DNA of 64,000 nucleotides, taken from Flavobacterium sp. CG_23.5. GTDB taxonomy: Bacteria; Bacteroidota; Bacteroidia; Flavobacteriales; Flavobacteriaceae. A program made the position numbers and the translations under genes. Each line of letters begins with the position of its first letter. The stretch's first letter is position 1. Positions 1-64,000 of this stretch are shown here, piece after piece. A model generated the notes under the pieces. That model worked only from the letters and a program-made list of their open reading frames with translations. It searched no databases and was not told the origin of the DNA. Where the stretch lies: contig NZ_JAGGNA010000001.1 of the NCBI RefSeq assembly GCF_017875765.1, forward strand, positions 310,001 through 374,000, written 5' to 3'.

Positions 1-861
1 GCTGTCAATTACTTCATCCGTTACGATTACGTTACGTCTTACCGGCAAACAGTGCATGAATTTAGCATTGTTGGTCAGTTTCATTTTATCGGCGGTTACA
101 GTCCATTTGGGGTCGGAATTAGTGATTTTTCCGTACTCTTTGTAATTACTCCAGTTTTTGGCATAAATAAAATCAGCATTTTCAAAAGCCTTATCTTGGT
201 CGTATTCAATCTTCGAATCTTTAGTTATTTCAGGATTTAATTCGTAGCCTTCGGGATGCGTAATGACAAAATCGGCATCTTGTAACTGCATCATTTCCAC
301 AAACGAATTAGCAACTGCTTGAGGCAATGCTTTAGGATGTGGCGCCCAAGTCAAAACTACTTTTGGTTGATGTTTCGTTTTGTGTTCAGCCATAGTTATA
401 GCATCGGCTAACGATTGTAATGGATGTCCGGTAGCTCCTTCCATATTAACAACAGGCACAGTGGCATGTTTTAAGAAACCAGAAAGTACGATTTCTGCAT
501 TGTCTTTTTCTTTATCCATCAATCCTGCAAAAGAACGTACGGCAATAATATCGCAATATTGAGAAACTACCGCTGCCGCTTCTTTAATATGCTCCGAAGC
601 ACCGGAGTTCATGACGGCTCCGTCTTCAAATTCAAGAGTCCAACCTTCATTGGTAAAATTCATTACCATGACGTTCATGCCCAAATTTAATGCCGCTTTT
701 TGGGTACTCAAACGCGTTCTTAAACTTGGATTAAAAAACAACATTCCTAAGGTTTTGTTTTTACCCAGTTTTTTGTTTTTAAGCGGATTTTTTTTAATTT
801 TAATTGCTTGTTTCACCCATTTTGATAGAGAATCAATGTTTTGTATCGAAATATAGTTCAT
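1..861 (-). CDS. argF': N-acyl(succinyl/acetyl)ornithine carbamoyltransferase, C-terminus cut by window edge
   Basis: Transfers a carbamoyl group to an N-acylated ornithine in arginine synthesis. The 287 codons present show the carbamoyl-phosphate motif SLRTR (residues 46-50), HPLQSLAD (146-153) and HCLPVRR (270-276), and read very like the Bacteroides fragilis N-succinylornithine enzyme as I remember it. The residue matching the known acyl-specificity position (Glu92 in the Xanthomonas acetylornithine enzyme, Pro90 in B. fragilis) appears to be Ser89, which points to N-succinylornithine; that alignment is from memory. The start is the ATG at 861. The ORF runs off the left edge without a stop. 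It is the last visible gene of a minus-strand operon, 75 bp after proB. Confidence 0.92.
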   Translation of the reverse strand, partial: MNYISIQNIDSLSKWVKQAIKIKKNPLKNKKLGKNKTLGMLFFNPSLRTRLSTQKAALNLGMNVMVMNFTNEGWTLEFEDGAVMNSGASEHIKEAAAVVSQYCDIIAVRSFAGLMDKEKDNAEIVLSGFLKHATVPVVNMEGATGHPLQSLADAITMAEHKTKHQPKVVLTWAPHPKALPQAVANSFVEMMQLQDADFVITHPEGYELNPEITKDSKIEYDQDKAFENADFIYAKNWSNYKEYGKITNSDPKWTVTADKMKLTNNAKFMHCLPVRRNVIVTDEVIDS

Positions 862-890
862 TGTTTTATGTTTTTGTGGTTAGTCGATTC

Positions 891-920
891 TTTGTTTATT
901 TGGATAACCGAATAAACAAA
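891..920. repeat. intercistronic inverted repeat between proB and argF'
   Basis: A hairpin with 13-nt arms (891-903 and 908-920, one mismatch) and a 4-nt loop lies between proB and argF'. It has no adjacent T-run on the coding strand, so it looks more like an intercistronic stability or processing element than a terminator. Confidence 0.5.
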
Positions 921-936
921 TAACCGAATCAACTTT

Positions 937-1698
937 TTAAATTATTTTAGTAAAAGGTATTTCGTTTTTTAAAGCTTTCAAAATAAAATTGTCTTCCAAT
1001 CCATTGACAATCCAAGTTTCGATAGCAGCGTTTTTGGCAATTGCCGAAGCTTCTATTTTTGATTGCATTCCACCAGTTCCATGAGAAGATTTCGAATCGC
1101 CAATTTCTTTTTCCAATACTTTTAAATCGGTTACCAAAGAAATCGTTGCAGGAACGGTGTCGTTTATGGATGCTTTGGTGTAAATTCCGTTCGTATTCGT
1201 AGCGATAATCAGAATGTCAACATTTAATAAAACGGCCGTTAAAGCGGCTAATTTATCGTTGTCACCAAACCGAATCTCATCTGTTGCCACCGTGTCATTT
1301 TCATTGATAATCGGAATGTAATTATTTTTGACCAACACATTGATGGTGTTCACGATATTTACTTTGGATTGTTCTTTTTCGAAATCAGAATAAGAAAGTA
1401 AACACTGTGAAATTAGCAATCCTAAATCGCTGAAGTTTTCATGATAAATCCGCATTAAATGAGGCTGACCAATCGAAGCCAAGGCTTGTTTTACAAAAAC
1501 ATCTTTGTCTTGATTTTCCAGTTTTACAAATTGTTTGGCTGCAGCGATAGCACCTGAACTCACAATGATAAACTCGTACTCGTCTTGTAAAGTGGCTATT
1601 TGCATGCCAATATCTTCAATCTTTCCTCTCGAAATATGATTGGTTTCTTTGGTTAACGTATTGCTTCCTAACTTTAATAAAATTCTTTTTTTAGACAT
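937..1698 (-). CDS. proB: glutamate 5-kinase, short form without PUA domain
   Basis: Phosphorylates glutamate to gamma-glutamyl phosphate, the first step of proline synthesis. It has the amino-acid-kinase fold with KLGSNTLT near the N-terminus, SSGAIAAA, INENDTV and the GTGGMQSKIEA substrate region. At 253 aa it lacks the C-terminal PUA domain of enterobacterial ProB (about 367 aa). I chose the ATG at 1698 (MSKKRILLKLGS); the in-frame ATG at 1722 would add residues encoded by a repetitive intergenic word (CAAAGGGCGCAAAG). It lies downstream of proA in the arginine operon, so proline and arginine genes appear to be co-transcribed. Confidence 0.93.
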   Translation of the reverse strand: MSKKRILLKLGSNTLTKETNHISRGKIEDIGMQIATLQDEYEFIIVSSGAIAAAKQFVKLENQDKDVFVKQALASIGQPHLMRIYHENFSDLGLLISQCLLSYSDFEKEQSKVNIVNTINVLVKNNYIPIINENDTVATDEIRFGDNDKLAALTAVLLNVDILIIATNTNGIYTKASINDTVPATISLVTDLKVLEKEIGDSKSSHGTGGMQSKIEASAIAKNAAIETWIVNGLEDNFILKALKNEIPFTKII

Positions 1699-1834
1699 GA
1701 TTTTTAACCGCAAAGGGCGCAAAGTTTATATTTTGAATCTTTACAAACCCAAGGTTCGCAAAGGAAATCTTATATCATTAATCGTTATTCTAAAATCTGC
1801 AATTAACCGAATACTGAACACTGATTACTGCCTA
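1699..1834. other. proA-proB spacer with GCAAAG-type repeats
   Basis: This 136-bp spacer within the operon contains the word GCAAAG several times (for example CGCAAAGGGCGCAAAG near 1710). From memory, such words are common in intergenic DNA of flavobacteria. No gene or terminator was seen. Confidence 0.4.
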
Positions 1835-3031
1835 CTATCTCACTTGTCCATTCCCGTAAATATACCACTTATTAGTAACTAAATGTTGCAAACCAATAGG
1901 TCCACGTTGGTGTAATTTGTCTGTGCTTATCGCCAATTCGCCACCTAAACCAAATTGTCCTCCATCAGTGAATCGGGTGGAAGCGTTTTGGTACACGGCT
2001 GCGGTATCCACGTTTTCCATAAATTCTTGGGCAATTGCATCATTTTTTGTGATTATCGAAGCCGAATGTCCGCCACAATATTTATTTATTTTATAAATTG
2101 CTTCTTGGTCAGAATTGGTTGTCCCAATGACAATTTTATAATCCAAAAACTCTTCGTACCAAATTAAATCCGATTCAATCTGAGGAACATTCGTTGTTTT
2201 TGAAATACTTTCGTCTCCCAAAACTGTGACGTTTCTTTGTTGTAATTCCTGAATTACTTTCTTTGCAAAAGCTTCCCAATTTTTTAAATTAGTATCAATT
2301 AAAACTTTATCTAAAGCATTGCAAACTGATATGTTTGAGGTTTTTCCATTTATAATAATAGCAAGTGCTTGATCTAAATCAGCATCCTTATTTACATAAA
2401 CAAAATTATTTCCTCGTCCACTTATAATTACCGGGCAGGTTGCGTGTTTTTTTACAAAAGCAATCAGATTTTCACCACCACGCGGAACGATTAAATCTAC
2501 TTTTTGGGTAGGTTTCTCCAAAAATGCCTGCGTTTCTTCGCGATTGTAATTCAAGTACTCCACCCATTCTTTAGCAACGTTGTTTTCTTTTAAAGCTTGA
2601 TGCCACAATTCCACTATTTTCAAATTGGATAGTAGGGATTCTTTTCCGCCTTTCAATAGAATTTTATTTCCAGACTTAAAGGCAATTCCACCCGCTTCAA
2701 CAGTAACATCAGGTCTGGACTCATAAATAATCATTATGGTTCCAAAAGCCGCTGTTTTATTGATGATTTTCATTCCGTTTTCATGGTCGAAATTAAAACG
2801 TTCTACACCAATAGGATCTTCCTGATTGGCTAATTGCTGCAGGGATAAAATCATTCCGTCAATTTTAGCATCATCAACCAACAATCGTTTTTCCATAGCC
2901 AAATCATCGCCAAAATAATAGTGCAAATCCTGTTGGTTTATGGTTTTAAGATTGGCTCTTTCTTCTTCAAGAAGTTCCGCCATACGGCTTAAAACTGCGT
3001 TACGGTTTTCTATAGTTAATAGTTTGTTCAT
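1835..3031 (-). CDS. proA: glutamate-5-semialdehyde dehydrogenase (gamma-glutamyl phosphate reductase)
   Basis: Reduces gamma-glutamyl phosphate to glutamate-5-semialdehyde with NADPH, the second step of proline synthesis. The 398-aa protein is of normal family length, with the signature YESRPDVTVEAGG (about 103-115), the VPRGG segment (about 182-186) and the catalytic cysteine in ISVCNA (Cys237). It starts at ATG 3031 after a 64-bp gap from argD and precedes proB on the same strand. Cytoplasmic. Confidence 0.96.
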   Translation of the reverse strand: MNKLLTIENRNAVLSRMAELLEEERANLKTINQQDLHYYFGDDLAMEKRLLVDDAKIDGMILSLQQLANQEDPIGVERFNFDHENGMKIINKTAAFGTIMIIYESRPDVTVEAGGIAFKSGNKILLKGGKESLLSNLKIVELWHQALKENNVAKEWVEYLNYNREETQAFLEKPTQKVDLIVPRGGENLIAFVKKHATCPVIISGRGNNFVYVNKDADLDQALAIIINGKTSNISVCNALDKVLIDTNLKNWEAFAKKVIQELQQRNVTVLGDESISKTTNVPQIESDLIWYEEFLDYKIVIGTTNSDQEAIYKINKYCGGHSASIITKNDAIAQEFMENVDTAAVYQNASTRFTDGGQFGLGGELAISTDKLHQRGPIGLQHLVTNKWYIYGNGQVR

Positions 3032-3044
3032 ACGATTGTTTTAG

Positions 3045-3059
3045 ACGGTCAAAGACCGT
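3045..3059. repeat. small perfect hairpin in the argD-proA spacer
   Basis: ACGGTC-AAA-GACCGT forms a 6-bp stem with a 3-nt loop in the spacer between argD and proA. No T-run follows on the minus strand, so termination is not obvious. Confidence 0.35.
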
Positions 3060-3095
3060 TAATCACTTCCTCAAAGCCGGAGACTTTGCGGAGCA

Positions 3096-4235
3096 TTATG
3101 GTTTTATTTCTGCTAAACTTTCTTTTAAAGCAATAATGAAAGTATCGATGGCTTCTTTCTTGATTGTCAATGGCGGAAGGATTCTTAATAAATTTTTATT
3201 GTTGGCACTTCCCGTAAAAATATGCTTTTCAAGAATTAGTTTTTTTCGTAAAGTACTTACATCAAAATCAAATTCAACACCCAGCATTAATCCTCTTCCT
3301 TTTACTTTAATAACTTCAGGAACACTTTTTATTTGTTCTTGAAAATAGGCAGAAATAGCGATTGTATTATCAATTAATTTTTCTTTTTCTATAATATCTA
3401 AAACGGCTATTCCTGCGGCACAAGCCAAATGGTTTCCGCCAAAAGTAGTTCCTAACATACCATAAACAGCATCGATATGATTACCAATTAAAACACCTCC
3501 AATGGGAAAACCATTTCCCATTCCTTTTGCTATGGTAATAATATCTGGTTTGATGTCATGGTGTTGAAAACCAAAAAATTTACCCGTTCTTCCATATCCC
3601 GCTTGAACTTCGTCTAGAATAAGAATGACGTTGTAGATTTTGCACAACTTTTCTAAAGCTTGAAAAAACGCAGTCGAAGCTTGGTCTAAACCACCCACAC
3701 CTTGAATGGATTCGATAATAACAGAAGAAACATCTCCTTTTTTTAATTCGTTTTCTAAGGCTTCAACATCATCAAAGGCCAAAAATGTAACTTTTTGCTG
3801 CTTGTTTAAAGGAGCATTAATTTTTTCATTGTCGGTGACAGCAACAGCCGCAGAGGTTCGTCCATGAAAAGAGTTATTAAAAGCAACGACTCTTGATTTG
3901 CCGTTAACAAACGAAGCTAATTTCAATGCATTTTCATTGGCTTCAGCCCCAGAACTACACAAGAATAAATCATAATCATCACAACCGGAAAGTTTTCCTA
4001 ACTTAGTGGCTAATTCTTCTTGAATTGGATTCTGAATCGCATTGGAATAAAAGGCCAAATGATCTAATTGATTTTTGAGTTTTGCCACATATTCTGGATG
4101 CGTATGACCTACTGAAATTACGGCATGACCTCCATAAAGATCCAAGTATTCGATTCCTTTGTCATCTGTAATGATACAATCCAATCCTTTTACTGGAGTT
4201 ACATCATATAAAGGGTAAACGTTAAATAAGTTCAT
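3096..4235 (-). CDS. argD: N-acetyl/succinyl-ornithine aminotransferase (class III PLP transaminase)
   Basis: Converts the N-acyl-glutamate semialdehyde to N-acyl-ornithine with glutamate as amino donor. The 379-aa sequence shows the class III pattern: SSGAEANE (94-101), LDEVQ (207-211) and the PLP-binding lysine in IAKGMGNG (Lys237). It sits between argC and proA, which supports the biosynthetic role. An ornithine aminotransferase feeding ProA-side semialdehyde is an alternative, but the short length and operon position favour ArgD. Whether the acyl group is acetyl or succinyl cannot be told from this gene alone. Confidence 0.92.
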   Translation of the reverse strand: MNLFNVYPLYDVTPVKGLDCIITDDKGIEYLDLYGGHAVISVGHTHPEYVAKLKNQLDHLAFYSNAIQNPIQEELATKLGKLSGCDDYDLFLCSSGAEANENALKLASFVNGKSRVVAFNNSFHGRTSAAVAVTDNEKINAPLNKQQKVTFLAFDDVEALENELKKGDVSSVIIESIQGVGGLDQASTAFFQALEKLCKIYNVILILDEVQAGYGRTGKFFGFQHHDIKPDIITIAKGMGNGFPIGGVLIGNHIDAVYGMLGTTFGGNHLACAAGIAVLDIIEKEKLIDNTIAISAYFQEQIKSVPEVIKVKGRGLMLGVEFDFDVSTLRKKLILEKHIFTGSANNKNLLRILPPLTIKKEAIDTFIIALKESLAEIKP

Positions 4236-4255
4236 TTTCTTTTTTTGTTTGAATG

Positions 4256-4311
4256 GTTTAAGGTTTCAAGTTTCAAGTTACGTGTGTAACCTTAAACTTT
4301 AAACTTGAAAC
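4256..4311. repeat. TTTCAAGTT-type inverted repeat in the argC-argD spacer
   Basis: The 82-bp spacer contains two TTTCAAGTT words facing AACTT..AAACTTGAAA, so most of it folds into one imperfect hairpin. It belongs to the same style of word-like intercistronic palindromes seen in the other spacers of this operon. Confidence 0.45.
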
Positions 4312-4317
4312 AAATTT

Positions 4318-5295
4318 TTAGAAACCCGATGGTTTCAATTGCAATCCTGTGGTTTCATCCAATCCAAACATCAAATTCATGTTTTGAATGGCTTGTCCTG
4401 AGGCGCCTTTTGTCAAATTATCAATTACGGAGGTAATCAATAACCGGTTTCCTTTTTTCATTAAACTAATAATGCATTTATTCGTTTGAACCACTTGTTT
4501 CATGTTGATTCCGGTGGTTGTAACGGTTACAAAAGGTTGGTCTTTGTAAAAAGCCTCATATTTAGCCACTACATCTTCCAGACTTTCTTCGATTGTTGTG
4601 TATAATGTAGCGAAAATTCCTCTCGCAAAATCTCCTCTGTTGGGTACAAAAATCAATTCGTTTGTATAATCGGCTTGCAATTGATTGACACTTTGGTTTA
4701 TTTCACCCAAATGTTGGTGTTCAAAAGCTTTGTAATGCGACATATTATTGGACCTCCAACTGAAATGTGTCGTTTCCGAAGGGGTAACTCCAGCGCCAGT
4801 GCTTCCCGTTGTCGCGTTGATATGAACATCCGTTGTAAGCATTTCGGCTTTCGCCAAAGGCAATAATGCCAGTTGAATTGCCGTTGCAAAACAGCCTGGA
4901 TTGGCTATAAACTGAGCGTTTTTAATGACTGCTTTATTCAATTCGGGTAAACCGTAAACAAATGATTTACCACCGAAATCTTTGTCTTTTGTCAAACGGA
5001 AATCATTTCCTAAATCGATGATTTTGGTATGACTCGCAAATTGGTTTTGCTCCAAAAATGATTTGGATTTACCATGACCCAAGCACAAGAAAACCACATT
5101 TACATTAGGATTTACCGTATCAGTAAAATTCATTTCGATGTCACCCATCAAATCGTGATGCGCAACATGAAGTGGTTTTCCAGCATTGGTGGTGCTGTAA
5201 ACAAAATCGATAGTCGCATGAGGATGAAACATCAATATTCTGATGAGTTCCCCCGCAGTGTAACCCGAGCCTCCAATTATTCCAACGTTAATCAT
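4318..5295 (-). CDS. argC: N-acetyl-gamma-glutamyl-phosphate reductase
   Basis: NADPH-dependent reduction of N-acyl-glutamyl phosphate to the semialdehyde, third step of arginine synthesis. It has the Rossmann motif GGSGYTAGE (8-16), the catalytic cysteine in NPGCFATA (Cys135), and the expected length (325 aa) for a stand-alone ArgC. It starts at ATG 5295 and follows argG after 111 bp. In Bacteroidota the acyl group may be succinyl rather than acetyl; the protein sequence as read here does not settle that. Confidence 0.96.
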   Translation of the reverse strand: MINVGIIGGSGYTAGELIRILMFHPHATIDFVYSTTNAGKPLHVAHHDLMGDIEMNFTDTVNPNVNVVFLCLGHGKSKSFLEQNQFASHTKIIDLGNDFRLTKDKDFGGKSFVYGLPELNKAVIKNAQFIANPGCFATAIQLALLPLAKAEMLTTDVHINATTGSTGAGVTPSETTHFSWRSNNMSHYKAFEHQHLGEINQSVNQLQADYTNELIFVPNRGDFARGIFATLYTTIEESLEDVVAKYEAFYKDQPFVTVTTTGINMKQVVQTNKCIISLMKKGNRLLITSVIDNLTKGASGQAIQNMNLMFGLDETTGLQLKPSGF

Positions 5296-5326
5296 AATCT
5301 CTATTTTAAAATCATTTTTTATTTTT

Positions 5327-5384
5327 AACCATTAAGAGATTAAAGGAAAATTAAGCTTAATTAAACTTAAATATCTTAATGGTT
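5327..5384. repeat. inverted repeat AACCATTAAGA/TCTTAATGGTT in the argG-argC spacer
   Basis: Perfect 11-nt arms at 5327-5337 and 5374-5384 enclose an AT-rich loop with further TTAAGCTTAA palindromes. The word CTTAATGG also recurs at about 31578 and 31600, so it is a repeated intergenic word in this genome. No terminator T-run. Confidence 0.5.
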
Positions 5385-5406
5385 TGAAAAACAAGTACTA
5401 ATTATT

Positions 5407-6600
5407 CTACTCGTAAGTTTCCTTATTCACAGACGAAAATATGTTCTGTGCATTACCCAATATTTTGATAAATCCTTTGGCATCATCAGATGTCCAAGCA
5501 TTGTTCATTTCGCCATATTGACCAAAACCGGTGTTCATCAAGTCATTTTCAGATTTAATGCCGTCAAGTGAAAAATGATATGGTTTCAATGATACTGTCA
5601 CTGTTCCATTTACCGTTTTTTGAGTGTCTTCGAGGAAAGTCTCGATGTTTCTCATTACAGGATCCAAGAATTGTCCTTCATGAAATAACATTCCGTACCA
5701 GTTTCCTAGCTGCTCTTTCCAATATTGTTGCCATTTTCCAAGAGTGTGTTTCTCCAATAAATGGTGTGCTTTGATAATAATTAATGGTGCAGCAGCTTCA
5801 AAACCAACTCTTCCTTTGATACCGATAATGGTATCGCCAACGTGAATGTCTCTACCAATTGCAAAAGCACTTGACAGTTTTTCCAATACAACTATATTTT
5901 TTACCGGAGTATCCATCTTATTATTGATTCCTACCAATTCCCCTTTTTCAAAATGCAAAGTCACTTTTTCTTCTCCTTCTTTTTGTAATTGTGAAGGGTA
6001 AGCTTCACTTGGAAGCGGAAGGTTTGAGGTCAATGTTTCTTTACCGCCAACACTAGTTCCCCAAAGTCCTTTATTAATCGAATATTGAGCTTTTTCCCAA
6101 GAATATTCTACGCCATTGGCTTGCAAATAGGCTACTTCTTCTTGTCTTGATAATTTCAAATCACGGATAGGAGTGATGATCTCAATTTCTGGCGCAATGG
6201 TTTGGAAAATCAAATCAAAACGAATTTGGTCATTTCCTGCACCTGTACTTCCGTGAGCTATGGCTTCCGCACCAACAGATTTTGCATATTTAATAGCTTC
6301 CATCGCTTGAAAGACACGCTCAGCACTAACTGATAAAGGATAAGTATTATTTTTTAATACATTTCCATAAATCAAATATTTGATAGCCTTATCGTAATAT
6401 TTATCTACAATAGTCAGATTTGTATGTTGTGCGCTTCCGAGTTCGTAAGCTCTTTCTTCAATTGCGGCTAATTCAGCTTCGTCAAATCCGCCAGTATTAA
6501 TAAGAACGGTATGAACTTCGTATCCTTTTTCGTTCTTCAAATATTTCAGGCAATAAGAGGTATCTAATCCTCCGCTATATGCTAATACAACTTTTTTCAT
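5407..6600 (-). CDS. argG: argininosuccinate synthase
   Basis: Joins citrulline and aspartate with ATP to give argininosuccinate. The N-terminal PP-loop reads LAYSGGLDTS (6-15), followed by the family motifs HGSTGAGNDQ and the synthetase core; 397 aa is the normal length. It starts 4 bp after the stop of the upstream GNAT gene, so the two are almost certainly co-translated. Cytoplasmic. Confidence 0.97.
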   Translation of the reverse strand: MKKVVLAYSGGLDTSYCLKYLKNEKGYEVHTVLINTGGFDEAELAAIEERAYELGSAQHTNLTIVDKYYDKAIKYLIYGNVLKNNTYPLSVSAERVFQAMEAIKYAKSVGAEAIAHGSTGAGNDQIRFDLIFQTIAPEIEIITPIRDLKLSRQEEVAYLQANGVEYSWEKAQYSINKGLWGTSVGGKETLTSNLPLPSEAYPSQLQKEGEEKVTLHFEKGELVGINNKMDTPVKNIVVLEKLSSAFAIGRDIHVGDTIIGIKGRVGFEAAAPLIIIKAHHLLEKHTLGKWQQYWKEQLGNWYGMLFHEGQFLDPVMRNIETFLEDTQKTVNGTVTVSLKPYHFSLDGIKSENDLMNTGFGQYGEMNNAWTSDDAKGFIKILGNAQNIFSSVNKETYE

Positions 6601-6604
6601 GATA

Positions 6605-7222
6605 TTATTTTTTTAAAAATAAGGCTTCCTTAATTAATTTTAATCTGTCGAGAACTCTCACGTTAAATGGGTGTTTTGGCGGATTTTTCGGTTTCTCTTT
6701 TGGGTCATACAACATTCCAGTACACAAACACATCTTGTTTTCTTTGCTTTGCAAAATTTCGTAATTGGTGCAGGTTTTGCAACCCGACCAAAAAGTAGGA
6801 TCGCTAGTCAATTCCGAAAAAGGTACTGGTTTATAACCCAAATCCGAATTGATTTTCATAACCGCCAAACCAGTGGTGATTCCAAATATCTTAGCGTCCG
6901 GGTATTTCTCCAAAGAATATTCAAATACTTTTGATTTGATTTGTTTGGCTAAGCCTAAATTTCTGTAATCAGGATGAACGATTAAACCAGAATGTGCCAC
7001 AAATTTCCCGTGCTGCCAACTTTCGATATAACAAAAACCAGCAAATTTCCCGTTGTCTAATGCGATAACGGCATCTTTAGTTTCCATCTTTTTCTGGATG
7101 TAATCAGGAGTTCTTTTTGCAATTCCCGTACCTCTCAATAAAGCAGATTGCTCAATGGTATCGCATATTTCTTGGGAATATTTATAGTGTTCTTCCTGAG
7201 TTATAATGATAGATATATTCAT
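6605..7222 (-). CDS. GNAT acyltransferase heading the arginine operon, with a Cys4 insertion
   Basis: First long gene of the arg/pro operon, 205 aa. A GNAT core is visible (IVHPDYRNLGLAKQI, about 81-95, as the acyl-CoA pyrophosphate loop). After the core there is a cluster of four cysteines in C-x2-C (148, 151) and C-x-C (165, 167) arrangement that could bind a metal, then a basic proline-rich tail. No argA or argJ is seen nearby, and the gene is 4 bp from argG. I infer that it may be the glutamate N-acyltransferase (acetyl or succinyl) that starts the pathway. The sequence alone does not prove the substrate. Confidence 0.75.
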   Translation of the reverse strand: MNISIIITQEEHYKYSQEICDTIEQSALLRGTGIAKRTPDYIQKKMETKDAVIALDNGKFAGFCYIESWQHGKFVAHSGLIVHPDYRNLGLAKQIKSKVFEYSLEKYPDAKIFGITTGLAVMKINSDLGYKPVPFSELTSDPTFWSGCKTCTNYEILQSKENKMCLCTGMLYDPKEKPKNPPKHPFNVRVLDRLKLIKEALFLKK

Positions 7223-7368
7223 TTCAAGAGTTGAATTTTTGAGTTAAAAAATGAGTTGTCAGTTTGTTTTGAAACGCATTATTCCTCCCATTAAAATTAA
7301 AACTAAAATACGAATTTATAGTCCAATAAATTGAATAGCAACTAATAAGTAATAGTGAGATAATGATT

Positions 7369-7387
7369 TTGGAATATACTATTCCAA
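7369..7387. promoter_or_regulatory. 19-bp dyad upstream of the arginine operon, possible operator
   Basis: TTGGAATA-TAC-TATTCCAA is a perfect 8-bp inverted repeat about 150 bp upstream of the first long arginine-operon gene. It resembles an ArgR box (two AAT-x-ATT half sites) but has a shifted spacing, and no argR lies in the window. An operator or an mRNA leader hairpin are both possible. Confidence 0.35.
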
Positions 7388-7458
7388 CGGGAAATAAATG
7401 TGATTTCAAAACGGTAAAATGAAAAATGAATAAAAATAAAACAAAACACTTGTGGAAA

Positions 7459-7545
7459 CTATACCAATAGCATCCGTACTTCGGGAGAAGTAGTCGGTTT
7501 GTTTGTCCGTGAGATAGGAGTTATATTTATACTAGTGTTATTCAT
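7459..7545 (-). CDS. 28-aa upstream ORF, candidate leader peptide of the arg/pro operon
   Basis: A short ORF begins with ATG at 7545, exactly where the Bacteroidota -7 box at 7551-7558 predicts transcription to start, so it could be translated leaderlessly. The peptide is 28 aa with two rare CGG arginine codons, runs of threonine, and the C-terminus VRMLLV. It ends 236 bp before the GNAT start. Its role is unknown; a regulatory leader peptide is an inference from position. A chance ORF is possible. Confidence 0.4.
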   Translation of the reverse strand: MNNTSINITPISRTNKPTTSPEVRMLLV

Positions 7546-7550
7546 TGGGG

Positions 7551-7558
7551 CAAAAGTA
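7551..7558 (-). promoter_or_regulatory. -7 promoter element for the arginine operon
   Basis: On the minus strand this reads TACTTTTG, a perfect match to the Bacteroidota -7 consensus TAnnTTTG. It is the best promoter candidate upstream of the GNAT-argG-argC-argD-proA-proB-argF' operon. A clear TTG -33 element is not seen. Confidence 0.55.
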
Positions 7559-7628
7559 CACTAATTTTCATTGCACCATACTAATTTTGCGTTTTCTAAC
7601 AAAATTTTAATGCATTGTTGTATTTTTT

Positions 7629-7781
7629 AGGAGCTATCGAAACCAGCTATTCGTTGCAAGTTTATTTGTTTCAGTATGTTTTTGTAAGCACTCAAAGAAG
7701 CATCTCCCGAAGCCTCGAGAGTTGCACTTTTAGGACAACAAAAAACAATCCTTTTACTGCATAAAACTTTCCACTGCTATC
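7629..7781 (-). repeat. dispersed intergenic repeat, copy C
   Basis: Read on the minus strand it begins with a GATAGCAGTGGAAAG motif (7767-7781) and ends with GCAACGAATAGCTGG near 7629-7658. The same two end motifs, with different middles, flank the segments at about 30045-30182 and 56350-56452. I see no ORF. The stretch 7223-7987 otherwise holds only the leader ORF, its promoter, the dyad and the fahA terminator. Confidence 0.55.
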
Positions 7782-7924
7782 TAAATTAAAACATATTATT
7801 GTACCTACTTTACTTTACAGATTAGTAGGGAAAAATGTAGATAAATATTGAAAGAGAAATCAAAGTTGCTAAAACATCAGATAATTAATTATTGAGAATT
7901 AGATGACGAACTGACCTCATTACC

Positions 7925-7975
7925 ATAAACCTAAAAAACTCCGAAAGTTTACACTTTTGGAGTTTTTTAGGTTTA
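7925..7975. terminator. strong bidirectional terminator after the fumarylacetoacetase gene
   Basis: Arms of about 23 nt (7925-7947 and 7953-7975) enclose a 5-nt loop, with A- and T-rich flanks on both sides. It lies directly downstream of fahA, which is read on the minus strand. Confidence 0.85.
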
Positions 7976-7987
7976 TTTTTTAGTTAT

Positions 7988-9271
7988 TCATTTTCTCACA
8001 AATGGCGGAAGAAGTTTACTGGAAACTTCGCCAAAACCAATTCTAAGATGTCCGTTTTGGCAAAATCCTTTCATGATTACGGTGTCGTTGTCATTTATGA
8101 ATTTACGTTCTGTTCCATCATTCAATTTTATTGGGTTTTTACCTCCCCAAGACAATTCTAACATCGAACCATAACTATCAGGAGTTGGTCCGGAAATGGT
8201 TCCTGAACCCATCATATCGCCTGAATTCACTCGGCAACCATTAGAAGTATGATGCGCTAATTGTTGGCACATTGACCAATATAAATATTTAAAATTAGAA
8301 TTAGAAACAACAGTTGGTTCTCCATTCTCGGGCTGGATAGCGACTTCTAAATTTATATCAAAAGAATGTTTTCCTTTTTGTTGTAAATAAGGCAATGGAG
8401 TTGGTTCTTGTTTTGGACCTTTTGTTCTAAAAGGTTCCAAAGCATCCATCGTAACAATCCAAGGTGAAATAGATGTAGCAAAGTTTTTTGCCAAGAAGGG
8501 TCCAAGTGGCACATATTCCCATTTTTGAATATCGCGGGCGCTCCAGTCATTCAATAAAACCATTCCAAAAATATAATCTTCGGCTTCTGTTACTGAAATG
8601 TTTTCACCCATTATATTGACATCGGTAGTGATAAATGCAGTTTCTAATTCGAAATCCACAAGACGGGAAGGTCCAAAAACAGGTGTCGTTTCGCCATTTG
8701 GCAACGTTTGTCCCATAGGTCTGTGAACAGGAATCCCTGAAGGAACAATAGTAGAACTTCTACCGTGATAGCCTACAGGAATATGAAGCCAGTTTGGCAA
8801 CAATGCATTTTCTGGATCACGAAACATTTTCCCTACATTAGTCGCATGTTCTTTACTGGAATAGAAATCAGTATAGTCACCTATAAGTACTGGCAATTGC
8901 ATTTCAACATCTTCAATTTTGAAAATTATGATACCACAATCTTTTTCCGAATCACGTAATTTTGGATTTTTTTCGTCAAAAATATCAGCAATACGGTTTC
9001 GAACCAATCGCCACGTTTTTTGTCCATCGGAAATAAAATCATTCAAAGTATCTTGCATGAACATGTCATCTGTCAACTCAATACCTTCAAAGTAGTTTAA
9101 TTGTTGCAGAGCTCCTAAGTCAATTGCAAAATCTCCAATTCGAGTTCCTACAGTTACAACGTTTTCTATCGTAAGAAAAACGCCAAAAGGTATATTTTGA
9201 ATTGGGAAGTCACTATTAGCGGGTACTTCTAACCAAGATTTTCTATTAGTATCGTTAGCTGTTATAGGCAT
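7988..9271 (-). CDS. fahA: fumarylacetoacetase
   Basis: Hydrolyses 4-fumarylacetoacetate to fumarate and acetoacetate, the last step of tyrosine/homogentisate breakdown. The 427-aa length matches the family. The N-terminal domain begins with SDFPIQNIPFGVF; the catalytic core includes YTDFYSSKEHATNVG, the HGRSST segment, and the metal-binding region VDFELETAFI, followed by NDWSARDIQKWEYVPLGPFL. No other tyrosine-degradation gene is adjacent. It is divergent from glyA with 107 bp between the start codons. Confidence 0.95.
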   Translation of the reverse strand: MPITANDTNRKSWLEVPANSDFPIQNIPFGVFLTIENVVTVGTRIGDFAIDLGALQQLNYFEGIELTDDMFMQDTLNDFISDGQKTWRLVRNRIADIFDEKNPKLRDSEKDCGIIIFKIEDVEMQLPVLIGDYTDFYSSKEHATNVGKMFRDPENALLPNWLHIPVGYHGRSSTIVPSGIPVHRPMGQTLPNGETTPVFGPSRLVDFELETAFITTDVNIMGENISVTEAEDYIFGMVLLNDWSARDIQKWEYVPLGPFLAKNFATSISPWIVTMDALEPFRTKGPKQEPTPLPYLQQKGKHSFDINLEVAIQPENGEPTVVSNSNFKYLYWSMCQQLAHHTSNGCRVNSGDMMGSGTISGPTPDSYGSMLELSWGGKNPIKLNDGTERKFINDNDTVIMKGFCQNGHLRIGFGEVSSKLLPPFVRK

Positions 9272-9345
9272 GATGTGTTAATTATTTTGTTGAAAATTAC
9301 ATGTCAAATATATTATAATCTAACTATTAACCAAACGTTTTTTTG

Positions 9346-9353
9346 TATTTTTG
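9346..9353 (+). promoter_or_regulatory. -7 promoter element of glyA
   Basis: TATTTTTG matches TAnnTTTG and predicts a transcript starting near 9360. This excludes an upstream in-frame ATG at 9343 and supports the glyA start at 9379. Confidence 0.6.
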
Positions 9354-9378
9354 CATCATATTAACGAAAATCAAAGAA

Positions 9379-10653
9379 ATGCAACGCGACGAACAAATTT
9401 TTGACCTTATTCTAGAAGAACAAGAAAGACAAATTCACGGATTAGAACTTATTGCCTCAGAAAACTTTGTCAGTGATGAAGTAATGGAAGCAGCTGGTTC
9501 AGTTTTAACTAATAAATATGCCGAAGGATATCCTGGCAAAAGATACTACGGAGGTTGCGAAGTAGTTGATGTAATCGAACAAATTGCTATTGATAGAGCC
9601 AAAGAATTATTTGGTGCTGCCTATGCAAATGTGCAACCACACTCTGGTTCACAAGCCAATACAGCGGTTTACCATGCTTGTATTAAACCCGGAGACAAAA
9701 TTTTAGGGTTTGATTTATCTCATGGTGGACATTTGACTCACGGTTCTCCTGTAAATTTTTCAGGACGTTTATATTCTCCTTCATTTTACGGTGTAGATAA
9801 GGAAACAGGAAGGTTAGATTATGATAAAATTCAAGAAATAGCCACTAGAGAGCAACCAAAACTAATCATTGCGGGAGCTTCGGCATATTCTCGTGATATG
9901 GATTTTGAGCGTTTTAGAGTAATTGCTGATAGTGTTGGAGCAATTTTATTGGCTGATATTTCTCACCCGGCAGGGCTAATTGCCAAAGGTTTGATGAATG
10001 ATCCTTTGCCTCATTGTCATATTGTAACAACTACCACTCACAAAACGTTGCGTGGTCCTCGTGGAGGTTTAATTTTGATGGGGAAAGATTTCGAAAACCC
10101 ATTTGGTTTAACCACTCCAAAAGGAGAAATAAGAATGATGTCTTCGTTATTGGATTTAGCTGTTTTCCCTGGAAACCAAGGTGGTCCATTAATGCACATT
10201 ATTGCTGCCAAAGCGGTTGCTTTTGGTGAAGCTTTGAAAGATGAATTTTTCACTTACGCTTTACAATTGCAAAAAAATGCAAATGCCATGGCAGATGCTT
10301 TTGTAAAAAGAGGATATGAAATTATTTCAGGCGGAACGGACAATCACATGATGTTGATTGATTTAAGAAACAAAAATATTTCTGGAAAAGATGCTGAAAA
10401 CGCATTGGTACGAGCAGAAATTACCGTTAATAAAAATATGGTTCCATTTGATGATAAATCACCATTTGTGACTTCAGGAATTCGTGTGGGAACTCCGGCT
10501 ATAACCACTCGTGGTCTGGTTGAAGAAGACATGGAAACTATCGTGGAGCTTATTGACCGAGTGCTAATGAATCATACTAACGAAGATATCATCGAAGAAG
10601 TAGCTAATGAAGTAAACGAAATGATGAGCGAAAGAGCTATTTTCGTATACTAA
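9379..10653 (+). CDS. glyA: serine hydroxymethyltransferase
   Basis: Interconverts serine and glycine with tetrahydrofolate and supplies one-carbon units. The 424-aa protein carries [11 protein letters not shown] near the N-terminus, KRYYGG, and the PLP lysine in [14 protein letters not shown] (Lys222 from this start). I chose ATG 9379 ([10 protein letters not shown]) because the promoter -7 box lies over the alternative ATG at 9343. Single-gene transcript or followed by miaE; a set of small inverted repeats separates the two. Confidence 0.97.
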
Positions 10654-10676
10654 TACAATAGTCTTAAAATTTTTAA

Positions 10677-10760
10677 AGTCGAAAGTCGAAAGTCTGGAAA
10701 AGAAATTTGTATGTTCTTTTTTAGTTTTGACTTTCGACTTTTGACTTTCAACTTTTAAAC
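10677..10760. repeat. GTCGAAAGTC-type inverted repeat between glyA and miaE
   Basis: Direct copies of AAAGTCGAAAGTC face GACTTTCGACTTTTGACTTTC across about 30 bp, giving an imperfect hairpin of some 25-nt arms. It is another word-like intergenic palindrome; it may act as a weak terminator for glyA. Confidence 0.5.
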
Positions 10761-10768
10761 TAAAAAAA

Positions 10769-11362
10769 ATGTCTGTACTAAGATTAAAATTGCCAACTGA
10801 TCCAAGATGGGTGAATATTGTTGAAAAAAATATTGAAGAAATTTTGACGGATCACGCTTGGTGCGAACAAAAAGCTGCTACAAATGCTATTACAATTATC
10901 ACTAATAACTCGGAGCATCAAGATTTAGTTCAGGATTTATTGGCTTTAGCCAAAGAAGAAATTGACCATTTTGAACAAGTCCATAATATCATAATTAAAC
11001 GTGGATTGAAGTTAGGGCGCGAGCGCAAAGACGATTATGTAAACGAATTGTATTTGTATATGAAAAAAAGTGGGAATGGCAGCAGAGTTTCCAGTTTGGT
11101 CGAACGGTTATTGTTTTCGGCTATGATTGAAGCTCGAAGTTGTGAACGTTTCAAAGTGCTTTCAGAAAATATCCAAGATGAAGAATTGTCAATATTTTAT
11201 CGGGATTTGATGGAAAGTGAAGCAGGACATTATACGACTTTTATCACATATGCCCGAAAGTACGGAGTAGGAGTAGATGTGGAAAAACGTTGGCGAGAAT
11301 GGATTGAATTTGAAGCTTCCATTATTGAAAACTATGGAAAAAATGAAACGATACACGGCTAA
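10769..11362 (+). CDS. miaE: tRNA-(ms2io6A)-hydroxylase-like diiron protein
   Basis: Member of the MiaE family, which hydroxylates the isopentenyl group of ms2i6A37 in tRNA. The 197-aa ferritin-like four-helix bundle has paired diiron ligands: Glu33 in WCEQKA, ExxH at about 64-67 (EEIDHF), a glutamate in EARSCERF, and a second ExxH in ESEAGHY. Length fits the family. It stands alone with its own terminator. Confidence 0.93.
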   Translation: MSVLRLKLPTDPRWVNIVEKNIEEILTDHAWCEQKAATNAITIITNNSEHQDLVQDLLALAKEEIDHFEQVHNIIIKRGLKLGRERKDDYVNELYLYMKKSGNGSRVSSLVERLLFSAMIEARSCERFKVLSENIQDEELSIFYRDLMESEAGHYTTFITYARKYGVGVDVEKRWREWIEFEASIIENYGKNETIHG

Positions 11363-11415
11363 ATTCTAGAATGTTTTGTTAATATTAAGAATTTACCCTC
11401 TTTTTTTAATTTTTT

Positions 11416-11450
11416 AAATCAATTATAAACCAGCTGTTTATAATTGATTT
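11416..11450 (+). terminator. terminator-like hairpin after miaE
   Basis: Perfect 15-nt arms (11416-11430 and 11436-11450) with a 5-nt loop, followed by a moderately T-rich tail. It is AT-rich, as expected here. The rest of 11363-11561 shows nothing else recognisable. Confidence 0.6.
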
Positions 11451-11561
11451 TGTTTTCTATTGACAGTATTTTTGTTATTAATTGAAGTTATTGGTTACCG
11501 ATTTATAATTTTTGATTTACATTTATATTTTTAAATTTAACCTTAATAATTAATAATTGCA

Positions 11562-12122
11562 ATGAAGCTGAATTATAATTATGATGGAAATGTTGCTTGC
11601 AGAACAATATTACAAGATCAATTAGAAAAATTAGATATTAATTATCAATTGCTGGAATTAGGTCAAATTGAAATTAGTGATACTATATCTGAAGCTTGCT
11701 TTGAGGAACTTCAAACTTCACTCAACAGATACGGTATTCATATTATCGATAATCCAAAAGGTCAATTAATTCAAAAAATTAAGGATGCAATTGTAGAAAT
11801 TGTATATGAAAAAGATAAATTTCCTAATACCACAATTTCTCAATATCTATCGGATAAATTGAATTATAGATATGGTTATATTACTAATGTTTTCTCAGAA
11901 TATACGTACACTTCGATAGAAAATTTTATTATTATTCAGAAAATTGAAAGAGCAAAAAAGTTAATTATGGATGAAAAATTAAGTTTAACTGAAATCTCTT
12001 ATGAATTAAATTACAGCAGTGTGGCTTATTTGTCAACTCAATTTAAAAAAGTGACGGGATTAACGCCTACCATGTTTAAAAGAGTTGTTGACAAAAGAAG
12101 GAAATTAGCCAATAATGAATAA
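11562..12122 (+). CDS. AraC-family regulator with short N-terminal domain
   Basis: 186 aa. The C-terminal 80-90 residues form an AraC/XylS double helix-turn-helix: ISQYLSDKL for the first HTH, then LTEISYELNYSSVAYLSTQFKK and the GLTPTMFKR ending typical of the family. The first 90 residues are too short for a cupin sensor domain and look like the small ACT-like N-terminus common in flavobacterial paralogues. It is 35 bp upstream of a receiver-kinase pair, so it may be the output or regulator of that module. Confidence 0.85.
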   Translation: MKLNYNYDGNVACRTILQDQLEKLDINYQLLELGQIEISDTISEACFEELQTSLNRYGIHIIDNPKGQLIQKIKDAIVEIVYEKDKFPNTTISQYLSDKLNYRYGYITNVFSEYTYTSIENFIIIQKIERAKKLIMDEKLSLTEISYELNYSSVAYLSTQFKKVTGLTPTMFKRVVDKRRKLANNE

Positions 12123-12157
12123 ATATAAAATCACCTAAATAATACCTCAAATATTCT

Positions 12158-12610
12158 ATGATTACACATCAAGATCCAATGCATATTCTTTTAGCGGATG
12201 ACGACGAAGATGATCGCACTTTTTTTAGTGAAGCTATAATGGAGCTTAAAATGGATAATAAGTTGACTTTATTTAAAGATGGTAAAGGTTTGATGGATTA
12301 TTTAGTAGATCCTGATATCCTATTGCCTCATATTTTATTTCTGGATTTAAATATGCCGGGAAAAACAGGAATCGATTGTCTAAAAGAAATTAGAGCAAAT
12401 ACTCGTTTTAAAGATGTTTCAGTGGCGATATATTCCACATCATCGTCGGAAAAAGATATAGAAGACACCTTTATTGAGGGTGCTAATATTTATATAAAAA
12501 AACCAAATGACTTTTCTATGCTAAAAAAAGTAATAAAGGAAGTCATCAATATGAATTGGCAATTTCATACGTCAGGATTAAATATAGAAACCTTTTTCTT
12601 CAGCATTTAA
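12158..12610 (+). CDS. single-domain response regulator (CheY-like)
   Basis: 150 aa, receiver domain only. It shows the acidic DDD pocket (14-16), phospho-acceptor Asp63 in FLDLNMPG, a TS switch region near 93-96, and the conserved lysine in KKP (114-115). There is no DNA-binding output. It is 10 bp upstream of a sensor kinase. Stand-alone receivers of this type often work as phosphorelay intermediates or protein-interaction switches in Bacteroidota. An internal start at MHILLADDD (codon 8) is possible. Confidence 0.9.
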   Translation: MITHQDPMHILLADDDEDDRTFFSEAIMELKMDNKLTLFKDGKGLMDYLVDPDILLPHILFLDLNMPGKTGIDCLKEIRANTRFKDVSVAIYSTSSSEKDIEDTFIEGANIYIKKPNDFSMLKKVIKEVINMNWQFHTSGLNIETFFFSI

Positions 12611-12620
12611 AAAGGAACAG

Positions 12621-14417
12621 ATGAAATTTTCAGGATTATTTAAAAATTCTCAAGTATTCAAATTAGCCTTAATTGTTGCTATCCTTGTTGTTTGTTATTT
12701 TGGTTCCAAATTTTTCTCGCAAATGCAAAAACTCAACTCAACACTTGAATTAATTGCAAAATCCAATGAAACCCAACTTGAATTAGAAAAACTTTTATCG
12801 ATAATAAATAGTTACGATTATAGTTTGCGAAATTATATTATTACTAAAGATGATTCTTATTTAGAGGACCGCTTTTTGAATAGAGGCATAATTGAAAAAG
12901 GTATAAAAAAACTAAAGCTCTTAACTGCAAATGATTCTATAAGACATAAAGATATTCTAACATTTGAAAAACTGATAAACTACAGGTTCAAATTATTTAG
13001 GGATACCTATATTGCTGTTAAAAGTAGTAATTTGGATAAAAGGGGACTTGATTATAAGTTGATGAGGAGTAATGATTACACTGAAAAGATGAAATTATTT
13101 GTTTACAAAATCATTTATTCAGAAAGATTAAAAACTAAGTTTCAAAATTCGAACCATCAATTTGAACTTCAAGATTCATTAATAACAGCTTTTCTATTAA
13201 TTATTCTGTCCCTTTTAATCTTGTTGCTGTCCTTTAATAAAACCAATATCGATATCGAGGAACTTAAGCAAGCAAATGATAAACTAATGTTACTGAATGA
13301 ATCATTCAATACGGCTGAAAAAACGGCTGGTTTTGGACACTGGATGGTTAATTTAGAAACAAATAAGTACACTTTTTCAGATAATTTGTATAGGCTTATG
13401 GGGGTTGAACCCAATGCATTTGAACCCAATGTAGAAAATTCAATAAAATACTTTCATCCGGATGATTTGGAGCATGCAAAAAAATTACATACAGATTCTT
13501 TAAAAAAACAGGAGGCTACTTCGTTTTTTTTTAGGTATTTAACTCCTGATAATGAGGTAAGGCATATTATGGCTGTTGGTAGTTTTACGAAAGACGGAAA
13601 TGGAGATTTGATAAAAATAGGGGTGAATTATGATATCACAAATCAATATAAAAAAACACTTGAATTAGAGGAAAATAATAAAGAGTTAAAATATATAAAT
13701 ACAGAGCTTGAGTCCTTTAACAATATTGTAAGCCATGATTTACAGGAACCTCTTCGCAAGATTCAAATGTTTATTTCCAGATTAGAAGAAAAAGAATTTG
13801 ATGCGCTTTCACAGCAAGGAAGAGACTATTTTTCAAAAATTAGAATTGCTGCTAATCGAATGCAAACCTTGCTTATTGATTTAGTCAATTATTCCCGAAC
13901 TATTAAAGGGGACAAAGTCTTTGTTGAAACGGATTTAAACAAAATTCTTGTAGAAACGATACAAGATTTATCGACAAATGTCGAAGAGAAAAATGCAGTG
14001 ATCCAAATTGGAAAATTACCCACGCTTAAAGCGATTCCTTTTCAACTTAAACAGCTTTTCATCAATTTAGTATCTAATTCACTTAAATACAGTAAAGACG
14101 ATGTAATACCTCAAATTAGCATTACTTCTGATAAAATCACCCAAGAAGAAATGTTCGAAAATAAAATAGCAAATGAAACTGATTATTATAAAATTGTAAT
14201 CACCGATAACGGAATTGGATTCAAACAAGAATTTGCAGAGAAAATATTTCTTTTATTCAAACGTTTAGAAACGGACCCAAAATATGCTGGAACCGGACTT
14301 GGATTGGCTATTTGTAGTCGAATTGTGGATAATCATAAAGGATTTATAAAAGTGAAAAGCGAACCCAACGCTGGGGCTAAATTTTCTATTTTCCTCCCCA
14401 AAGGAGATTTGGTTTAA
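12621..14417 (+). CDS. membrane sensor histidine kinase with CHASE3-like and PAS domains
   Basis: 598 aa. Two membrane segments (about 14-30 and 187-204) enclose a helical, CHASE3-like extracytoplasmic domain. A PAS domain follows (about 232-340), then HisKA with His372 in IVSHDLQEPLRK, and a complete HATPase (N box NLVSNSLKYS, DNGIGF, GTGLGLAIC). The DLQEPL form of the H box is typical of phytochrome/Flavobacterium kinases. Its likely partner is the receiver gene just upstream. The signal is unknown. Confidence 0.93.
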   Translation: MKFSGLFKNSQVFKLALIVAILVVCYFGSKFFSQMQKLNSTLELIAKSNETQLELEKLLSIINSYDYSLRNYIITKDDSYLEDRFLNRGIIEKGIKKLKLLTANDSIRHKDILTFEKLINYRFKLFRDTYIAVKSSNLDKRGLDYKLMRSNDYTEKMKLFVYKIIYSERLKTKFQNSNHQFELQDSLITAFLLIILSLLILLLSFNKTNIDIEELKQANDKLMLLNESFNTAEKTAGFGHWMVNLETNKYTFSDNLYRLMGVEPNAFEPNVENSIKYFHPDDLEHAKKLHTDSLKKQEATSFFFRYLTPDNEVRHIMAVGSFTKDGNGDLIKIGVNYDITNQYKKTLELEENNKELKYINTELESFNNIVSHDLQEPLRKIQMFISRLEEKEFDALSQQGRDYFSKIRIAANRMQTLLIDLVNYSRTIKGDKVFVETDLNKILVETIQDLSTNVEEKNAVIQIGKLPTLKAIPFQLKQLFINLVSNSLKYSKDDVIPQISITSDKITQEEMFENKIANETDYYKIVITDNGIGFKQEFAEKIFLLFKRLETDPKYAGTGLGLAICSRIVDNHKGFIKVKSEPNAGAKFSIFLPKGDLV

Positions 14418-14443
14418 TTTTTTTAAGTTCGAAAAAATACAAA

Positions 14444-14941
14444 ATGTTAATAATCTCAGAGGCAACAACTGCCGATTTTAAAACTATTCAAGAAATTGCT
14501 TTTCAATCTTGGCCAGATACTTATGGCGCAATTTTATCCAAAGAACAAATTGAGTATATGCTTGATTTGTTTTATTCAGAGGAGACTTTGAGCGAAAATT
14601 TAAATAAAAAGGGACATCGTTTTATACTAGTTCATGATGCTGATATTTGTTTGGGATTTGCTTCCTATGAGCATAATTACTTGAATAAAAACGGTACTCG
14701 TCTTCACAAAATCTATTTGCTTCCTAAAGCCCAAGGAAAAGGAGCAGGGAAGTTATTAATAGACACGATTGAAAATTTAGCGAGAGAAAATCAGTCCATT
14801 GCTCTTTCATTAAATGTTAATCGATCCAATAAAGCCCTGACGTTCTATCAGAAAATGGGTTTCACAATTGTTTCCGAAGAAAATATTGAATTGGATTTTG
14901 GTTATTTAATGGAAGATTATGTAATGGAAAAACAGTTATAA
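14444..14941 (+). CDS. GNAT-family N-acetyltransferase
   Basis: 165 aa with the GNAT acetyl-CoA loop (LPKAQGKGAGKLLI, about 98-111) and a C-terminal NRSNKALTFYQKMGF, typical of small-molecule or protein N-acetyltransferases. It begins 26 bp after the kinase gene and may be read through from it. Substrate unknown. Confidence 0.88.
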   Translation: MLIISEATTADFKTIQEIAFQSWPDTYGAILSKEQIEYMLDLFYSEETLSENLNKKGHRFILVHDADICLGFASYEHNYLNKNGTRLHKIYLLPKAQGKGAGKLLIDTIENLARENQSIALSLNVNRSNKALTFYQKMGFTIVSEENIELDFGYLMEDYVMEKQL

Positions 14942-15025
14942 CTATTTGGTAAAATACTTTTTTAAATTTTTGTTTTTGCAGCTAATTATATAAAAATGAA
15001 TCGGCAGTCACAGTGTATATTTTCG

Positions 15026-15033
15026 TACATTTG
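15026..15033 (+). promoter_or_regulatory. -7 promoter element of the ABC exporter operon
   Basis: TACATTTG matches TAnnTTTG and lies 46 bp before the chosen start of the adaptor lipoprotein. Confidence 0.55.
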
Positions 15034-15079
15034 ATAGTAAGAATTTATCCAAATGTATACTTGTTCAAATAAAAATAAA

Positions 15080-16174
15080 ATGAGTTTAAAATCAATATCA
15101 TTATTTTATATACTTATTTTTAGTCTAATATCTTGTTCCAAAAAAGATATTGAAGAAACTAAACCTACCTTAGGAGATGTTACAGAAAGTGTCTATGCAT
15201 CTGGAGTTGTAAAAGCAGAAGGGCAATATACCGTTTATTCAACAGTGAACGGAACGCTACAAAAGATAAAAGTTACTGCAGGAGAATCGATAAACAAGGG
15301 ACAAACACTATTTGAACTGGAAAATGAAAAAGCGGAATTAAACACGGAAAATGCTCGTTTAGCGTATCAATTAAGTCTGGAAAGTAATCGTTACATTCAG
15401 GATAAAATTGCTGAAATGGAAATGAAAGTACAGTCTGCCAAAGATAGATTAACCTTAGACGAATCCATTTACAACAGGAACAAGAATATAATAAACCAAG
15501 GTGGAATTTCGGAAGTTGATTTTGAGAGAGTAGAACTGGCTTATAAAAGTTCCAGAATCAATTACGAATCTACCAAAAAACAATTGACACAACTTAAAGC
15601 TCAATTACTAAATGAGCAAAATAGAAACAAAGTCAATCTGCAGATCAATCAGAAATCTCAAGGTGATTTTGGCATTAAAAGTGCCTTCTCCGGTCAATTA
15701 TTTGATGTTTTAGTAAAAGAAGGAACATTGATTACTCCTCAAATTCCATTGGCAATCATTGGTAAAGCAAATTCTTTTTTATTAGAATTGGAAGTAGATG
15801 AAAATGATATGGTTCGTGTCACCATCGGGCAAAATGCTCTTGTGACGATGGATAGTTATAAAGGTCAGGTTTTTGAAGCAATTATTGATAAAATTTATCC
15901 AATAATGGTTGAACGTTCCCGCACCTTTAAAATTGAAGCACATTTTGTAGATCCTCCCAAAAAACTTTATCCGAACCTTACCGCAGAGGCTAATATCGTC
16001 ATTAAAACCCAAAAAAAGGTGATGACTATTCCAAAGAAATATTTGATAAAAGAGGAATACGTTTTAGTTAACAAAGACGAGAAACGCAGAGTAAAAATAG
16101 GTTTGAGTGATTATGAAAAAGTAGAAATTTTAGACGGTTTGACCTCGGAAGAAACTATATATATGCCCAAATAA
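15080..16174 (+). CDS. periplasmic adaptor lipoprotein of an ABC exporter (HlyD/MacA/DevB-like)
   Basis: Membrane-fusion protein that would link an inner-membrane ABC permease to an outer-membrane channel. From the ATG at 15080 it has a lipoprotein signal (hydrophobic run, lipobox LISC), a biotinyl-lipoyl half (VYSTVNGTLQKI), a coiled-coil hairpin (about 100-190) and a beta-barrel domain. The in-frame ATG at 15053 would give a longer n-region and cannot be excluded. Its stop overlaps the permease start by one base. The order adaptor-permease-ATPase is that of DevBCA. Confidence 0.88.
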   Translation: MSLKSISLFYILIFSLISCSKKDIEETKPTLGDVTESVYASGVVKAEGQYTVYSTVNGTLQKIKVTAGESINKGQTLFELENEKAELNTENARLAYQLSLESNRYIQDKIAEMEMKVQSAKDRLTLDESIYNRNKNIINQGGISEVDFERVELAYKSSRINYESTKKQLTQLKAQLLNEQNRNKVNLQINQKSQGDFGIKSAFSGQLFDVLVKEGTLITPQIPLAIIGKANSFLLELEVDENDMVRVTIGQNALVTMDSYKGQVFEAIIDKIYPIMVERSRTFKIEAHFVDPPKKLYPNLTAEANIVIKTQKKVMTIPKKYLIKEEYVLVNKDEKRRVKIGLSDYEKVEILDGLTSEETIYMPK

Positions 16175-17430
16175 TGAACTTTAAACTCATTTTAAATATT
16201 GCATTGCATCTTCTCCAGGCGAGGCTAAAACAGACCGTTGTCGCGGCTGTTGGGGTCACTTTTAGTATTGCTATGTTTATTTCTTTGGTGAGTTTTATGA
16301 ATGGTTTAAATGATTTGTTGGACGGATTAATGTTGAACAGAACACCGCATATTCTTTTGTATAATGAAATAAAACCTTCAGAAAACCAACCAATAACATT
16401 ATCAGAAACCTACAAGAATAAATCTAATTTCATTCATTCCATAAAACCAAAAGATATTGGGAAATCCATTTATAACAGTAAATCGATTATTAATTATTTA
16501 AAAAAGGATTCTCGTATTATCGATGTGGCACCAAAAATAACTACTCCAGTATTTTTTAATTCAGGTACCATTGAGATTTCCGGTGTAATCAACGGAATTG
16601 ATATTCAAGCAGAAGAAAAATTATTTAAATTGAGCGATTATATAATTGATGGAAAAATTGCTGATTTATCTGAAAACAACAGTATAATAATAGGAAAAGG
16701 ATTAGCTGATAAAATGCTGCTTGTAAAAGGAGATGTCATAAAAATCACTTCTTCGAAAGGGAATTTGGCTTCTTTGAAAATTGTTGGTATTTCACAAATT
16801 GGAATTGCTGATATTGACAATACCATGAGCTACACATCATTGGCGACAGCGCAAAAAATACTTGGAGAGCCTACTAAATATATTACAGACATTCAAATCA
16901 AATTATATGATATGGTTTCGGCTCCAACTGTCGCCAAAGAGTTTCACAACAAATTCAATCTCGATACGATAGATTATCAAACGGCTAATTCCCAATTTGA
17001 AACCGGAAGTACGGTGCGAACAATAATTTCCTATGCCGTAGGATGTGTATTATTGATTGTGGCTGGTTTTGGAATTTATAATATTTTGAATATGATGATT
17101 TATGAAAAAATGGACAGTATTGCCATCCTTAAAGCCACAGGTTTTTCAGGCAGCGATGTGAAATGGATTTTTATTTCACTATCTATAATTATAGGGTTAT
17201 CAGGAGGATTATTCGGATTGCTGTTTGGATATATTTTTTCCTCTATTATTGATGTTATTCCCTTTGAAACAGCGGCTTTACCTACCGTAAAAACGTATCC
17301 GATAAACTATAATCCAATATTTTATATTATAGGAATCGTGTTTGCATTATTTACGACCATTATAGCAGGACTTTTCCCTGCTTTAAAAGCCAGTAAAGTA
17401 GATCCCGTAGAAATTATCAGAGGAAAATAA
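16174..17430 (+). CDS. ABC transporter permease, FtsX/MacB/DevC-like
   Basis: 418 aa. A single N-terminal membrane helix (about 22-42) is followed by a large periplasmic MacB-type domain and three C-terminal helices (about 286-306, 330-355, 383-403), ending in KASKVDPVEIIRG, the typical FtsX-family terminus. The ATG overlaps the stop of the adaptor gene and the ATPase starts 2 bp after it, so the three form one operon. Confidence 0.92.
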   Translation: MNFKLILNIALHLLQARLKQTVVAAVGVTFSIAMFISLVSFMNGLNDLLDGLMLNRTPHILLYNEIKPSENQPITLSETYKNKSNFIHSIKPKDIGKSIYNSKSIINYLKKDSRIIDVAPKITTPVFFNSGTIEISGVINGIDIQAEEKLFKLSDYIIDGKIADLSENNSIIIGKGLADKMLLVKGDVIKITSSKGNLASLKIVGISQIGIADIDNTMSYTSLATAQKILGEPTKYITDIQIKLYDMVSAPTVAKEFHNKFNLDTIDYQTANSQFETGSTVRTIISYAVGCVLLIVAGFGIYNILNMMIYEKMDSIAILKATGFSGSDVKWIFISLSIIIGLSGGLFGLLFGYIFSSIIDVIPFETAALPTVKTYPINYNPIFYIIGIVFALFTTIIAGLFPALKASKVDPVEIIRGK

Positions 17431-17432
17431 GT

Positions 17433-18113
17433 ATGGAAAATAATAAAGTTCTTGAAACTATTGGTTTAAATAAATATTTCTACGATCCTGTAAAATTTCA
17501 GGTGCTTTCAGAAATAAACATGAGCATAAATCACGGTGAGTTTGTTTCAATTGTAGGGAAATCAGGTTGTGGGAAATCGACTTTGTTATATTTACTTTCC
17601 ACTATGGATACGGATTATGACGGTGAAATATATATTCACAACGAACTTGTTACTGGAAAAACAGACAAAGAATTAGCCTTAATTCGGAATGAAAAAATTG
17701 GTTTTGTATTCCAATTTCATTATTTGCTTGCGGAGTATAATGTCCTAAAAAACGTAATGCTTCCTGGTCTAAAATTGGGTAAATTCTCTAATCAGGAACT
17801 CGAACATCGCGCAATGGAGCATTTGAAAACATTGGATATGGAAGATCAAGCCTTGAAAATGCCCAATCAATTGAGTGGCGGACAAAAGCAACGGGTAGCT
17901 ATTGCAAGAGCTTTAATCAACGATCCCTTACTCATTATGGGAGATGAACCCACAGGAAATTTGGACAAGAAAAACAGCGATTTAGTTTTTGATATTTTTA
18001 ATAAATTGACTCAGGAACAAAACCAAACTTTATTGGTTGTTACCCATGACACTGATTTTGCTGAAAGAACAAATCGAATCATTACTATGGAAGACGGAAA
18101 AATTATTTCTTAA
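17433..18113 (+). CDS. ABC transporter ATPase (LolD/MacB/DevA class)
   Basis: 226 aa. Walker A GKSGCGKS, Q-loop VFQFHYLL, signature LSGGQKQR, Walker B LLIMGDEPTG and the H-loop TH are all intact. It powers the FtsX-type permease upstream. No outer-membrane TolC-like channel is encoded next to it. It converges on the pentapeptide gene with only 2 bp between stop codons. Confidence 0.95.
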   Translation: MENNKVLETIGLNKYFYDPVKFQVLSEINMSINHGEFVSIVGKSGCGKSTLLYLLSTMDTDYDGEIYIHNELVTGKTDKELALIRNEKIGFVFQFHYLLAEYNVLKNVMLPGLKLGKFSNQELEHRAMEHLKTLDMEDQALKMPNQLSGGQKQRVAIARALINDPLLIMGDEPTGNLDKKNSDLVFDIFNKLTQEQNQTLLVVTHDTDFAERTNRIITMEDGKIIS

Positions 18114-18115
18114 CA

Positions 18116-18685
18116 TTATTGAACTTTAATTTCATGTTTATAAAGCAATCCTTTTATTCCTTCTAATGAAAATACAGCTTTCTTAATTTTTGTTTTGGTA
18201 GGGTCAATGATGTAATTGTAACTTGTTTTGAAATTGGCTTTATTAGCAATTGCTTTCGCAAATTCAGATCGGTATAAATCACAATTATCAAAAACGACTT
18301 CGGTTAAATCTGTACTCATAAAATCTACAGCAACAATACTACAATTGGAAAACGAAGTTCCTTTGATTTTCAGCGTATAAAATTTGGAGAAATCCAAGTT
18401 ACAATCTTTAAAATGAACTTCGAAAATTAGTTTATCACACATTGCAAAATTAACCTCTCTTAGTTCGCAATGATTGAAAAATACGGTTCTTAAAGCCACA
18501 TGATTTATTTGGGCGCCAGTAAAAATGCAATCATTAAAAATACAATCGATAAAAGTGACCGCTATGAAATTGCAACTAGAAAAATTACAGTTTGTAAAAG
18601 TACAGCATTCATATTCCTTAAAATTTATCTCTTCAGAATTATACGTCAGGTTGCGGTATTCAATGTCTAAAAAATATTCTGGCAT
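18116..18685 (-). CDS. pentapeptide-repeat protein
   Basis: 189 aa built from A(D/N)LxF-type pentapeptide units (CNFSSCNF, CIFNDCIF, CNLDFSKF, CDLYRSEF), which should fold as a right-handed quadrilateral beta-helix. There is no signal peptide. Qnr-type gyrase-protecting proteins share this fold and are near this size, but most such genes are of unknown function and nothing here proves a resistance role. Confidence 0.88.
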   Translation of the reverse strand: MPEYFLDIEYRNLTYNSEEINFKEYECCTFTNCNFSSCNFIAVTFIDCIFNDCIFTGAQINHVALRTVFFNHCELREVNFAMCDKLIFEVHFKDCNLDFSKFYTLKIKGTSFSNCSIVAVDFMSTDLTEVVFDNCDLYRSEFAKAIANKANFKTSYNYIIDPTKTKIKKAVFSLEGIKGLLYKHEIKVQ

Positions 18686-18801
18686 GTACGGATTTAAAAT
18701 TCGAATTTAGTATTGTAATAATTTCGAGCAAAGAAACAAAATTCCATAACGCCAAAAGCCTTTAATCAAAATAATTGTTTTAGAAAAATAGTTGTGAAAT
18801 G

Positions 18802-19236
18802 TTAAACTCTATCAAAATCGCCTTTCCAGTTTACAATTGCTTTTTTAATTGCTTTTACTGAAAGATTTTCATTAACTGCTCTTTCTGTAAGCGGAACAAG
18901 TTCTTCATCAGGTGCAAATCGTAAAGCAAACAATTGATCATCATTCAAACGGTGTTCTAAATCTTCAAATTTTTCCCCTGTAATTGTAAAATAACGATAC
19001 CTAAGTTCCAATCGCACAATACGGTTTTGCAAAGTCAATGCATAATGTTGGCGCAACATGAAAGCCAGACAAAACAGAACAATAAAAATTCCACTGATAA
19101 AAGTCCAAATCAATTTGTCTTCGGTGGTGCAACTAAAATACACGCTGAAGGCTAGAAATGTCATTATAATTGGATAATAAACAAAATGATGCGGTGGATA
19201 ATACCGAATGTGATTTTTATAAGATTGTGATTCCAT
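18802..19236 (-). CDS. DUF6526-like membrane protein
   Basis: 144 aa. The N-terminus has IRYYPPHHFVYYP, then two membrane helices (about 22-40 and 44-62), and a cytoplasmic tail with LELRYRYFTITG and RFAPDEELVPL. This pattern matches, from memory, a family widespread in Bacteroidota and labelled DUF6526. Function unknown. Confidence 0.75.
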   Translation of the reverse strand: MESQSYKNHIRYYPPHHFVYYPIIMTFLAFSVYFSCTTEDKLIWTFISGIFIVLFCLAFMLRQHYALTLQNRIVRLELRYRYFTITGEKFEDLEHRLNDDQLFALRFAPDEELVPLTERAVNENLSVKAIKKAIVNWKGDFDRV

Positions 19237-19418
19237 GAAAAGTGTTTTAAAAATTTAAAGGTAATCAAATGATCTAATTGTATTGCATCTACAAGTATTT
19301 CTTGTTTATAATTATTTTGCTTTTTAACATTTGTTATTCCATTACTAAAAGCAACTGAACTAAGTACCAGCCAAAACAAAAGTAATTTTCAACCAATAAT
19401 TATTCACTTAGTAACGGA

Positions 19419-19638
19419 ATGGATTCAAATTTAAAAATAGATGATAATGGAAATAATAATTTAAAATAATACTGAATTACTGGCATTTGTAAAACGTGAT
19501 GACGTTACAGCCAAACAGGGAACTGAAATTATTTGCAAAGCATTAAACGTAATTAGTATCTTTGAGAAAACCAATGATGAGTTAATTTATGTAACAGAAT
19601 GGTTTATAAATAAATTTCGTCAAAGTGATGATGGATAA
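19419..19638 (+). pseudogene. frameshifted small gene remnant beside the integration site
   Basis: An ATG at 19419 opens 16 codons that end at TAA 19467-19469. In the +1 frame, directly from 19465, coding-like sequence continues for 57 codons (starting NTELLAFVKRDDV) to TAA 19636-19638 without its own start codon. One base lost or gained in an A-rich run near 19463-19470 would join the two into a protein of about 73 aa. I do not recognise the product. It lies just outside the left end of the integrated element. Confidence 0.45.
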
Positions 19639-19670
19639 AGACTAAAAGTTGTGGGGAAATATTAAAATAA

Positions 19671-19729
19671 AAAATCCTTAAAATACTGATTATCAGTATA
19701 ATTAAGGATTTTTAAAGTGACCTTGACTG
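19671..19729. repeat. attL
   Basis: Matches 26822-26880 without gaps at 49 of 59 positions. The identical core GTGACCTTGACTG (19717-19729) is the complement of the tRNA-Arg 3' end. The left part is a hairpin (AAAATCCTTA...TAAGGATTTT) with an inner perfect palindrome ATACTGAT-T-ATCAGTAT (19683-19699), probably the original tRNA terminator. Confidence 0.75.
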
Positions 19730-19871
19730 AACTACTTTTAGTGCAAAAGCATATTTCGTTAATGTTTAGGTTTTATTGCAAATATACTTTTAAAATCAAC
19801 ATTTTCAGTCATTAAAACGTTTTATATCTTTTCATTTAATTTGCAATAGTTATTGTTTATTTGCATTTTGC

Positions 19872-19889
19872 CGTACAAGTACCGTACAA
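19872..19889. repeat. paired CGTACAA direct repeats, left end of element
   Basis: CGTACAA occurs at 19872-19878 and 19883-19889, an 11-bp period, about 140 bp from the attL core and just upstream of the integrase -7 box. A matching pair with the same period lies near attR at 26792-26808. They are candidate arm-type integrase or excisionase sites, or operators for int. Confidence 0.55.
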
Positions 19890-19895
19890 ATGAAT

Positions 19896-19903
19896 TATAT
19901 TTG
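19896..19903 (+). promoter_or_regulatory. -7 promoter element of the integrase gene
   Basis: TATATTTG matches TAnnTTTG, 21 bp before the ATG. The CGTACAA pair lies immediately upstream, over the expected -33 to spacer region, so integrase binding there could repress its own gene. Confidence 0.55.
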
Positions 19904-19923
19904 TACTGTTAATCTTTTCTACT

Positions 19924-21225
19924 ATGGCAACTGTCAATTTTTTATATCGCTCAACTAAAGAAAAAGCAAGTTTACACTTACGTTTATTGTATCGTTTGAA
20001 CGATGCTGATTTTGTTTTTGGCGCAAACACGAAGTTAGAAGTATTAAAAGATTATTGGAGCAAGCAGCACAAAAAAAAGTCTAAAGATATTGATATTACA
20101 AATATGCAGACTGAAGTAAATAACGAACTCAATAAAATTGAAAACCACATAATAAATTCATTCAATTCAATTAATCCGATTGAGATAAATAAAGAATGGC
20201 TTCAAAGCCAGATTGATTGGTATTACAACCCTCCTCAAGAAGCTGAATTATTACCTACAGAATTACTAAAGTATTTTGATTATTTCATTGAGTGTAAAAA
20301 GAATGAAATAACGGTTGGTACTTTGAAAAAATACAATGTTTCCAAGCATTTGCTGCAACGTTATGAACTTGAGAAAAAATCAAAGATTCAGATTGCAGAT
20401 GTAAATGATAAATTCAGATTGGATTTTGAAAAATATTGTTTAAAAAATAATTATGCTCCAAATACAATTTCAAAGGATCTAAGGACTATCAAAACAGTTT
20501 GTAATCATGCTGGACATAATGGATTAAAGATCAGTCACCAGTTAGGAACTATTAAAACGCCTAACTATAAAATAGAAAAAATCTATTTAAACTTCGATGA
20601 GCTGCAAAAAATTGAAAACATTGACAAAAGGCGATTGAATGATAATTATGATAATGCGAAGGACTGGTTAATAATCAGTTGCTATACTGGGCAAAGAATA
20701 TCAGATTTTATGCGTTTCACAAAAGACATGATTCGCTTAGAGAAAAACAAAGAAGGCGTTTTTAAGCCTTTTATTGAGTTTACTCAGGTTAAGACTGATA
20801 AAATTATGACAGTAGCATTACATCCAAAAGTTATGGCTATCCTGGAGAAAAGAGAAGGTAATTTTCCAAAGGTAATTTCGGATCCTAAATATAATCTCTA
20901 CATAAAACAAGTATGCAGAATTGGCAAAATTACCCAGAAGATAAAAGGCAGTAAGTTAAGCGATATTAAAAAAGAAGACGAAACCGAAAAGAAGATGAAA
21001 GACAAAGAAGATGTTAAGCAATACCGTAAAGAATCCGGAATGTTCCCTAAATGGGAATTGATAACAAGCCATATTGGAAGACGTTCATTTGCTTCAAATT
21101 TTTACGGCACAATCCCAACAACCTATTTGATGAATGTTACCGGACATAGTACCGAAGCTATGTTTTTAAATTATTTAAGTAAAAGCAACAAAGATTTGGC
21201 CATGGAAATAACTAATTATTTTTAA
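19924..21225 (+). CDS. tyrosine recombinase / integrase
   Basis: Catalyses integration and excision of the element. 433 aa: N-terminal arm-binding region (LHLRLLYRL), SAM-like core-binding domain (about 105-200), and catalytic domain with Arg258 in TGQRISD, His383 and Arg386 in HIGRR, His408 in TGHST and the nucleophile Tyr417 in LNYL. All catalytic residues are present, so it may be active. It reads inward from attL; in many islands int is beside the intact tRNA, here it is at the other end. Confidence 0.95.
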   Translation: MATVNFLYRSTKEKASLHLRLLYRLNDADFVFGANTKLEVLKDYWSKQHKKKSKDIDITNMQTEVNNELNKIENHIINSFNSINPIEINKEWLQSQIDWYYNPPQEAELLPTELLKYFDYFIECKKNEITVGTLKKYNVSKHLLQRYELEKKSKIQIADVNDKFRLDFEKYCLKNNYAPNTISKDLRTIKTVCNHAGHNGLKISHQLGTIKTPNYKIEKIYLNFDELQKIENIDKRRLNDNYDNAKDWLIISCYTGQRISDFMRFTKDMIRLEKNKEGVFKPFIEFTQVKTDKIMTVALHPKVMAILEKREGNFPKVISDPKYNLYIKQVCRIGKITQKIKGSKLSDIKKEDETEKKMKDKEDVKQYRKESGMFPKWELITSHIGRRSFASNFYGTIPTTYLMNVTGHSTEAMFLNYLSKSNKDLAMEITNYF

Positions 21226-21262
21226 TAATAATTGTTTTAAGTATCAAAAATACCCGCAAAAA

Positions 21263-21949
21263 ATGAAGAAAGAAGGAATTAATTTATTTACGTTTTTAAA
21301 GGAAACTAAATTTACATTCGACGATTACCAGATAGGTTACAATTATGAATTGAAATTATTTTTAGATGATTATGTTGACAATACCGAATTGTTTTTTATT
21401 AGAATGCAAAAATCAATTATTGATGGTCAATTAAAATCATTCAGTCAATATGTAAGTGAGTTAAAAGATGATGAAGGTAATTATGATGAAATATTAGATC
21501 TATTCCAGGCTACAATTGCTACGACAGACAAAATCTTAGAATTTTTCGAAAACAGGAAATTAACTATTGAAGCAAGTTCAAAACCTCAACAAAATGAACC
21601 TTTAGAGCCTGAGCAATTAGAGAGTTTTCACTTCGAAAACAACTTTGATAATATAGATGAAACCGTAATACTTAAATTTTTTAAAGAAAAGCTAGTGAAA
21701 CCTAGATATCTAAAAAATGAGATTTTAGAAAGTTATTTGACCTTCGCATTTTATAAAAAAGAAATTCCGGAGGTTCGTTTTAATATTGATAATTTGAATA
21801 CAAAAGATAAAATAATTAAAATATTTTATGAGTATTATAAAGTAGTTGCCGGCAAGCCCAGAGGTAAACAAATTGATTACGCAAAGCTTTTAGGTGACTA
21901 TTTTGCTGGTTTTGATACTAAAACAGTTAGTTCAAATTTCAGTAAATAA
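21263..21949 (+). CDS. hypothetical acidic protein of the element
   Basis: 228 aa, soluble, acidic, mostly helical, with a low-complexity PQQNEPLEPEQ linker near residues 112-122 separating two halves. The C-terminal half ends with KQIDYAKLLGDYFAGFD, a type of ending I associate with unknown proteins in Bacteroidota mobile elements. No known domain recognised. It follows int by 37 bp. Confidence 0.7.
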   Translation: MKKEGINLFTFLKETKFTFDDYQIGYNYELKLFLDDYVDNTELFFIRMQKSIIDGQLKSFSQYVSELKDDEGNYDEILDLFQATIATTDKILEFFENRKLTIEASSKPQQNEPLEPEQLESFHFENNFDNIDETVILKFFKEKLVKPRYLKNEILESYLTFAFYKKEIPEVRFNIDNLNTKDKIIKIFYEYYKVVAGKPRGKQIDYAKLLGDYFAGFDTKTVSSNFSK

Positions 21950-22046
21950 TACATAAATTACGAAAACAATACGTAATTAACTAATACATTTTTAAAAGCA
22001 TACAAGTAGCTGTCATTTGCAAAGTATAACAACAATACTTTACAAA

Positions 22047-22328
22047 ATGAGCGATCAAATTATTCTACAAGGTACAACGTCCGAAGCATTGGTAAACTTA
22101 ATCAGTGAGGGCGTTAAAATTCAATTAGACAAATTTAAAAAAGAACTTGCAAATCCAGATCCAGACATTCTTTTGACTAGAGATGAAGCTTGTGAACTTC
22201 TTAAAATTAATTCTTCAACTCTGTGGCACTGGACCAATAAAGGCAAAGTGATTGCATACGGTATTGTCAACAGACGGTATTACAAGAGAGCTGAACTTTT
22301 AGCAGCAATTAAACCTTTGAAAGTATAA
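22047..22328 (+). CDS. helix-turn-helix DNA-binding protein (excisionase-like)
   Basis: 93 aa from ATG 22047 (MSDQIILQG); a TTG at 22017 would add 10 residues. The C-terminal half is a winged-HTH of the MerR/HTH_17 type: LLTRDEACELLKINSSTLWHWTNKGKV, then YKRAELLAA. Such proteins beside integrases usually act as excisionases or regulators. It is 4 bp before the nuclease gene. Confidence 0.8.
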   Translation: MSDQIILQGTTSEALVNLISEGVKIQLDKFKKELANPDPDILLTRDEACELLKINSSTLWHWTNKGKVIAYGIVNRRYYKRAELLAAIKPLKV

Positions 22329-22332
22329 GGTT

Positions 22333-22872
22333 ATGCAGCAAAAGAAATCACAAGCAACCAATCCCAAAACGGTAAGACATGTAAAATCTGAAGCTATTAA
22401 AGCTCTGGAACAACTTGCTTTTGAAAATCTTAAAAATAAGTTTCCTTCTTTTCCATTCCATCCAAAACCAAAATACAACGACAATACAACTAATCAGTTA
22501 ACCAAAGCTGTGATTGCTTATATCCAATTGAAAGGCGGGCAAGCCGAAAGGGTAAATTCAACAGGCTTCATGAAAGATAACCGCAAAAATTCAACTGATA
22601 TTTTAGGTCGCACTCGAAGTATTGGCAGTACTAAATGGATTCCCGGAACCGGAAAAACAGGAACTAGTGACATTCATAGTGTCATAAACGGTAAAAGTGT
22701 TAAGATTGAGATTAAATGCGCTGCTACAGCAGACAACAAACAATCAGAAGGACAAATTGCTTATCAAAAAGCAATTAAAGCCGCAGGGGGGATTTATTTA
22801 ATTGTTAGGACTTTTCAAGATTTTTATTTATGGCTAAATGAATTTTGTACGGAAAACTGTAAAAACTCCTAA
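22333..22872 (+). CDS. VRR-NUC-like nuclease
   Basis: 179 aa. The C-terminal part has the PD-(D/E)XK arrangement of VRR-NUC proteins: Asp113 in TSDIHSV, Glu126-x-Lys128 in VKIEIKCAA, then QIAYQKAIKAAGG followed by a hydrophobic strand. The N-terminal 50 residues are basic. VRR-NUC proteins are usual in phage replication modules, and here the gene is 10 bp upstream of a replication protein. Confidence 0.75.
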   Translation: MQQKKSQATNPKTVRHVKSEAIKALEQLAFENLKNKFPSFPFHPKPKYNDNTTNQLTKAVIAYIQLKGGQAERVNSTGFMKDNRKNSTDILGRTRSIGSTKWIPGTGKTGTSDIHSVINGKSVKIEIKCAATADNKQSEGQIAYQKAIKAAGGIYLIVRTFQDFYLWLNEFCTENCKNS

Positions 22873-22882
22873 AACTAAAGCT

Positions 22883-23824
22883 ATGGGTAAGAGACTACCA
22901 TATTTTCAATTTGAAGTTGCTGAGTATCTCGCTGGCGATATCATGTTTTGTTCATTTGAAGCACAAGGACTATTTGTAAACATTATGGCTTTATATTGGC
23001 AAAAAGACTGTGAATTGCAGCTAGAACAGGCCATGAAAAGATTAAAAAGTAATCATCTTTTTGAAGAACTGATAAAAGAAAATATTATCAAAATCAATTC
23101 TGGAAAAATCACTATCAATTTTCTTGATGAACAGTACTCGAAGGCCTCGGATAAATCGCGTGTAAATTCTATGAATGGATCTTTAGGTGGAAGACCAAAA
23201 AAACAGACAGAAAGCGAAAATAAACCGAACGGTTATGATTCGGTTTCTAAAAGTAAAAGCGAAAAAAAGCCAATAAGAGAAGATAAGATAATAGAAGATG
23301 AAATAAAAGAAAGTATTCCTAACAAAGTTGTTGATTTAAAAAATCAACCTACCCATACCAGAATTGATTTTAATAAACTGGTTTCGTTTTTTAATGATAA
23401 TAGAGGGATTTTGCCCGAGGTTAAAAAATTATCGGATGCAAGAAAAAAAAGAATTCAAGTGCTCGAAAAACAATATGGTAAAGAATGCATTCAAATTGCA
23501 ATTGAGAAAGTCAGGGATTCCAATTTTTTACAAGGCAATAATAAAGACAACTGGACCGCGACTTTTGACTGGATATTTAACCCAACGAACTTTATAAAAA
23601 TCATAGAGGACAATTATTTAAATAAAGATAATTCATTAAGATCAGGAGGAAATTTGCAGAATTCCGCTAACGATGCAGTAAACGAAATGTTTGGTGTTTC
23701 AAAACCAGTAAAAAGTCAATTTGTCTATAACCGTGAAAACGCACTCAAGGCCCTAAATAACAAAAAACAATACGTCTTTGATGCTGACAGGATTATAAAT
23801 AATCAAACATTTAATACTGAATAA
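22883..23824 (+). CDS. phage-type replication protein with DUF4373/Lin1244-like N-terminus
   Basis: 313 aa from ATG 22883. Residues 1-100 (YFQFEVAEYLAGDIM, GLFVNIMALYWQ) look like the winged-helix Lin1244/Lin1753-like N-domain. A charged linker with GSLGGRPKK follows. The C-terminal 90 residues (LSDARKKRIQVLEKQYG, then DNWTATFDWIFNPTNFIKI) match the DnaD-like tail of phage replication organisers. An upstream ATG at 22838 overlaps the nuclease gene. Likely starts replication of the element or helps load helicase. Confidence 0.75.
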   Translation: MGKRLPYFQFEVAEYLAGDIMFCSFEAQGLFVNIMALYWQKDCELQLEQAMKRLKSNHLFEELIKENIIKINSGKITINFLDEQYSKASDKSRVNSMNGSLGGRPKKQTESENKPNGYDSVSKSKSEKKPIREDKIIEDEIKESIPNKVVDLKNQPTHTRIDFNKLVSFFNDNRGILPEVKKLSDARKKRIQVLEKQYGKECIQIAIEKVRDSNFLQGNNKDNWTATFDWIFNPTNFIKIIEDNYLNKDNSLRSGGNLQNSANDAVNEMFGVSKPVKSQFVYNRENALKALNNKKQYVFDADRIINNQTFNTE

Positions 23825-23852
23825 AGCACTAAAAGAAAAAAAAGTACACACC

Positions 23853-23865
23853 GGGCCGCGCGCCC
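23853..23865. other. isolated GC-rich island after the replication gene
   Basis: GGGCCGCGCGCCC, 13 consecutive G/C bases, stands alone in very AT-rich DNA 29 bp after the replication gene. It can form a short GGGC/GCCC stem. It could be a replication or nicking site, but that is only suggested by position. Confidence 0.3.
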
Positions 23866-23898
23866 AATTTAAAATTTAACCAATAAAATTAATATACC

Positions 23899-24039
23899 AT
23901 GCAAGAAGGAAAGAACACAGCGGAAATTGAAGCTACACAAGCTCAAATCGATGCATTGCAGACAAAGCTTCAAAAGCTGCAACAAGACGAAAGCGAAGTA
24001 GATCAAGAAACCATCGATAATATGTTAAAACATATTTAA
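23899..24039 (+). CDS. 46-aa coiled-coil small protein
   Basis: MQEGKNTAEIEATQAQID starts a highly charged heptad-like helix rich in Gln, Glu and Lys, ending with NMLKHI. It starts at ATG 23899, 74 bp after the replication gene and 16 bp before the next gene, so it fits an operon. Function unknown. Confidence 0.6.
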   Translation: MQEGKNTAEIEATQAQIDALQTKLQKLQQDESEVDQETIDNMLKHI

Positions 24040-24055
24040 TAATTAAAAAAAAACT

Positions 24056-24727
24056 ATGAACGACACTAGAACACTAATAGAAGAAAACGCCCAGCTAGGG
24101 CAGGAAATAGCAAGAGATTTAATCCAGTACAAACCGGCACTTGCAGATCTGAAAAGAGCTTATGAAGCAATGGAGCTGGGTTTATTTTCTAATGAGATTT
24201 TTAAGACCTTAATATTGACAGGCCCCAGCAATACCGTTGCTTTTTACATTACAACTTTAAACGATCAACTTGACAGGCTCGGCATAACCTCAAGTACGAT
24301 GCGCCTGAATACCATAACTGGCCATGACAAAATAATTGAAGATTTATCCCTAGCAGTTACTGCTGCAAAAGCATTTAGACCAATCACATACAGCCGTAGT
24401 GCTGAATTGTCTTTGAAATTTATTTCGTTTGATGAAGGAATTTTTATTGTTTCAGATGAAGATTACGACGCTATTTTAGAAAGTTTTTGCAGGACCTACA
24501 TAACTGAAGATGAGAAGCCATTTTTGGAATTGGCAAAAGAATTAATGACGTCCTATAATAAATTTTTGGATGTTATAGATCAACAAAACATTGTAACAAA
24601 TTCCAGATTGAGCTGTTTAGGATTGATATTTAGTGAAGATAGTTCACGTAAAGTTTGTATTGATGCTGGAAAACTCAAAGGATTAATAACCTACAAACAG
24701 CGTTTTGAACTAAATCGAGATATATAA
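24056..24727 (+). CDS. hypothetical protein of the element
   Basis: 223 aa, soluble, mainly helical N-terminus (LIEENAQLGQEIARDLI) and a mixed C-terminal half. No domain recognised. It is followed directly by a strong terminator, so it is the last gene of the transcript that starts near the HTH or nuclease gene. Confidence 0.7.
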   Translation: MNDTRTLIEENAQLGQEIARDLIQYKPALADLKRAYEAMELGLFSNEIFKTLILTGPSNTVAFYITTLNDQLDRLGITSSTMRLNTITGHDKIIEDLSLAVTAAKAFRPITYSRSAELSLKFISFDEGIFIVSDEDYDAILESFCRTYITEDEKPFLELAKELMTSYNKFLDVIDQQNIVTNSRLSCLGLIFSEDSSRKVCIDAGKLKGLITYKQRFELNRDI

Positions 24728-24741
24728 TCAAAGTAAATCAA

Positions 24742-24778
24742 TAGAGGGTTTCCCAGTGCTGCAACCCTCTATTTTTTT
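24742..24778 (+). terminator. Rho-independent terminator
   Basis: TAGAGGGTT (24742-24750) pairs with AACCCTCTA (24763-24771) and is followed by a run of seven T. It closes the replication operon of the element. Confidence 0.85.
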
Positions 24779-24858
24779 GAATAATAATAAAAAATATCAC
24801 ACTATTAACTGAATTTATAAGAAACTTTTACAGTAAATAACCATAAAATACAATAATT

Positions 24859-25158
24859 ATGTCAGGATTTAAAGGTACAAGAAACGTAAATGGACGTCCC
24901 AAAGGAGCGTTAAACAAAACTACTGCAGAAACAAAAGAGTTACTTCAAACAGTTTTAGGTAAAGAAGTAGAAAAATTAGGTTCTATGCTGGCAAAGTTAG
25001 ATCCCCTTGACAGGATAAATGCAGTTACGAAACTATTAATTTTAATATTACCAAAGTCAATTGAAGTTAAAGCAGAGGTTACAGCAACCACAGTGGAAAT
25101 GTCAGATGAGCAACGTAATGCGCGAATTGAATATTTAAAAAATAAACTACTAGAATAA
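24859..25158 (+). CDS. DUF5681-like / terminase-small-subunit-associated protein
   Basis: 99 aa. The N-terminus NVNGRPKGALNKTT is the AT-hook-like GRPKG.NK signature of small proteins encoded just upstream of phage large terminases in Bacteroidota. Helical middle (VEKLGSMLAKLDPLDRINAVTK), then the LPKSIEVKAEV segment often seen in that group. No large terminase is in the element. If this is a TerS-type protein, it could redirect helper-phage packaging, as in phage satellites. That function is an inference. Confidence 0.55.
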   Translation: MSGFKGTRNVNGRPKGALNKTTAETKELLQTVLGKEVEKLGSMLAKLDPLDRINAVTKLLILILPKSIEVKAEVTATTVEMSDEQRNARIEYLKNKLLE

Positions 25159-25424
25159 TGGAAATTTTCACCACAGAGGAACAGCTAGAACTCGAAACTT
25201 TATTTATTTGTAAATGGCAACAATTTATCTTTGGTACAATGCTCTTAGATAAAAACAATAATGAAGTTTTAATAAACGATTTGGATTTTGAAGATTTACT
25301 AAATTTTACATTTCCAAATAGTTACAGGGTAAATGATAAAACAATTATAGTTGATTATAATATTTTCAAAATATTGCAATTGAGATATTTTAGGTATAAT
25401 GAAACCGTAAATGTTTTGGATTAA
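25158..25424 (+). CDS. hypothetical protein of the element
   Basis: 88 aa, acidic, with ELETLFICKWQQFIFG and a KTIIVDYNIFKILQ segment. The ATG overlaps the last base of the preceding stop codon, so translation is coupled. Not recognised. A bidirectional terminator follows. Confidence 0.65.
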   Translation: MEIFTTEEQLELETLFICKWQQFIFGTMLLDKNNNEVLINDLDFEDLLNFTFPNSYRVNDKTIIVDYNIFKILQLRYFRYNETVNVLD

Positions 25425-25429
25425 TAAAA

Positions 25430-25452
25430 AACCCTCTCGGATTGAGAGGGTT
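25430..25452. terminator. bidirectional terminator between convergent element genes
   Basis: AACCCTCTC-GGATT-GAGAGGGTT, a perfect 9-bp stem with A-run on one side and T-run on the other. It separates the plus-strand operon from the convergent XRE repressor gene. Confidence 0.85.
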
Positions 25453-25467
25453 AATTTTTTGACTGTT

Positions 25468-25737
25468 TTATTTTTTTTTCAGTTCACCAATTGGAATATA
25501 AGAACCTTCACGAAAAGCGAAAATAGTTTCAGTTTCAACTTCTTTTGTAGAGATCAACAACTCTCGAACGTCCACATTCAAAACGTCTGCAATTTTAATT
25601 AACAAGTCTGGTTTTGGAAAACTATTCCCCTGGACTATGTTTGAAATGCTGGCAGGCGTTACTTCAACTTTTGCAGCCAAATCTTTTCCGGAAATACCTT
25701 TTTCAATTAATAATTCTTTTAGTCTTAAAATGCTCAT
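25468..25737 (-). CDS. XRE-family repressor (Cro/CI-like)
   Basis: 89 aa. N-terminal HTH_3 domain: LKELLIEKGISGKDLAAKV, then TPASISNIVQG as the recognition helix region, and LLIKIADVLNVDVRELL. A short C-terminal tail has no peptidase domain, so induction would not be LexA-like self-cleavage. It is divergent from a small plus-strand gene across 140 bp holding mirrored promoters, the layout of a phage-type switch. Confidence 0.9.
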   Translation of the reverse strand: MSILRLKELLIEKGISGKDLAAKVEVTPASISNIVQGNSFPKPDLLIKIADVLNVDVRELLISTKEVETETIFAFREGSYIPIGELKKK

Positions 25738-25760
25738 GGGTTAGAAATTTATAGTTTAGA

Positions 25761-25848
25761 CAAATATAAGTAAATTATAGTAATACTAAATTATTTTTAA
25801 AATAATTATAGCTTTACTTGTTATTGATTATACTATTACTTATATTTG
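25761..25848. promoter_or_regulatory. divergent switch region with mirror-image promoters and operators
   Basis: CAAATATAAGTAA (25761-25773) is repeated in inverted form as TTACTTATATTTG (25836-25848). Each arm contains a TATATTTG -7 box, one for the repressor (minus) and one for the plus-strand gene. Between them are TAGTA-A-TACTA (25778-25788) and several related TATAGTA/TACTAT words. This is what a repressor-controlled divergent promoter pair should look like. Confidence 0.6.
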
Positions 25849-25877
25849 AAGTATAATAATTATAGAGATACTAAACC

Positions 25878-26066
25878 ATGAAAAATTTAATTAGAGTTTT
25901 AGCAAGTTACTTACTTAGTCCAAATGAAAATGTAATTGTGACTCATGGAGTGTATTACCACAAAACGACTTATACCTTCAATGATTCTGGAGTAACTAGA
26001 AAAACAGATCAGGATAAAATAGATTCTGTTTACAATGGATTAGATTTTGACAAAATTTTTAAATAA
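25878..26066 (+). CDS. small protein divergent from the repressor
   Basis: 62 aa with a hydrophobic N-terminal helix (LIRVLASYLLS) and a polar C-terminal part. It is the first gene read from the rightward switch promoter. Position suggests an early or antirepressor-type gene, but no domain is recognised. Confidence 0.55.
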   Translation: MKNLIRVLASYLLSPNENVIVTHGVYYHKTTYTFNDSGVTRKTDQDKIDSVYNGLDFDKIFK

Positions 26067-26093
26067 ATATTACTAACAAACAAAATTACAATT

Positions 26094-26642
26094 ATGGTAC
26101 TTACACACAATCAGGCAGAAGTAACTCCGAAAGGATTTTTAGAAAAAAGAGACTTTAATTCATTCATGGTACTAGATACAAATAGTATTTTATATCCGGA
26201 TGCAAAACAGGTCTTTGGTTATACAGTTGAAATATTAAATGTGATACGCATTAATACATTAGTAAATAAAATGTGCAATGGTTTTCAATCTAATTTTAAT
26301 ATTGATTCCTCAATTTATTATAAAGCTATAAGTAATGTTTTGGAGAGCAAGCCGTTTTTATATCCTGAACTTGAAAGTTATTTTTTAGCCTCACAGAAGA
26401 AAGAAGAATTTCTTTCCTTCTCTCGCAGCCTTGCAGATATTGAAGATGATTTTTATTTACCCTATGAAGTAGATTATATTCTTTTAGGTATGAATATGGA
26501 CCAGTATGATAAACTTAATGAAGATAAAAAAGGTGATCTAAGCGATAGTTACAGCGATCTTAAATGTAATATGAGTTTCAAGAAAATTGAGATTAAAGAT
26601 TTTATCATCAAAGCAAAACAATTAATTGATGAGGTCCAGTAA
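26094..26642 (+). CDS. hypothetical protein at the right end of the element
   Basis: 182 aa, soluble, acidic C-terminus (LNEDKKGDLSDSYSDL). It follows the 62-aa gene by 27 bp and is the last gene of the element. No family recognised. It could belong with the switch or be an accessory cargo gene. Confidence 0.65.
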   Translation: MVLTHNQAEVTPKGFLEKRDFNSFMVLDTNSILYPDAKQVFGYTVEILNVIRINTLVNKMCNGFQSNFNIDSSIYYKAISNVLESKPFLYPELESYFLASQKKEEFLSFSRSLADIEDDFYLPYEVDYILLGMNMDQYDKLNEDKKGDLSDSYSDLKCNMSFKKIEIKDFIIKAKQLIDEVQ

Positions 26643-26711
26643 AGAAACGCTAGTATTTCCATTTGCTGAAATGAAATAAAGCAATAAATAATAATCTAAT
26701 ATTTTAGAGAT

Positions 26712-26741
26712 AAAAAACCTTTCAGAAATGGAAGGTTTTTT
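26712..26741. terminator. terminator after the last gene of the element
   Basis: AAAAAACCTT (26712-26721) pairs with AAGGTTTTTT (26732-26741), with T-run following. The remaining bases to attR hold only the CGTACA repeat pair. Confidence 0.75.
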
Positions 26742-26791
26742 TGTTTGAAAATGGTTTGAAAATATATTAAAAAATGTTTTTTTAACTCAAT

Positions 26792-26808
26792 CGTACATAA
26801 ATCGTACA
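26792..26808. repeat. paired CGTACA direct repeats, right end of element
   Basis: TCGTACA occurs at 26791-26797 and 26802-26808, the same 11-bp period as the pair at 19872-19889. The pair is about 60 bp inside the attR core. Candidate arm-type recombinase sites. Confidence 0.5.
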
Positions 26809-26821
26809 AGTATTAAATTTA

Positions 26822-26880
26822 AAAATCCTTAAACTCCTGCTTTACAGTACGTTTAAGGATTTTTTATGTGACCTTGACTG
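26822..26880. repeat. attR, overlapping the 3' end of tRNA-Arg
   Basis: Gapless match to attL (49/59). Positions 26868-26880 are the identical core; 26869-26880 are also the last 12 nt of the tRNA gene. The hairpin AAAAATCCTTAAA/TTTAAGGATTTTT (26821-26864) serves as the tRNA terminator on the minus strand. Confidence 0.75.
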
Positions 26881-26942
26881 GATTCAAACCAGTAACCTCT
26901 TGAGCCGTAATCAAGTGCGCTATTCAGTTGCGCCACAAGGCC
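26869..26942 (-). tRNA. tRNA-Arg (anticodon ACG)
   Basis: 74 nt. On the minus strand: acceptor GGCCTTG pairs with CAAGGTC (one G-U), D-stem GCGC/GCGC, anticodon stem CTTGA/TCAAG with loop TTACGGC (anticodon ACG, read as ICG), T-stem ACTGG/CCAGT with loop TTTGAAT, discriminator A. CCA is not encoded. It is intact after integration because the element restores the 3' end. Confidence 0.95.
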
Positions 26943-26954
26943 TTATTGCGGGTG

Positions 26955-26984
26955 CAAATATAGGTATAATTGTGTGATTTGCAA
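26955..26984 (-). promoter_or_regulatory. promoter of tRNA-Arg
   Basis: On the minus strand TTG (26984-26982), a 19-bp spacer and TATATTTG (26962-26955) form a good Bacteroidota sigma-A promoter, 12 bp before the tRNA. Confidence 0.7.
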
Positions 26985-27012
26985 GTCAAATTATAAATAA
27001 ATAATTAAAAAT

Positions 27013-27525
27013 ATGCCACTAAAGAATTATATACGTGATATTCAAGGTTTTCCAAAAGAAGGAATTTTGTTCAAAGACATAACTCCGTTATTAATTGACC
27101 CAAAAGCAAGGAATAAATGTCTGGAAATACTGGTTTCGACACTTAAAGATAAAAAAATAGATAAGGTTATTGGGGTAGAAAGCCGAGGCTTTTTCTTTGG
27201 GATGCTAATCGCTCAGGAATTAAATGTTGGTTTTATTCCCGTAAGAAAACCTCATAAATTACCTTTTAAAACAATTTCTGCGACCTATGATTTAGAATAT
27301 GGCACCGATACATTAGAAATCCATACCGATGCAATTCAAAAAGGTGATAGGATTTTAATACACGACGATGTTTTGGCTACTGGGGGAACCATAAAAGCCG
27401 TTTGCGAATTAGTCGAGAGACTGGGAGGTGTAATAGTGCAATGCAATTTCCTGATGGAGCTCAGTTTTCTAAAAGGCAGAGAAAAAATTAAAGGAAATGA
27501 TATTTTTGCTGCGATGACTTATTAA
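27013..27525 (+). CDS. apt: adenine phosphoribosyltransferase
   Basis: Salvages adenine to AMP with PRPP. 170 aa of normal length, with FPKEGILFKDITPL at the N-terminus, the VESRGFFFG segment, and the PRPP-binding motif LIHDDVLATGGT. Stop codon overlaps the stop of a convergent small gene by two bases. Confidence 0.96.
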   Translation: MPLKNYIRDIQGFPKEGILFKDITPLLIDPKARNKCLEILVSTLKDKKIDKVIGVESRGFFFGMLIAQELNVGFIPVRKPHKLPFKTISATYDLEYGTDTLEIHTDAIQKGDRILIHDDVLATGGTIKAVCELVERLGGVIVQCNFLMELSFLKGREKIKGNDIFAAMTY

Positions 27526-27662
27526 CTTAAAGCACGAGTCGTCACATAATAGCGGTAACCAATAATTGCCATTTGCCATTTCTTAGCTTTTCCTAAATCC
27601 AATCGTTGTTTAGTGAAACTGGGTAAAAGAAGTTTATTGATTTGAGCAAGTACCTTATACAT
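27522..27662 (-). CDS. 46-aa conserved-looking small protein
   Basis: The ORF reads MYKVLAQINKLLLPSFTKQR and ends with a YRYYVTTRALS-type tail. It is basic and amphipathic. I recall similar short flavobacterial proteins (..INKLLLPS..LDL.KA.K.Q.A..G..YYVT..) that are sometimes mislabelled SsrA-binding protein. It converges on apt, the two stop codons overlapping. Function unknown. Confidence 0.6.
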   Translation of the reverse strand: MYKVLAQINKLLLPSFTKQRLDLGKAKKWQMAIIGYRYYVTTRALS

Positions 27663-27683
27663 AGATTTTTTTTCAAAGATATA

Positions 27684-27716
27684 AAAAAAGACGGTTCTAG
27701 GATAACCGTCTTTTTT
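27684..27716 (-). terminator. terminator after the BlaR1-like gene
   Basis: AAAAAAGACGGTT (27684-27696) pairs with AACCGTCTTTTTT (27704-27716) with a 7-nt loop. It lies 30 bp past the stop of the minus-strand peptidase gene. Confidence 0.85.
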
Positions 27717-27745
27717 GCTGTTATTTGTGAGGAGTATTTTTAAAA

Positions 27746-29500
27746 TTATTTTGTTGTAATTTCGATAACACCGTTTATAGCTTTTTTACCATATTTTTTA
27801 ATAGCATTCTGTCTTGTAAATTCAGTTGCATTTGATGGTTTTTGTACACCCATACTAATAATATTTTTAGGATCTAATTTTTCCAATGTTTGATAATTAC
27901 TTTGTTTTCCATTAATTATAATTAAGGCTTTTTTAAAATCTACATTTTTATCATTTTGAATTCTTTTAATGTTATCTTCTGGTTTAGATGTCTCAAAACT
28001 AATAGCCCACCCTTTATCCTCATTTTTAGTTTGGCTTTCAATTTTGTCGTTTTTTTTACCATCGACGTAGCTTTTTGTAATAATACGAATTGCATTTTTA
28101 TTTGAAGTAGCATCTTTATTGACATCCATACTACTAATAAGATTTGGGCTCATGCTTTCAGCTTCGAGAGGGCTTACTTTTTTTCCATCAATATAATAGT
28201 CAGCATCTCCCGGAACCCCATTTACCTCTCTAGTCATCTTCGTAACGGTATAAGTATCTTTTGTTTTTTGACGAATAGTAACATTGTTAGGATCGACATT
28301 ATCAAATCCCAAATCCGTTTTTTCTATATCAGAATTAAAAATACTTTTACTTCCTGTAGTTTTGCCTTTCGTAACAATTTTTATCGTGGATTCGTTTTTG
28401 TTTTTAATAACATCCATTGTGGCTATATCATCGGGATTGGTGCTGTCTAATTCTTTTTTTGTTACTTTTTTACCATCAATATAAATTTCAGTATTTAAAT
28501 CTATAAACTCCTTTTTAGTAGCATTTGCTGCAGGAATTTTGTTTTTCTTGATGCTATCCGTTTCCTGATTATTAGTATTAGTACTTGTAATTGGGCTGGT
28601 TGCTTTAAGCTTACTCGTTTCTGCGATTACTTTTTCTTGTGCAACTACTTCAACTTGAAATAAACACATAAAGGCAACTAAGGCGGGCAGTACGAGTGCA
28701 TACTTCCAAGAATTCCTTTTGTTTGATCGGTTTTTGTTTAACATAACAATTCGTTTTTTGATTAAGGATTGATAAAAATGATTGGTAATGGGAATACAAT
28801 TTTCCTGTGTTGTTATTTTCAAAAGTGTGATTTGGTAACTTTTTTTATCAGCTATTTTTTTAGACGCTTCACCATCTGCGATGAACTCGAGGTTTTGAAG
28901 CATCGCTTTCTTGTAAAGCCAAATGAAGGGATTAAACCAAAAAAGAATACAAAATAGTTGTGCAATCAATACGTCAAGGGAGTGATTTTGCTGGCTATGT
29001 ACTTTCTCATGAGCAATTATATTTTCAAGTTCGGTCGCATTGTACAAAGCCGAATTATAGACGATAGTACTAAAAAAAGAGAAGGGGGCTAGATTTTCTG
29101 TTGTGTCTATAAATTTATAATTAGCTTGGTGCGCTACTGTTTTTCCCTTAAATATTTTTCGAAGGCTGTAAAAATCAAACCCAAATTTAGTCAACAAAGC
29201 CAGAGCGCCAATGCAATAAGTCAAAGCCAATCCTAAATAAATATACTCCTCAGTGTGATTTTCTTCAGTCACGGTTCTTATTGGTAAGGAAGACCAATCG
29301 GAAGTAATAGGTGTAGGTGCTACCCAAATTATTTTTGTGTAAACGACTATCGGCAAAATAGTAGCTGTTAGTAATCCTGCTAAAAGAAACCTTCTATTTG
29401 TAGTAAAAAAAGTTTCTTTGCGCAACAGAAAATTATACGCCATAAAAAACAAAAGTAGTAATCCACTGGATTTTAAAAAGTAAATAGCGACTGCTTCCAT
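27746..29500 (-). CDS. BlaR1/MecR1-like M56 membrane peptidase with repeated plug-like C-terminus
   Basis: 584 aa. Four N-terminal membrane helices surround the cytoplasmic zinc-peptidase site HEKVH (164-168) with a downstream LEFIADGEA segment; a fifth helix is at about 267-287. There is no penicillin-binding sensor domain. Instead the periplasmic part carries three related units (about 339-378, 434-476, 524-584), each (I/Y)IDGKK or INGK, a leucine-rich stretch, SMxV and a final I.I.TK, resembling TonB-receptor plug fragments. It forms a pair with the blaI gene upstream and probably cleaves BlaI on an unknown envelope signal. Confidence 0.88.
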   Translation of the reverse strand: MEAVAIYFLKSSGLLLLFFMAYNFLLRKETFFTTNRRFLLAGLLTATILPIVVYTKIIWVAPTPITSDWSSLPIRTVTEENHTEEYIYLGLALTYCIGALALLTKFGFDFYSLRKIFKGKTVAHQANYKFIDTTENLAPFSFFSTIVYNSALYNATELENIIAHEKVHSQQNHSLDVLIAQLFCILFWFNPFIWLYKKAMLQNLEFIADGEASKKIADKKSYQITLLKITTQENCIPITNHFYQSLIKKRIVMLNKNRSNKRNSWKYALVLPALVAFMCLFQVEVVAQEKVIAETSKLKATSPITSTNTNNQETDSIKKNKIPAANATKKEFIDLNTEIYIDGKKVTKKELDSTNPDDIATMDVIKNKNESTIKIVTKGKTTGSKSIFNSDIEKTDLGFDNVDPNNVTIRQKTKDTYTVTKMTREVNGVPGDADYYIDGKKVSPLEAESMSPNLISSMDVNKDATSNKNAIRIITKSYVDGKKNDKIESQTKNEDKGWAISFETSKPEDNIKRIQNDKNVDFKKALIIINGKQSNYQTLEKLDPKNIISMGVQKPSNATEFTRQNAIKKYGKKAINGVIEITTK

Positions 29501-29550
29501 AAATAATTATTTTGGTAAAGGTTTTATAACAGTAAGAAATTATTGCTATT

Positions 29551-29907
29551 TTATTGTTTTTCAATCATGGCTAGAATTTCTCGTAATTCCGCAGCCGAAA
29601 TTTTTTCTTCTTTGGCAAAATGCGATACCATATTTTTGTAGGAACTATTAAAATAATTATCGATTGCCGTGTGCATAAAGCGTTTTCTATAGTCCTCTAA
29701 ACTCACGATTGGATAGTATTGGTGCGTGTTTCCAAAAGCATTATGGGATACAAAACCTTTTTCTTCCAGATTCCGCACAATTGTAGAGAGCGTGTTGTAA
29801 TGCGGTTGCTCTTCCGTAATTTCTGCCAATACTTCTTTTACAAATGCTTTTTTAAGCTTCCATAAAATGTGCATGATTTCCTCTTCTTTGTTGGTCAGTT
29901 TTTGCAT
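29551..29907 (-). CDS. blaI: BlaI/MecI/CopY-family repressor
   Basis: 118 aa from ATG 29907 (MQKLTNKEEEIM). Winged-HTH typical of the family: EIMHILWKLKKAFVKEV, HYNTLSTIVRNLEEKG, then a dimerisation tail. The upstream in-frame ATG at 29928 falls inside the promoter -7 box and is not used. It represses its own operon through the three operators at 29935-29990 and should be inactivated by the M56 peptidase encoded next. Confidence 0.92.
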   Translation of the reverse strand: MQKLTNKEEEIMHILWKLKKAFVKEVLAEITEEQPHYNTLSTIVRNLEEKGFVSHNAFGNTHQYYPIVSLEDYRKRFMHTAIDNYFNSSYKNMVSHFAKEEKISAAELREILAMIEKQ

Positions 29908-29925
29908 GATTTTATTTATTTGAAT

Positions 29926-29933
29926 CAAACATA
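29926..29933 (-). promoter_or_regulatory. -7 promoter element of the blaI operon
   Basis: On the minus strand TATGTTTG matches TAnnTTTG. The first BlaI-type operator begins one base upstream, so repressor binding would cover the promoter spacer. Confidence 0.6.
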
Positions 29934-29934
29934 C

Positions 29935-29990
29935 AACTATATTTTTAGTTTGTAAACTACTTTTATAGTTATTTAACTAATTTTTTAGTT
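29935..29990. promoter_or_regulatory. three tandem BlaI-type operators, 20-bp period
   Basis: AACTA-N6-TAGTT occurs three times, at 29935-29950, 29955-29970 and 29975-29990. The repeat length is exactly 20 bp. Each is a perfect 5-bp dyad, consistent with dimers of a BlaI-like repressor bound in tandem upstream of blaI. Confidence 0.75.
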
Positions 29991-30044
29991 TTGGATACCA
30001 TTTTACTATATTTCAGCAAACCTAGTTTTTTATATAAGCGTGTC

Positions 30045-30182
30045 CGCGTGAGGGATAGCAATGGAAATCCTTTTTACGGCGGTAGCTGGAAAAAGATTGA
30101 AATGTATAGCCCGACCCCATTTAAAAAAGGGGCTAAGTAACCTGCTTGTTGCTTAGCCCCTTTTTTAAATGGGGTCACGCCC
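30045..30182 (+). repeat. dispersed intergenic repeat, copy A
   Basis: Starts near GTCCGCGTGAGGGATAG, then ATGGAAATCCTTTT, AAAGATTGAAATGTATAGCC and ends GGGGTCACGCCC. The same end blocks occur in copy B (56350-56452) and, less well conserved and inverted, in copy C (7629-7781). It fills the convergent gap between the blaI region and the MFS gene. No ORF. Confidence 0.65.
30113..30176. terminator. perfect 25-bp inverted repeat, bidirectional terminator-like
   Basis: Arms 30113-30137 and 30152-30176 are perfect complements (GACCCC...GGGGCTAAG and its inverse) around a 14-nt loop. It lies inside repeat copy A, 16 bp past the stop of the MFS gene. Confidence 0.7.
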
Positions 30183-30191
30183 AAAAAATAA

Positions 30192-31409
30192 TTATTTGTG
30201 TTCTTCTTTAACTAATCGTTGCAGCCAGATACAGCCCGCAACCGAAAGTATTCCTAATGTTCCCATGACAAACCAGTTGGTTTGATAGCCAAATGTGGCA
30301 ATGATTTCCAGTCCAGTCTTTGAACTGGCAATGTGTGCTAAGCTGAAACTCATCGTAAACAAAGCCATATAGCGACCTTCATGGCCTTTTGGTGCCCGAC
30401 TTAAAGCAAAAGAATTGGAAAAAGGGAAGATGAACATTTCGCCAAAAGTGATAAAAATAATACTTACAATTAGTATTCCTGCCCACATATTGATCATTAA
30501 GACATAAAAACTGAGGGACATTAGAAAGGAACCCCAAAGAATAATTTTAAGTGTATCAATGCCTTTTCTTTGGCTAAAACTGACAATTGGCATTTCCAGA
30601 AAGAAAATTAACAATCCATTTAAGGACAGTAAAAGTCCGCTTTGAAACTCTGTTAATCCAAATTTTTCATTATGATACAAAGGTAAAGTGGTGAAAAGTT
30701 GAAAGAAAAGCATGGCCGTTATAAAACAAATAAACAGGAAAATCCAGAATATCTTATCTTTGAAAACAGATGCTGGAATTTCGGTTTCGCTATTTGCAGC
30801 GTTTAAATCAGCTGGTTTTTTGCGTTCTTTTACCAATAATGCAAAAATCAAAATGGAAACGATACAAGAACTTCCATCTACCCAAAAAAGACCGCTATAT
30901 CCTAAATTCATGATGATTAAACCTCCCAGAGCCGGTCCAGCGGTAAAACCTAAATTTACCGCTAGTCTTACTAGAGTCAATGCTCTGGTACGATTTTCGG
31001 GTTTCGCATACGTGCCAAGGGAAACAAACATGGCGGGACGAAACATATCGGCAACGGTCATAATAACAAACATCCCGATGCACAATCCCCAAAAAGTACG
31101 AATGTATTGTACTAAGAATAATAGGATTCCACTGGTAAATAAACTGAAAACCATGATTTTATAAAACCCAATTTTATCAGATAATTTCCCTCCAAGCCAA
31201 GAACCTAACATGGATCCAAAACCAAAAGCTACCATAATCCATCCAACTTGTGCGTAAGAAAATTGTAAATCTTCTTTTAAATATTTGGATAGAAAAGGCA
31301 AAACCATCGTACCAGCGCGATTGATAAACGTAATCAAGGTAAGAATCCATACTTCTCTTGTGAATCCTCTAAAATTATTAATGTAACGTTGGAAAGCGGT
31401 TTGGATCAT
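30192..31409 (-). CDS. MFS transporter, drug/sugar-exporter type
   Basis: 405 aa with 11-12 predicted helices in two six-helix halves. The A-motif between helices 2 and 3 reads GSWLGGKLSDKIGF. A charged cytoplasmic loop (VKERKKPADLNAANS) separates the halves. Substrate cannot be told; the YdeR/MdtH-like exporters are the closest recollection. Stand-alone gene. Confidence 0.88.
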   Translation of the reverse strand: MIQTAFQRYINNFRGFTREVWILTLITFINRAGTMVLPFLSKYLKEDLQFSYAQVGWIMVAFGFGSMLGSWLGGKLSDKIGFYKIMVFSLFTSGILLFLVQYIRTFWGLCIGMFVIMTVADMFRPAMFVSLGTYAKPENRTRALTLVRLAVNLGFTAGPALGGLIIMNLGYSGLFWVDGSSCIVSILIFALLVKERKKPADLNAANSETEIPASVFKDKIFWIFLFICFITAMLFFQLFTTLPLYHNEKFGLTEFQSGLLLSLNGLLIFFLEMPIVSFSQRKGIDTLKIILWGSFLMSLSFYVLMINMWAGILIVSIIFITFGEMFIFPFSNSFALSRAPKGHEGRYMALFTMSFSLAHIASSKTGLEIIATFGYQTNWFVMGTLGILSVAGCIWLQRLVKEEHK

Positions 31410-31672
31410 ATATAAAGTTCTAATTTTGCAAAGGTAGAAAACTTTGTAGTGATGCGACTTTGTGGCATTGTAACTTTTAAACTATTTTTGCTTAAAAGTA
31501 TTAAGGACTATCCGCAAAGAAAACAAAACATTTTTTTTTATCATTGCGAATTTAAGAAAATTAAGTTTTATTCTTAATGGACCTTAATTGCTTAATGGTT
31601 CAACAGGAATAACTTTATTTTTAATGAAAATAATCCAATATTATTAAAGCAGAAAGTCAAAAAGATATTAAT
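31410..31672. other. intergenic region with CTTAATGG words
   Basis: 263-bp divergent gap. It has AT-rich DNA and two CTTAATGG words (about 31578 and 31600), the same word found in the argG-argC spacer. No clear -7 box was identified for either flanking gene. Confidence 0.3.
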
Positions 31673-32275
31673 ATGAGAACACTATTTACTTTGTTTCTTT
31701 TGGTTCAATTGAATTTTGGCTTTGGCCAAGAAAAATTTGATGCGGCATCTGTAGCCAAATTTCAAGAAGTCATAAACTCGGAGTATGCTGATGCAAAGAC
31801 AAGTCCTTTGAATTCAGAAGATTTAGCTGTATTCAAAACCTTGGATTTTTATCCCATAAATGAAAAGTTTTTTGTGGTAGCAAAATTCGTGAGAACAAAA
31901 AAAGAAAAGCCGTTTGAAATGAAGACCACTGGGGAAAGAAAACCAATGTATGTGAAATATGGGGAAGTTTATTTTGTTTTAGAAGGGAAAAATTTTAAAC
32001 TGAATATTTACAAGAATATTGAACTTTCTAAAAAGAAAGAATACAAAGACTATTTGTTTTTACCGTTTTCAGATTTGACTTGCGGAAATGAAAGCTACAT
32101 TGGCGGAAAATATATTGATATGAAAGTGCCTAAAGGTAAAACGATTGTCATCGATTTTAATACATCGTACAATCCATATTGTGCTTACAGTCATAAATAT
32201 TCTTGCCCAAAAGTACCCTTGGAAAACGATTTGAATATCGAAATAAAAGCAGGAGTTAAAAAGTTTCATGATTAA
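31673..32275 (+). CDS. DUF1684 family secreted protein
   Basis: 200 aa with a cleavable signal peptide (to about residue 18). The core has YVKYGEVYFVLEGKNFKLNIYK, LFLPFSDLTCGNESYIGGKY and NPYCAYSHKYSCPKVP, the hallmark segments of DUF1684. Function of the family is unknown. Its stop overlaps the start of the TatD-like gene by one base. Confidence 0.88.
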   Translation: MRTLFTLFLLVQLNFGFGQEKFDAASVAKFQEVINSEYADAKTSPLNSEDLAVFKTLDFYPINEKFFVVAKFVRTKKEKPFEMKTTGERKPMYVKYGEVYFVLEGKNFKLNIYKNIELSKKKEYKDYLFLPFSDLTCGNESYIGGKYIDMKVPKGKTIVIDFNTSYNPYCAYSHKYSCPKVPLENDLNIEIKAGVKKFHD

Positions 32276-32928
32276 TGGAATTCTTTAATTTACATACCCA
32301 TAAATTCACGAATCAGCCCAATGTGTTGGAATTAGTCAATCAATATCCACAGGAATTTGATGGTACGATTCCCTGTTATTCTATTGGAATTCATCCTTGG
32401 TTTATTGTTGAAGATAGAATTGAAGCTGATTTAGAGATTATTGAAAGCAAATTACAAGAGGCAAATTGTCTTGCGGTTGGTGAATGCGGACTGGATAAAC
32501 GTATTGAAATCCCAATGGAATTGCAGCAGATGGTTTTCGAAAAACAATTGCTTTTGGCACAGAAATATCAAAAACCAGTTGTGATTCATTGTGTTGCCGC
32601 TTTTCAGGAATTGATTGAAATTACGAAAAAATTGAATATTACGGTTCCAGTACTAATTCATGGATTTTCCAAAAGCGAACAGTTAGCGAAACAGTTATTG
32701 GACAATGGATTTTATATTTCTTTTGGTAAATATTTATTGTTAAATCCGGAGTTGGAATTGGTTTTTAAAAATATGCCGAATAATCGATTTTTCTTGGAAA
32801 CCGATACAGTTGAAGAAGGGATTGATGCTGTTTATGCTTTGGCAGCAAAATATAAAGGAATTTCGGTTGAAGAAATTCAAAAACAGGTGAATAGTAATTT
32901 TATGGAAGTATTCAAGAATAGAATTTAA
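32275..32928 (+). CDS. TatD-family metal-dependent hydrolase
   Basis: 217 aa, shorter than classical TatD (about 260 aa). Metal-binding features are FNLHTHKF (first His pair), AVGECGLDK, VIHCVAAFQE, LIHGFSKS and FLETDTVEEG. TatD proteins are DNases or other phosphoesterases. It is translationally coupled to the DUF1684 gene and 59 bp before tcdA. Confidence 0.88.
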   Translation: MEFFNLHTHKFTNQPNVLELVNQYPQEFDGTIPCYSIGIHPWFIVEDRIEADLEIIESKLQEANCLAVGECGLDKRIEIPMELQQMVFEKQLLLAQKYQKPVVIHCVAAFQELIEITKKLNITVPVLIHGFSKSEQLAKQLLDNGFYISFGKYLLLNPELELVFKNMPNNRFFLETDTVEEGIDAVYALAAKYKGISVEEIQKQVNSNFMEVFKNRI

Positions 32929-32987
32929 ACATAGTTACGGATGAAGTTTTAGAACTTTAAACATTAAACTTTAAACAAAAAAAAATA

Positions 32988-33704
32988 ATGGCAGAGTGGA
33001 CAGAAAGAGCCGAACTTTTATTTAAAAAAGAAGGTTTAAATAAATTGCAGAATGCAAATGTATTAGTCGTAGGACTTGGTGGTGTGGGTTCTTTTGCAGC
33101 CGAATTTTTGGCTAGAGCAGGAGTGGGGAAAATGACCATTGTAGATGGAGATGTAGTTGATATTACCAATATAAACAGACAATTACCAGCTTTACATTCT
33201 TCTGTGGGGCAACCCAAAGTTACTGTAGTTGGTGACCGATTAATGGATATCAATCCGGAATTGAAACTGACCCGCGTACAAGAATTTCTTTCGCCAGAGC
33301 GTGCTTTCGAGATTGTTTCGGAGGAATTTGATTATGTATTGGATTGTATCGACAGTGTAACCCCAAAATTGAATTTGATTATCGCCGCAAAGCGAAAAAG
33401 AGTGAAAATTATAAGCAGCATGGGTGCTGGCGGAAAGATGGAAGCTTCCAAAGTAAAAGTGACCGATATTACGAATACCGTCAATTGTTTTTTTGCAAAA
33501 ACAATCAGAAGACGTTTGAAAGAATTTAAAATTGATAAATTGAAAGTCGTTTTTTCTTCTGAAATTCAGGATGAATCAAGTCTGAAAATGACGGATGGTT
33601 CTAATTTTAAAAAATCATTCTACGGGACAAATAGTTATATGCCAGGATTATTTGGTTTATATGCTGCGGAAACTGTGATTCGTTATTTGCTTAAAAAGGA
33701 GTAG
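32988..33704 (+). CDS. tcdA: tRNA threonylcarbamoyladenosine dehydratase
   Basis: E1-like enzyme that cyclises t6A37 to ct6A in tRNA. 238 aa: WTERAELLFKKEGL at the start, the nucleotide loop GLGGVGSFAAEFL, DITNINRQLPA, a DCIDSVTPKL segment and a C-terminal CFFAKTIRRRLK region, all as in CsdL/TcdA. Family proteins depend on a sulfur donor pathway. Confidence 0.93.
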   Translation: MAEWTERAELLFKKEGLNKLQNANVLVVGLGGVGSFAAEFLARAGVGKMTIVDGDVVDITNINRQLPALHSSVGQPKVTVVGDRLMDINPELKLTRVQEFLSPERAFEIVSEEFDYVLDCIDSVTPKLNLIIAAKRKRVKIISSMGAGGKMEASKVKVTDITNTVNCFFAKTIRRRLKEFKIDKLKVVFSSEIQDESSLKMTDGSNFKKSFYGTNSYMPGLFGLYAAETVIRYLLKKE

Positions 33705-33710
33705 TTTTTA

Positions 33711-33736
33711 GTCTCAGTCTCAGTCTCAGTCTCAGT
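33711..33736. repeat. GTCTCA hexanucleotide tandem repeat
   Basis: Four perfect GTCTCA units plus a GT, directly after the tcdA stop codon. It is in non-coding DNA; copy number could vary between strains. Confidence 0.85.
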
Positions 33737-33788
33737 ATTCTGATAATCAAACATCTAACCTCTAACCCCAAACTTCTAACCTAAAAAA

Positions 33789-34463
33789 ATGATACAAACA
33801 GTAATTTTTGATATGGACGGCGTAATTGTCGACACAGAGCCCGTACACCGTTATGCTTATTTTAAACAATTTGATGAATTGAATATTGCTGTTACGGAAG
33901 AAATGTATACCTCATTTACAGGGTTTTCAACTAGAAATACATTCCAGACTTTGAAGGAAGCTTTTCAATTGAATCATAATGTTGAGGATTTAATTCAAAG
34001 AAAAAGGAACATATTTAATGATGCTTTTGATAGTAAAGAAGATTTAGAATTGCTGGAAGGCGTTGAAAACTTAATCAAAGGATTACACGAAAACGGAATG
34101 CAATTGATATTGGCTTCCTCTGCTTCAAAAGTTACTATTGAGCGTGTTTTTCGTCGTTTTAAACTGCATCAATATTTTACTCATGTCGTGAGTGGAGAAG
34201 ATTTTCCTAAATCAAAACCGCATCCTGCCATTTTTGAACACGCAGCTAGTTTATCGATTGCTCCAAAAGAAAATTGTATTGTAATTGAAGACAGTACTAA
34301 TGGAGTGAAAGCTGCTAAAGCTGCTGGAATTTTCTGTGTGGGTTACAATAGCATTCATTCAAAAGACCAAGATTTATCGGAAGCGGATGTAGTAATTAAT
34401 CATTTCAATGAATTGGGTTTGGATGAAGTGAATAATATTGACTCCAAATTAAGGAATATTTAA
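33789..34463 (+). CDS. HAD hydrolase, beta-phosphoglucomutase/phosphatase type
   Basis: 224 aa. Motif I DMDGVIVDTEP (8-18), a helical cap, motif II LASSAS, lysine in SKPHP and motif IV IEDSTNGVKAA. The subfamily includes beta-phosphoglucomutases and sugar-phosphate phosphatases. Substrate unknown. Confidence 0.9.
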   Translation: MIQTVIFDMDGVIVDTEPVHRYAYFKQFDELNIAVTEEMYTSFTGFSTRNTFQTLKEAFQLNHNVEDLIQRKRNIFNDAFDSKEDLELLEGVENLIKGLHENGMQLILASSASKVTIERVFRRFKLHQYFTHVVSGEDFPKSKPHPAIFEHAASLSIAPKENCIVIEDSTNGVKAAKAAGIFCVGYNSIHSKDQDLSEADVVINHFNELGLDEVNNIDSKLRNI

Positions 34464-34514
34464 CATTTAAGAATACCTGAATTTGTAAATTTGGGAAACA
34501 TAAAAACAGATACT

Positions 34515-35360
34515 ATGAAAAACATCTTAATTGCATTTGCTATCATTATTGCAAATTTCACCATTGAGGCACAAGTGAAAACGCCTCAAGCCAGTCCAAA
34601 AGCCGCTATTATTCAAACGGTTGGTTTAACCCAAGTTGAAATTAATTATTCCAGACCAAGTGCTAGAGGAAGAGCCGTTTTTGGTAATTTAATCCCTTTT
34701 GAAAAAGTGTGGAGAACGGGAGCTAATGAAAACACAACAATATCATTTAGTGATGATGTAGTTATTGATGGAAAAACTTTAAAAAAAGGAAAATACTCTA
34801 TGTATACTGTTCCTAAAATTGAAAGCTGGGATATCATATTTTATTCAACTACAGATAACTGGGGAAATCCTGAAGAATGGAACGAAGCTAACGTAGTATT
34901 AAGAACCACGGTGAAGGAAGAAACTTTGCCAAAACCAGTTGAAACTTTTACTATCGGGATAAGCGGTTTAGATAATAATTTTGCCTATTTAGAAATGTAT
35001 TGGGAGAGTTCTTATGTTGCTTTAAAGTTTGAAGTTCCTACTCAAAAAACAGCAATGGCAAGTATTGAAAAAGCTTTGGCTGGACCAGCTGCCGGTGATT
35101 ATTTTTCTGCAGCGCAATTTTTATTGCAGTCTAATGGAGATAACGCTAAGTCATTAGTTTATGTAAATAAAGCTTTAGAAATGAATAAGGATAAACCATT
35201 TTTTTACTACCGTTTAAAATCATTGATACAAGCAAAACTTGGTGATAAAAAAGGTGCTATTGAAACGGCAAAAATATCTATGGCTGCAGCTGAAAAAGCT
35301 AAAAACCAAGATTATGTAAAGATGAATAAGGAAAGTATTGCAGAGTGGAGTAAGAATTAA
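34515..35360 (+). CDS. DUF2911 family secreted protein
   Basis: 281 aa from ATG 34515, which opens a typical signal peptide (MKNILIAFAIIIANFTIEAQ). The DUF2911 core has INYSRPSARGRAVFGNLIPF, VWRTGANENTTI, KKGKYSMYTVP, and the C-terminal third is TPR-like (SLVYVNKALEMNKDKPFFYY). Start 34491 would be a TTG with a non-signal extension. Periplasmic, function unknown. Confidence 0.88.
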   Translation: MKNILIAFAIIIANFTIEAQVKTPQASPKAAIIQTVGLTQVEINYSRPSARGRAVFGNLIPFEKVWRTGANENTTISFSDDVVIDGKTLKKGKYSMYTVPKIESWDIIFYSTTDNWGNPEEWNEANVVLRTTVKEETLPKPVETFTIGISGLDNNFAYLEMYWESSYVALKFEVPTQKTAMASIEKALAGPAAGDYFSAAQFLLQSNGDNAKSLVYVNKALEMNKDKPFFYYRLKSLIQAKLGDKKGAIETAKISMAAAEKAKNQDYVKMNKESIAEWSKN

Positions 35361-35382
35361 TACTTTGTTTTTTTTTAATCTT

Positions 35383-35419
35383 AAATCCCGTTCGCCTAAG
35401 CAAACGGGATTTTTTTATA
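35383..35419. terminator. bidirectional terminator
   Basis: AAATCCCGTT (35383-35392) and AACGGGATTT (35403-35412) with T-run after. It separates the DUF2911 gene from the convergent symporter gene. Confidence 0.85.
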
Positions 35420-35462
35420 ATTAATAATGAAAACTATTCGTGCTAATATTGAATTTAAAATG

Positions 35463-37184
35463 TTAGGCTAATGATTTTTCTTTCCTAAAAATAGTCCATT
35501 GTAAAACTAAAGAAATTATAATCGTTAACATTGCTCCAATGAAATTTAGCCACAAATAACCCAGTTTTTCTTCTCCGCTTGGGTAAATATAGATGGCAAA
35601 ATAATAGATTATAAAAATGGTGATTTGCGTTACAACCGCGCTGTAAAAAATAGCTTTAGATTTGACTTGTTTAATATAAAATCCGACAAGAAAAATACCG
35701 AGAACCGTTCCGTAAAATATAGATCCGATGATATTTACCAATTGGATTAAATTTTCAAATAAGGTTCCTATGCAAGCAAAAAGGATGGCAATTACCCCCC
35801 ACATTAATGTAAAAAACTTTGTGGCATTCAGATAATGTTTTTCTGATTTTTCTTCTTTCAAATTACGCTTGTAGATATCAATTGCAGTGGTCGATGCCAA
35901 GGCATTCAGTCCGGAAGCAGTTGAAGACATAGCTGCAGAAATAATTACAGCCAATAATAAACCGATAAGTCCTTTGGGTAAATAATGCAAAATGAAGTGG
36001 AAAAAGACATAGTCTTTATCGTTAGTTTCACTTCCGCTATCGGCTTTCAGAATAATTTCTTTTGCTCGATCTCTTAAATCTTTCTCCTTATTAGATAAAG
36101 TAACTAATTCTTTTCGAAGGATTGGATTGTCATAATCTTGATTCAACTGATCAATGTACAAGAGATTAATCACTTTTTTATCTTCTGATAAATCGTCTAG
36201 TTTCTTTTCTAAAGAATGATATTCACCTTTGTATGCCGATTTTTCAACTATTATTTTATTGTTCGGATTAAAATTTAACGGAACTGGATTGAATTGGAAA
36301 AAGACAAAAACCATCACACCGGTAAGTAAAATAAAGAACTGCATAGGAACTTTCAATAGACCGTTCATAATCAATCCCATCTGACTTTCTCGAACAGATT
36401 TCCCTGATAAATAACGTCCAACCTGAGATTGGTCTGTACCAAAATAAGCCAAAGCAAGGAAAAATCCTCCCGTAATACCACTCCAAAAAGTATATTTTTC
36501 CTCAGGATCAAACGAGAAATTTACGATATTCATTTTGTCATTTGCTCCAGCGATATGCAAAGCACTAGTGAAAGTCATATCATTTGGTAAATAATGTAAA
36601 ATCAGAAAGAAGGTAATAAACATCCCCGACATAATCACAAACATTTGCTGTTTCTGAGTCACGTTTACCGCTTTTGTTCCTCCCGAAAAAGTATAAATAA
36701 TTACCAAAACACCAATAATAATATTCATAATAGTGAGATTCCAGCCTAGCAACGCAGACAATATAATGGCCGGCGCATAAATGGTAAGACCTGTTCCTAG
36801 TCCCCTTTGAAATAGAAAAAGTAAGGCCGCAAGGGAACGCGTTTTAAGATCAAATCTTTTCTCGAGATATTCGTACGCTGTATATACTTTGTATTTATGA
36901 TATATTGGGATAAAAGTGACGCAAATAACTACCATGGCAATTGGTAGTCCAAAATAGAATTGTACAAATCCCATTCCGTCGTGATAAGCCTGCCCCGGTG
37001 TAGATAGAAAAGTGATCGCGCTGGCTTGAGTTGCCATAACCGAAAGACCAACAATATGCCAAGGCGTTTCATTACCGCCAAGAATAAAGTCTTCTACATT
37101 TTTGCTGCCTTTGGTTTTCCAAGCACCATAAATAACAATAAATAATAAGGTGACAATAAGTACAATCCAATCAAATAGTTGCAT
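35463..37184 (-). CDS. sodium:solute symporter (SSS family)
   Basis: 573 aa, about 13 membrane helices. SSS features: FILGGNETPWHIVGLSVMATQASAI-type start (helix 2), GLGTGLTIYAPAI, SGGTKAVNVTQ, and GTDQSQVGRYL. A charged loop of about 70 residues (330-400) interrupts the helices, as in several Bacteroidota members. Substrate unknown. It begins 3 bp after a 35-aa membrane protein gene. Confidence 0.92.
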   Translation of the reverse strand: MQLFDWIVLIVTLLFIVIYGAWKTKGSKNVEDFILGGNETPWHIVGLSVMATQASAITFLSTPGQAYHDGMGFVQFYFGLPIAMVVICVTFIPIYHKYKVYTAYEYLEKRFDLKTRSLAALLFLFQRGLGTGLTIYAPAIILSALLGWNLTIMNIIIGVLVIIYTFSGGTKAVNVTQKQQMFVIMSGMFITFFLILHYLPNDMTFTSALHIAGANDKMNIVNFSFDPEEKYTFWSGITGGFFLALAYFGTDQSQVGRYLSGKSVRESQMGLIMNGLLKVPMQFFILLTGVMVFVFFQFNPVPLNFNPNNKIIVEKSAYKGEYHSLEKKLDDLSEDKKVINLLYIDQLNQDYDNPILRKELVTLSNKEKDLRDRAKEIILKADSGSETNDKDYVFFHFILHYLPKGLIGLLLAVIISAAMSSTASGLNALASTTAIDIYKRNLKEEKSEKHYLNATKFFTLMWGVIAILFACIGTLFENLIQLVNIIGSIFYGTVLGIFLVGFYIKQVKSKAIFYSAVVTQITIFIIYYFAIYIYPSGEEKLGYLWLNFIGAMLTIIISLVLQWTIFRKEKSLA

Positions 37185-37187
37185 AAG

Positions 37188-37295
37188 TTAAGAGTATAAT
37201 TGCATTATTAGGTAAAAAATTAAAATATAGATCGCATTGACTGCAAGGACCCAACTATAGCTTTTTTTCCAAGTCTTTAATTTTTTCTTTTCCAT
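37188..37295 (-). CDS. 35-aa single-helix membrane protein paired with the symporter
   Basis: MEKKKLKTWKKSYSWVLAVN is followed by a hydrophobic helix (AIYILIFYLIMQ) and a short tail. It starts at ATG 37295 and stops 3 bp before the symporter start. I recall similar tiny proteins immediately upstream of Bacteroidota SSS symporters, which suggests a small subunit. Too short for routine gene callers. Confidence 0.6.
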   Translation of the reverse strand: MEKKKLKTWKKSYSWVLAVNAIYILIFYLIMQLYS

Positions 37296-37306
37296 TTTTT
37301 AATGTG

Positions 37307-39838
37307 TTATGGCTTAAATTTTTGTGCAGGAATTTTTACTGGAGCTTTTAAAGAAATTATATTTGATAATAATCTAAAAGCACCTGGAACTCCTTCCGGT
37401 AATTCTCTAAAAAAACTCAAGCCGGTATAAATATAGTATCCTTTTCCGTACGGAGCAACTAGTAAAGCCCCGTTTTTTGGAGTTTCACCTTTGTCATTTG
37501 ATGATAAAATAGGAGTGAAGGCTGGGTCAAAGTTATTTGCATAATACAAGCCTTGTTCCTGTTGCCAGCCTTCAAAATCCTTAACTGTAATTTTATTTGG
37601 ATTGTTCAAAACGGCATGATTTGGTGCTAAGAAACGAACTTCGGCATTTTCTTCAGTTACACGATCATTTGAAATTTTCATTGGAAAAGGAGCAATATTT
37701 GCAGAAACTGCCTCTTCAGGAGTGTTGTATTGCACCAGCATTGTTTTTCCTTCTTGTACAAAATCAAAAAGTATCGCTTGTTTATTGGCTAATTCTTTTA
37801 CGGTATTGTAAGCTCGTATTCCTGTAATTACAACATCAAAATTGGCTAATTTTCCAGGAGTTATTTCCTCCGGTTTAAGTAGCGTTACTTTATATCCCAT
37901 TTGAGACAGACTTTTAAGAACTTCGTCTCCGGCGCCCATAATGTAACCAATTCTTTCATCATTAGTTTTCAAATCTAATTTGATAAATTTTGCCTCCGCA
38001 GGTTTCAATACTTGTTGTTTGGTTATGTGGTTGTAATCGATAATTATTTGGTCTTTATCATATGGTCTATTATCAATAAACGCAATGCTTTTGGCTACAG
38101 CTTCATCATTTTGATCCGGAGGTGTAACTTGAAAATAAACGATTTGTTCTGTCCCTTTCTTTTCTAAGTTAAATGGAATTGATTTAGGTAAAACGTTCCA
38201 ATTATTTGGTAGTTCCAATTTTAAATCTCCTTTGATCCCATCTTTTCCAGATTTTATTTTTACTGCTATTTCTTTATTTTTTCCGTTTTTAAAAAGGGAA
38301 ACTTTATCAAGAATACTTGTGGTTACTTCAGGAACAATATCTAAATAATTATACATTTCACCCTTTACACCATCGTTATATTTGTAAATAACAGTTCGTT
38401 CAAATGGAATTTCGATGTTGTTGATTAACAGGTTAAATACCACTTTTACTTCCCGAATAATGTCTGGAATCCCAATATTTTTTTGATTTTCGACGCTATA
38501 CATTCCTACTGTTCCCTTGTCTTTTAACCAATAGGGTTGCGTATAGTCAATAGTTGTTGGCAATTGTAAATCGAGATTTATGGTATTTGAAACATTATTA
38601 GCTAGTATTTTATTTTGCGGCGCATTTTTTTGCTCCGGCAAAGTGGTTATACTACTTAATTGCATGATTGTTTCACTTCTATTTATGGCTTCCAGTTTTA
38701 GTTTTACAATTCTTCCCGGAGTAGCTTCCTGGTTTTGCGCGACAGCTTCAAGATATAATCCGGAACAGGCTGCAATGATTTCTTTTATGGCGGAAGATTT
38801 TATCGTTTTCCAATGATTATCCTCCAGCGATTGTACCATTGAATAGGCTTTCGCCAAATTTGGAATGCTGGCTGAAGGATTGTGATAATCAAATTGAGTC
38901 GCAATAGTTGTCAATAATTCACCAATAGGTTTTCCGCCTTTTACTCGGTTCCAACTCGTATCAATTCCTTCAAAAATGGAACCTTTGTTTTGTAATTGTT
39001 CACCATTTATAAACTCTAAGTATTCGGTGTCTTCCCCACGACTTCCAGTGCTTCCAAAGCCTTGTGATTGGTGACGACTTCTACTTAATGCTGCAATTTC
39101 CTGATTTGATTTTCCAGTCGATGGAAAATAAACTCCAGTTTGTATGTCGATTAAATTAGATTTATCTGCTGCATCAAATTTTTCTTTACTTCCATAAAAC
39201 CACCACGAAGTATTAAAAAACTGGCGCTTAGGCTGCCATGGTTGGACTAATTTTAATTGCTCTGGAAAAACTGTTGGATCATTTGCGAGTTTAAAACTTT
39301 CTACACTCAACATGGCCGAAGCGGTATGATGCCCATGTGTTGTTCCTGATGAACGATGGTCGAAACGATTGATAATTACATCGGGTTGAAATTTTCTAAT
39401 TGCCCAAACTACATCTGCCAAGACTTTATTTTTATCCCAAATTTCTAATGTTTCTTGCGGATTTTTTGAAAATCCAAAATCATTAGCACGCGAGAAAAAC
39501 TGCTCACCACCATCAATTTTTCTAGCTTCAAGAAGTTCTTGAGTTCTTATTACTCCTAATAATTCACGTAATTGAGGTCCTATTAAATTCTGGCCACCGT
39601 CACCGCGAGTTAAAGATAAATAACCAGTTCTTGCTTTTTTTTCATTTGATAAATAAGAAATCAACCGAGTATTTTCATCATCAGGGTGCGCAGCTATATA
39701 AAGAACAGATCCTAAAAAATTAAGTTTTTGAATTTGATTACAAATTTCAACCGAATTTAATTTTTGGGGTTGCTGCGCTTTTGTTATTTGAAAACAAAAA
39801 AGGAAAAGTATTAAAGGTAGAATATATTTATTTTGCAT
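37307..39838 (-). CDS. large secreted PIG-L (LmbE-like) deacetylase
   Basis: 843 aa from ATG 39838, which gives a clean signal peptide (MQNKYILPLILFLF...TKAQQ). The N-terminal 230 residues are a PIG-L zinc deacetylase: AAHPDDENTRL metal site and HGHHTAS segment. The remaining 600 residues hold a beta-sandwich region and a C-terminal GATase-like portion (VVITGIRAYNTVKEL, LLVAPYGKGYYIYTG). Such enzymes de-N-acetylate sugars; the substrate is unknown. It is upstream of the small protein and symporter, 11 bp apart, and probably co-transcribed. Confidence 0.88.
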   Translation of the reverse strand: MQNKYILPLILFLFCFQITKAQQPQKLNSVEICNQIQKLNFLGSVLYIAAHPDDENTRLISYLSNEKKARTGYLSLTRGDGGQNLIGPQLRELLGVIRTQELLEARKIDGGEQFFSRANDFGFSKNPQETLEIWDKNKVLADVVWAIRKFQPDVIINRFDHRSSGTTHGHHTASAMLSVESFKLANDPTVFPEQLKLVQPWQPKRQFFNTSWWFYGSKEKFDAADKSNLIDIQTGVYFPSTGKSNQEIAALSRSRHQSQGFGSTGSRGEDTEYLEFINGEQLQNKGSIFEGIDTSWNRVKGGKPIGELLTTIATQFDYHNPSASIPNLAKAYSMVQSLEDNHWKTIKSSAIKEIIAACSGLYLEAVAQNQEATPGRIVKLKLEAINRSETIMQLSSITTLPEQKNAPQNKILANNVSNTINLDLQLPTTIDYTQPYWLKDKGTVGMYSVENQKNIGIPDIIREVKVVFNLLINNIEIPFERTVIYKYNDGVKGEMYNYLDIVPEVTTSILDKVSLFKNGKNKEIAVKIKSGKDGIKGDLKLELPNNWNVLPKSIPFNLEKKGTEQIVYFQVTPPDQNDEAVAKSIAFIDNRPYDKDQIIIDYNHITKQQVLKPAEAKFIKLDLKTNDERIGYIMGAGDEVLKSLSQMGYKVTLLKPEEITPGKLANFDVVITGIRAYNTVKELANKQAILFDFVQEGKTMLVQYNTPEEAVSANIAPFPMKISNDRVTEENAEVRFLAPNHAVLNNPNKITVKDFEGWQQEQGLYYANNFDPAFTPILSSNDKGETPKNGALLVAPYGKGYYIYTGLSFFRELPEGVPGAFRLLSNIISLKAPVKIPAQKFKP

Positions 39839-39940
39839 TTTTTTGAATTTAATTTGCAACAACTCCAAATGTAGGAATTAAATAATTTTTTATAAAATGT
39901 TTTTGATTTTCTTTCGAAAAAATAAAAACTTGATAACACA

Positions 39941-39982
39941 AAAAAAGAGAGACAACCTAAATTGGTTCTCTCTCTTTTTTTT
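39941..39982. terminator. terminator after the first of two paralogous secreted genes
   Basis: AAAAAAGAGAGA and TCTCTCTTTTTT arms flank an AACC/GGTT inner stem. It serves the minus-strand gene ending at 40006. Confidence 0.75.
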
Positions 39983-40005
39983 AATTTTCTTAATGAAAAA
40001 TCTAA

Positions 40006-40563
40006 TTAGCCACGACCATGTCCGCGACCATTTCCATTGTTACCATGTCCTTCATTTCCATGACCATTGTTTCCACGTCCTTCGTTTCCGTGACCTTTGT
40101 TACCATGACCTTCATTACCACGATCGTAACCTCTGTTACCATTGCCACCACGATTTTCGTATTCTCTACGGTCATTATTGCGGTATGCACCTATAGATCT
40201 TTGTGGTCTTCCATGATAACCTTTGTAATATCTAACTCTATCATTTCTGTAATTGCTATAAGGTCTTGAACCATGATAGTCGTTCAATACCACTTTGTAT
40301 CCGTTATACAAATCATAATTTCTATATTGTCCTGGCAAATATCTAGATCTTGTCCATCTTCCTCCATTGAAATAAATAAATTGTGTAGCTCTGATGTCGT
40401 AGTAGGCTTCAACATCAGGTAAATAATAGTAGTCAACATCAGAATAACCCTGTGGACCCCACGATGGCGCCGTTCCTATGTTTACACTTACTGAAACTTG
40501 TGCATGAATTGTGCTTGAGGCAAAAAGGATTATTCCTAAGGCGAGTAGTTTTAAAGTTTTCAT
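40006..40563 (-). CDS. secreted protein with Gly/Asn/His repeat tail (paralogue 1)
   Basis: 185 aa. Signal peptide to about residue 21 (..SSTIHAQ). The domain (YYYLPDVEAYYDIRATQFIY, then GGRWTRSRYLPG and VVLNDYHGSRPY) is shared at high identity with the protein at 41024-41521. The last 45 residues are a degenerate 6-residue repeat (GHGNEG, GHGNKG). The family is common in flavobacteria; function unknown, likely periplasmic or surface. Confidence 0.85.
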   Translation of the reverse strand: MKTLKLLALGIILFASSTIHAQVSVSVNIGTAPSWGPQGYSDVDYYYLPDVEAYYDIRATQFIYFNGGRWTRSRYLPGQYRNYDLYNGYKVVLNDYHGSRPYSNYRNDRVRYYKGYHGRPQRSIGAYRNNDRREYENRGGNGNRGYDRGNEGHGNKGHGNEGRGNNGHGNEGHGNNGNGRGHGRG

Positions 40564-41023
40564 TTTCCGAATATTTAATTAATAATAATTTTATACTAAC
40601 TTTTTATGTCAGTAATTTTTATGTAAATCCAACAACTGTGCCAATAAATTTTACTTAACATATTTGTTGAATATTGTTTTTGAAAAAAATAATTTGATAG
40701 GTCCCTAATGACTGCGCGATCATCATGAAATAAACTTTTATTTTTTTTTACCTTGTTTACCGACTTTATCACAGTAAAAGTATGGCCTAAAGCTTAATTT
40801 GCAATTATAAAATTGTAGTTGAGAATTATATAATTTACCGTTACAATCTTGATTAAATTTTATTTAATGCGCGAATAGATAAGTGGGTAGTTTTAAAGAA
40901 TCCTTTTTTCAATTCACTTGAAGAAATTAGAAACAAAGTGCAATAGATTAACTTTTATAAATGATTTCTAAAAAAAAAAGAGAACCCGCGCTGGGTTCTC
41001 TTTTTACTTCAATTAATTAGGAA
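40564..41023. other. 460-bp gap holding a promoter-like region homologous to 42008-42104
   Basis: No gene is supported here. Minus-strand sequence from 40840 down to 40755 aligns gaplessly over about 86 bp with the region upstream of the small membrane protein gene (42104 down to 42019), including a TAnnTTTA -7-like box in both. TTGGCACA at about 40646 also recurs upstream of paralogue 2. A terminator lies at 40975-41005. Confidence 0.45.
40975..41005 (-). terminator. terminator of paralogue 2
   Basis: AAAAAGAGAACCC (40975-40987) and GGGTTCTCTTTTT (40993-41005), perfect 13-nt arms with a 5-nt loop. Confidence 0.85.
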
Positions 41024-41521
41024 TTAATGTTTTCCTTTACCTTCTTTATGTTCTTTTCCTTCTTTATGGCCTTTTTCTCCTTTATAGCCTTTGTCTTCTT
41101 TATAACCATGATTTTCGTATTCTCTATGGTCATTGTTACGATACGAACCTATTGATTTCTGTGCTTTACCATGATAACCTTTGTAATATTTCACTTTATG
41201 ATTTTTAAAGTTAGTATATGGTCTCGATCCATGGTAATCATTCAACACTACTTTATATCCATTATACAAGTTGTAATTTCTATACGGTCCTGGTAAGTAT
41301 CTAGCTCGTGTCCATCTTCCTCCATTGAAATAAATAAATTGTGTAGCTCTAATGTCATAGTATGCTTCAACATCAGGTAAATAATAATAGTCTACGTTAG
41401 AATAGCCTGAAGGACCCCACGCTGGTGGAGTACCAATATTTACATTTACTGAAACTTGTGCATGAATTGTGCTTGAGGCAAAAAGGATTATTCCTAAGGC
41501 GAGTAGTTTTAATGTTTTCAT
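41024..41521 (-). CDS. secreted protein with Lys/Glu/Gly tail (paralogue 2)
   Basis: 165 aa, tandem duplicate of 40006-40563: the first 21 residues of signal peptide are identical in most positions, and the core differs at few sites (VNVNIGTPPAWGP versus VSVNIGTAPSWGP). The C-terminal tail has diverged completely into lysine- and glutamate-rich repeats (GYKGEKGHKEGKEHK) instead of GHGN repeats. Function unknown. Confidence 0.85.
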   Translation of the reverse strand: MKTLKLLALGIILFASSTIHAQVSVNVNIGTPPAWGPSGYSNVDYYYLPDVEAYYDIRATQFIYFNGGRWTRARYLPGPYRNYNLYNGYKVVLNDYHGSRPYTNFKNHKVKYYKGYHGKAQKSIGSYRNNDHREYENHGYKEDKGYKGEKGHKEGKEHKEGKGKH

Positions 41522-41640
41522 TTTTCAAATATTTAATTAGTAATAATTTTATTGTAACCTAATCATCAATGTTTTTATATTAAACCAAAATTGTGCCAAA
41601 TGGATCAATTAACATTTTATTAGGTTTAGTTTCGAAAAAA

Positions 41641-41664
41641 AAGAGAAGTTTATAAGCTTCTCTT
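41641..41664 (-). terminator. terminator of the small membrane protein gene
   Basis: AAGAGAAG (41641-41648) pairs with CTTCTCTT (41657-41664), flanked by A-run and T-rich sequence. Confidence 0.65.
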
Positions 41665-41685
41665 TCATTTAAATTTAAAAATTGA

Positions 41686-42003
41686 TTACAATAAAAGAAT
41701 CAATAAAAGGATTATGATAATTATTGCTCCAACAGAAAAATATACACCGTTTCCTGTAGATCTTAACTCAGATTTAATGGCGCGAACTTCTTTACGAAGC
41801 GCTTTTTTCTCAGAAGATTTCAAAGAAGATTTATCCATTGCTTTTATTTCATCTAATCGGGAAAGCATAATCTTTACTTCAGCAGGTACTTCTTTAGTAT
41901 TGTTTGCTATTGTAGTTGGTGTTTTTTCAGCTGCAATCATTGGAGTAGCTAAAGCGCTTAATGACAATACCATCATCATTAAATAGACTATTAATTTCTT
42001 CAT
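41686..42003 (-). CDS. small protein with signal peptide, coiled coil and C-terminal membrane helix
   Basis: 105 aa. A signal peptide (to about 24), a charged helical segment (EVKIMLSRLDEIKAMDKSSLKSSEKKALRKEV) of coiled-coil character split here for length, and a C-terminal hydrophobic helix (VGAIIIIILLLILLL). Common in flavobacteria, function unknown. It may be co-transcribed with paralogue 2. Confidence 0.75.
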   Translation of the reverse strand: MKKLIVYLMMMVLSLSALATPMIAAEKTPTTIANNTKEVPAEVKIMLSRLDEIKAMDKSSLKSSEKKALRKEVRAIKSELRSTGNGVYFSVGAIIIIILLLILLL

Positions 42004-42109
42004 CTTGTTTGTTTTTTTTGTTTAAAGTTATTATTACGGTAAATGTATAATTTAGATAATAATTTATAATTATATAATTGCAGCCGAGATTTATATAATT
42101 TACAGCATA

Positions 42110-42148
42110 AAAAAAAGAGGCTGATCATAGTGATCAGCCTCTTTTTTT
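42110..42148 (-). terminator. terminator of the beta-barrel gene
   Basis: AAAGAGGCTGATCA and TGATCAGCCTCTTT arms around a 3-nt loop, with A- and T-runs outside. Strong and bidirectional. Confidence 0.9.
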
Positions 42149-42164
42149 AGAAATATTCTAAATA

Positions 42165-42668
42165 TTAGAATTGGTATCTTAAACCCAAAGCTACATCAGA
42201 ACCGTAATTGTTTTTATAGTAACCATTACCACCAAATTCAGGTCTGAAATCCAAAGAAATCAATAATGGAATGTCAAAATTATATTCAATACCTATATCT
42301 CCAGCTGCAAATGCGAAAGTATCGTTGTAATGAGTATTGTTATTGTCATAACTATAGCTACCTAAACCTCCACCAACACCTGCGTACCAGTTGAAACCTC
42401 CATCAATGTTCCAAACCCATTGGTATAAAGCTGCTAATTTGATAGCATTGTCATCATATCCGTTGTTGTTGTAGTCATTTCTGTTTCTCCAACCTAAATC
42501 TAATTCAAGTCTATTGTTTTTAGACAATCCTCTTTGGTAAGAAAGCTCGCCACCAAAACCATTATTTCCACCTAAACGTAGACCTAATGCATTTTTAGAA
42601 ATGTCTTGAGCTTGAGCAGTAAATGCTAATCCAATTAGCATAATCGCTGATAAAATAATTTTTTTCAT
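42165..42668 (-). CDS. outer-membrane beta-barrel protein
   Basis: 167 aa with signal peptide (to about residue 20) and alternating amphipathic strands (ALGLRLGGNNGFGGELSYQR, LELDLGWRNRND), ending in the aromatic LGLRYQF C-terminus expected of an outer-membrane barrel. Likely an eight-stranded OmpW/OmpX-size porin-like protein. Function unknown. Confidence 0.85.
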   Translation of the reverse strand: MKKIILSAIMLIGLAFTAQAQDISKNALGLRLGGNNGFGGELSYQRGLSKNNRLELDLGWRNRNDYNNNGYDDNAIKLAALYQWVWNIDGGFNWYAGVGGGLGSYSYDNNNTHYNDTFAFAAGDIGIEYNFDIPLLISLDFRPEFGGNGYYKNNYGSDVALGLRYQF

Positions 42669-42686
42669 AAGTAAATTTTTGTCCTA

Positions 42687-42694
42687 CAAAGGTA
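42687..42694 (-). promoter_or_regulatory. -7 promoter element of the beta-barrel gene
   Basis: On the minus strand TACCTTTG matches TAnnTTTG, 18 bp before the start codon. Confidence 0.55.
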
Positions 42695-42799
42695 TTGTTA
42701 AAGCAAACAATATTACTTGTAAAATTTTAATTAAATTTTATAAAATTCACACCTTTTGAAATCTTTAAGTTTTTAATAACGCGATACAATTTAAAATTT

Positions 42800-43624
42800 T
42801 TATCTAGATGAAATTATTGATGCAATCAATTGGTTGCTCAAAACATCCTCCATTTCAAAAAGGTTCTCTTCTACAGGATAGTTGGCTTCAGAGTAGCGAT
42901 ATAACTTCCATCTTTTTTTGTTGTATTCTAACGCTGTCAAATTTTCTACCCAATCCCCTGAATTTAAATATAAGGTAGATCCATTTTTATTTTCTTTTTG
43001 AATCATTTTGGGTTCATGAATATGACCGCAAATAACATAATCATATTTTTTTTCAATAGCCAAATCAGTTGCTGTTTTTTCGAAATCAGAAATATGTTTG
43101 ACTGCTTTTTTTACACTTGCCTTTATTTTTTTAGAAAAAGAATAGGGTTCTTTTCCTAATTTCAGCAAGAACCAATTGACAAAGCGGTTCAAAAGTATTA
43201 GGTAATCATATCCCAATCCACCTAATTTCGCAATCCATTTAGAGTGTTGTACCGAAGTGTCAAAAACATCGCCATGAAAAATCCAAGCTTTTTTATCATC
43301 TAAATCTAATATTAATTTATCTGCCAAGGTGAAATTTCCCATATTCATATCACTAAATTTTCGCAGCATTTCATCATGGTTTCCTGTAATGTAATAGACC
43401 TTTGTTCCTTTGGAGGCAATACTAATAATTTTTTGGATAATTTTCAAATGTGTTTTCGGGAAATAAGATTTTCTGAATTGCCAGATGTCTATAATGTCAC
43501 CGTTTAGCACTAAAATTTTAGGTTTTATGGAAGATAAATAATTATATAGTTCCTTAGCATGACTTCCATAAGTTCCAAGATGTACATCTGAAATTACAAC
43601 CAGTTCAACTTTTCTTTTTTTCAA
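42800..43624 (-). CDS. UDP-2,3-diacylglucosamine diphosphatase-like metallophosphoesterase
   Basis: 274 aa calcineurin-like phosphoesterase: ISDVHLG, GDIIDIW, GNHDE, HGDVFD and GHIHEP. The GDIIDIW and extra helical insertion are those of LpxH/LpxG-type enzymes that hydrolyse UDP-diacylglucosamine in lipid A synthesis. The gene stands alone, so an exact assignment remains a family-level call. Confidence 0.85.
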   Translation of the reverse strand: MKKRKVELVVISDVHLGTYGSHAKELYNYLSSIKPKILVLNGDIIDIWQFRKSYFPKTHLKIIQKIISIASKGTKVYYITGNHDEMLRKFSDMNMGNFTLADKLILDLDDKKAWIFHGDVFDTSVQHSKWIAKLGGLGYDYLILLNRFVNWFLLKLGKEPYSFSKKIKASVKKAVKHISDFEKTATDLAIEKKYDYVICGHIHEPKMIQKENKNGSTLYLNSGDWVENLTALEYNKKRWKLYRYSEANYPVEENLFEMEDVLSNQLIASIISSR

Positions 43625-43772
43625 TTTTCTCTATTTTGAAGTTTAACAAATTAATTGCATTTGTATTAATTGAAATGAAAGTAAAGGTTAAGAAATCTAG
43701 CACAAGATTAATTTACAGTCAATAATCCTTAAATGTTTCATAAAACTTTATCCCGAAATCGCAGGATAAAGT

Positions 43773-43802
43773 TTTGAACTCTAAACTAAAATCATACATT
43801 TG
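43773..43802 (+). promoter_or_regulatory. promoter of aroC
   Basis: TTTG (43773-43776), 18 bp, and TACATTTG (43795-43802) form an excellent Bacteroidota promoter; transcription should begin near 43809. Confidence 0.7.
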
Positions 43803-43818
43803 TTCAAAACTTATTATA

Positions 43819-44883
43819 ATGGCGGGAAATAGCTACGGTACACTATTCAGATTAACCACTTTTGGAGAATCGCATGGAGAAGCTTTAGGCGGAATTATAG
43901 ATGGTTGCCCTTCTGGAATCACATTAGATCTTGATGCAATTCAATTCGAAATGTCGAGAAGGAAACCAGGTCAATCGGCAATTGTGACTCAAAGAAAAGA
44001 ACCGGACGATGTACAGTTTCTATCCGGAATTTTTGAAGGGAAAACAACTGGAACTCCCATTGGTTTTATTATACCAAACACCAATCAAAAATCCGATGAT
44101 TACTCTCATATAAAAGATAATTATAGACCAAGTCATGCCGATTATGTCTACGAAAAAAAATATGGCGTTCGCGATTATCGTGGTGGTGGTCGAAGTTCTG
44201 CCCGTGAAACTGCCAGTAGAGTAGTAGCAGGAGCAGTTGCAAAACAAATGTTATCTGAAATAAAAATCAATGCTTACGTTTCTTCTGTTGGACCGCTATT
44301 TTTAGAAAAACCGTACCAGGAATTAGATTTTTCGAAAACGGAGAATAATCCTGTTCGTTGTCCGGATGAAGTAATGGCAAGTGCAATGGAAGATTATATT
44401 CGCGACATCAGAAAACAAGGCGATACGGTAGGTGGAACTGTAACCTGTGTAATTCAAAATGTGCCTATTGGTTTAGGGGAACCTGTTTTTGATAAACTTC
44501 ATGCTGAATTAGGTAAAGCCATGCTTTCTATAAATGCAGTGAAAGGATTTGAGTTTGGAAGTGGTTTTTGTGGGGCAAAAATGAAAGGTAGCGAGCACAA
44601 CGATTTATACAATCCTGACGGAACTACAAAAACTAATCTCTCTGGGGGAATTCAAGGTGGAATTAGCAACGGAATGGATATATATTTCCGAGTTGCATTT
44701 AAACCTGTTGCGACCATTATGCAAAAACAAGAAACGTTAGATAATCAAGGAAACATAACTGAAATGACAGGAAAAGGACGACATGATCCTTGTGTTGTTC
44801 CTCGTGCAGTTCCTATTGTTGAAGCAATGGCTGCAATAGTCCTTGCTGATTTTTATTTAATTAATAAAACGTATTTCAAATAA
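43819..44883 (+). CDS. aroC: chorismate synthase
   Basis: Converts EPSP to chorismate, final step of the shikimate pathway, with reduced FMN. 354 aa from ATG 43819 ([20 protein letters not shown]). The promoter at 43773-43802 rules out the upstream in-frame TTG at 43774. Family signatures [18 protein letters not shown] and [14 protein letters not shown] are intact. Confidence 0.97.
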
Positions 44884-44927
44884 TCAATTTCATAATAACC
44901 AATTTTAGATAACAGATAACCAATTAA

Positions 44928-46214
44928 ATGAATACAACCGAAACCAAGAAAGCATCAATTTTTTCAAACCTAACGACTCAAATACTTATTGCAATGGTAT
45001 TTGGAGCTCTTTTAGGGATTATTATTCATAATTCTATTTCGCAAGAAGCGGCGCTATCCTTTAGCAGCAAAATCAAAATGCTAGCTACTGTTTTTATTAG
45101 ATTAGTCCAAATGATAATTTCACCATTAGTATTTACAACGCTAGTTGTAGGAATTGCTAAATTAGGTGATATCAAAGCAGTAGGGCGAATAGGCGGGAAA
45201 GCCCTTGGTTGGTTTTTTACGGCCTCATTCATTTCCTTGTTATTAGGTATGTTTTTTGTAAATCTGCTTGAACCAGGAGTTGGACTTAATTTACCAAATG
45301 TTGATTTAGCTTCTGCTTCAGAAGTGACCGCAAAAACACAAAGTATTTCCTTTGAAAACTTCATTGAGCATATTGTGCCTAAAAGTATCTTTGAAGCGAT
45401 GGCGACTAATGAGATTTTACAAATTGTCATATTCTCTATTTTCTTTGGTTTGGCAGCGGCGTCTTTGGGAAGTTATGTAAAACCAGTTATCAACGCATTA
45501 GATAAAACATCTCATATCGTTTTAAAAATGGTAAACTACGTAATGAAGTTTGCTCCAATTGGTGTTTTCGGTGCTATTGCAGGTGTCTTTGCAGTAAGAG
45601 ATTTCCAAGAATTAGCCATAACTTATTTTAAATTCTTTGGTTCTTTCTTAATTGGAATTTCATCAATTTGGGTTGTATTAATATTAGTAGGATATATTTT
45701 TCTTAAAAGCAGAATGACTGTTTTGCTTAAAAGAATTGTAAGTCCATTAATTATTGCATTTGGAACTACAAGTAGCGAAGCAGTTTTTCCTAAGCTTACG
45801 GAAGAGCTAGAACGCTTTGGAGTCAAAGACAGAATCGTTTCTTTTATGCTTCCATTGGGCTATTCTTTTAATTTAGATGGGAGCATGATGTACATGACAT
45901 TTGCCAGTATTTTTATTGCTCAAGCTTATGGAGTGCATTTAGATTTGGGAACTCAAATGACGATGCTTTTAGTTTTAATGCTAACCAGCAAAGGAATTGC
46001 AGGCGTACCTAGAGCTAGCTTAGTAGTTGTAGCTGCGACTTGCGGAATGTTTAAAATTCCAATTGAAGGAATTGCATTAATTTTACCAATAGACCATTTT
46101 TGTGATATGTTTAGAAGTGCAACGAATGTTTTAGGAAATGCATTAGCCACTTCAGTAGTTGGGAAATGGGAAGCGGAAGCTGAAGATGAAATGGTGACAC
46201 CGGAAATTATCTAA
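44928..46214 (+). CDS. dicarboxylate/amino acid:cation symporter (DctA/GltP family)
   Basis: 428 aa, eight membrane helices plus two re-entrant hairpins. The serine-rich HP1 loop reads AFGTTSSEAVFPKL and the conserved helix 7 signature is FSFNLDGSMMYMTFA-like (YSFNLDGSMMYMT). HP2 has SKGIAGVPRASLVV. It transports C4-dicarboxylates or glutamate/aspartate with Na+ or H+. It starts 44 bp after aroC. Confidence 0.94.
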   Translation: MNTTETKKASIFSNLTTQILIAMVFGALLGIIIHNSISQEAALSFSSKIKMLATVFIRLVQMIISPLVFTTLVVGIAKLGDIKAVGRIGGKALGWFFTASFISLLLGMFFVNLLEPGVGLNLPNVDLASASEVTAKTQSISFENFIEHIVPKSIFEAMATNEILQIVIFSIFFGLAAASLGSYVKPVINALDKTSHIVLKMVNYVMKFAPIGVFGAIAGVFAVRDFQELAITYFKFFGSFLIGISSIWVVLILVGYIFLKSRMTVLLKRIVSPLIIAFGTTSSEAVFPKLTEELERFGVKDRIVSFMLPLGYSFNLDGSMMYMTFASIFIAQAYGVHLDLGTQMTMLLVLMLTSKGIAGVPRASLVVVAATCGMFKIPIEGIALILPIDHFCDMFRSATNVLGNALATSVVGKWEAEAEDEMVTPEII

Positions 46215-46241
46215 AATATTCTTTTACCGTAATAGTGATCT

Positions 46242-46272
46242 AACCCATTTGTTTATCAAATGGGTTTTTTAT
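46242..46272 (+). terminator. terminator after the symporter
   Basis: AACCCATTTG-TTTAT-CAAATGGGTT, a perfect 10-bp stem with T-run after. Confidence 0.9.
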
Positions 46273-46422
46273 GTTGTAGTTTTTTGTTTTTATATTAAAG
46301 TATATAGCATGTAAAAAGAAGGTTGAATTGCCAATTAGTTGCTGTGTTTTACTTTTTGAATGACCAAATATTAAAATTATGAATGTATTGATAGATTCTT
46401 CATTTTTTTTATGAATAAATTG

Positions 46423-46430
46423 TATATTTG
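46423..46430 (+). promoter_or_regulatory. -7 promoter element of the TPR hybrid kinase
   Basis: TATATTTG matches TAnnTTTG, 18 bp before the start codon. Confidence 0.55.
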
Positions 46431-46448
46431 ACTCAATAATAGCTAAAT

Positions 46449-48641
46449 ATGTCCCAAATTAGATTTTTTTTGTTAATTGTAACATTAACTTTTTTTAATG
46501 TTAACTGTTATTCTTTACCTATAACAACACCGAATAATGAAATCTTAAAATTAACAAAACAAGCATCTACTTATTTGCGTAATTCTAATTTTGAAAAATC
46601 ATTAGTAACAGCCAGACTTGCATTGCATGAGGCAATTAAAGTCAAGGATAACAATCTAATTGCATGCTGTTATAAAACTATCGGTTCAAATTTTGAGGAA
46701 TTAGCTGAATTTGATAAGGCTATTTTTTTTTATAAAAAGGGACTTTCTTATGTCAACAAAACCGACAATGACACCATTAAATATGGAATAAATAATAATT
46801 TAGGCAATATATATTGTTTCGAAAAAAAACAGTTTCAAACAGGAATTAGCTATTACAAAACTTCATTAGCGAATTGCGCAAAAATAGCGGATACTAGCAA
46901 GATTGTTTTAACAAAACTCAATATTGCTTGGGCTTTTTTTGATATCGGTTTTTATGAAGAGGGTTATCCTTATTTGAAATTTATCAATACTTATCATCAA
47001 AAATTTGGAAATCAATCGACCATTGTGGCTTTAAATATGCTCAATGGCATGTATTACGCATATAAAGAAGACAATAAAAAAGCGACTACTTCTTTTTTAG
47101 AAGGAATCAAATTAGGAGAAGAAGGAAAAGAAAAATTAGATTTGTCTTACACTCATCAAGAATATTCTAAGTATTTGTTTAAAAAAGGAAACTATAAAAA
47201 AGCATATGAAAACTTGGTTCTTTATGATAAAATAACAGTTGATCTTTTCAATAAAGAAAGAATTGAAAAGGCAAATAGGGCTGGAATTAACCTCCAGTTA
47301 GATGAATATAAAAGAGAAATTGAAAAAATTGAAAATGAAAAAGACTTACAAACGCAAAGTTTAAGAAAGTCAAAAATTATTATGCTATTGTTTATTGTTG
47401 TACTAACGATATTATTAATGTTTCTTTTTACATTATATAAAAACAATATTTTCAAGAAAAATATAAACACCGAGCTTTCTTCTACGAACGAAAAATTAAT
47501 TTTCGCAAAAGAAAAAGCAGAAGAAGCATCAATTTTAAAATCACAATTTGTGTCAACCATTAGTCACGAATTGAGAACTCCTTTATATGGCGTTATAGGA
47601 ATTACAAATATGCTTTTAGATGAGCACAAGGAATTGGCTAACAGCCCACATTTAAGTTCTCTTAAGTTTTCAGCTCGGTATTTGCTGTCATTAGTCAATG
47701 ATGTTTTGCAAATTAATAAAATTGAGGAGAACAGAATTATCCTTGAAAATTTGACTTTCAATATTTCTGACGAAATAAATATGATTAAAAATTCACTTAC
47801 GTTTCTGGCTAAAAATAATAATAATAGTATTGATGTAAATATTGACCCTGCAATTCCAGAAAATTTAATCGGTGATAAACTGAGACTTTCTCAAATAATA
47901 ATAAATCTTGTTGGTAATGCTTTGAAATTTACTAAAAATGGCGAAGTATTTATTGAAGTGAATTTATTAAAAGTAACTAATAAATTTCATTTTATTGAAT
48001 TCAAGATAAAGGATAATGGAGTAGGTATTGCAATTGAAGATCAGGGAAAGATATTTGAAAAATTTGTCCAAGTAGGAAGGAAAGAGGATGATTATCAAGG
48101 AACTGGCTTAGGTCTATCTATTGTAAAAAGGTTGTTGAAATTGTTTGGAAGCGATATTTCTTTAGAAAGTGCTTTAGGAAAAGGAACCGAATTTAAATTT
48201 ACAATAGCATTTGAATCTGACCCTAATAAAACAAAAGAGATAATAAATAGTATCCAAGTTGATTTATCGTTAAATAAACTTTTGAAGGTTCTGGTTGTTG
48301 AAGATAATAAGATTAACCAAATTGTAACCGAAAAAATTCTCAAAAAAAATAATTACTCCTGCTCCATAGTCGATGATGGATTTCAGGCTATAAAAGTACT
48401 GGAAGAAGAAAATTTTGATATTATATTTATGGATATTAATATGCCTTTAATGAATGGGTTTGAAACTTCAAAAAGGATTCGAAGTGCAGGAATAAAAACA
48501 CCCATTGTAGCTTTGACAGCTTTTGATAAAGAAGAAATTGCTGAAGAAGCTATTTCTGCAGGAATAAACGATATTATAGTAAAACCATTTGACTCCAATA
48601 CATTATTCAAGTGCATCACTAATCTTGGTGCTAAAACTTGA
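46449..48641 (+). CDS. hybrid histidine kinase with TPR sensor region and C-terminal receiver
   Basis: 730 aa. Signal peptide (to about 22), periplasmic TPR repeats (about 30-270; e.g. LAEFDKAIFFYKKGL), one membrane helix (about 310-330), a coiled coil, HisKA with His373 in ISHELRTPLYGV, complete HATPase (NLVGNALKF, DNGVGIA, GTGLGLSIV), and a receiver with Asp662 in FMDINMPLMNG. All catalytic residues are present. No DNA-binding output and no partner gene adjacent; an Hpt protein elsewhere is likely. Confidence 0.95.
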   Translation: MSQIRFFLLIVTLTFFNVNCYSLPITTPNNEILKLTKQASTYLRNSNFEKSLVTARLALHEAIKVKDNNLIACCYKTIGSNFEELAEFDKAIFFYKKGLSYVNKTDNDTIKYGINNNLGNIYCFEKKQFQTGISYYKTSLANCAKIADTSKIVLTKLNIAWAFFDIGFYEEGYPYLKFINTYHQKFGNQSTIVALNMLNGMYYAYKEDNKKATTSFLEGIKLGEEGKEKLDLSYTHQEYSKYLFKKGNYKKAYENLVLYDKITVDLFNKERIEKANRAGINLQLDEYKREIEKIENEKDLQTQSLRKSKIIMLLFIVVLTILLMFLFTLYKNNIFKKNINTELSSTNEKLIFAKEKAEEASILKSQFVSTISHELRTPLYGVIGITNMLLDEHKELANSPHLSSLKFSARYLLSLVNDVLQINKIEENRIILENLTFNISDEINMIKNSLTFLAKNNNNSIDVNIDPAIPENLIGDKLRLSQIIINLVGNALKFTKNGEVFIEVNLLKVTNKFHFIEFKIKDNGVGIAIEDQGKIFEKFVQVGRKEDDYQGTGLGLSIVKRLLKLFGSDISLESALGKGTEFKFTIAFESDPNKTKEIINSIQVDLSLNKLLKVLVVEDNKINQIVTEKILKKNNYSCSIVDDGFQAIKVLEEENFDIIFMDINMPLMNGFETSKRIRSAGIKTPIVALTAFDKEEIAEEAISAGINDIIVKPFDSNTLFKCITNLGAKT

Positions 48642-48704
48642 AATGAAAAGCTTTTAAATATCATTATTAATTGAAATTTTCAGTGTAAATTTTTATAAAA
48701 TATA

Positions 48705-48757
48705 AAAATCGCTAAATCAAAGGGAAAGTTTAATATCGCCAATGATTTAACGATTTT
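48705..48757. terminator. possible terminator/hairpin between the hybrid kinase and Hsp20
   Basis: AAAATCGcTAAATCA (48705-48719) faces TGATTTAaCGATTTT (48743-48757) across 23 bp. It is long but lacks a strong T-run. Confidence 0.45.
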
Positions 48758-48786
48758 GATTTATTCAAATCAAATAAATCATTAAT

Positions 48787-49251
48787 TTATTTGATTGCAA
48801 TTGTTTTATGCGTTTTTTTCATGGAGCCGTTTATTTTGGCTATCTCAACATGTAGAATTCCATCTTTATAAGTCGCTTCAATTTTATTTTCATCTAAATA
48901 TTCAGGCAAATAGAAAGATCTGTAGAAAGATTGATAGTTAAATTCTTTACGTACATAATTACCTTTTTTTCTGGTTTCTTCTTCTTCTTCTTCTTCTTCT
49001 TCTTCTTTCTCAGAAGAAATCATAAGCATATTGTTGTCAATTTCGATTTTGAAATCTTCCTTTTTCAATCCGGGAGCAGCCAATTCAACTTCTAATTTAT
49101 TATCTGTTTCTTTTAAGTTTACCGAAGGTAAATTACTTCCGATAGCCGAAAAATTTTTGTTTGTCCAATCAAAAATATCTCTTGTGAGAATATCATCAAA
49201 AAGAGGATCCACTGATGCGACAAAATTGTTTCTTTTTACTAAATTTCCCAT
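48787..49251 (-). CDS. small heat-shock protein (Hsp20/alpha-crystallin)
   Basis: 154 aa. Alpha-crystallin domain from NLPSVNLKETDNKLEVELAAPGL to KDGILHVEIAK; the IAIK ending is the conserved C-terminal extension. It is an ATP-independent holdase. A poly-glutamate run inside the domain loop is encoded by ten in-frame TTC/GAA triplets at 48976-49005. ATG at 49251. Confidence 0.94.
   Translation of the reverse strand: MGNLVKRNNFVASVDPLFDDILTRDIFDWTNKNFSAIGSNLPSVNLKETDNKLEVELAAPGLKKEDFKIEIDNNMLMISSEKEEEEEEEEEETRKKGNYVRKEFNYQSFYRSFYLPEYLDENKIEATYKDGILHVEIAKINGSMKKTHKTIAIK
48976..49005. repeat. (TTC)10 microsatellite inside hsp20
   Basis: Ten TTC units (GAA on the coding strand) encode a run of glutamates. 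Changes in copy number would keep the reading frame and alter loop length. Confidence 0.9.
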
Positions 49252-49424
49252 AATAGTACGTTTTAAATTGTTTAATTAAGTTATATAAATTTAACTAAAA
49301 TCTATAGCGCAATTTATAATTTAACAGTTAAAACGTTTAAAAACAGTTTGTTATCGATGAATTACTTATTTGAATAAAAACGATAAAAAAGATTTAGTAC
49401 AATTGAATTTCTAAGTGGAACCAA

Positions 49425-50678
49425 TTAATACCAACGTTTTTTATTTTGTTTTGAAATATCGGATTTTCTTGATTTATGAGCTCCGCCACTGCGATTAGAA
49501 TTGTTTTGTTTTGCAGCAGGAGCTGTTTCCGGACTTCCTGAATGCCAGCCATACGGATGATCGTTTACAATTTTTACATCTACTTTTATTAATTTTTGGA
49601 TATCTTTCCAGTACTGATGCTCGTCCTTACTGCAAAAAGAAATTGCAATACCTTCATTTCCGGCACGACCAGTTCTACCAATTCGATGCACGTAAGTTTC
49701 AGGAATATTAGGCAAATCAAAATTAATTACAAATGGTAATTGGTCAATATCAATTCCTCTAGCTGCAATATCGGTAGCCACTAAAACATTGATTTCTTTA
49801 TTTTTGAAACCATCTAAAACGCGTTGTCTTGCGTTTTGAGACTTATCTCCATGAATCGCTTCGGCTGCAATGTCATGTTTATGTAATGCTTTTACAACAT
49901 TGTCTGCTCCATGTTTGGTTCTTGAAAAAACCAAAACATTCGATAAGTTTTCATTTTTTATTAAATGATAAAGTAAATTTCTTTTTTCTGTTTTTTCAAC
50001 AAAATAAACGCGTTGTTCCACATTTTCGGCAGTTGACGAAACAGGAGATACGGTTACGGTTGCAGGATCTTTTAAAAACATTTCGGCCAATTCTCTTATG
50101 GCCATTGGCATTGTTGCTGAGAATAAAAGTGTTTGTCTATTATTTGGTGTCAATTTCACAATTTTTTTGACATCATTTACAAATCCCATATCAAGCATTT
50201 GATCTGCTTCATCGAGAACTAAAGTGTGTAAGTGATCTAAATCTATAAAACCTTGTTTTACTAAATCTAGCAAACGTCCCGGAGTTGCAATCAAGATATC
50301 AATTCCTTTTTTTAACATCTCCACTTGTGGCATTTGAGAAACTCCTCCAAAAATGGTGAGTTGGACTAAGTTGGTATATTTTCCATATTGGTCAAAATTT
50401 TGTCCAATTTGAACTGCTAATTCTCTTGTTGGTGTAATAATTAGGGCGCGTATTGGGCTTGCTTTTTTAGACGAACCCACTATTCTGTGCAATTGATGAA
50501 TGATAGGAATAGCAAAAGCTGCAGTTTTTCCAGTACCGGTTTGTGCGCAACCGATCATATCTCTTCCCGATAAAACGATTGGAATAGCTTGTTCTTGTAT
50601 GGGAGTTGCTTCTAAATAGCCTTGTTCAAATACGGCTTTTTGTATACTTTTTGAAAGTGATAAATCTTCGAATAACAT
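49425..50678 (-). CDS. DEAD-box ATP-dependent RNA helicase, RhlE type
   Basis: 417 aa. Q motif (TPIQEQAIPI), AQTGTGKTAA, PTRELA, DEAD, SAT, ARGIDI and HRIGRTGRAG are all present, with a basic Asn/Ser-rich tail ending KQNKKRWY. Likely acts in ribosome assembly or mRNA turnover. Promoter -7 box on the minus strand at 50724-50731 (TATCTTTG). Confidence 0.95.
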   Translation of the reverse strand: MLFEDLSLSKSIQKAVFEQGYLEATPIQEQAIPIVLSGRDMIGCAQTGTGKTAAFAIPIIHQLHRIVGSSKKASPIRALIITPTRELAVQIGQNFDQYGKYTNLVQLTIFGGVSQMPQVEMLKKGIDILIATPGRLLDLVKQGFIDLDHLHTLVLDEADQMLDMGFVNDVKKIVKLTPNNRQTLLFSATMPMAIRELAEMFLKDPATVTVSPVSSTAENVEQRVYFVEKTEKRNLLYHLIKNENLSNVLVFSRTKHGADNVVKALHKHDIAAEAIHGDKSQNARQRVLDGFKNKEINVLVATDIAARGIDIDQLPFVINFDLPNIPETYVHRIGRTGRAGNEGIAISFCSKDEHQYWKDIQKLIKVDVKIVNDHPYGWHSGSPETAPAAKQNNSNRSGGAHKSRKSDISKQNKKRWY

Positions 50679-50723
50679 ATTTTAGGTATTAAATATCTTG
50701 TATTAAGTACATAGATAGTGCTG

Positions 50724-50731
50724 CAAAGATA
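50724..50731 (-). promoter_or_regulatory. -7 promoter element of the DEAD-box helicase gene
   Basis: On the minus strand TATCTTTG matches TAnnTTTG, leaving a leader of about 40 nt. Confidence 0.5.
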
Positions 50732-50788
50732 GTATTAATATTCTTGGTGCCTATTTTTATGCTATTTTGGATAGGAATTTTGGGAGCG

Positions 50789-51850
50789 TTATAGTATGGT
50801 TCTTGTCAAAGCAAGATTATTATTAGTATTAGATTTAATAAAATCGGTAACAAGATAACCTATAAGCTTTCCAATTAGATGATTGTTTTTGTCTTCTCCT
50901 AAATCTGGGGCACCTTCGCAAATATGCAAATAGGTTGCGTTTTTATTTTTTGCGAAAAACGAAACAAATTGACGAAGTTGTTCCACTGAGAAACCACTCA
51001 AAGTCATTGCGCTGCAAGCAATATTAGGAATAGCATCCAGATCAATTTCGATTCCATAAAAATCATCATTTACAAATTCCAAAGCTAGTCCCATCTCCAT
51101 ATTGAACTCTTTTTCTTTTCTAATATTAATACTGTCGTACGTATTGTAGCGCACGCGATCTTCAATTTTTTTAATGATATCCAAAACGCTTTTAGAAGTA
51201 TAGTTTTCGTGTAAACCAAAAATGAAATATTTTTTAAGAAAACCTTCTTCATAGGCATAAGAAAAACCATTGCCGCTGTGTCTTCCTTCTAAAATTCTAA
51301 AATCAGAATGAGCATCAAAATTGATTGCATTTACAGGTTTACCCTTGGCTAAAGCCGAACCTTTAATATTTCCGTAAGAATTATTATGACCTCCACCAAT
51401 AATTATAGGAGTTTTTCCTGATTTCACGATATTGAAAATAATATGAGACACATCTTTATCTATTTTTTCAACTAACTGACTTAATTTTGCTCTGTCGTCA
51501 ATGTCATTAAAATCTAAATGTTCCACATCTTTCATTTCTTCACTAACATCTAATTGTCCTAAAACAATGAGTTGGCTTCCTTTGCAAAAACGGTTGTGTT
51601 GAATATTTGCAATACTTTTTATAGCACTATCCCAAGCAGATGCTGCTCCTGGTCTCCCAAAATTAGCTCTTATGCCAATATCTTCGGGTATTCCAAATAA
51701 TACATATTTAGCCTCAGAAGTTTTAAGAAACTCTACTGTATCAGTCTCTTTTGGCACTATTATCATTTTCTCACCAAATTTTATTTCACCACTTCTATGG
51801 TTAGTAATTTTAGCAAGATCATTGATTGTAAAAGGGATAATCTTTTCCAT
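50789..51850 (-). CDS. hutG: ureohydrolase, probable formimidoylglutamase
   Basis: 353 aa of the arginase/agmatinase/HutG family. Manganese ligands lie in GGGHNNSYG, NFDAHSDFR and IEIDLDAI. Family members with this N-terminal extension in Bacteroidota are usually called formimidoylglutamase. hutI is 1 kb away, beyond a divergent gene, which supports a role in histidine degradation. Agmatinase or arginase cannot be excluded. Confidence 0.78.
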   Translation of the reverse strand: MEKIIPFTINDLAKITNHRSGEIKFGEKMIIVPKETDTVEFLKTSEAKYVLFGIPEDIGIRANFGRPGAASAWDSAIKSIANIQHNRFCKGSQLIVLGQLDVSEEMKDVEHLDFNDIDDRAKLSQLVEKIDKDVSHIIFNIVKSGKTPIIIGGGHNNSYGNIKGSALAKGKPVNAINFDAHSDFRILEGRHSGNGFSYAYEEGFLKKYFIFGLHENYTSKSVLDIIKKIEDRVRYNTYDSINIRKEKEFNMEMGLALEFVNDDFYGIEIDLDAIPNIACSAMTLSGFSVEQLRQFVSFFAKNKNATYLHICEGAPDLGEDKNNHLIGKLIGYLVTDFIKSNTNNNLALTRTIL

Positions 51851-51941
51851 TATTAAAAAAAAATATTGTTAAAAATAATATAATTGTGTAAATTTACGTT
51901 ATCAAGTCATTATATTTCAATTTAATTATAAAAAATAAAAA

Positions 51942-52826
51942 ATGGAAAATCAAAAAAGCAGTTCAGGTTTAAAAGCGGTGGTTGCAGTTTTAGCAGTTTT
52001 ATTAGTGGGAAGTTTAGTATATATATTTAAAATGACATCCGATACCGAAGTTGTAAAAACAGAATTAAAGTCAACTTTAACTGAAAAGGAGACAGTAATG
52101 AAAAATTTGCAAGATTTGAAAACTACTTATGACGCTGCGATATCCGAAAATACTTCTATGTCTGATGAATTAACTCAAGAAAGAGATAAAGTAGTAAACT
52201 TAATGAATGATCTTAGTAAATCAAAAGGAGATGTAGCTTCTTTGTCAAAATACAGAACTCAAGCTATTGCATTACAATCTAATATGAAAGTATTAATGGC
52301 TGAAAATGCAGGTTTGAAAAAACAGAATACAACTTTAACGACACAACGTGATAGTACAGTTGTTGTTCTTGGAGAAGCTAAAAAATCTAATGAAACCTTA
52401 GCAGGACAAAATCAAGAGCTTTCAAAAGTAGTAGAAAAAGCTGCCAAATTAACTGTTTTGAATACGAGAGGTTCAGCCTTTAAATTAAAAAGTTCTGGAA
52501 AAGAGGTAGCTACAGATAAAGCCAGTAGAGCAGATGTTCTTAAAATTAGTTTTACCATTGCTGAAAATCAAGTAGCACAATCAGGAGCTAAATCGTATTA
52601 TGTTCAAGTAATTGACAGTAAAAACAATGTTTTGGGAGATAAGAAAACAGAAACTTTTGGTGATAACACTTTGACTTATAGTTTTGTATCTAATGTTAAT
52701 TATGAAAATAAAACAGTTGATGTTACAGAAAATTTGCGAGGTAAAGATTTTCCAAAAGGAACTTATTTTGTAAATATATTTGATAAAGATCAATTGGTTT
52801 CTAAAACCAGTTTTAATTTAAAATAA
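51942..52826 (+). CDS. membrane-anchored coiled-coil protein
   Basis: 294 aa. One N-terminal membrane helix (about 10-28), a long coiled coil (about 35-180, rich in Lys, Glu, Thr and Ser), and a C-terminal beta-rich domain (VLKISFTIAENQVA, KSYYVQVIDSKNN, YFVNIFDKDQLV). Topology is N-in with the rest periplasmic. Similar proteins occur in Flavobacterium; function unknown. It is read opposite to its neighbours. Confidence 0.75.
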   Translation: MENQKSSSGLKAVVAVLAVLLVGSLVYIFKMTSDTEVVKTELKSTLTEKETVMKNLQDLKTTYDAAISENTSMSDELTQERDKVVNLMNDLSKSKGDVASLSKYRTQAIALQSNMKVLMAENAGLKKQNTTLTTQRDSTVVVLGEAKKSNETLAGQNQELSKVVEKAAKLTVLNTRGSAFKLKSSGKEVATDKASRADVLKISFTIAENQVAQSGAKSYYVQVIDSKNNVLGDKKTETFGDNTLTYSFVSNVNYENKTVDVTENLRGKDFPKGTYFVNIFDKDQLVSKTSFNLK

Positions 52827-52850
52827 TTTCTAAAGTAATTAATTGCGTAA

Positions 52851-52884
52851 AAAAAAGAGGAACTTTTAAAGTTCCTCTTTTTTT
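52851..52884. terminator. bidirectional terminator
   Basis: AAAAAAGAGGAACTTT and AAAGTTCCTCTTTTTT form a near-continuous palindrome with A- and T-runs, serving the convergent coiled-coil and hutI genes; its last two bases overlap the hutI stop. Confidence 0.85.
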
Positions 52885-54121
52885 ATGTAAAAATTTCACC
52901 TTCTATGATTACAGTATCGATTAGATTACTTCCAAAAGCATACGGCAATTGATAATAAGAGGGTATAGGTTTAGTGATGATTAGATTTGCTTTTTTTCCC
53001 ACTGTTATGCTTCCATGTGTTTGTGAAATTCCCATCGCATAAGCGCCATTTATTGTGGCAGCATTTATGGCTTCTTCGGGAGTCATTTTCATTTTTATGC
53101 AAGCAGTTGCCACAACAAAATTCATATTTCCCGACGGCGTAGATCCCGGGTTATAATCGGTTGCGATGGCCAATGGAAGTCCTGCAGCAATCATTTCTCG
53201 TGCAGGCGTGTAAGGAATGCTTAGGAAGTACGAACACGATGGCAGGGCCACTGGCATTGTTTCCGTATTTTTTAAGATTTCTATATCTTCCTTTTTCATA
53301 ATTTCTAAATGATCTACAGAAAGCGCCTTGTATTTTACTCCTGCCAGAATTCCTCCAATTGAATTGAACTGATTGACATGAATTTTTGGTTTTAAACCAA
53401 ATCTAATTCCAGCTTCCATGATTTGTTCTGTTTCATCGACGGTGAAGTAACCGGTTTCACAGAATGCATCAATGTAATCAGCCAGTTTGTTTTTGGCAAT
53501 TTCAGGAAGCATTTCATTAATGATTAAATCAATGTAGCCTTTATGATTTTCTTTAAATTCTAATGGGAAAGCATGAGCGCCCAGAAATGTAGCTCTGATG
53601 GTTATGGGATAATTTTGAGATAATTTTTGAATCACCCGAAGCATTTTTAATTCTCCTTCGATTGTTAATCCGTATCCTGATTTTATTTCTACTGCTCCAG
53701 TTCCTAGACGTATGACTTCCTCTAATCGCGCTTTTGATTGATTGTAAATCTCGTCTTCGGTAGTTTCGTTCAATTTTTTAGCTGAATTTAATATACCACC
53801 GCCGCGATTGGCAATTTCCTCGTAAGTCAATCCATTTATTCGATCTACAAATTCCTGTTCCCGATTACCTGCATACACAATATGAGTGTGGCTGTCACAC
53901 CAGGAAGGTAAAACCATTTTTCCGTCTGCGTCAATGCATTTTTCTGGATTGACATTAGGTAAATCTTTCATTGAACCAAAATCAGAAATAAGACCATTTT
54001 GAATTACTAAATAGGCATTTTTAATTGTTGGAAGAATTGCCATTTCAGCACCGGATATTTTTAAAATTGAAGAATCTCTAACCTGAAGTAATTCCTTGAT
54101 ATTGATGATTAAGGTTGTCAT
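52883..54121 (-). CDS. hutI: imidazolonepropionase
   Basis: Hydrolyses imidazolonepropionate to formimidoylglutamate in histidine catabolism. 412 aa amidohydrolase: metal site SHTHIVYAG, NRGGGILNSAKK, VEIKSGYGL, HVNQFNSIGG and ATDYNPGST. Length and motifs match HutI. A glutaminyl-cyclase gene lies 11 bp upstream and may be co-transcribed. Confidence 0.95.
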   Translation of the reverse strand: MTTLIINIKELLQVRDSSILKISGAEMAILPTIKNAYLVIQNGLISDFGSMKDLPNVNPEKCIDADGKMVLPSWCDSHTHIVYAGNREQEFVDRINGLTYEEIANRGGGILNSAKKLNETTEDEIYNQSKARLEEVIRLGTGAVEIKSGYGLTIEGELKMLRVIQKLSQNYPITIRATFLGAHAFPLEFKENHKGYIDLIINEMLPEIAKNKLADYIDAFCETGYFTVDETEQIMEAGIRFGLKPKIHVNQFNSIGGILAGVKYKALSVDHLEIMKKEDIEILKNTETMPVALPSCSYFLSIPYTPAREMIAAGLPLAIATDYNPGSTPSGNMNFVVATACIKMKMTPEEAINAATINGAYAMGISQTHGSITVGKKANLIITKPIPSYYQLPYAFGSNLIDTVIIEGEIFT

Positions 54122-54132
54122 TTTTTATAAAA

Positions 54133-55182
54133 TTATTCCGAAACGGTGATTTCAAACATTTTATTCCAGTTTTTACCAGTAATAAAAATGGTTTTGGTTT
54201 TTGGGTTATAAGCAATTCCGTTTAAATAATCTTCAGGAGTTACATTGACTAATTTTCTCAAGCCTGACATGTCAAGAATTCCTTCGACTGCACCATTGTT
54301 AGGATTCACAACTGCAATCGCATCTTTTTGCCAAACATTAGTGTAAATCTTACCGTTAATCCATTCTAATTCATTCACGGCTTTTACTTTAGAATCTCCG
54401 GAGTACACATTGATGTAGTCAATCATTTTTTGAGTATTCGGATCCATTTTCCAAATTTTCTCAGTTTTATCAGTTTGATAAATGTATTTACCATCATTTG
54501 TCATTCCCCAACCTTCAATATCTTTATCGTAAGCAAATGTTTTTTCTAGTTTTAATGTTTTTGCATCATAGATGAAACCTGTTTTTTCTTGCCACGTTAG
54601 TTGATACATTTTGTCGTTTATAAAAGTGATTCCTTCCCCAAAATATTTAGAATCGAGATTAACTTGTTTATATACTTTACCCGTTTTATAATTGTATTTT
54701 CTGAAAAATGATTTCCCGTTTAATCCTGTGCTTTCGTATAAAGTGTCTTTGTAAAATTCTAATCCTTCGGTAAAGCTGGCTATATCGTGCGGATGTGTAT
54801 TTACAATTTTGTACTTCAATAATTTAGGCTGAACATTTGAAACTAATTCGATTCTAGCTGTTGCTTCAGAATTTTCTCCACCAAAATAAACTAAGGCTTT
54901 TATGTTTTGGTACCCTAATTTTTGGTCTTTTAATTCAAAAGTCAATTTTTCAAGGCCTTTTTTTGATGTGATTTTTTTATCATTTACATAGTAAATAATA
55001 CTGTCTACGGCCTTCTCATTTGGGTTTAAAATCCCCAACTTCAACGACTCTTGAGGCTGATATTGTGCCTTGAAAGTACTATTATCGATGGTAAATATAG
55101 AATTTTCTCCTTTTTTTGTATCGCTGCAACTTGCTAGCGTAATTCCTAATAAAATGATAGATAGGAAGTTATAATTTTTCAT
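54133..55182 (-). CDS. glutaminyl-peptide cyclotransferase, lipoprotein
   Basis: 349 aa. Lipoprotein signal (LLGITLASC lipobox), a short N-terminal beta domain, then a five-bladed propeller of the glutamine cyclotransferase family: HPHDIASFTEGLEFYKD, LYESTGLNGKS, NELEWINGKIYTNVW and LNGIAYNPKTKTIFITGKNW. Forms N-terminal pyroglutamate on exported proteins; typical of Bacteroidota periplasm. Confidence 0.92.
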   Translation of the reverse strand: MKNYNFLSIILLGITLASCSDTKKGENSIFTIDNSTFKAQYQPQESLKLGILNPNEKAVDSIIYYVNDKKITSKKGLEKLTFELKDQKLGYQNIKALVYFGGENSEATARIELVSNVQPKLLKYKIVNTHPHDIASFTEGLEFYKDTLYESTGLNGKSFFRKYNYKTGKVYKQVNLDSKYFGEGITFINDKMYQLTWQEKTGFIYDAKTLKLEKTFAYDKDIEGWGMTNDGKYIYQTDKTEKIWKMDPNTQKMIDYINVYSGDSKVKAVNELEWINGKIYTNVWQKDAIAVVNPNNGAVEGILDMSGLRKLVNVTPEDYLNGIAYNPKTKTIFITGKNWNKMFEITVSE

Positions 55183-55236
55183 AGTTTAAAATTTTAATAA
55201 GACAATATACAACGTTATTTTATAGGTGCAAAGGTA

Positions 55237-55267
55237 TTGCAAAAATATAAAAAGTATTGTATATTTG
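55237..55267 (+). promoter_or_regulatory. promoter of the SRP RNA gene
   Basis: TTG (55237-55239), a 20-bp spacer and TATATTTG (55260-55267) form a clear Bacteroidota promoter just before the RNA. Confidence 0.75.
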
Positions 55268-55271
55268 CACC

Positions 55272-55364
55272 GGCAAGTCCTACACGATCTGCTCCTGCAG
55301 ACTCCCCCAGGATGGGAACATAGCAAGGGTAAGCGGTTGAGCGATGCGATGTAGGTCGCTTGCC
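55272..55364 (+). ncRNA. ffs: signal recognition particle RNA, small bacterial type
   Basis: GGCAAG (55272-55277) pairs with CTTGCC (55359-55364) and CCTACA with TGTAGG to close a long hairpin. The apical part holds the SRP54-binding signature: CCCCAGG, a GGAA-type tetraloop, then AGCAAGGG. Length is about 95 nt, as usual for 4.5S RNA. Ends are set from pairing and are approximate. Confidence 0.85.
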
Positions 55365-55373
55365 ATTTTTTTA

Positions 55374-55403
55374 ATCTTCCACTTCGGGAGATTTTTTTTT
55401 GAA
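55374..55403 (+). terminator. terminator of the SRP RNA
   Basis: ATCTTCC and GGGAGAT pair across a short loop and are followed by a long T-run. A second similar hairpin (TCCTTCGGGAGGA, then T-run) follows at about 55425-55446. Confidence 0.6.
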
Positions 55404-55531
55404 TTATTTCGTACAAAAGTAGTCTTCCTTCGGGAGGATTTTTTATTTTTGGACCATTCGAAAAAAGAGTTGAGTATTTAATGCTACTCATTTTTAAAGG
55501 GTATAAAACTTTTAACCTCAAACAAAAATCA

Positions 55532-56335
55532 ATGAGTAAAGTAGTTCTAATTACAGGAGGTTCATCGGGAATAGGGAAATCCATTGGTGAATTTTTGCAT
55601 CACATAGGCTTTGTTGTTTATGGTACTAGCCGAAATCCGGAACGGGTATTAAATTCGGTTTTTCCTTTAGTAGCTTTAGATGTTCGTGATACAGATTCAA
55701 TTCATGCGGCTGTAGCTAAAATAATTTCGATTTCAGGAAAACTGGATATTGTTATTAACAATGCAGGAGTTGGAATTACCGGAGCATTGGAAGAAATTCC
55801 AATGCACGAAATCAAAAATAATTTTGAGACCAATTTCTTTGGACCAATTGAAGTGATGAAAGCAGTGTTGCCACAAATGCGTGCGCAAAAATCAGGATTA
55901 ATTATTAATGTTACTTCTATTGCCGGATATATGGGTTTACCGTATCGAAGTATTTATTCGGCTTCAAAAGGAGCTCTTGAAATAATTACAGAAGCTTTGC
56001 GAATGGAAGTAAAGTCATTTGGGATCCAAATTACTAATGTTGCACCGGGAGATTTTGCCACCAATATTGCTTCGGGACGTTTTCACGCTCCTTTAATTAA
56101 AGGTTCTGCTTATGAAATTCCTTATGGCAATACCCTAAAAATGATGGATGAACATGTAGATAGTGGCAGTAATCCAAATGAAATGGCCGAAGCGGTGTAT
56201 AAGATTATTCAAACTACCGAACCAGACATTCATTATAAAGTAGGGGCGTTTATGCAAAAGTTCTCGATTGTCTTGAAAAGAATCTTGCCTGACAAAGTGT
56301 ACGAAAAAATGCTAATGAATCATTATAAGTTGTAA
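55532..56335 (+). CDS. short-chain dehydrogenase/reductase
   Basis: 267 aa from ATG 55532 (MSKVVLITGGSSGIG). Classical SDR: TGGSSGIGK nucleotide loop, NNAG, the catalytic Ser in VTSIAGY and YxxxK as YSASK. The Leu-rich extension from ATG 55481 is not SDR-like and is excluded. Substrate unknown. Separated from the aldolase gene by repeat copy B. Confidence 0.92.
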   Translation: MSKVVLITGGSSGIGKSIGEFLHHIGFVVYGTSRNPERVLNSVFPLVALDVRDTDSIHAAVAKIISISGKLDIVINNAGVGITGALEEIPMHEIKNNFETNFFGPIEVMKAVLPQMRAQKSGLIINVTSIAGYMGLPYRSIYSASKGALEIITEALRMEVKSFGIQITNVAPGDFATNIASGRFHAPLIKGSAYEIPYGNTLKMMDEHVDSGSNPNEMAEAVYKIIQTTEPDIHYKVGAFMQKFSIVLKRILPDKVYEKMLMNHYKL

Positions 56336-56349
56336 TTTTGCACCGAATT

Positions 56350-56452
56350 TGCGTGAAGGATCGAAGTGGAAATCCTTTTACATTTTTCTTTAAAAAGTAA
56401 AAGATTGTAGCGAAGAGCCTGACCGGCTTTTTCAGCAGGTCACGCCCAAATT
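56350..56452 (+). repeat. dispersed intergenic repeat, copy B
   Basis: GCGTGAAGGATCGAAGTGG, AAATCCTTTT, AAGATTGTAGCGAAGAGCC, TGACC and GGTCACGCCC match the ends of copy A. Inner inverted repeats CTTTTAC/GTAAAAG and TGACC/GGTCA suggest a folded element. No ORF. Confidence 0.65.
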
Positions 56453-56479
56453 ATAAAACACACAATTAAATTATATATT

Positions 56480-57136
56480 ATGAAATTTTTTATTGACACG
56501 GCTAATTTAGCTCAAATTAAGGAAGCACAGGCATTAGGCGTTTTGGATGGAGTGACTACAAATCCAACATTGATGGCAAAAGAAGGAATTACTGGTAAAA
56601 ACAGTATTTTGAAGCATTATGTAGATATTTGTAATCTTGTTGATGGTGATGTAAGTGCTGAAGTGAATGCTTTGGATTACGACGGAATGATTAAAGAGGG
56701 AGAAGAATTAGCTGATTTGCACGATCAAATCGTGGTAAAATTGCCTATGACTAAAGAAGGTGTTATGGCTGCTAAATATTTCTCGGATAAAGGAATAAAA
56801 ACAAATGTGACTTTAGTATTCTCGGCTGGACAGGCTTTATTGGCTGCAAAAGCGGGAGCTACTTATGTTTCTCCGTTTATTGGTCGTTTGGATGATGTTT
56901 CTACTGATGGATTAGCTTTGATTGAAGAAATCAGATTGATTTATGATAACTACGGGTATGAAACTCAAATTCTTGCGGCTTCAGTTCGTCACACGATGCA
57001 CATTGTAAATTGTGCTAAGATTGGTGCTGATGTTATGACTGGACCACTTTCTGCAATTTACGGTTTATTGAAACACCCATTGACAGATATTGGATTGGCT
57101 CAGTTTGTTGCTGATTTCGAAAAAGGTAATAAATAG
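56480..57136 (+). CDS. fsa: transaldolase-like fructose-6-phosphate aldolase
   Basis: 218 aa, the short TalC/FSA form. [25 protein letters not shown] and the Schiff-base lysine in VVKLPMT (Lys87) are present, as are ASVRH and DVMTGP. This short family includes both transaldolases and fructose-6-phosphate aldolases; which activity applies is not settled by motifs alone. Confidence 0.9.
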
Positions 57137-57215
57137 ATTTAAGATTGCAGATTGCTTCGCCAGTTCGCCTTTCAGGCTCGGGCAACGATTTCTGATTTGA
57201 GATTTCGGTATAAAC

Positions 57216-57253
57216 AAAAACTCCCATTCACCTAGGCGAATGGGAGTTTTTTT
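57216..57253. terminator. bidirectional terminator
   Basis: AAAAACTCCCATTC and GAATGGGAGTTTTT arms with an 8-nt loop, between the convergent aldolase and FHS transporter genes. Confidence 0.9.
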
Positions 57254-57297
57254 GTTGGTTTGGTTTTTTGGTTAGGTATTATAATTTAAATGATAGT

Positions 57298-58959
57298 TTA
57301 GTGAGCTCCACCAACTTCTACTTCATTTGCAATTCCTTGTTTTTCTAATATTGCAATCACTTTCCATCCGTAGAATGCTATAAAGGCAAAACATAAAACT
57401 GGAATAAAATAAGAATCGTGAATTCCAATGATATCAGATATTTTTCCTTGTAATGGTGGGATAATTCCACCACCCAAAATCATCATTACTAAAAATGCTG
57501 AACCTTGAGAAGTATATTTTCCTAAACCAGCGATTGCCAAAGAGAAAATTGACGGCCACATGATACTTAAAAACAATCCGCCACTCATAAAGGCATAAAT
57601 AGCAGTTGTTCCAGTAGTGAACAAACCAATAAGCATTGCTGCCATTCCCATTAAACCGAAAATCATTAATGTTCTTGATGGATGATCTTTTCCTAAAAAG
57701 AAACCTGCAATTTGAAATAAGATTATGAATGCGTACCCGTATAATGGCGTTACATCTTGTCCAGAAATCGCATTAGCGGCTAAAACTACTCCAAAAGCTA
57801 CGTAAGGGACCACGATAAGTAAAATTTTCTTTAGCTGTGATGATGGGTTGAAAACAGAAATTGCACCTGCCCAACGACCAATCATTAAACTTCCCCAGTA
57901 CATTGACATATAAGGTGCTAATGCAGGACCCACAATTTTACCAAAAGCATCGGTTTCTAACAATGAACCAAGATTACTACCAATGGTTACTTCAACTCCT
58001 ACATACGTAAACAGCGCTAACATTCCCAAAACTAATTGAGGATATTTCATTGCTCCCCATCCTTCAGGATTTTTTTGTGCCGTAGTATTAGCGAATAGTA
58101 ACCCGATAACAACAATTAATAATGTTGCAACAGTTAATCCTAAACCCAAATAATCCTTTTCTTTATTATCTATAAAACGAGTAATAAACTCAGGATCTTC
58201 ATAACGAGAGAATATGTAAGCAAATATTGCTACTAAAATTACTGTAATTGCTATTAGCGTTTTCATTGCTTTGCTGGCAGGTTCAAATGTAGAATCACTT
58301 TTCCCAGAAGGTAATTTTTTTGAAAAATAGAATAAAGCTGCAGCCATTAAAAATAAACCTCCTACAAATACATATAATACTCTCATGGAGTCTAAAGAAT
58401 TTTCTTTTTGAGCAAATTCTTCAATGCTGACCCCAGAAATAACTCCGAATAACGCAAATGAAACAACTATTGGTCCTATTGTAGTTCCAAGTGAATTGAT
58501 TCCACCAGCAAGATTCAGTCTATTTGATGCAGTATGTGGTTCTCCTAAAGAAGCTGCGAATGGCTGTGCAGAGGTTTGTTGCAAAGAAAAACCTAAGGCA
58601 ACGATGAATAATGCACCTAAAATGAATAAGTAACTACCTTGAGATACGGCCAAAATCATTAAAATTGCTCCAAAAGTACTGATTAATAAACCGTTGATAA
58701 TTCCTTTTTTGAAGCCCCAACCATTTAGAATATCTTTTTTGGCTAAACTGCTGAAAATAAATAATAATAAAGCTCCAATATAATAGGCTCCATAAAAAGC
58801 AAAATCGATAAGTTGACTTTGAAATTGGTCTAAACCAAATTTAGCCTTACAAAATGGAATGAAAACTCCGTTTGATGATCCAATAAATCCCCAAAAGAAA
58901 AATACGGTTATCAGTGTATAAAGCGCCGAATTATTCGACTTCGTTTGTTCTGTATTCAT
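57298..58959 (-). CDS. FHS-family sugar MFS transporter, probable N-acetylglucosamine importer
   Basis: 553 aa, larger than fucose permease (about 430 aa), with about 12-14 helices. [18 protein letters not shown] and [19 protein letters not shown] are typical of the FHS (FucP/NagP-like) group. It is divergent from the NagB fusion gene and near a GH20 hexosaminidase, so GlcNAc or chitobiose is the inferred substrate. Confidence 0.85.
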
Positions 58960-59375
58960 AATTATAAATAGTTTAGTTTTTAGTTAATTATTTCTTTAAA
59001 AAAAAAGATTACAAGAGCGTAAATATATTTGTTAAGTAAATTAAAAAAAAATAAAATAGAATAATTTTTGTGAGAATTATATAATATACATTAATTAGCA
59101 GCAAAACGGGATTTTTTTAGACTTTTTCTTATTTTAAGCGAATTATTTGTAAAGTAATTATTTAATAATTTCACTTTTTAGATGTTTAGAAAAACTCATT
59201 ACTACTTGTAGAGCCTAAGTAAGTATATAGATTGTGTTCGCGTTAAAAAAATCTCTTTGCTAACGAAATATTGTCAGCCGCTTAATTTAGGTTTTGGAAA
59301 CAGTCTTTACTTTTATTTAGTATACCATTTTAAAAAAAGCATATCTTTATAAATTGGTATTTAAAAAAATGAATC
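58960..59375. promoter_or_regulatory. divergent control region of the GlcNAc locus
   Basis: 416 bp between the transporter and nagB fusion. A -7-like TATATTTA faces the transporter (59027-59020) and TATCTTTA (59342-59349) faces nagB. The nagB -7 box is flanked by ATACCATTTT (59322-59331) and AAATTGGTAT (59351-59360), near-inverse half sites that could bind a GntR-type regulator. No ORF is supported in between. Confidence 0.4.
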
Positions 59376-61310
59376 ATGAGTGCTCTAGAAATTAAAGCAG
59401 ACATTAGTTATAAAAGTGCAGGTAAATTTGAAGAAACAAGATTTGAAAAAATTCATAATGAAATTTTCAAAAACTCGACAGAAGCTTCGATAGTTGTTGC
59501 ACAAGAAATTGCTGAATTAATAAAATCGAAACAAAAGAAAGATAAACCGTGCGTTTTAGGATTAGCAACTGGTTCGTCTCCCATAAAAGTGTATGAAGAA
59601 TTAGTGCGTATGCATAAAGAGGAAGGGCTTAGTTTTCGAAATGTAATCACCTTCAATTTGGATGAATATTTTCCAATGACAAAAAAGAATAATCAGAGCT
59701 ATCATTATTTTATGCATCAACATCTCTTTAATCATATTGACATTAAACTAGAAAACATCAATATTCCTGATGGAACCGTTTTGATTGATGAACTAAATAA
59801 ATATTGTATTGATTATGAACTAAAAATAAAAAATGCTGGCGGGATTGATTTTCAATTATTGGGAATCGGGCGAACTGGTCACGTTGGATTTAATGAGCCA
59901 GGTTCTCATATTAATTCAGGTACCCGAATCATTACTTTGGATCATATTACAATAGTAGATGCTTCATCTGACTTTAATGGTATTGATAATGTTCCTAAAA
60001 GAGCAATTACTATGGGCGTTTCTACAATCTTGCAATCCAAAAGAATTGTTTTGATGGCTTGGGGCCAAAATAAGGCGGATATTATAAAAAGAACAATTCA
60101 GGGAGGTGTAAGCTCTGAGGTTCCGGCTACTTTTTTGCAAAATCAGACCAATGTCACGTTCGTTTTAGACCAATCAGCAGCATCAGAGTTAACGAGGTTT
60201 AAAACACCGTGGTTGGTTGGAGAATGCATTTGGACACAAGAATTAAAAAGCAAAGCCATTGTTTGGCTAAGCCAAAATACAAGTCAGTCGATATTGAAAT
60301 TAACGGATAGAGATTACAATAATAATGGAATGTCTGATCTTTTGGCACAAGAAGGTTCTGCTTACGATTTGAATATTAACATGTTCAATGTGCTGCAACA
60401 TACCATTACTGGATGGCCAGGTGGAAAACCCAATACAGATGATTCTAATAGACCGGAGAGAGCTAATCCGGCTAAAAAAAGAGTTATTCTTTTTAGTCCA
60501 CATCCAGATGACGATGTGATTTCTATGGGCGGAACTTTTTCGAAATTAATAAAACAAGGACATGATGTTCACGTGGTGTATCAAACCTCAGGAAACATTG
60601 CCGTAACTGATGACGAGGCACTAAAATTTGCTGAAGTTTGTAACGATTTCGTCGGCGATGATAATAGTAAAATTAATTTCGTGGCGGTTATTGATTTCTT
60701 AAATAACAAATCAGAAAATGAAATTGATTCTGTTGAAGTCCGTAAATTGAAAGGATTGATAAGAAGATGGGAATCCTATGCTGCAACCAGATATATTGGT
60801 TTAAAAGAGGCGAATATTCATTTTCTGGATATGCCTTTTTATGAAACAGGACAAATTAAGAAAAACCCAATAAGTTCGGAGGACATAGCAATTGTTGCTG
60901 CAATTATAGAAAAAATAAAACCACAGCAGGTTTTTGCAGCGGGTGATTTAGCTGATCCACACGGAACTCATGAAGTATGTCTCAATGCCATATTCGCAGC
61001 GATGAAACAATTAAAATCGAAAGCGTACATGAAAGATTGTTGGTTATGGCTGTATCGAGGGGCTTGGCTGGAATGGGAAATTCACGAAATTGACATGGCT
61101 GTACCATTAAGTCCGGATGAAGTATTATTGAAAAGACATGCGATTTTGTATCATCAGTCTCAAAAAGACAGAGTGATGTTTCAAGGAAATGATTCGAGAG
61201 AATTTTGGGTAAGGGCAGAGGACCGAAACAAGCACACTGCTAAACTATATGATGATTTAGGATTAGCAGAATATGAGGCTATTGAGGCTTTTAAACGTTT
61301 TGAATATTAA
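59376..61310 (+). CDS. nagB: glucosamine-6-phosphate deaminase fused to a PIG-L (LmbE) domain
   Basis: 644 aa. Residues 30-310 are NagB: LGLATGSSPIKVYEE, FNLDEYFPM, GIGRTGHVGFNEPG. Residues 365-600 are a PIG-L zinc deacetylase: FSPHPDDDVISMGG and ADPHGTHEVC. The linker carries WPGGKPNTDDSNRPERA. The fusion is a Bacteroidota speciality, from memory. NagB isomerises and deaminates GlcN6P to fructose-6-phosphate; the LmbE half may remove the acetyl group first, giving a one-polypeptide replacement for NagA plus NagB. That second role is inference. Confidence 0.92.
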   Translation: MSALEIKADISYKSAGKFEETRFEKIHNEIFKNSTEASIVVAQEIAELIKSKQKKDKPCVLGLATGSSPIKVYEELVRMHKEEGLSFRNVITFNLDEYFPMTKKNNQSYHYFMHQHLFNHIDIKLENINIPDGTVLIDELNKYCIDYELKIKNAGGIDFQLLGIGRTGHVGFNEPGSHINSGTRIITLDHITIVDASSDFNGIDNVPKRAITMGVSTILQSKRIVLMAWGQNKADIIKRTIQGGVSSEVPATFLQNQTNVTFVLDQSAASELTRFKTPWLVGECIWTQELKSKAIVWLSQNTSQSILKLTDRDYNNNGMSDLLAQEGSAYDLNINMFNVLQHTITGWPGGKPNTDDSNRPERANPAKKRVILFSPHPDDDVISMGGTFSKLIKQGHDVHVVYQTSGNIAVTDDEALKFAEVCNDFVGDDNSKINFVAVIDFLNNKSENEIDSVEVRKLKGLIRRWESYAATRYIGLKEANIHFLDMPFYETGQIKKNPISSEDIAIVAAIIEKIKPQQVFAAGDLADPHGTHEVCLNAIFAAMKQLKSKAYMKDCWLWLYRGAWLEWEIHEIDMAVPLSPDEVLLKRHAILYHQSQKDRVMFQGNDSREFWVRAEDRNKHTAKLYDDLGLAEYEAIEAFKRFEY

Positions 61311-61341
61311 AAAACAACATTTTAAAAAGATTAAAAAATAC

Positions 61342-63366
61342 ATGAAATATATTCAAATCCTATTATTGATTGCTTTTGTATCGAATGCGCAAATGAAAAA
61401 AGAACAGTTAGATTTAATGCCTTGGCCTCAAAATATAAATTTGACAGAAGGCACTTTTGCTTTAACTAAAAATTTTAAAGTAAATATTACGGGTAATCCA
61501 AATCCTCGAATTTTTCTAGGAACAACAAATTTTTTACGAAGATTAGATGCAAGGACAGGTTTATTTCTGGAACAGGCTTATGTAACCAAAAACAATGAAG
61601 TTCCTACGGCAGAATTACAAATAAATTGTATTCAAAATGGAAAAGTAGGATTAAATGAAGATGAAAGTTATAAAATTGACATTCAGTCTAATAAAATAAT
61701 GATTACTGCCAATACTGATTTGGGAGCTTTACATGCTTTGGAGACGTTATTGCAAATGTTGCAAAATACCAGCACTTCTTATTATTTCCCAACCGCTACC
61801 ATCACAGATTCGCCACGATTTATCTGGAGAGGATTGATGATTGATGCAGCTAGACATTTTCAACCAATAGACGTTATCAAAAGAAATCTTGACGCAATGG
61901 CTTCGGTAAAAATGAATGTTTTTCATTGGCATTTAGCAGACGATCAAGGTTGGAGAGTCGAAATTAAAAAGTACCCAAAACTAACTGAATTAGCTTCGGA
62001 TGGATATTATTATACTCAAGAAGAAATTAAATCAATTGTAAAATATGCGGATCAAAGAGGAATTCTTGTTGTGCCGGAAATCGATGTACCAGGTCATGCC
62101 TCGGCATTGCTTAGTGTTTTTCCTGAAATTGGAAGTAAAACAAGTGATGAGATTACATACACAGTTGGAAGAAGGTCGGGGATTTACACGCCAACATTAG
62201 ATCCGACAAACCCAAAAACATATCAAGTGTTAAGTGATATTTTTGACGAGGTTAGCCCGCTTTTCCCCGGGAGCTATTTTCACATTGGAGGTGATGAAAA
62301 TCAAGGTAAAGAGTGGGATGCAAATCCTAAAATACAAGAATTTAAGAAGAAAAATAAATTGGCTACGAATCATGAATTGCAATCCTATTTCACGATGAAA
62401 TTGATTCCCATGTTAAAAAAGCATCATAAAGAATTAATGGGATGGGAAGAGATCATGACAAAAGATATGTCAAAAGATGCGATAATTCATTCTTGGAAAG
62501 GAGTGAATGAAGGTGAATCTTCTGGCAGTTCATTGATTAATGCGGCAAAAAATGGTTTTAAGACCGTTTTATCAAATGGATTTTATATTGATTTGATGCT
62601 TAGTGTAGATAGTCACTATTTAAATGATCCAATTCCTAAAAATACAATTCTTACTCCAGAGGAAAAGGACAGGATATTAGGAGGAGAAGCAACTATGTGG
62701 AGTGAACTGGTAACTCCATTGAATATAGATTCCAGAATCTGGCCTAGGACTGCAGCTATAGCCGAAAGATTATGGAGTAATGAGAATATAAATGATTTGA
62801 GCAGTTTACATAAAAGATTGAAAAACATATCCTTCAGATTGGAAGAACTTGGAATCATGCATTTGAAAAGTAAAGATGCAATTTTAAGAAACATTTGTAA
62901 TAATCAAGAAACAAAGTCATTGGAAGATTTTTCTAATGTTTGTGAACCATTGAAGGTTTATAAGCGAAATGGAGGAGGAAAAAAATACTTTATGTTTTCT
63001 CCATTAACTTTATTTGCTGATGCCTGTACGGCAGATGCTTCGGATGCGTATGATTTTAATATAGCGGTCAACAACTATTTAGAAAATAAAAATACAGAAA
63101 ATCAAACTTTAGTAACTAACTTTCTTAAAAAATGGATTACTATGAATTCAGATTTAATTAAATTAAGTGCAAATGCTCCATTGATTCAACCAATTTTACC
63201 TTTGTCTAAAAACCTAAGTGATATATCTGAACAACTTTTATCAGTTTTAGAAAACAAAAAAACAGTCAATCCTGATATACTGAATGGCTTATTAGAACAA
63301 TTTACTTCTAGGAGCCCTGCCGATGTTGAAGTGGCAGTTTATGCAAGTTTAAAAAAGCTAAAGTAA
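61342..63366 (+). CDS. beta-N-acetylhexosaminidase, GH20
   Basis: 674 aa from ATG 61342, which gives a signal peptide (MKYIQILLLIAFVSNAQ). GH20b N-terminal domain, then the catalytic barrel: RGLMIDAARHFQ, FHWHLADDQGWRVEIK, DVPGHA, the Asp-Glu catalytic pair in HIGGDENQG, and MGWEEI. Removes terminal GlcNAc or GalNAc from glycans or chitobiose in the periplasm. It follows the NagB fusion with a 31-bp gap, one operon. Confidence 0.94.
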   Translation: MKYIQILLLIAFVSNAQMKKEQLDLMPWPQNINLTEGTFALTKNFKVNITGNPNPRIFLGTTNFLRRLDARTGLFLEQAYVTKNNEVPTAELQINCIQNGKVGLNEDESYKIDIQSNKIMITANTDLGALHALETLLQMLQNTSTSYYFPTATITDSPRFIWRGLMIDAARHFQPIDVIKRNLDAMASVKMNVFHWHLADDQGWRVEIKKYPKLTELASDGYYYTQEEIKSIVKYADQRGILVVPEIDVPGHASALLSVFPEIGSKTSDEITYTVGRRSGIYTPTLDPTNPKTYQVLSDIFDEVSPLFPGSYFHIGGDENQGKEWDANPKIQEFKKKNKLATNHELQSYFTMKLIPMLKKHHKELMGWEEIMTKDMSKDAIIHSWKGVNEGESSGSSLINAAKNGFKTVLSNGFYIDLMLSVDSHYLNDPIPKNTILTPEEKDRILGGEATMWSELVTPLNIDSRIWPRTAAIAERLWSNENINDLSSLHKRLKNISFRLEELGIMHLKSKDAILRNICNNQETKSLEDFSNVCEPLKVYKRNGGGKKYFMFSPLTLFADACTADASDAYDFNIAVNNYLENKNTENQTLVTNFLKKWITMNSDLIKLSANAPLIQPILPLSKNLSDISEQLLSVLENKKTVNPDILNGLLEQFTSRSPADVEVAVYASLKKLK

Positions 63367-63389
63367 TAATACGGAGGTTGTAGGTAGTA

Positions 63390-64000
63390 CTATTTATTAA
63401 GATTTTTTTTAATCCATTTATCTACTGGAATTTTTCTTTCAACATATTCTGAATACTCTTTGTAATTAACTAAATCAATGTATAAAACATAAAATTTTTT
63501 CCCATCTGCAGAAACTTTAAAATTTTTGAAATCATCATAATTTTCATCAGCTGCATTTATGTAAAAATCACATAATTCAAAAGTCTTTATTTTATAAAAA
63601 GATTCAAATTCGGAAGGACGCCCAACAATTTCAAAATATAGAATGTTTTCGCTACAATTAATGCCGTTAATTTGGGCTATTTTGTCTTTTCGATTTTCGA
63701 AAAAATCAAGAATATGCTTTTCTTTTTCATCATATTCAAATTGATAAGGAATGAACCTGTGGTCTTTTGTTTCAAAATCTTTTGGATGATTTCTTTCAGA
63801 AGATGGTGTTATTTCAACTCCATTTTTATTTACAAAGCCCCAAATTCCACCTATCAATGGAGAATGTTCTTCGTCTTCGGTGGTATCAAAATAACAGCCA
63901 TTACAAAATGAGGCAAAACCAAATTTTATAGGAGATACCCAGTCGTATTTAGCAGTTGTTATTTTTTGGCCTTTATCGCTGATTAACCCACTTTTATTAT
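63390..64000 (-). CDS. WG-repeat protein, N-terminus beyond the window
   Basis: Reading frame is open from 64000 to the stop at 63390 (203 codons seen). It contains WG-type repeat units: GLISDKGQKITTAKYDWVSP followed by FGFASF, and GGIWGFVNKNGVEITP. The TTG at 63857 is not a true start, because coding sequence continues upstream in frame. Function unknown. Confidence 0.75.
   Translation of the reverse strand, partial: NKSGLISDKGQKITTAKYDWVSPIKFGFASFCNGCYFDTTEDEEHSPLIGGIWGFVNKNGVEITPSSERNHPKDFETKDHRFIPYQFEYDEKEKHILDFFENRKDKIAQINGINCSENILYFEIVGRPSEFESFYKIKTFELCDFYINAADENYDDFKNFKVSADGKKFYVLYIDLVNYKEYSEYVERKIPVDKWIKKNLNK

Follow-up and report, generated by a model that had tools for sequence, protein, structure and literature searches.

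What kind of element occupies the 3' end of this tRNA-Arg gene, and by what means might it move? The window, i.e., the whole 64,000-nucleotide stretch of DNA analysed here, had been described in an earlier note as carrying a compact tRNA-Arg element bounded by 59-nt direct repeats, which was interpreted as a phage satellite. The compact element was confirmed, as a 7,151-bp chromosomal insertion (19717-26867) in Flavobacterium. The repeats (19671-19729 and 26822-26880) are identical at 49 of 59 positions, the next-best place in the 64-kb window scoring 32/59, and a repeat search extended them to 73 nt at 82% identity. Within them, the core GTGACCTTGACTG is found exactly at 19717-19729 and 26868-26880 and nowhere else in the 64-kb window. 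The latter copy forms the 3'-terminal 13 nt of tRNA-Arg(ACG), placed by ARAGORN at 26868..26942 on the minus strand; the former, distal att core (unstranded, as are the two hairpins below) matches this tRNA end exactly (0/200 shuffles). Since the rest of the repeat is mostly a terminator-like hairpin, we take the exact att core to be 13 nt and the element to be 7,151 bp. The hairpin left of the distal core (19657..19716, part of the copy sharing 82% over 73 nt with 26808-26880) would, from its position relative to the core, be the host's original tRNA-Arg terminator displaced upon integration, and the copy adjoining the tRNA (26808..26867) may be an element-borne terminator mimic. Moreover, a sister species (G010) lacks the element at the same locus, where synteny is conserved.

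The element starts with a 433-aa tyrosine integrase (19924..21225, plus strand; PF13102 and PF00589). This gene had been called intact, in agreement with its matches to Phage_int_SAM_5 (3e-14) and Phage_integrase (1.5e-6) and with the HIGR and GHS motifs close to its end; it is 79% identical to the integrase of G021 and 54% to that of L075. All genes that follow are on the plus strand unless stated. The product of g2 (228 aa, 21263..21949) has weak, equivalently placed relatives in L074 and L075, with 26-29% identity (E 7e-6 and 4e-5). An excisionase-like DNA-binding protein (22047..22328) matched HTH_17 (PF12728, 1e-9) and phrog_66, excisionase and regulator (5e-6), and the XRE/CI-type repressor (25468..25737, minus strand, oriented divergently to the ORFs that begin at 25878) matched HTH_3 (2e-12) and is 81% identical to its L074 counterpart, so that the HTH and XRE assignments both hold. 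The VRR-NUC-like label stood in part: the putative nuclease (22333..22872; 43-61% identity in L013, L016, L074 and L075) resembles the phrog_93 endonucleases (6e-7), with no match to Pfam VRR_NUC. The proposed replication gene (22838..23824) was recognised as that of a DnaD/O-like phage helicase loader (phrog_10469, 1e-28; phrog_345, 5e-18). It shares 55% identity over 175 aa with a protein of L074, and in a single-sequence search it matched 2 of 100 genomes, its own included; an internal start is also possible for this ORF. Upstream of g7 lies a 46-aa ORF, g46 (23899..24039; 42% to an L015 ORF), whose position is taken by 51-55-aa ORFs in L013, L014 and L074. Next to the repressor gene are a 62-aa ORF (25878..26066), taken from the ORF listing and without a padloc match, and g182 (26094..26642; 64% in L016, 55% in L074).

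Pfam and PHROG scans covered 10 of the 12 ORFs, the 46-aa and 62-aa ORFs being left out, and at E ≤0.001 no capsid, portal, tail, lysis or relaxase family was detected among these ten, as the earlier note had stated. It should be noted that chance-level PHROG matches also occurred (the HTH protein to a terminase small subunit at 0.05, the replication protein to a virion protein at 0.89). No cos or pac site was identified for the element.

Of particular note is a gene that encodes a 99-aa protein (24859..25158, plus strand). It had been annotated as terminase-associated; the context of its N-domain, a C-tail HMM and the equivalent slot in a sibling identify it as a small terminase (TerS) with a GRxKG-type N-domain and a helper-type C-tail. 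Homologues of the N-domain sit directly upstream of the large terminase gene (TerL) in phage contigs L024-L026. The tail comprises only about 20 residues, for which the HMM, trained on ten mutually related phages selected by TerL family, gave 16.6 bits (0/2000 shuffles), and the same HMM ranked all seven satellite TerS proteins at the top of 444 proteins, a number in which satellite TerS and g9 count twice, as named proteins and as ORFs. The N-domain relatives in L023 (a cut contig holding only the TerS N-domain), L024 and L026 are without the helper-type tail. In L074, the same slot is filled by a Pfam Terminase_2 protein (3.6e-13), which is 38-77% identical to the TerS of the ten tail-defining phages. 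The element's TerS is thus chimeric, with an N-domain from one TerS class and a tail matching another phage group. With the TerS of L013 as a single-sequence query, no match was found in phages, and that of L019 had no relative among 36 IMG/VR pattern matches.

Across phages, the TerS tail and a TerL motif occur together: both were present in 10, neither in 33, and they were split in one (n = 44 distinct cases, from 81 loci tried, 77 of them with both genes). The single split case, L101, arises because the regular expression for the TerL motif missed a variant; the L101 TerL begins MMITEAELDELEDLV. Given that the tail of the element's own packaging protein matches this particular phage group, the element is probably packed into particles of that group, and the ten tail-defining flavobacterial tailed phages are its likely helpers. 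The genome carrying the element yielded no matching helper prophage; searches there for Terminase_6N (6/14 controls positive), a helper-type TerL (11/249 genomes positive) and a helper-type tape-measure protein (TMP; 12/249 genomes positive in one search) were all negative. A further packaging-related candidate is g9 (88 aa, 25158..25424, plus strand), whose N-terminus resembles that of helper TerL. This resemblance was reached in 0/5000 shuffles for each of the g9 proteins of L013, L074 and L075; for the window copy it is weak (5.2 bits, 13/5000 shuffles).

We found ten related islands of 5.8-11.1 kb in Flavobacterium and Lutibacter. Relatives of similar size and gene order exist, L075 and L074 being the best and L013, L014, L015 and L019 further cases (L020-L022 were set aside as duplicates of L015, L013 and L014; the analysis also left aside apt loci L052-L056, TerL loci L196-L207 and int loci L212-L214). 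Exact core repeats at tRNA or tmRNA 3' ends were present in 9/9 elements tested, the window's included; this test omitted L215, a cut contig, as well as L013, whose integrase end lies beyond its contig. A stand-alone TerS is encoded by six of the ten islands, among which replication modules have been exchanged, and in none was a helper-type capsid, portal or TerL found. When 260 phage ORFs of at least 100 aa, from 11 phage loci that include genes for TerL, portal and head, were compared by BLAST with 379 ORFs of 12 elements, matches were limited to TerS, TMP, tail/virion and replication proteins and two small L080 genes. A TMP gene is present in three siblings, the tail genes seen in satellites belong to this same type of phage, and one satellite-like plasmid has a virion protein 95% common to the resident prophage. 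A plasmid and a helper-type prophage occur side by side in Flavobacterium sp. CBA20B-1.

A hallmark protein of these satellites is g7 (223 aa, 24056..24727, plus strand), present in 8/10 of the islands. A profile search recovered it in 9 of 398 genomes of the genus, its own included; weak matches in G050 and G160 were left out, the G050 locus (L079) containing host genes only. An order-wide search returned only its own genome (1/395), and there was no match in plasmids and no relative among 23 IMG/VR pattern matches. Homology to a phage 149-aa tail protein was rejected (hhalign probability 0.4%). Against PDB sequences, the g7 and TerS profiles gave one match each (E 0.054 and 0.01), both to unrelated proteins.

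Taken as a whole, these data support the phage-satellite interpretation, in that related islands exist, TerS has a helper-type tail and a helper group can be named. With regard to general features of satellites, the element lacks a complete virion gene set, as judged from ten of its twelve ORFs, is integrated site-specifically with an intact att and, as judged from its sequence, encodes in TerS the putative means to redirect helper packaging. We therefore regard it as very probably a phage satellite that would work as follows. The integrase inserts it at the tRNA-Arg(ACG) 3' end, leaving tRNA and terminator intact, as the sequence of the locus shows, and the repressor may silence it until infection or induction of a helper. 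In the presence of the helper, by which the element would be mobilised, the HTH/Xis-like protein and the integrase would excise it, and the DnaD/O-like protein would replicate the excised form. TerS would then mark satellite DNA for packaging, its N-domain reading the satellite's own packaging site and its C-tail, the part that matches in sequence, docking on the helper large terminase. Hypothetically, g9 would bind helper TerS and keep helper TerL from it. Capsid, tail and motor would come from the helper, to which some siblings may add their own tape-measure or tail protein.

Could the element instead be a decayed prophage, a phage remnant whose structural genes were deleted? Its genes for replication, nuclease and TerS do resemble those of phages, and satellites may derive from prophages; we nevertheless hold this to be unlikely, because its ORFs and att sites are all intact, its TerS unites an N-domain and a tail from two phage classes, and comparable sets of genes, divergent in sequence, are met again at other tRNAs, the recurring layout among relatives weakening the idea further. 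No prophage was found in which structural genes are bordered by the element's genes; the TerS N-domain occurs singly in phages, as do parts of the replication protein, and the g7 of sibling L019 had no match among 50,697 phage records.

Movement by conjugation or by the integrase alone, as an integrative mobilizable element or a plain genomic island, seems exceedingly unlikely: no relaxase family was seen among the scanned proteins, and small terminases and tape-measure genes would make no sense there, even if an integrase and a tRNA site are equally typical of such elements and L014, L017 and L077 encode a 420-431-aa protein, without family matches, which by its resemblance we take to be a possible rolling-circle initiator. 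It is also very unlikely that this is an integrase-borne defence island whose packaging-like genes serve only to block phages. Poisoning of a phage terminase by g9 and the chimeric TerS would not require the island itself to be packaged; the element, however, has its own replication gene, and a padloc search of eight of its proteins for defence families gave only generic HTH matches and one weak match of g7 (0.005).

If the satellite reading is right, the range of phage satellites reaches into Flavobacteriia, with a group of helpers that can be named. Terminase hijacking would then be open to direct testing, through the natural exchange of TerS N-domains on a conserved tail and through the TerL-like g9. 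We found no description of a phage satellite of Bacteroidota in the portion of the literature available as open-licence PMC full text, and the family is apparently undescribed so far. More tentatively, it is conceivable, if somewhat doubtful, that the family imitates the helper's TerS-TerL contact from both sides (a helper-tailed TerS that recruits TerL and a TerS-sequestering g9), with a shortened TMP in some members and at least one relative living as a plasmid beside its helper prophage. In that case, the shortened tape-measure protein would give some members satellite particles with shorter tails.

How does the element compare with known satellites? P4-like satellites, defined by psu, delta, sid, epsilon and alpha, are likewise small and tRNA-integrated, and a D5-type primase module occurs in the L015 and G021 relatives; unlike them, the element has its own TerS, and none of the five genes appeared among Pfam/PHROG matches (ten of the element's proteins) or NCBIfam matches (nine), although distant analogues are possible. 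cf-PICIs are defined by their own capsid and packaging genes, and no capsid or portal was seen among the ten of the element's twelve proteins that were scanned. The PLEs of Vibrio cholerae have the lytic phage ICP1 as helper. According to PMC12987554, PLEs assemble chimeric tails in which the tape-measure protein is their own, and putative tmp genes are noted in cf-PICIs. Three siblings share with PLEs a TMP gene; the element itself differs, by description, in having none and in its host. PICMI, Tycheposons and VEIMEs, minimal elements that are putatively helper-packaged, offer a further likeness; all three are named in PMC11389934.

A further parallel is with PICIs. According to PMC6739421 and PMC5052747, SaPIs encode their own TerS, which works with helper TerL, and Ppi, which binds phage TerS; according to the former, the Gram-negative cos PICI EcCICFT073 redirects the helper terminase complex with Rpp and needs phage TerS, whereas our element has its own. 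As with SaPIs and pac-type PICIs, the island is small, integrated and encodes a TerS of its own; in contrast to them, it resides in Bacteroidota, its TerS joins two classes and its blocker candidate g9 resembles the TerL N-terminus, and Pfam/PHROG scans of its proteins revealed no homologue of stl, pri or cpm. PICIs are defined by a divergent repressor/activator switch beside the integrase gene, a pri/rep primase-type module and their own TerS or Rpp. Here, the divergent XRE gene is at the end opposite the integrase and a DnaD/O-like loader replaces the primase, while TerS corresponds to the third feature. The PICI-like label proposed earlier thus fits the element's mode of working, not its descent.

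The 59-bp terminal repeat reported in the earlier note is present, with 49/59 positions identical and the next best place in the window at 32/59; when extended, it covers 73 nt at 82%. Its overlap with the 3' end of tRNA-Arg(ACG) was also confirmed. The exact copy at the tRNA is limited to 13 nt (GTGACCTTGACTG), the 3'-terminal bases of this tRNA, and the element is therefore 7,151 bp long. Outside this core the repeat is a hairpin, and we infer that its left copy is the displaced host terminator and its right copy the element's replacement. Within the window (G000:C1:310001-374000, from a single-contig genome of 3.67 Mb), the element has a GC content of 0.304 vs 0.329 in the remainder. The host flank and the distal att site enclose a short stretch (window 19380-19660) that looks coding-like by eye and is possibly the remnant of an older insertion. 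The earlier note had read rightly the structure of the element and its kind, which we judge to be that of a phage satellite; the present analysis defines its ends exactly, identifies the terminase protein, and adds an empty locus, a family of related islands and a candidate helper group.

Of 30 apt loci returned by a search, 25 were examined (L027-L051, own locus included). tRNA-Arg(ACG) adjoins apt in 23 of the 25. Once past this tRNA with its terminator, the loci did not match the window element, with the exception of L034 (166 nt at 88%); the site is therefore an integration hotspot. For seven apt loci, the next 19-20 kb beyond the tRNA was fetched. An empty tRNA-Arg site, which the earlier note had proposed to look for, was found in genome G010: next to the tRNA come a 696-aa gene, an 84% homologue of the window gene at 18116-18685 and more left-flank genes, with no element between the tRNA and these homologues. 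This is a naturally empty locus without being a perfect pre-integration allele, because one host gene differs. The homologue lies 8 kb off in G019, and the other five of the seven lack that neighbourhood. In G021, an integrase 79% identical to that of the window lies three genes from a 59% homologue of the same flanking gene, and the tRNA-Arg contig terminates in sequence resembling the element's right end. The same tRNA-Arg adjoins the integrase of a G025 prophage of the candidate helper lineage (seen at one prophage end), which has TerS, TerL, portal, major head, endolysin and integrase matches. At L018 (G007:C12), phage-type replication genes (DnaD-like by BLAST, others by eye) were noticed downstream of tRNA-Arg(ACG), the tRNA used by the window element too.

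The nuclease was found in 3/249 genus genomes, g7 (223 aa) in 7/249 and the g7 profile in 9/398, own genome included each time; a TerS alignment search of genome contigs gave five loci, three of them known already, and the integrase was additionally searched in four chosen genomes. These searches gave ten related islands besides the window (L013, L014, L015, L016, L017, L019 from a Lutibacter flavus MAG, L074, L075, L077 and the partial L215). Relatives of like size and gene order, sought as the earlier note had proposed, are among them, L075 and L074 being the best. L075 keeps the window's order, namely int (54%), g2, hth, nuclease (61%), g7, TerS and g9, and L074 has nine genes in common with the window, including xre at 81%. 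When the window element and all islands except L013 and L215 were tested for att sites, 9/9 had, past the integrase, an exact 13-43-nt copy of the 3' end of the tRNA or tmRNA (for each, 0/200 shuffles), giving lengths of 5,792-11,084 bp.

The gene g7 occurs in 8/10 islands (all but L016 and L215; in L077 it was detected solely by the g7 profile and a sibling's g7), TerS in six (L013, L014, L015, L019 and L075, plus a Terminase_2 form in L074) and the window-type HTH in eight. The L015 integrase, confirmed by its phrog_1 match, has no BLAST similarity to that of the window. Replication modules vary: DnaD/O-like in the window, L074 and L019, a D5 primase module in L015 and G021, and a 420-431-aa protein without family assignment in L014, L017 and L077, the latter two being 61% and 30% identical to that of L014. 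The window element, the ten islands and contig L080 have 379 ORFs in all; when these were compared by BLAST with 260 ORFs of 11 phage loci, matches were limited to genes for TerS, tape-measure protein (TMP), virion/tail proteins and replication, along with two small genes of L080, with no capsid, portal or TerL of the kind in these phage loci. The absence holds for these kinds; unrelated kinds may still occur among ORFs without a family scan. Two further islands were noted, both with no g7 or TerS match. L217 (G000:C1:2507001-2526000), near tRNA-Ser(GGA) in the own genome, has an integrase (32%), an HTH gene (39%), a gene with weak similarity to the replication gene of L019, and a 47-aa ORF repeated in four copies; L216 (G019:C12), which has an HTH gene, a D5 primase and an integrase sharing 58% identity with that of the window, is possibly a decayed satellite.

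For the 99-aa protein called terminase-associated in the earlier note, the terminase part stands and the identity is refined to TerS by phage context, a sibling's Terminase_2 slot and a tail HMM. In three phage contigs (L024, L025 and L026), homologues of its N-domain are encoded directly upstream of TerL. Between g7 and g9, L074 carries a 181-aa protein matching Pfam Terminase_2 (3.6e-13, above cut-off) and phrog_51, terminase small subunit; 17 of its last 22 residues match the end of the L013 99-aa protein, indicating that the N-domain was swapped and the tail retained. This protein has 201 IMG/VR relatives, of which 80 were kept (52-77% identical among the first 17 listed). An HMM built from the C-terminal 26 residues of ten of these phage TerS (38-77% to L074), with no satellite sequence inside, ranked the seven satellite TerS on top among 444 proteins (L019 35.4, L014 28.0, L075 23.6, L015 21.6, window 16.6, L074 14.9 and L013 13.4 bits); the scores of the six 99-aa proteins were reached by 0/2,000 shuffles. 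By the same HMM, the tail is absent from the N-domain relatives L023, L024 and L026. In a set of 44 distinct phage loci, 10 have both the tail and the TerL start motif (TDAEILELE type), 33 have neither, and in the remaining one the tail is accompanied by a variant motif that the regex did not pick up. These counts reflect co-inheritance and do not provide an independent statistic, as the phages are related to one another and TerL family was the basis for choosing the training set. Since lambda TerS is described as binding TerL via its C-terminal part (PMC6739421), docking of the satellite tail on a helper TerL would be the natural reading.

Candidate helpers comprise the IMG/VR loci that carry the TerS tail, phage contigs L161 and L162 by their tail genes, and genus prophages. 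The G025 prophage has neither TerS tail nor TerL motif, and thus fits by lineage but not by terminase. Helper-type TerL is strong (E < 1e-100) in 6/249 genus genomes and weaker in five more, with none in the window's own genome, where Terminase_6N likewise gave 0 matches (positive in 6/14 controls). Satellite L014 and a helper-type TerL occur together in G143, a MAG 68% complete. In G213, a chromosomal prophage that includes portal and head genes (L195) coexists with contig L080 (G213:C3; 19,757 bp), which is identical to NZ_CP092372.1, a plasmid of Flavobacterium sp. CBA20B-1. L080 carries g7-like, TMP-like and virion genes, the virion protein being 95.3% identical to the L195 copy; no capsid, portal or TerL was found by BLAST of its ORFs, PHROGs of seven proteins or the listed plasmid features. 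It looks like a plasmid-borne satellite, of distant kinship to the window element (g7 profile E 1e-11). The plasmid is typed non-mobilizable and has ParA, a DnaB-like helicase gene and a tyrosine recombinase. In the G213 prophage, TerL (764 aa; L195:18-2309) has extra N-terminal sequence that looks intein-like by eye.

Tape-measure genes are carried by L013 (PF20155 2.9e-29, phrog_18891 6e-65), L074 (62% identical to L013) and L016 (weaker and of a different type, phrog_25241 2e-10), and L019 has a 745-aa virion protein (phrog_15220 6e-121) 72% and 81% identical to those of L161 (50 kb) and L162 (58 kb), whose terminase genes lie outside the fetched stretches. No tail gene of the TMP or virion type was found in the window element or L075. 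The L013 and L074 TMPs (1,105 and 1,104 aa) match both ends of the 1,388-1,389-aa TMPs of L161 and L162 and lack ~280 aa mid-protein, so that tails shorter than those of L161 and L162 are predicted. Open frames of full-looking genus copies span 1,027-1,548 aa; the satellite TMP length is thus not outside the phage range. PLEs are described as substituting their own TMP (PMC12987554).

Directly downstream of TerS, g9 starts like helper-type TerL (L013 MITDAELLELEILL, L074 MTDAELLELEILL, L075 FTDAEVYELENLF, window FTTEEQLELETLF). A TerL-N HMM gave 14.2, 12.9 and 14.5 bits for L013, L074 and L075 (0/5000 shuffles each) and just 5.2 bits for the window (13/5000); no BLAST relative of g9 was found in the other seven islands. 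Because the window score is weak and these seven islands have no relative, we offer as a hypothesis that g9 may act as a terminase decoy, an idea modelled on the SaPI pair of TerS and Ppi as described in PMC6739421 and PMC5052747.
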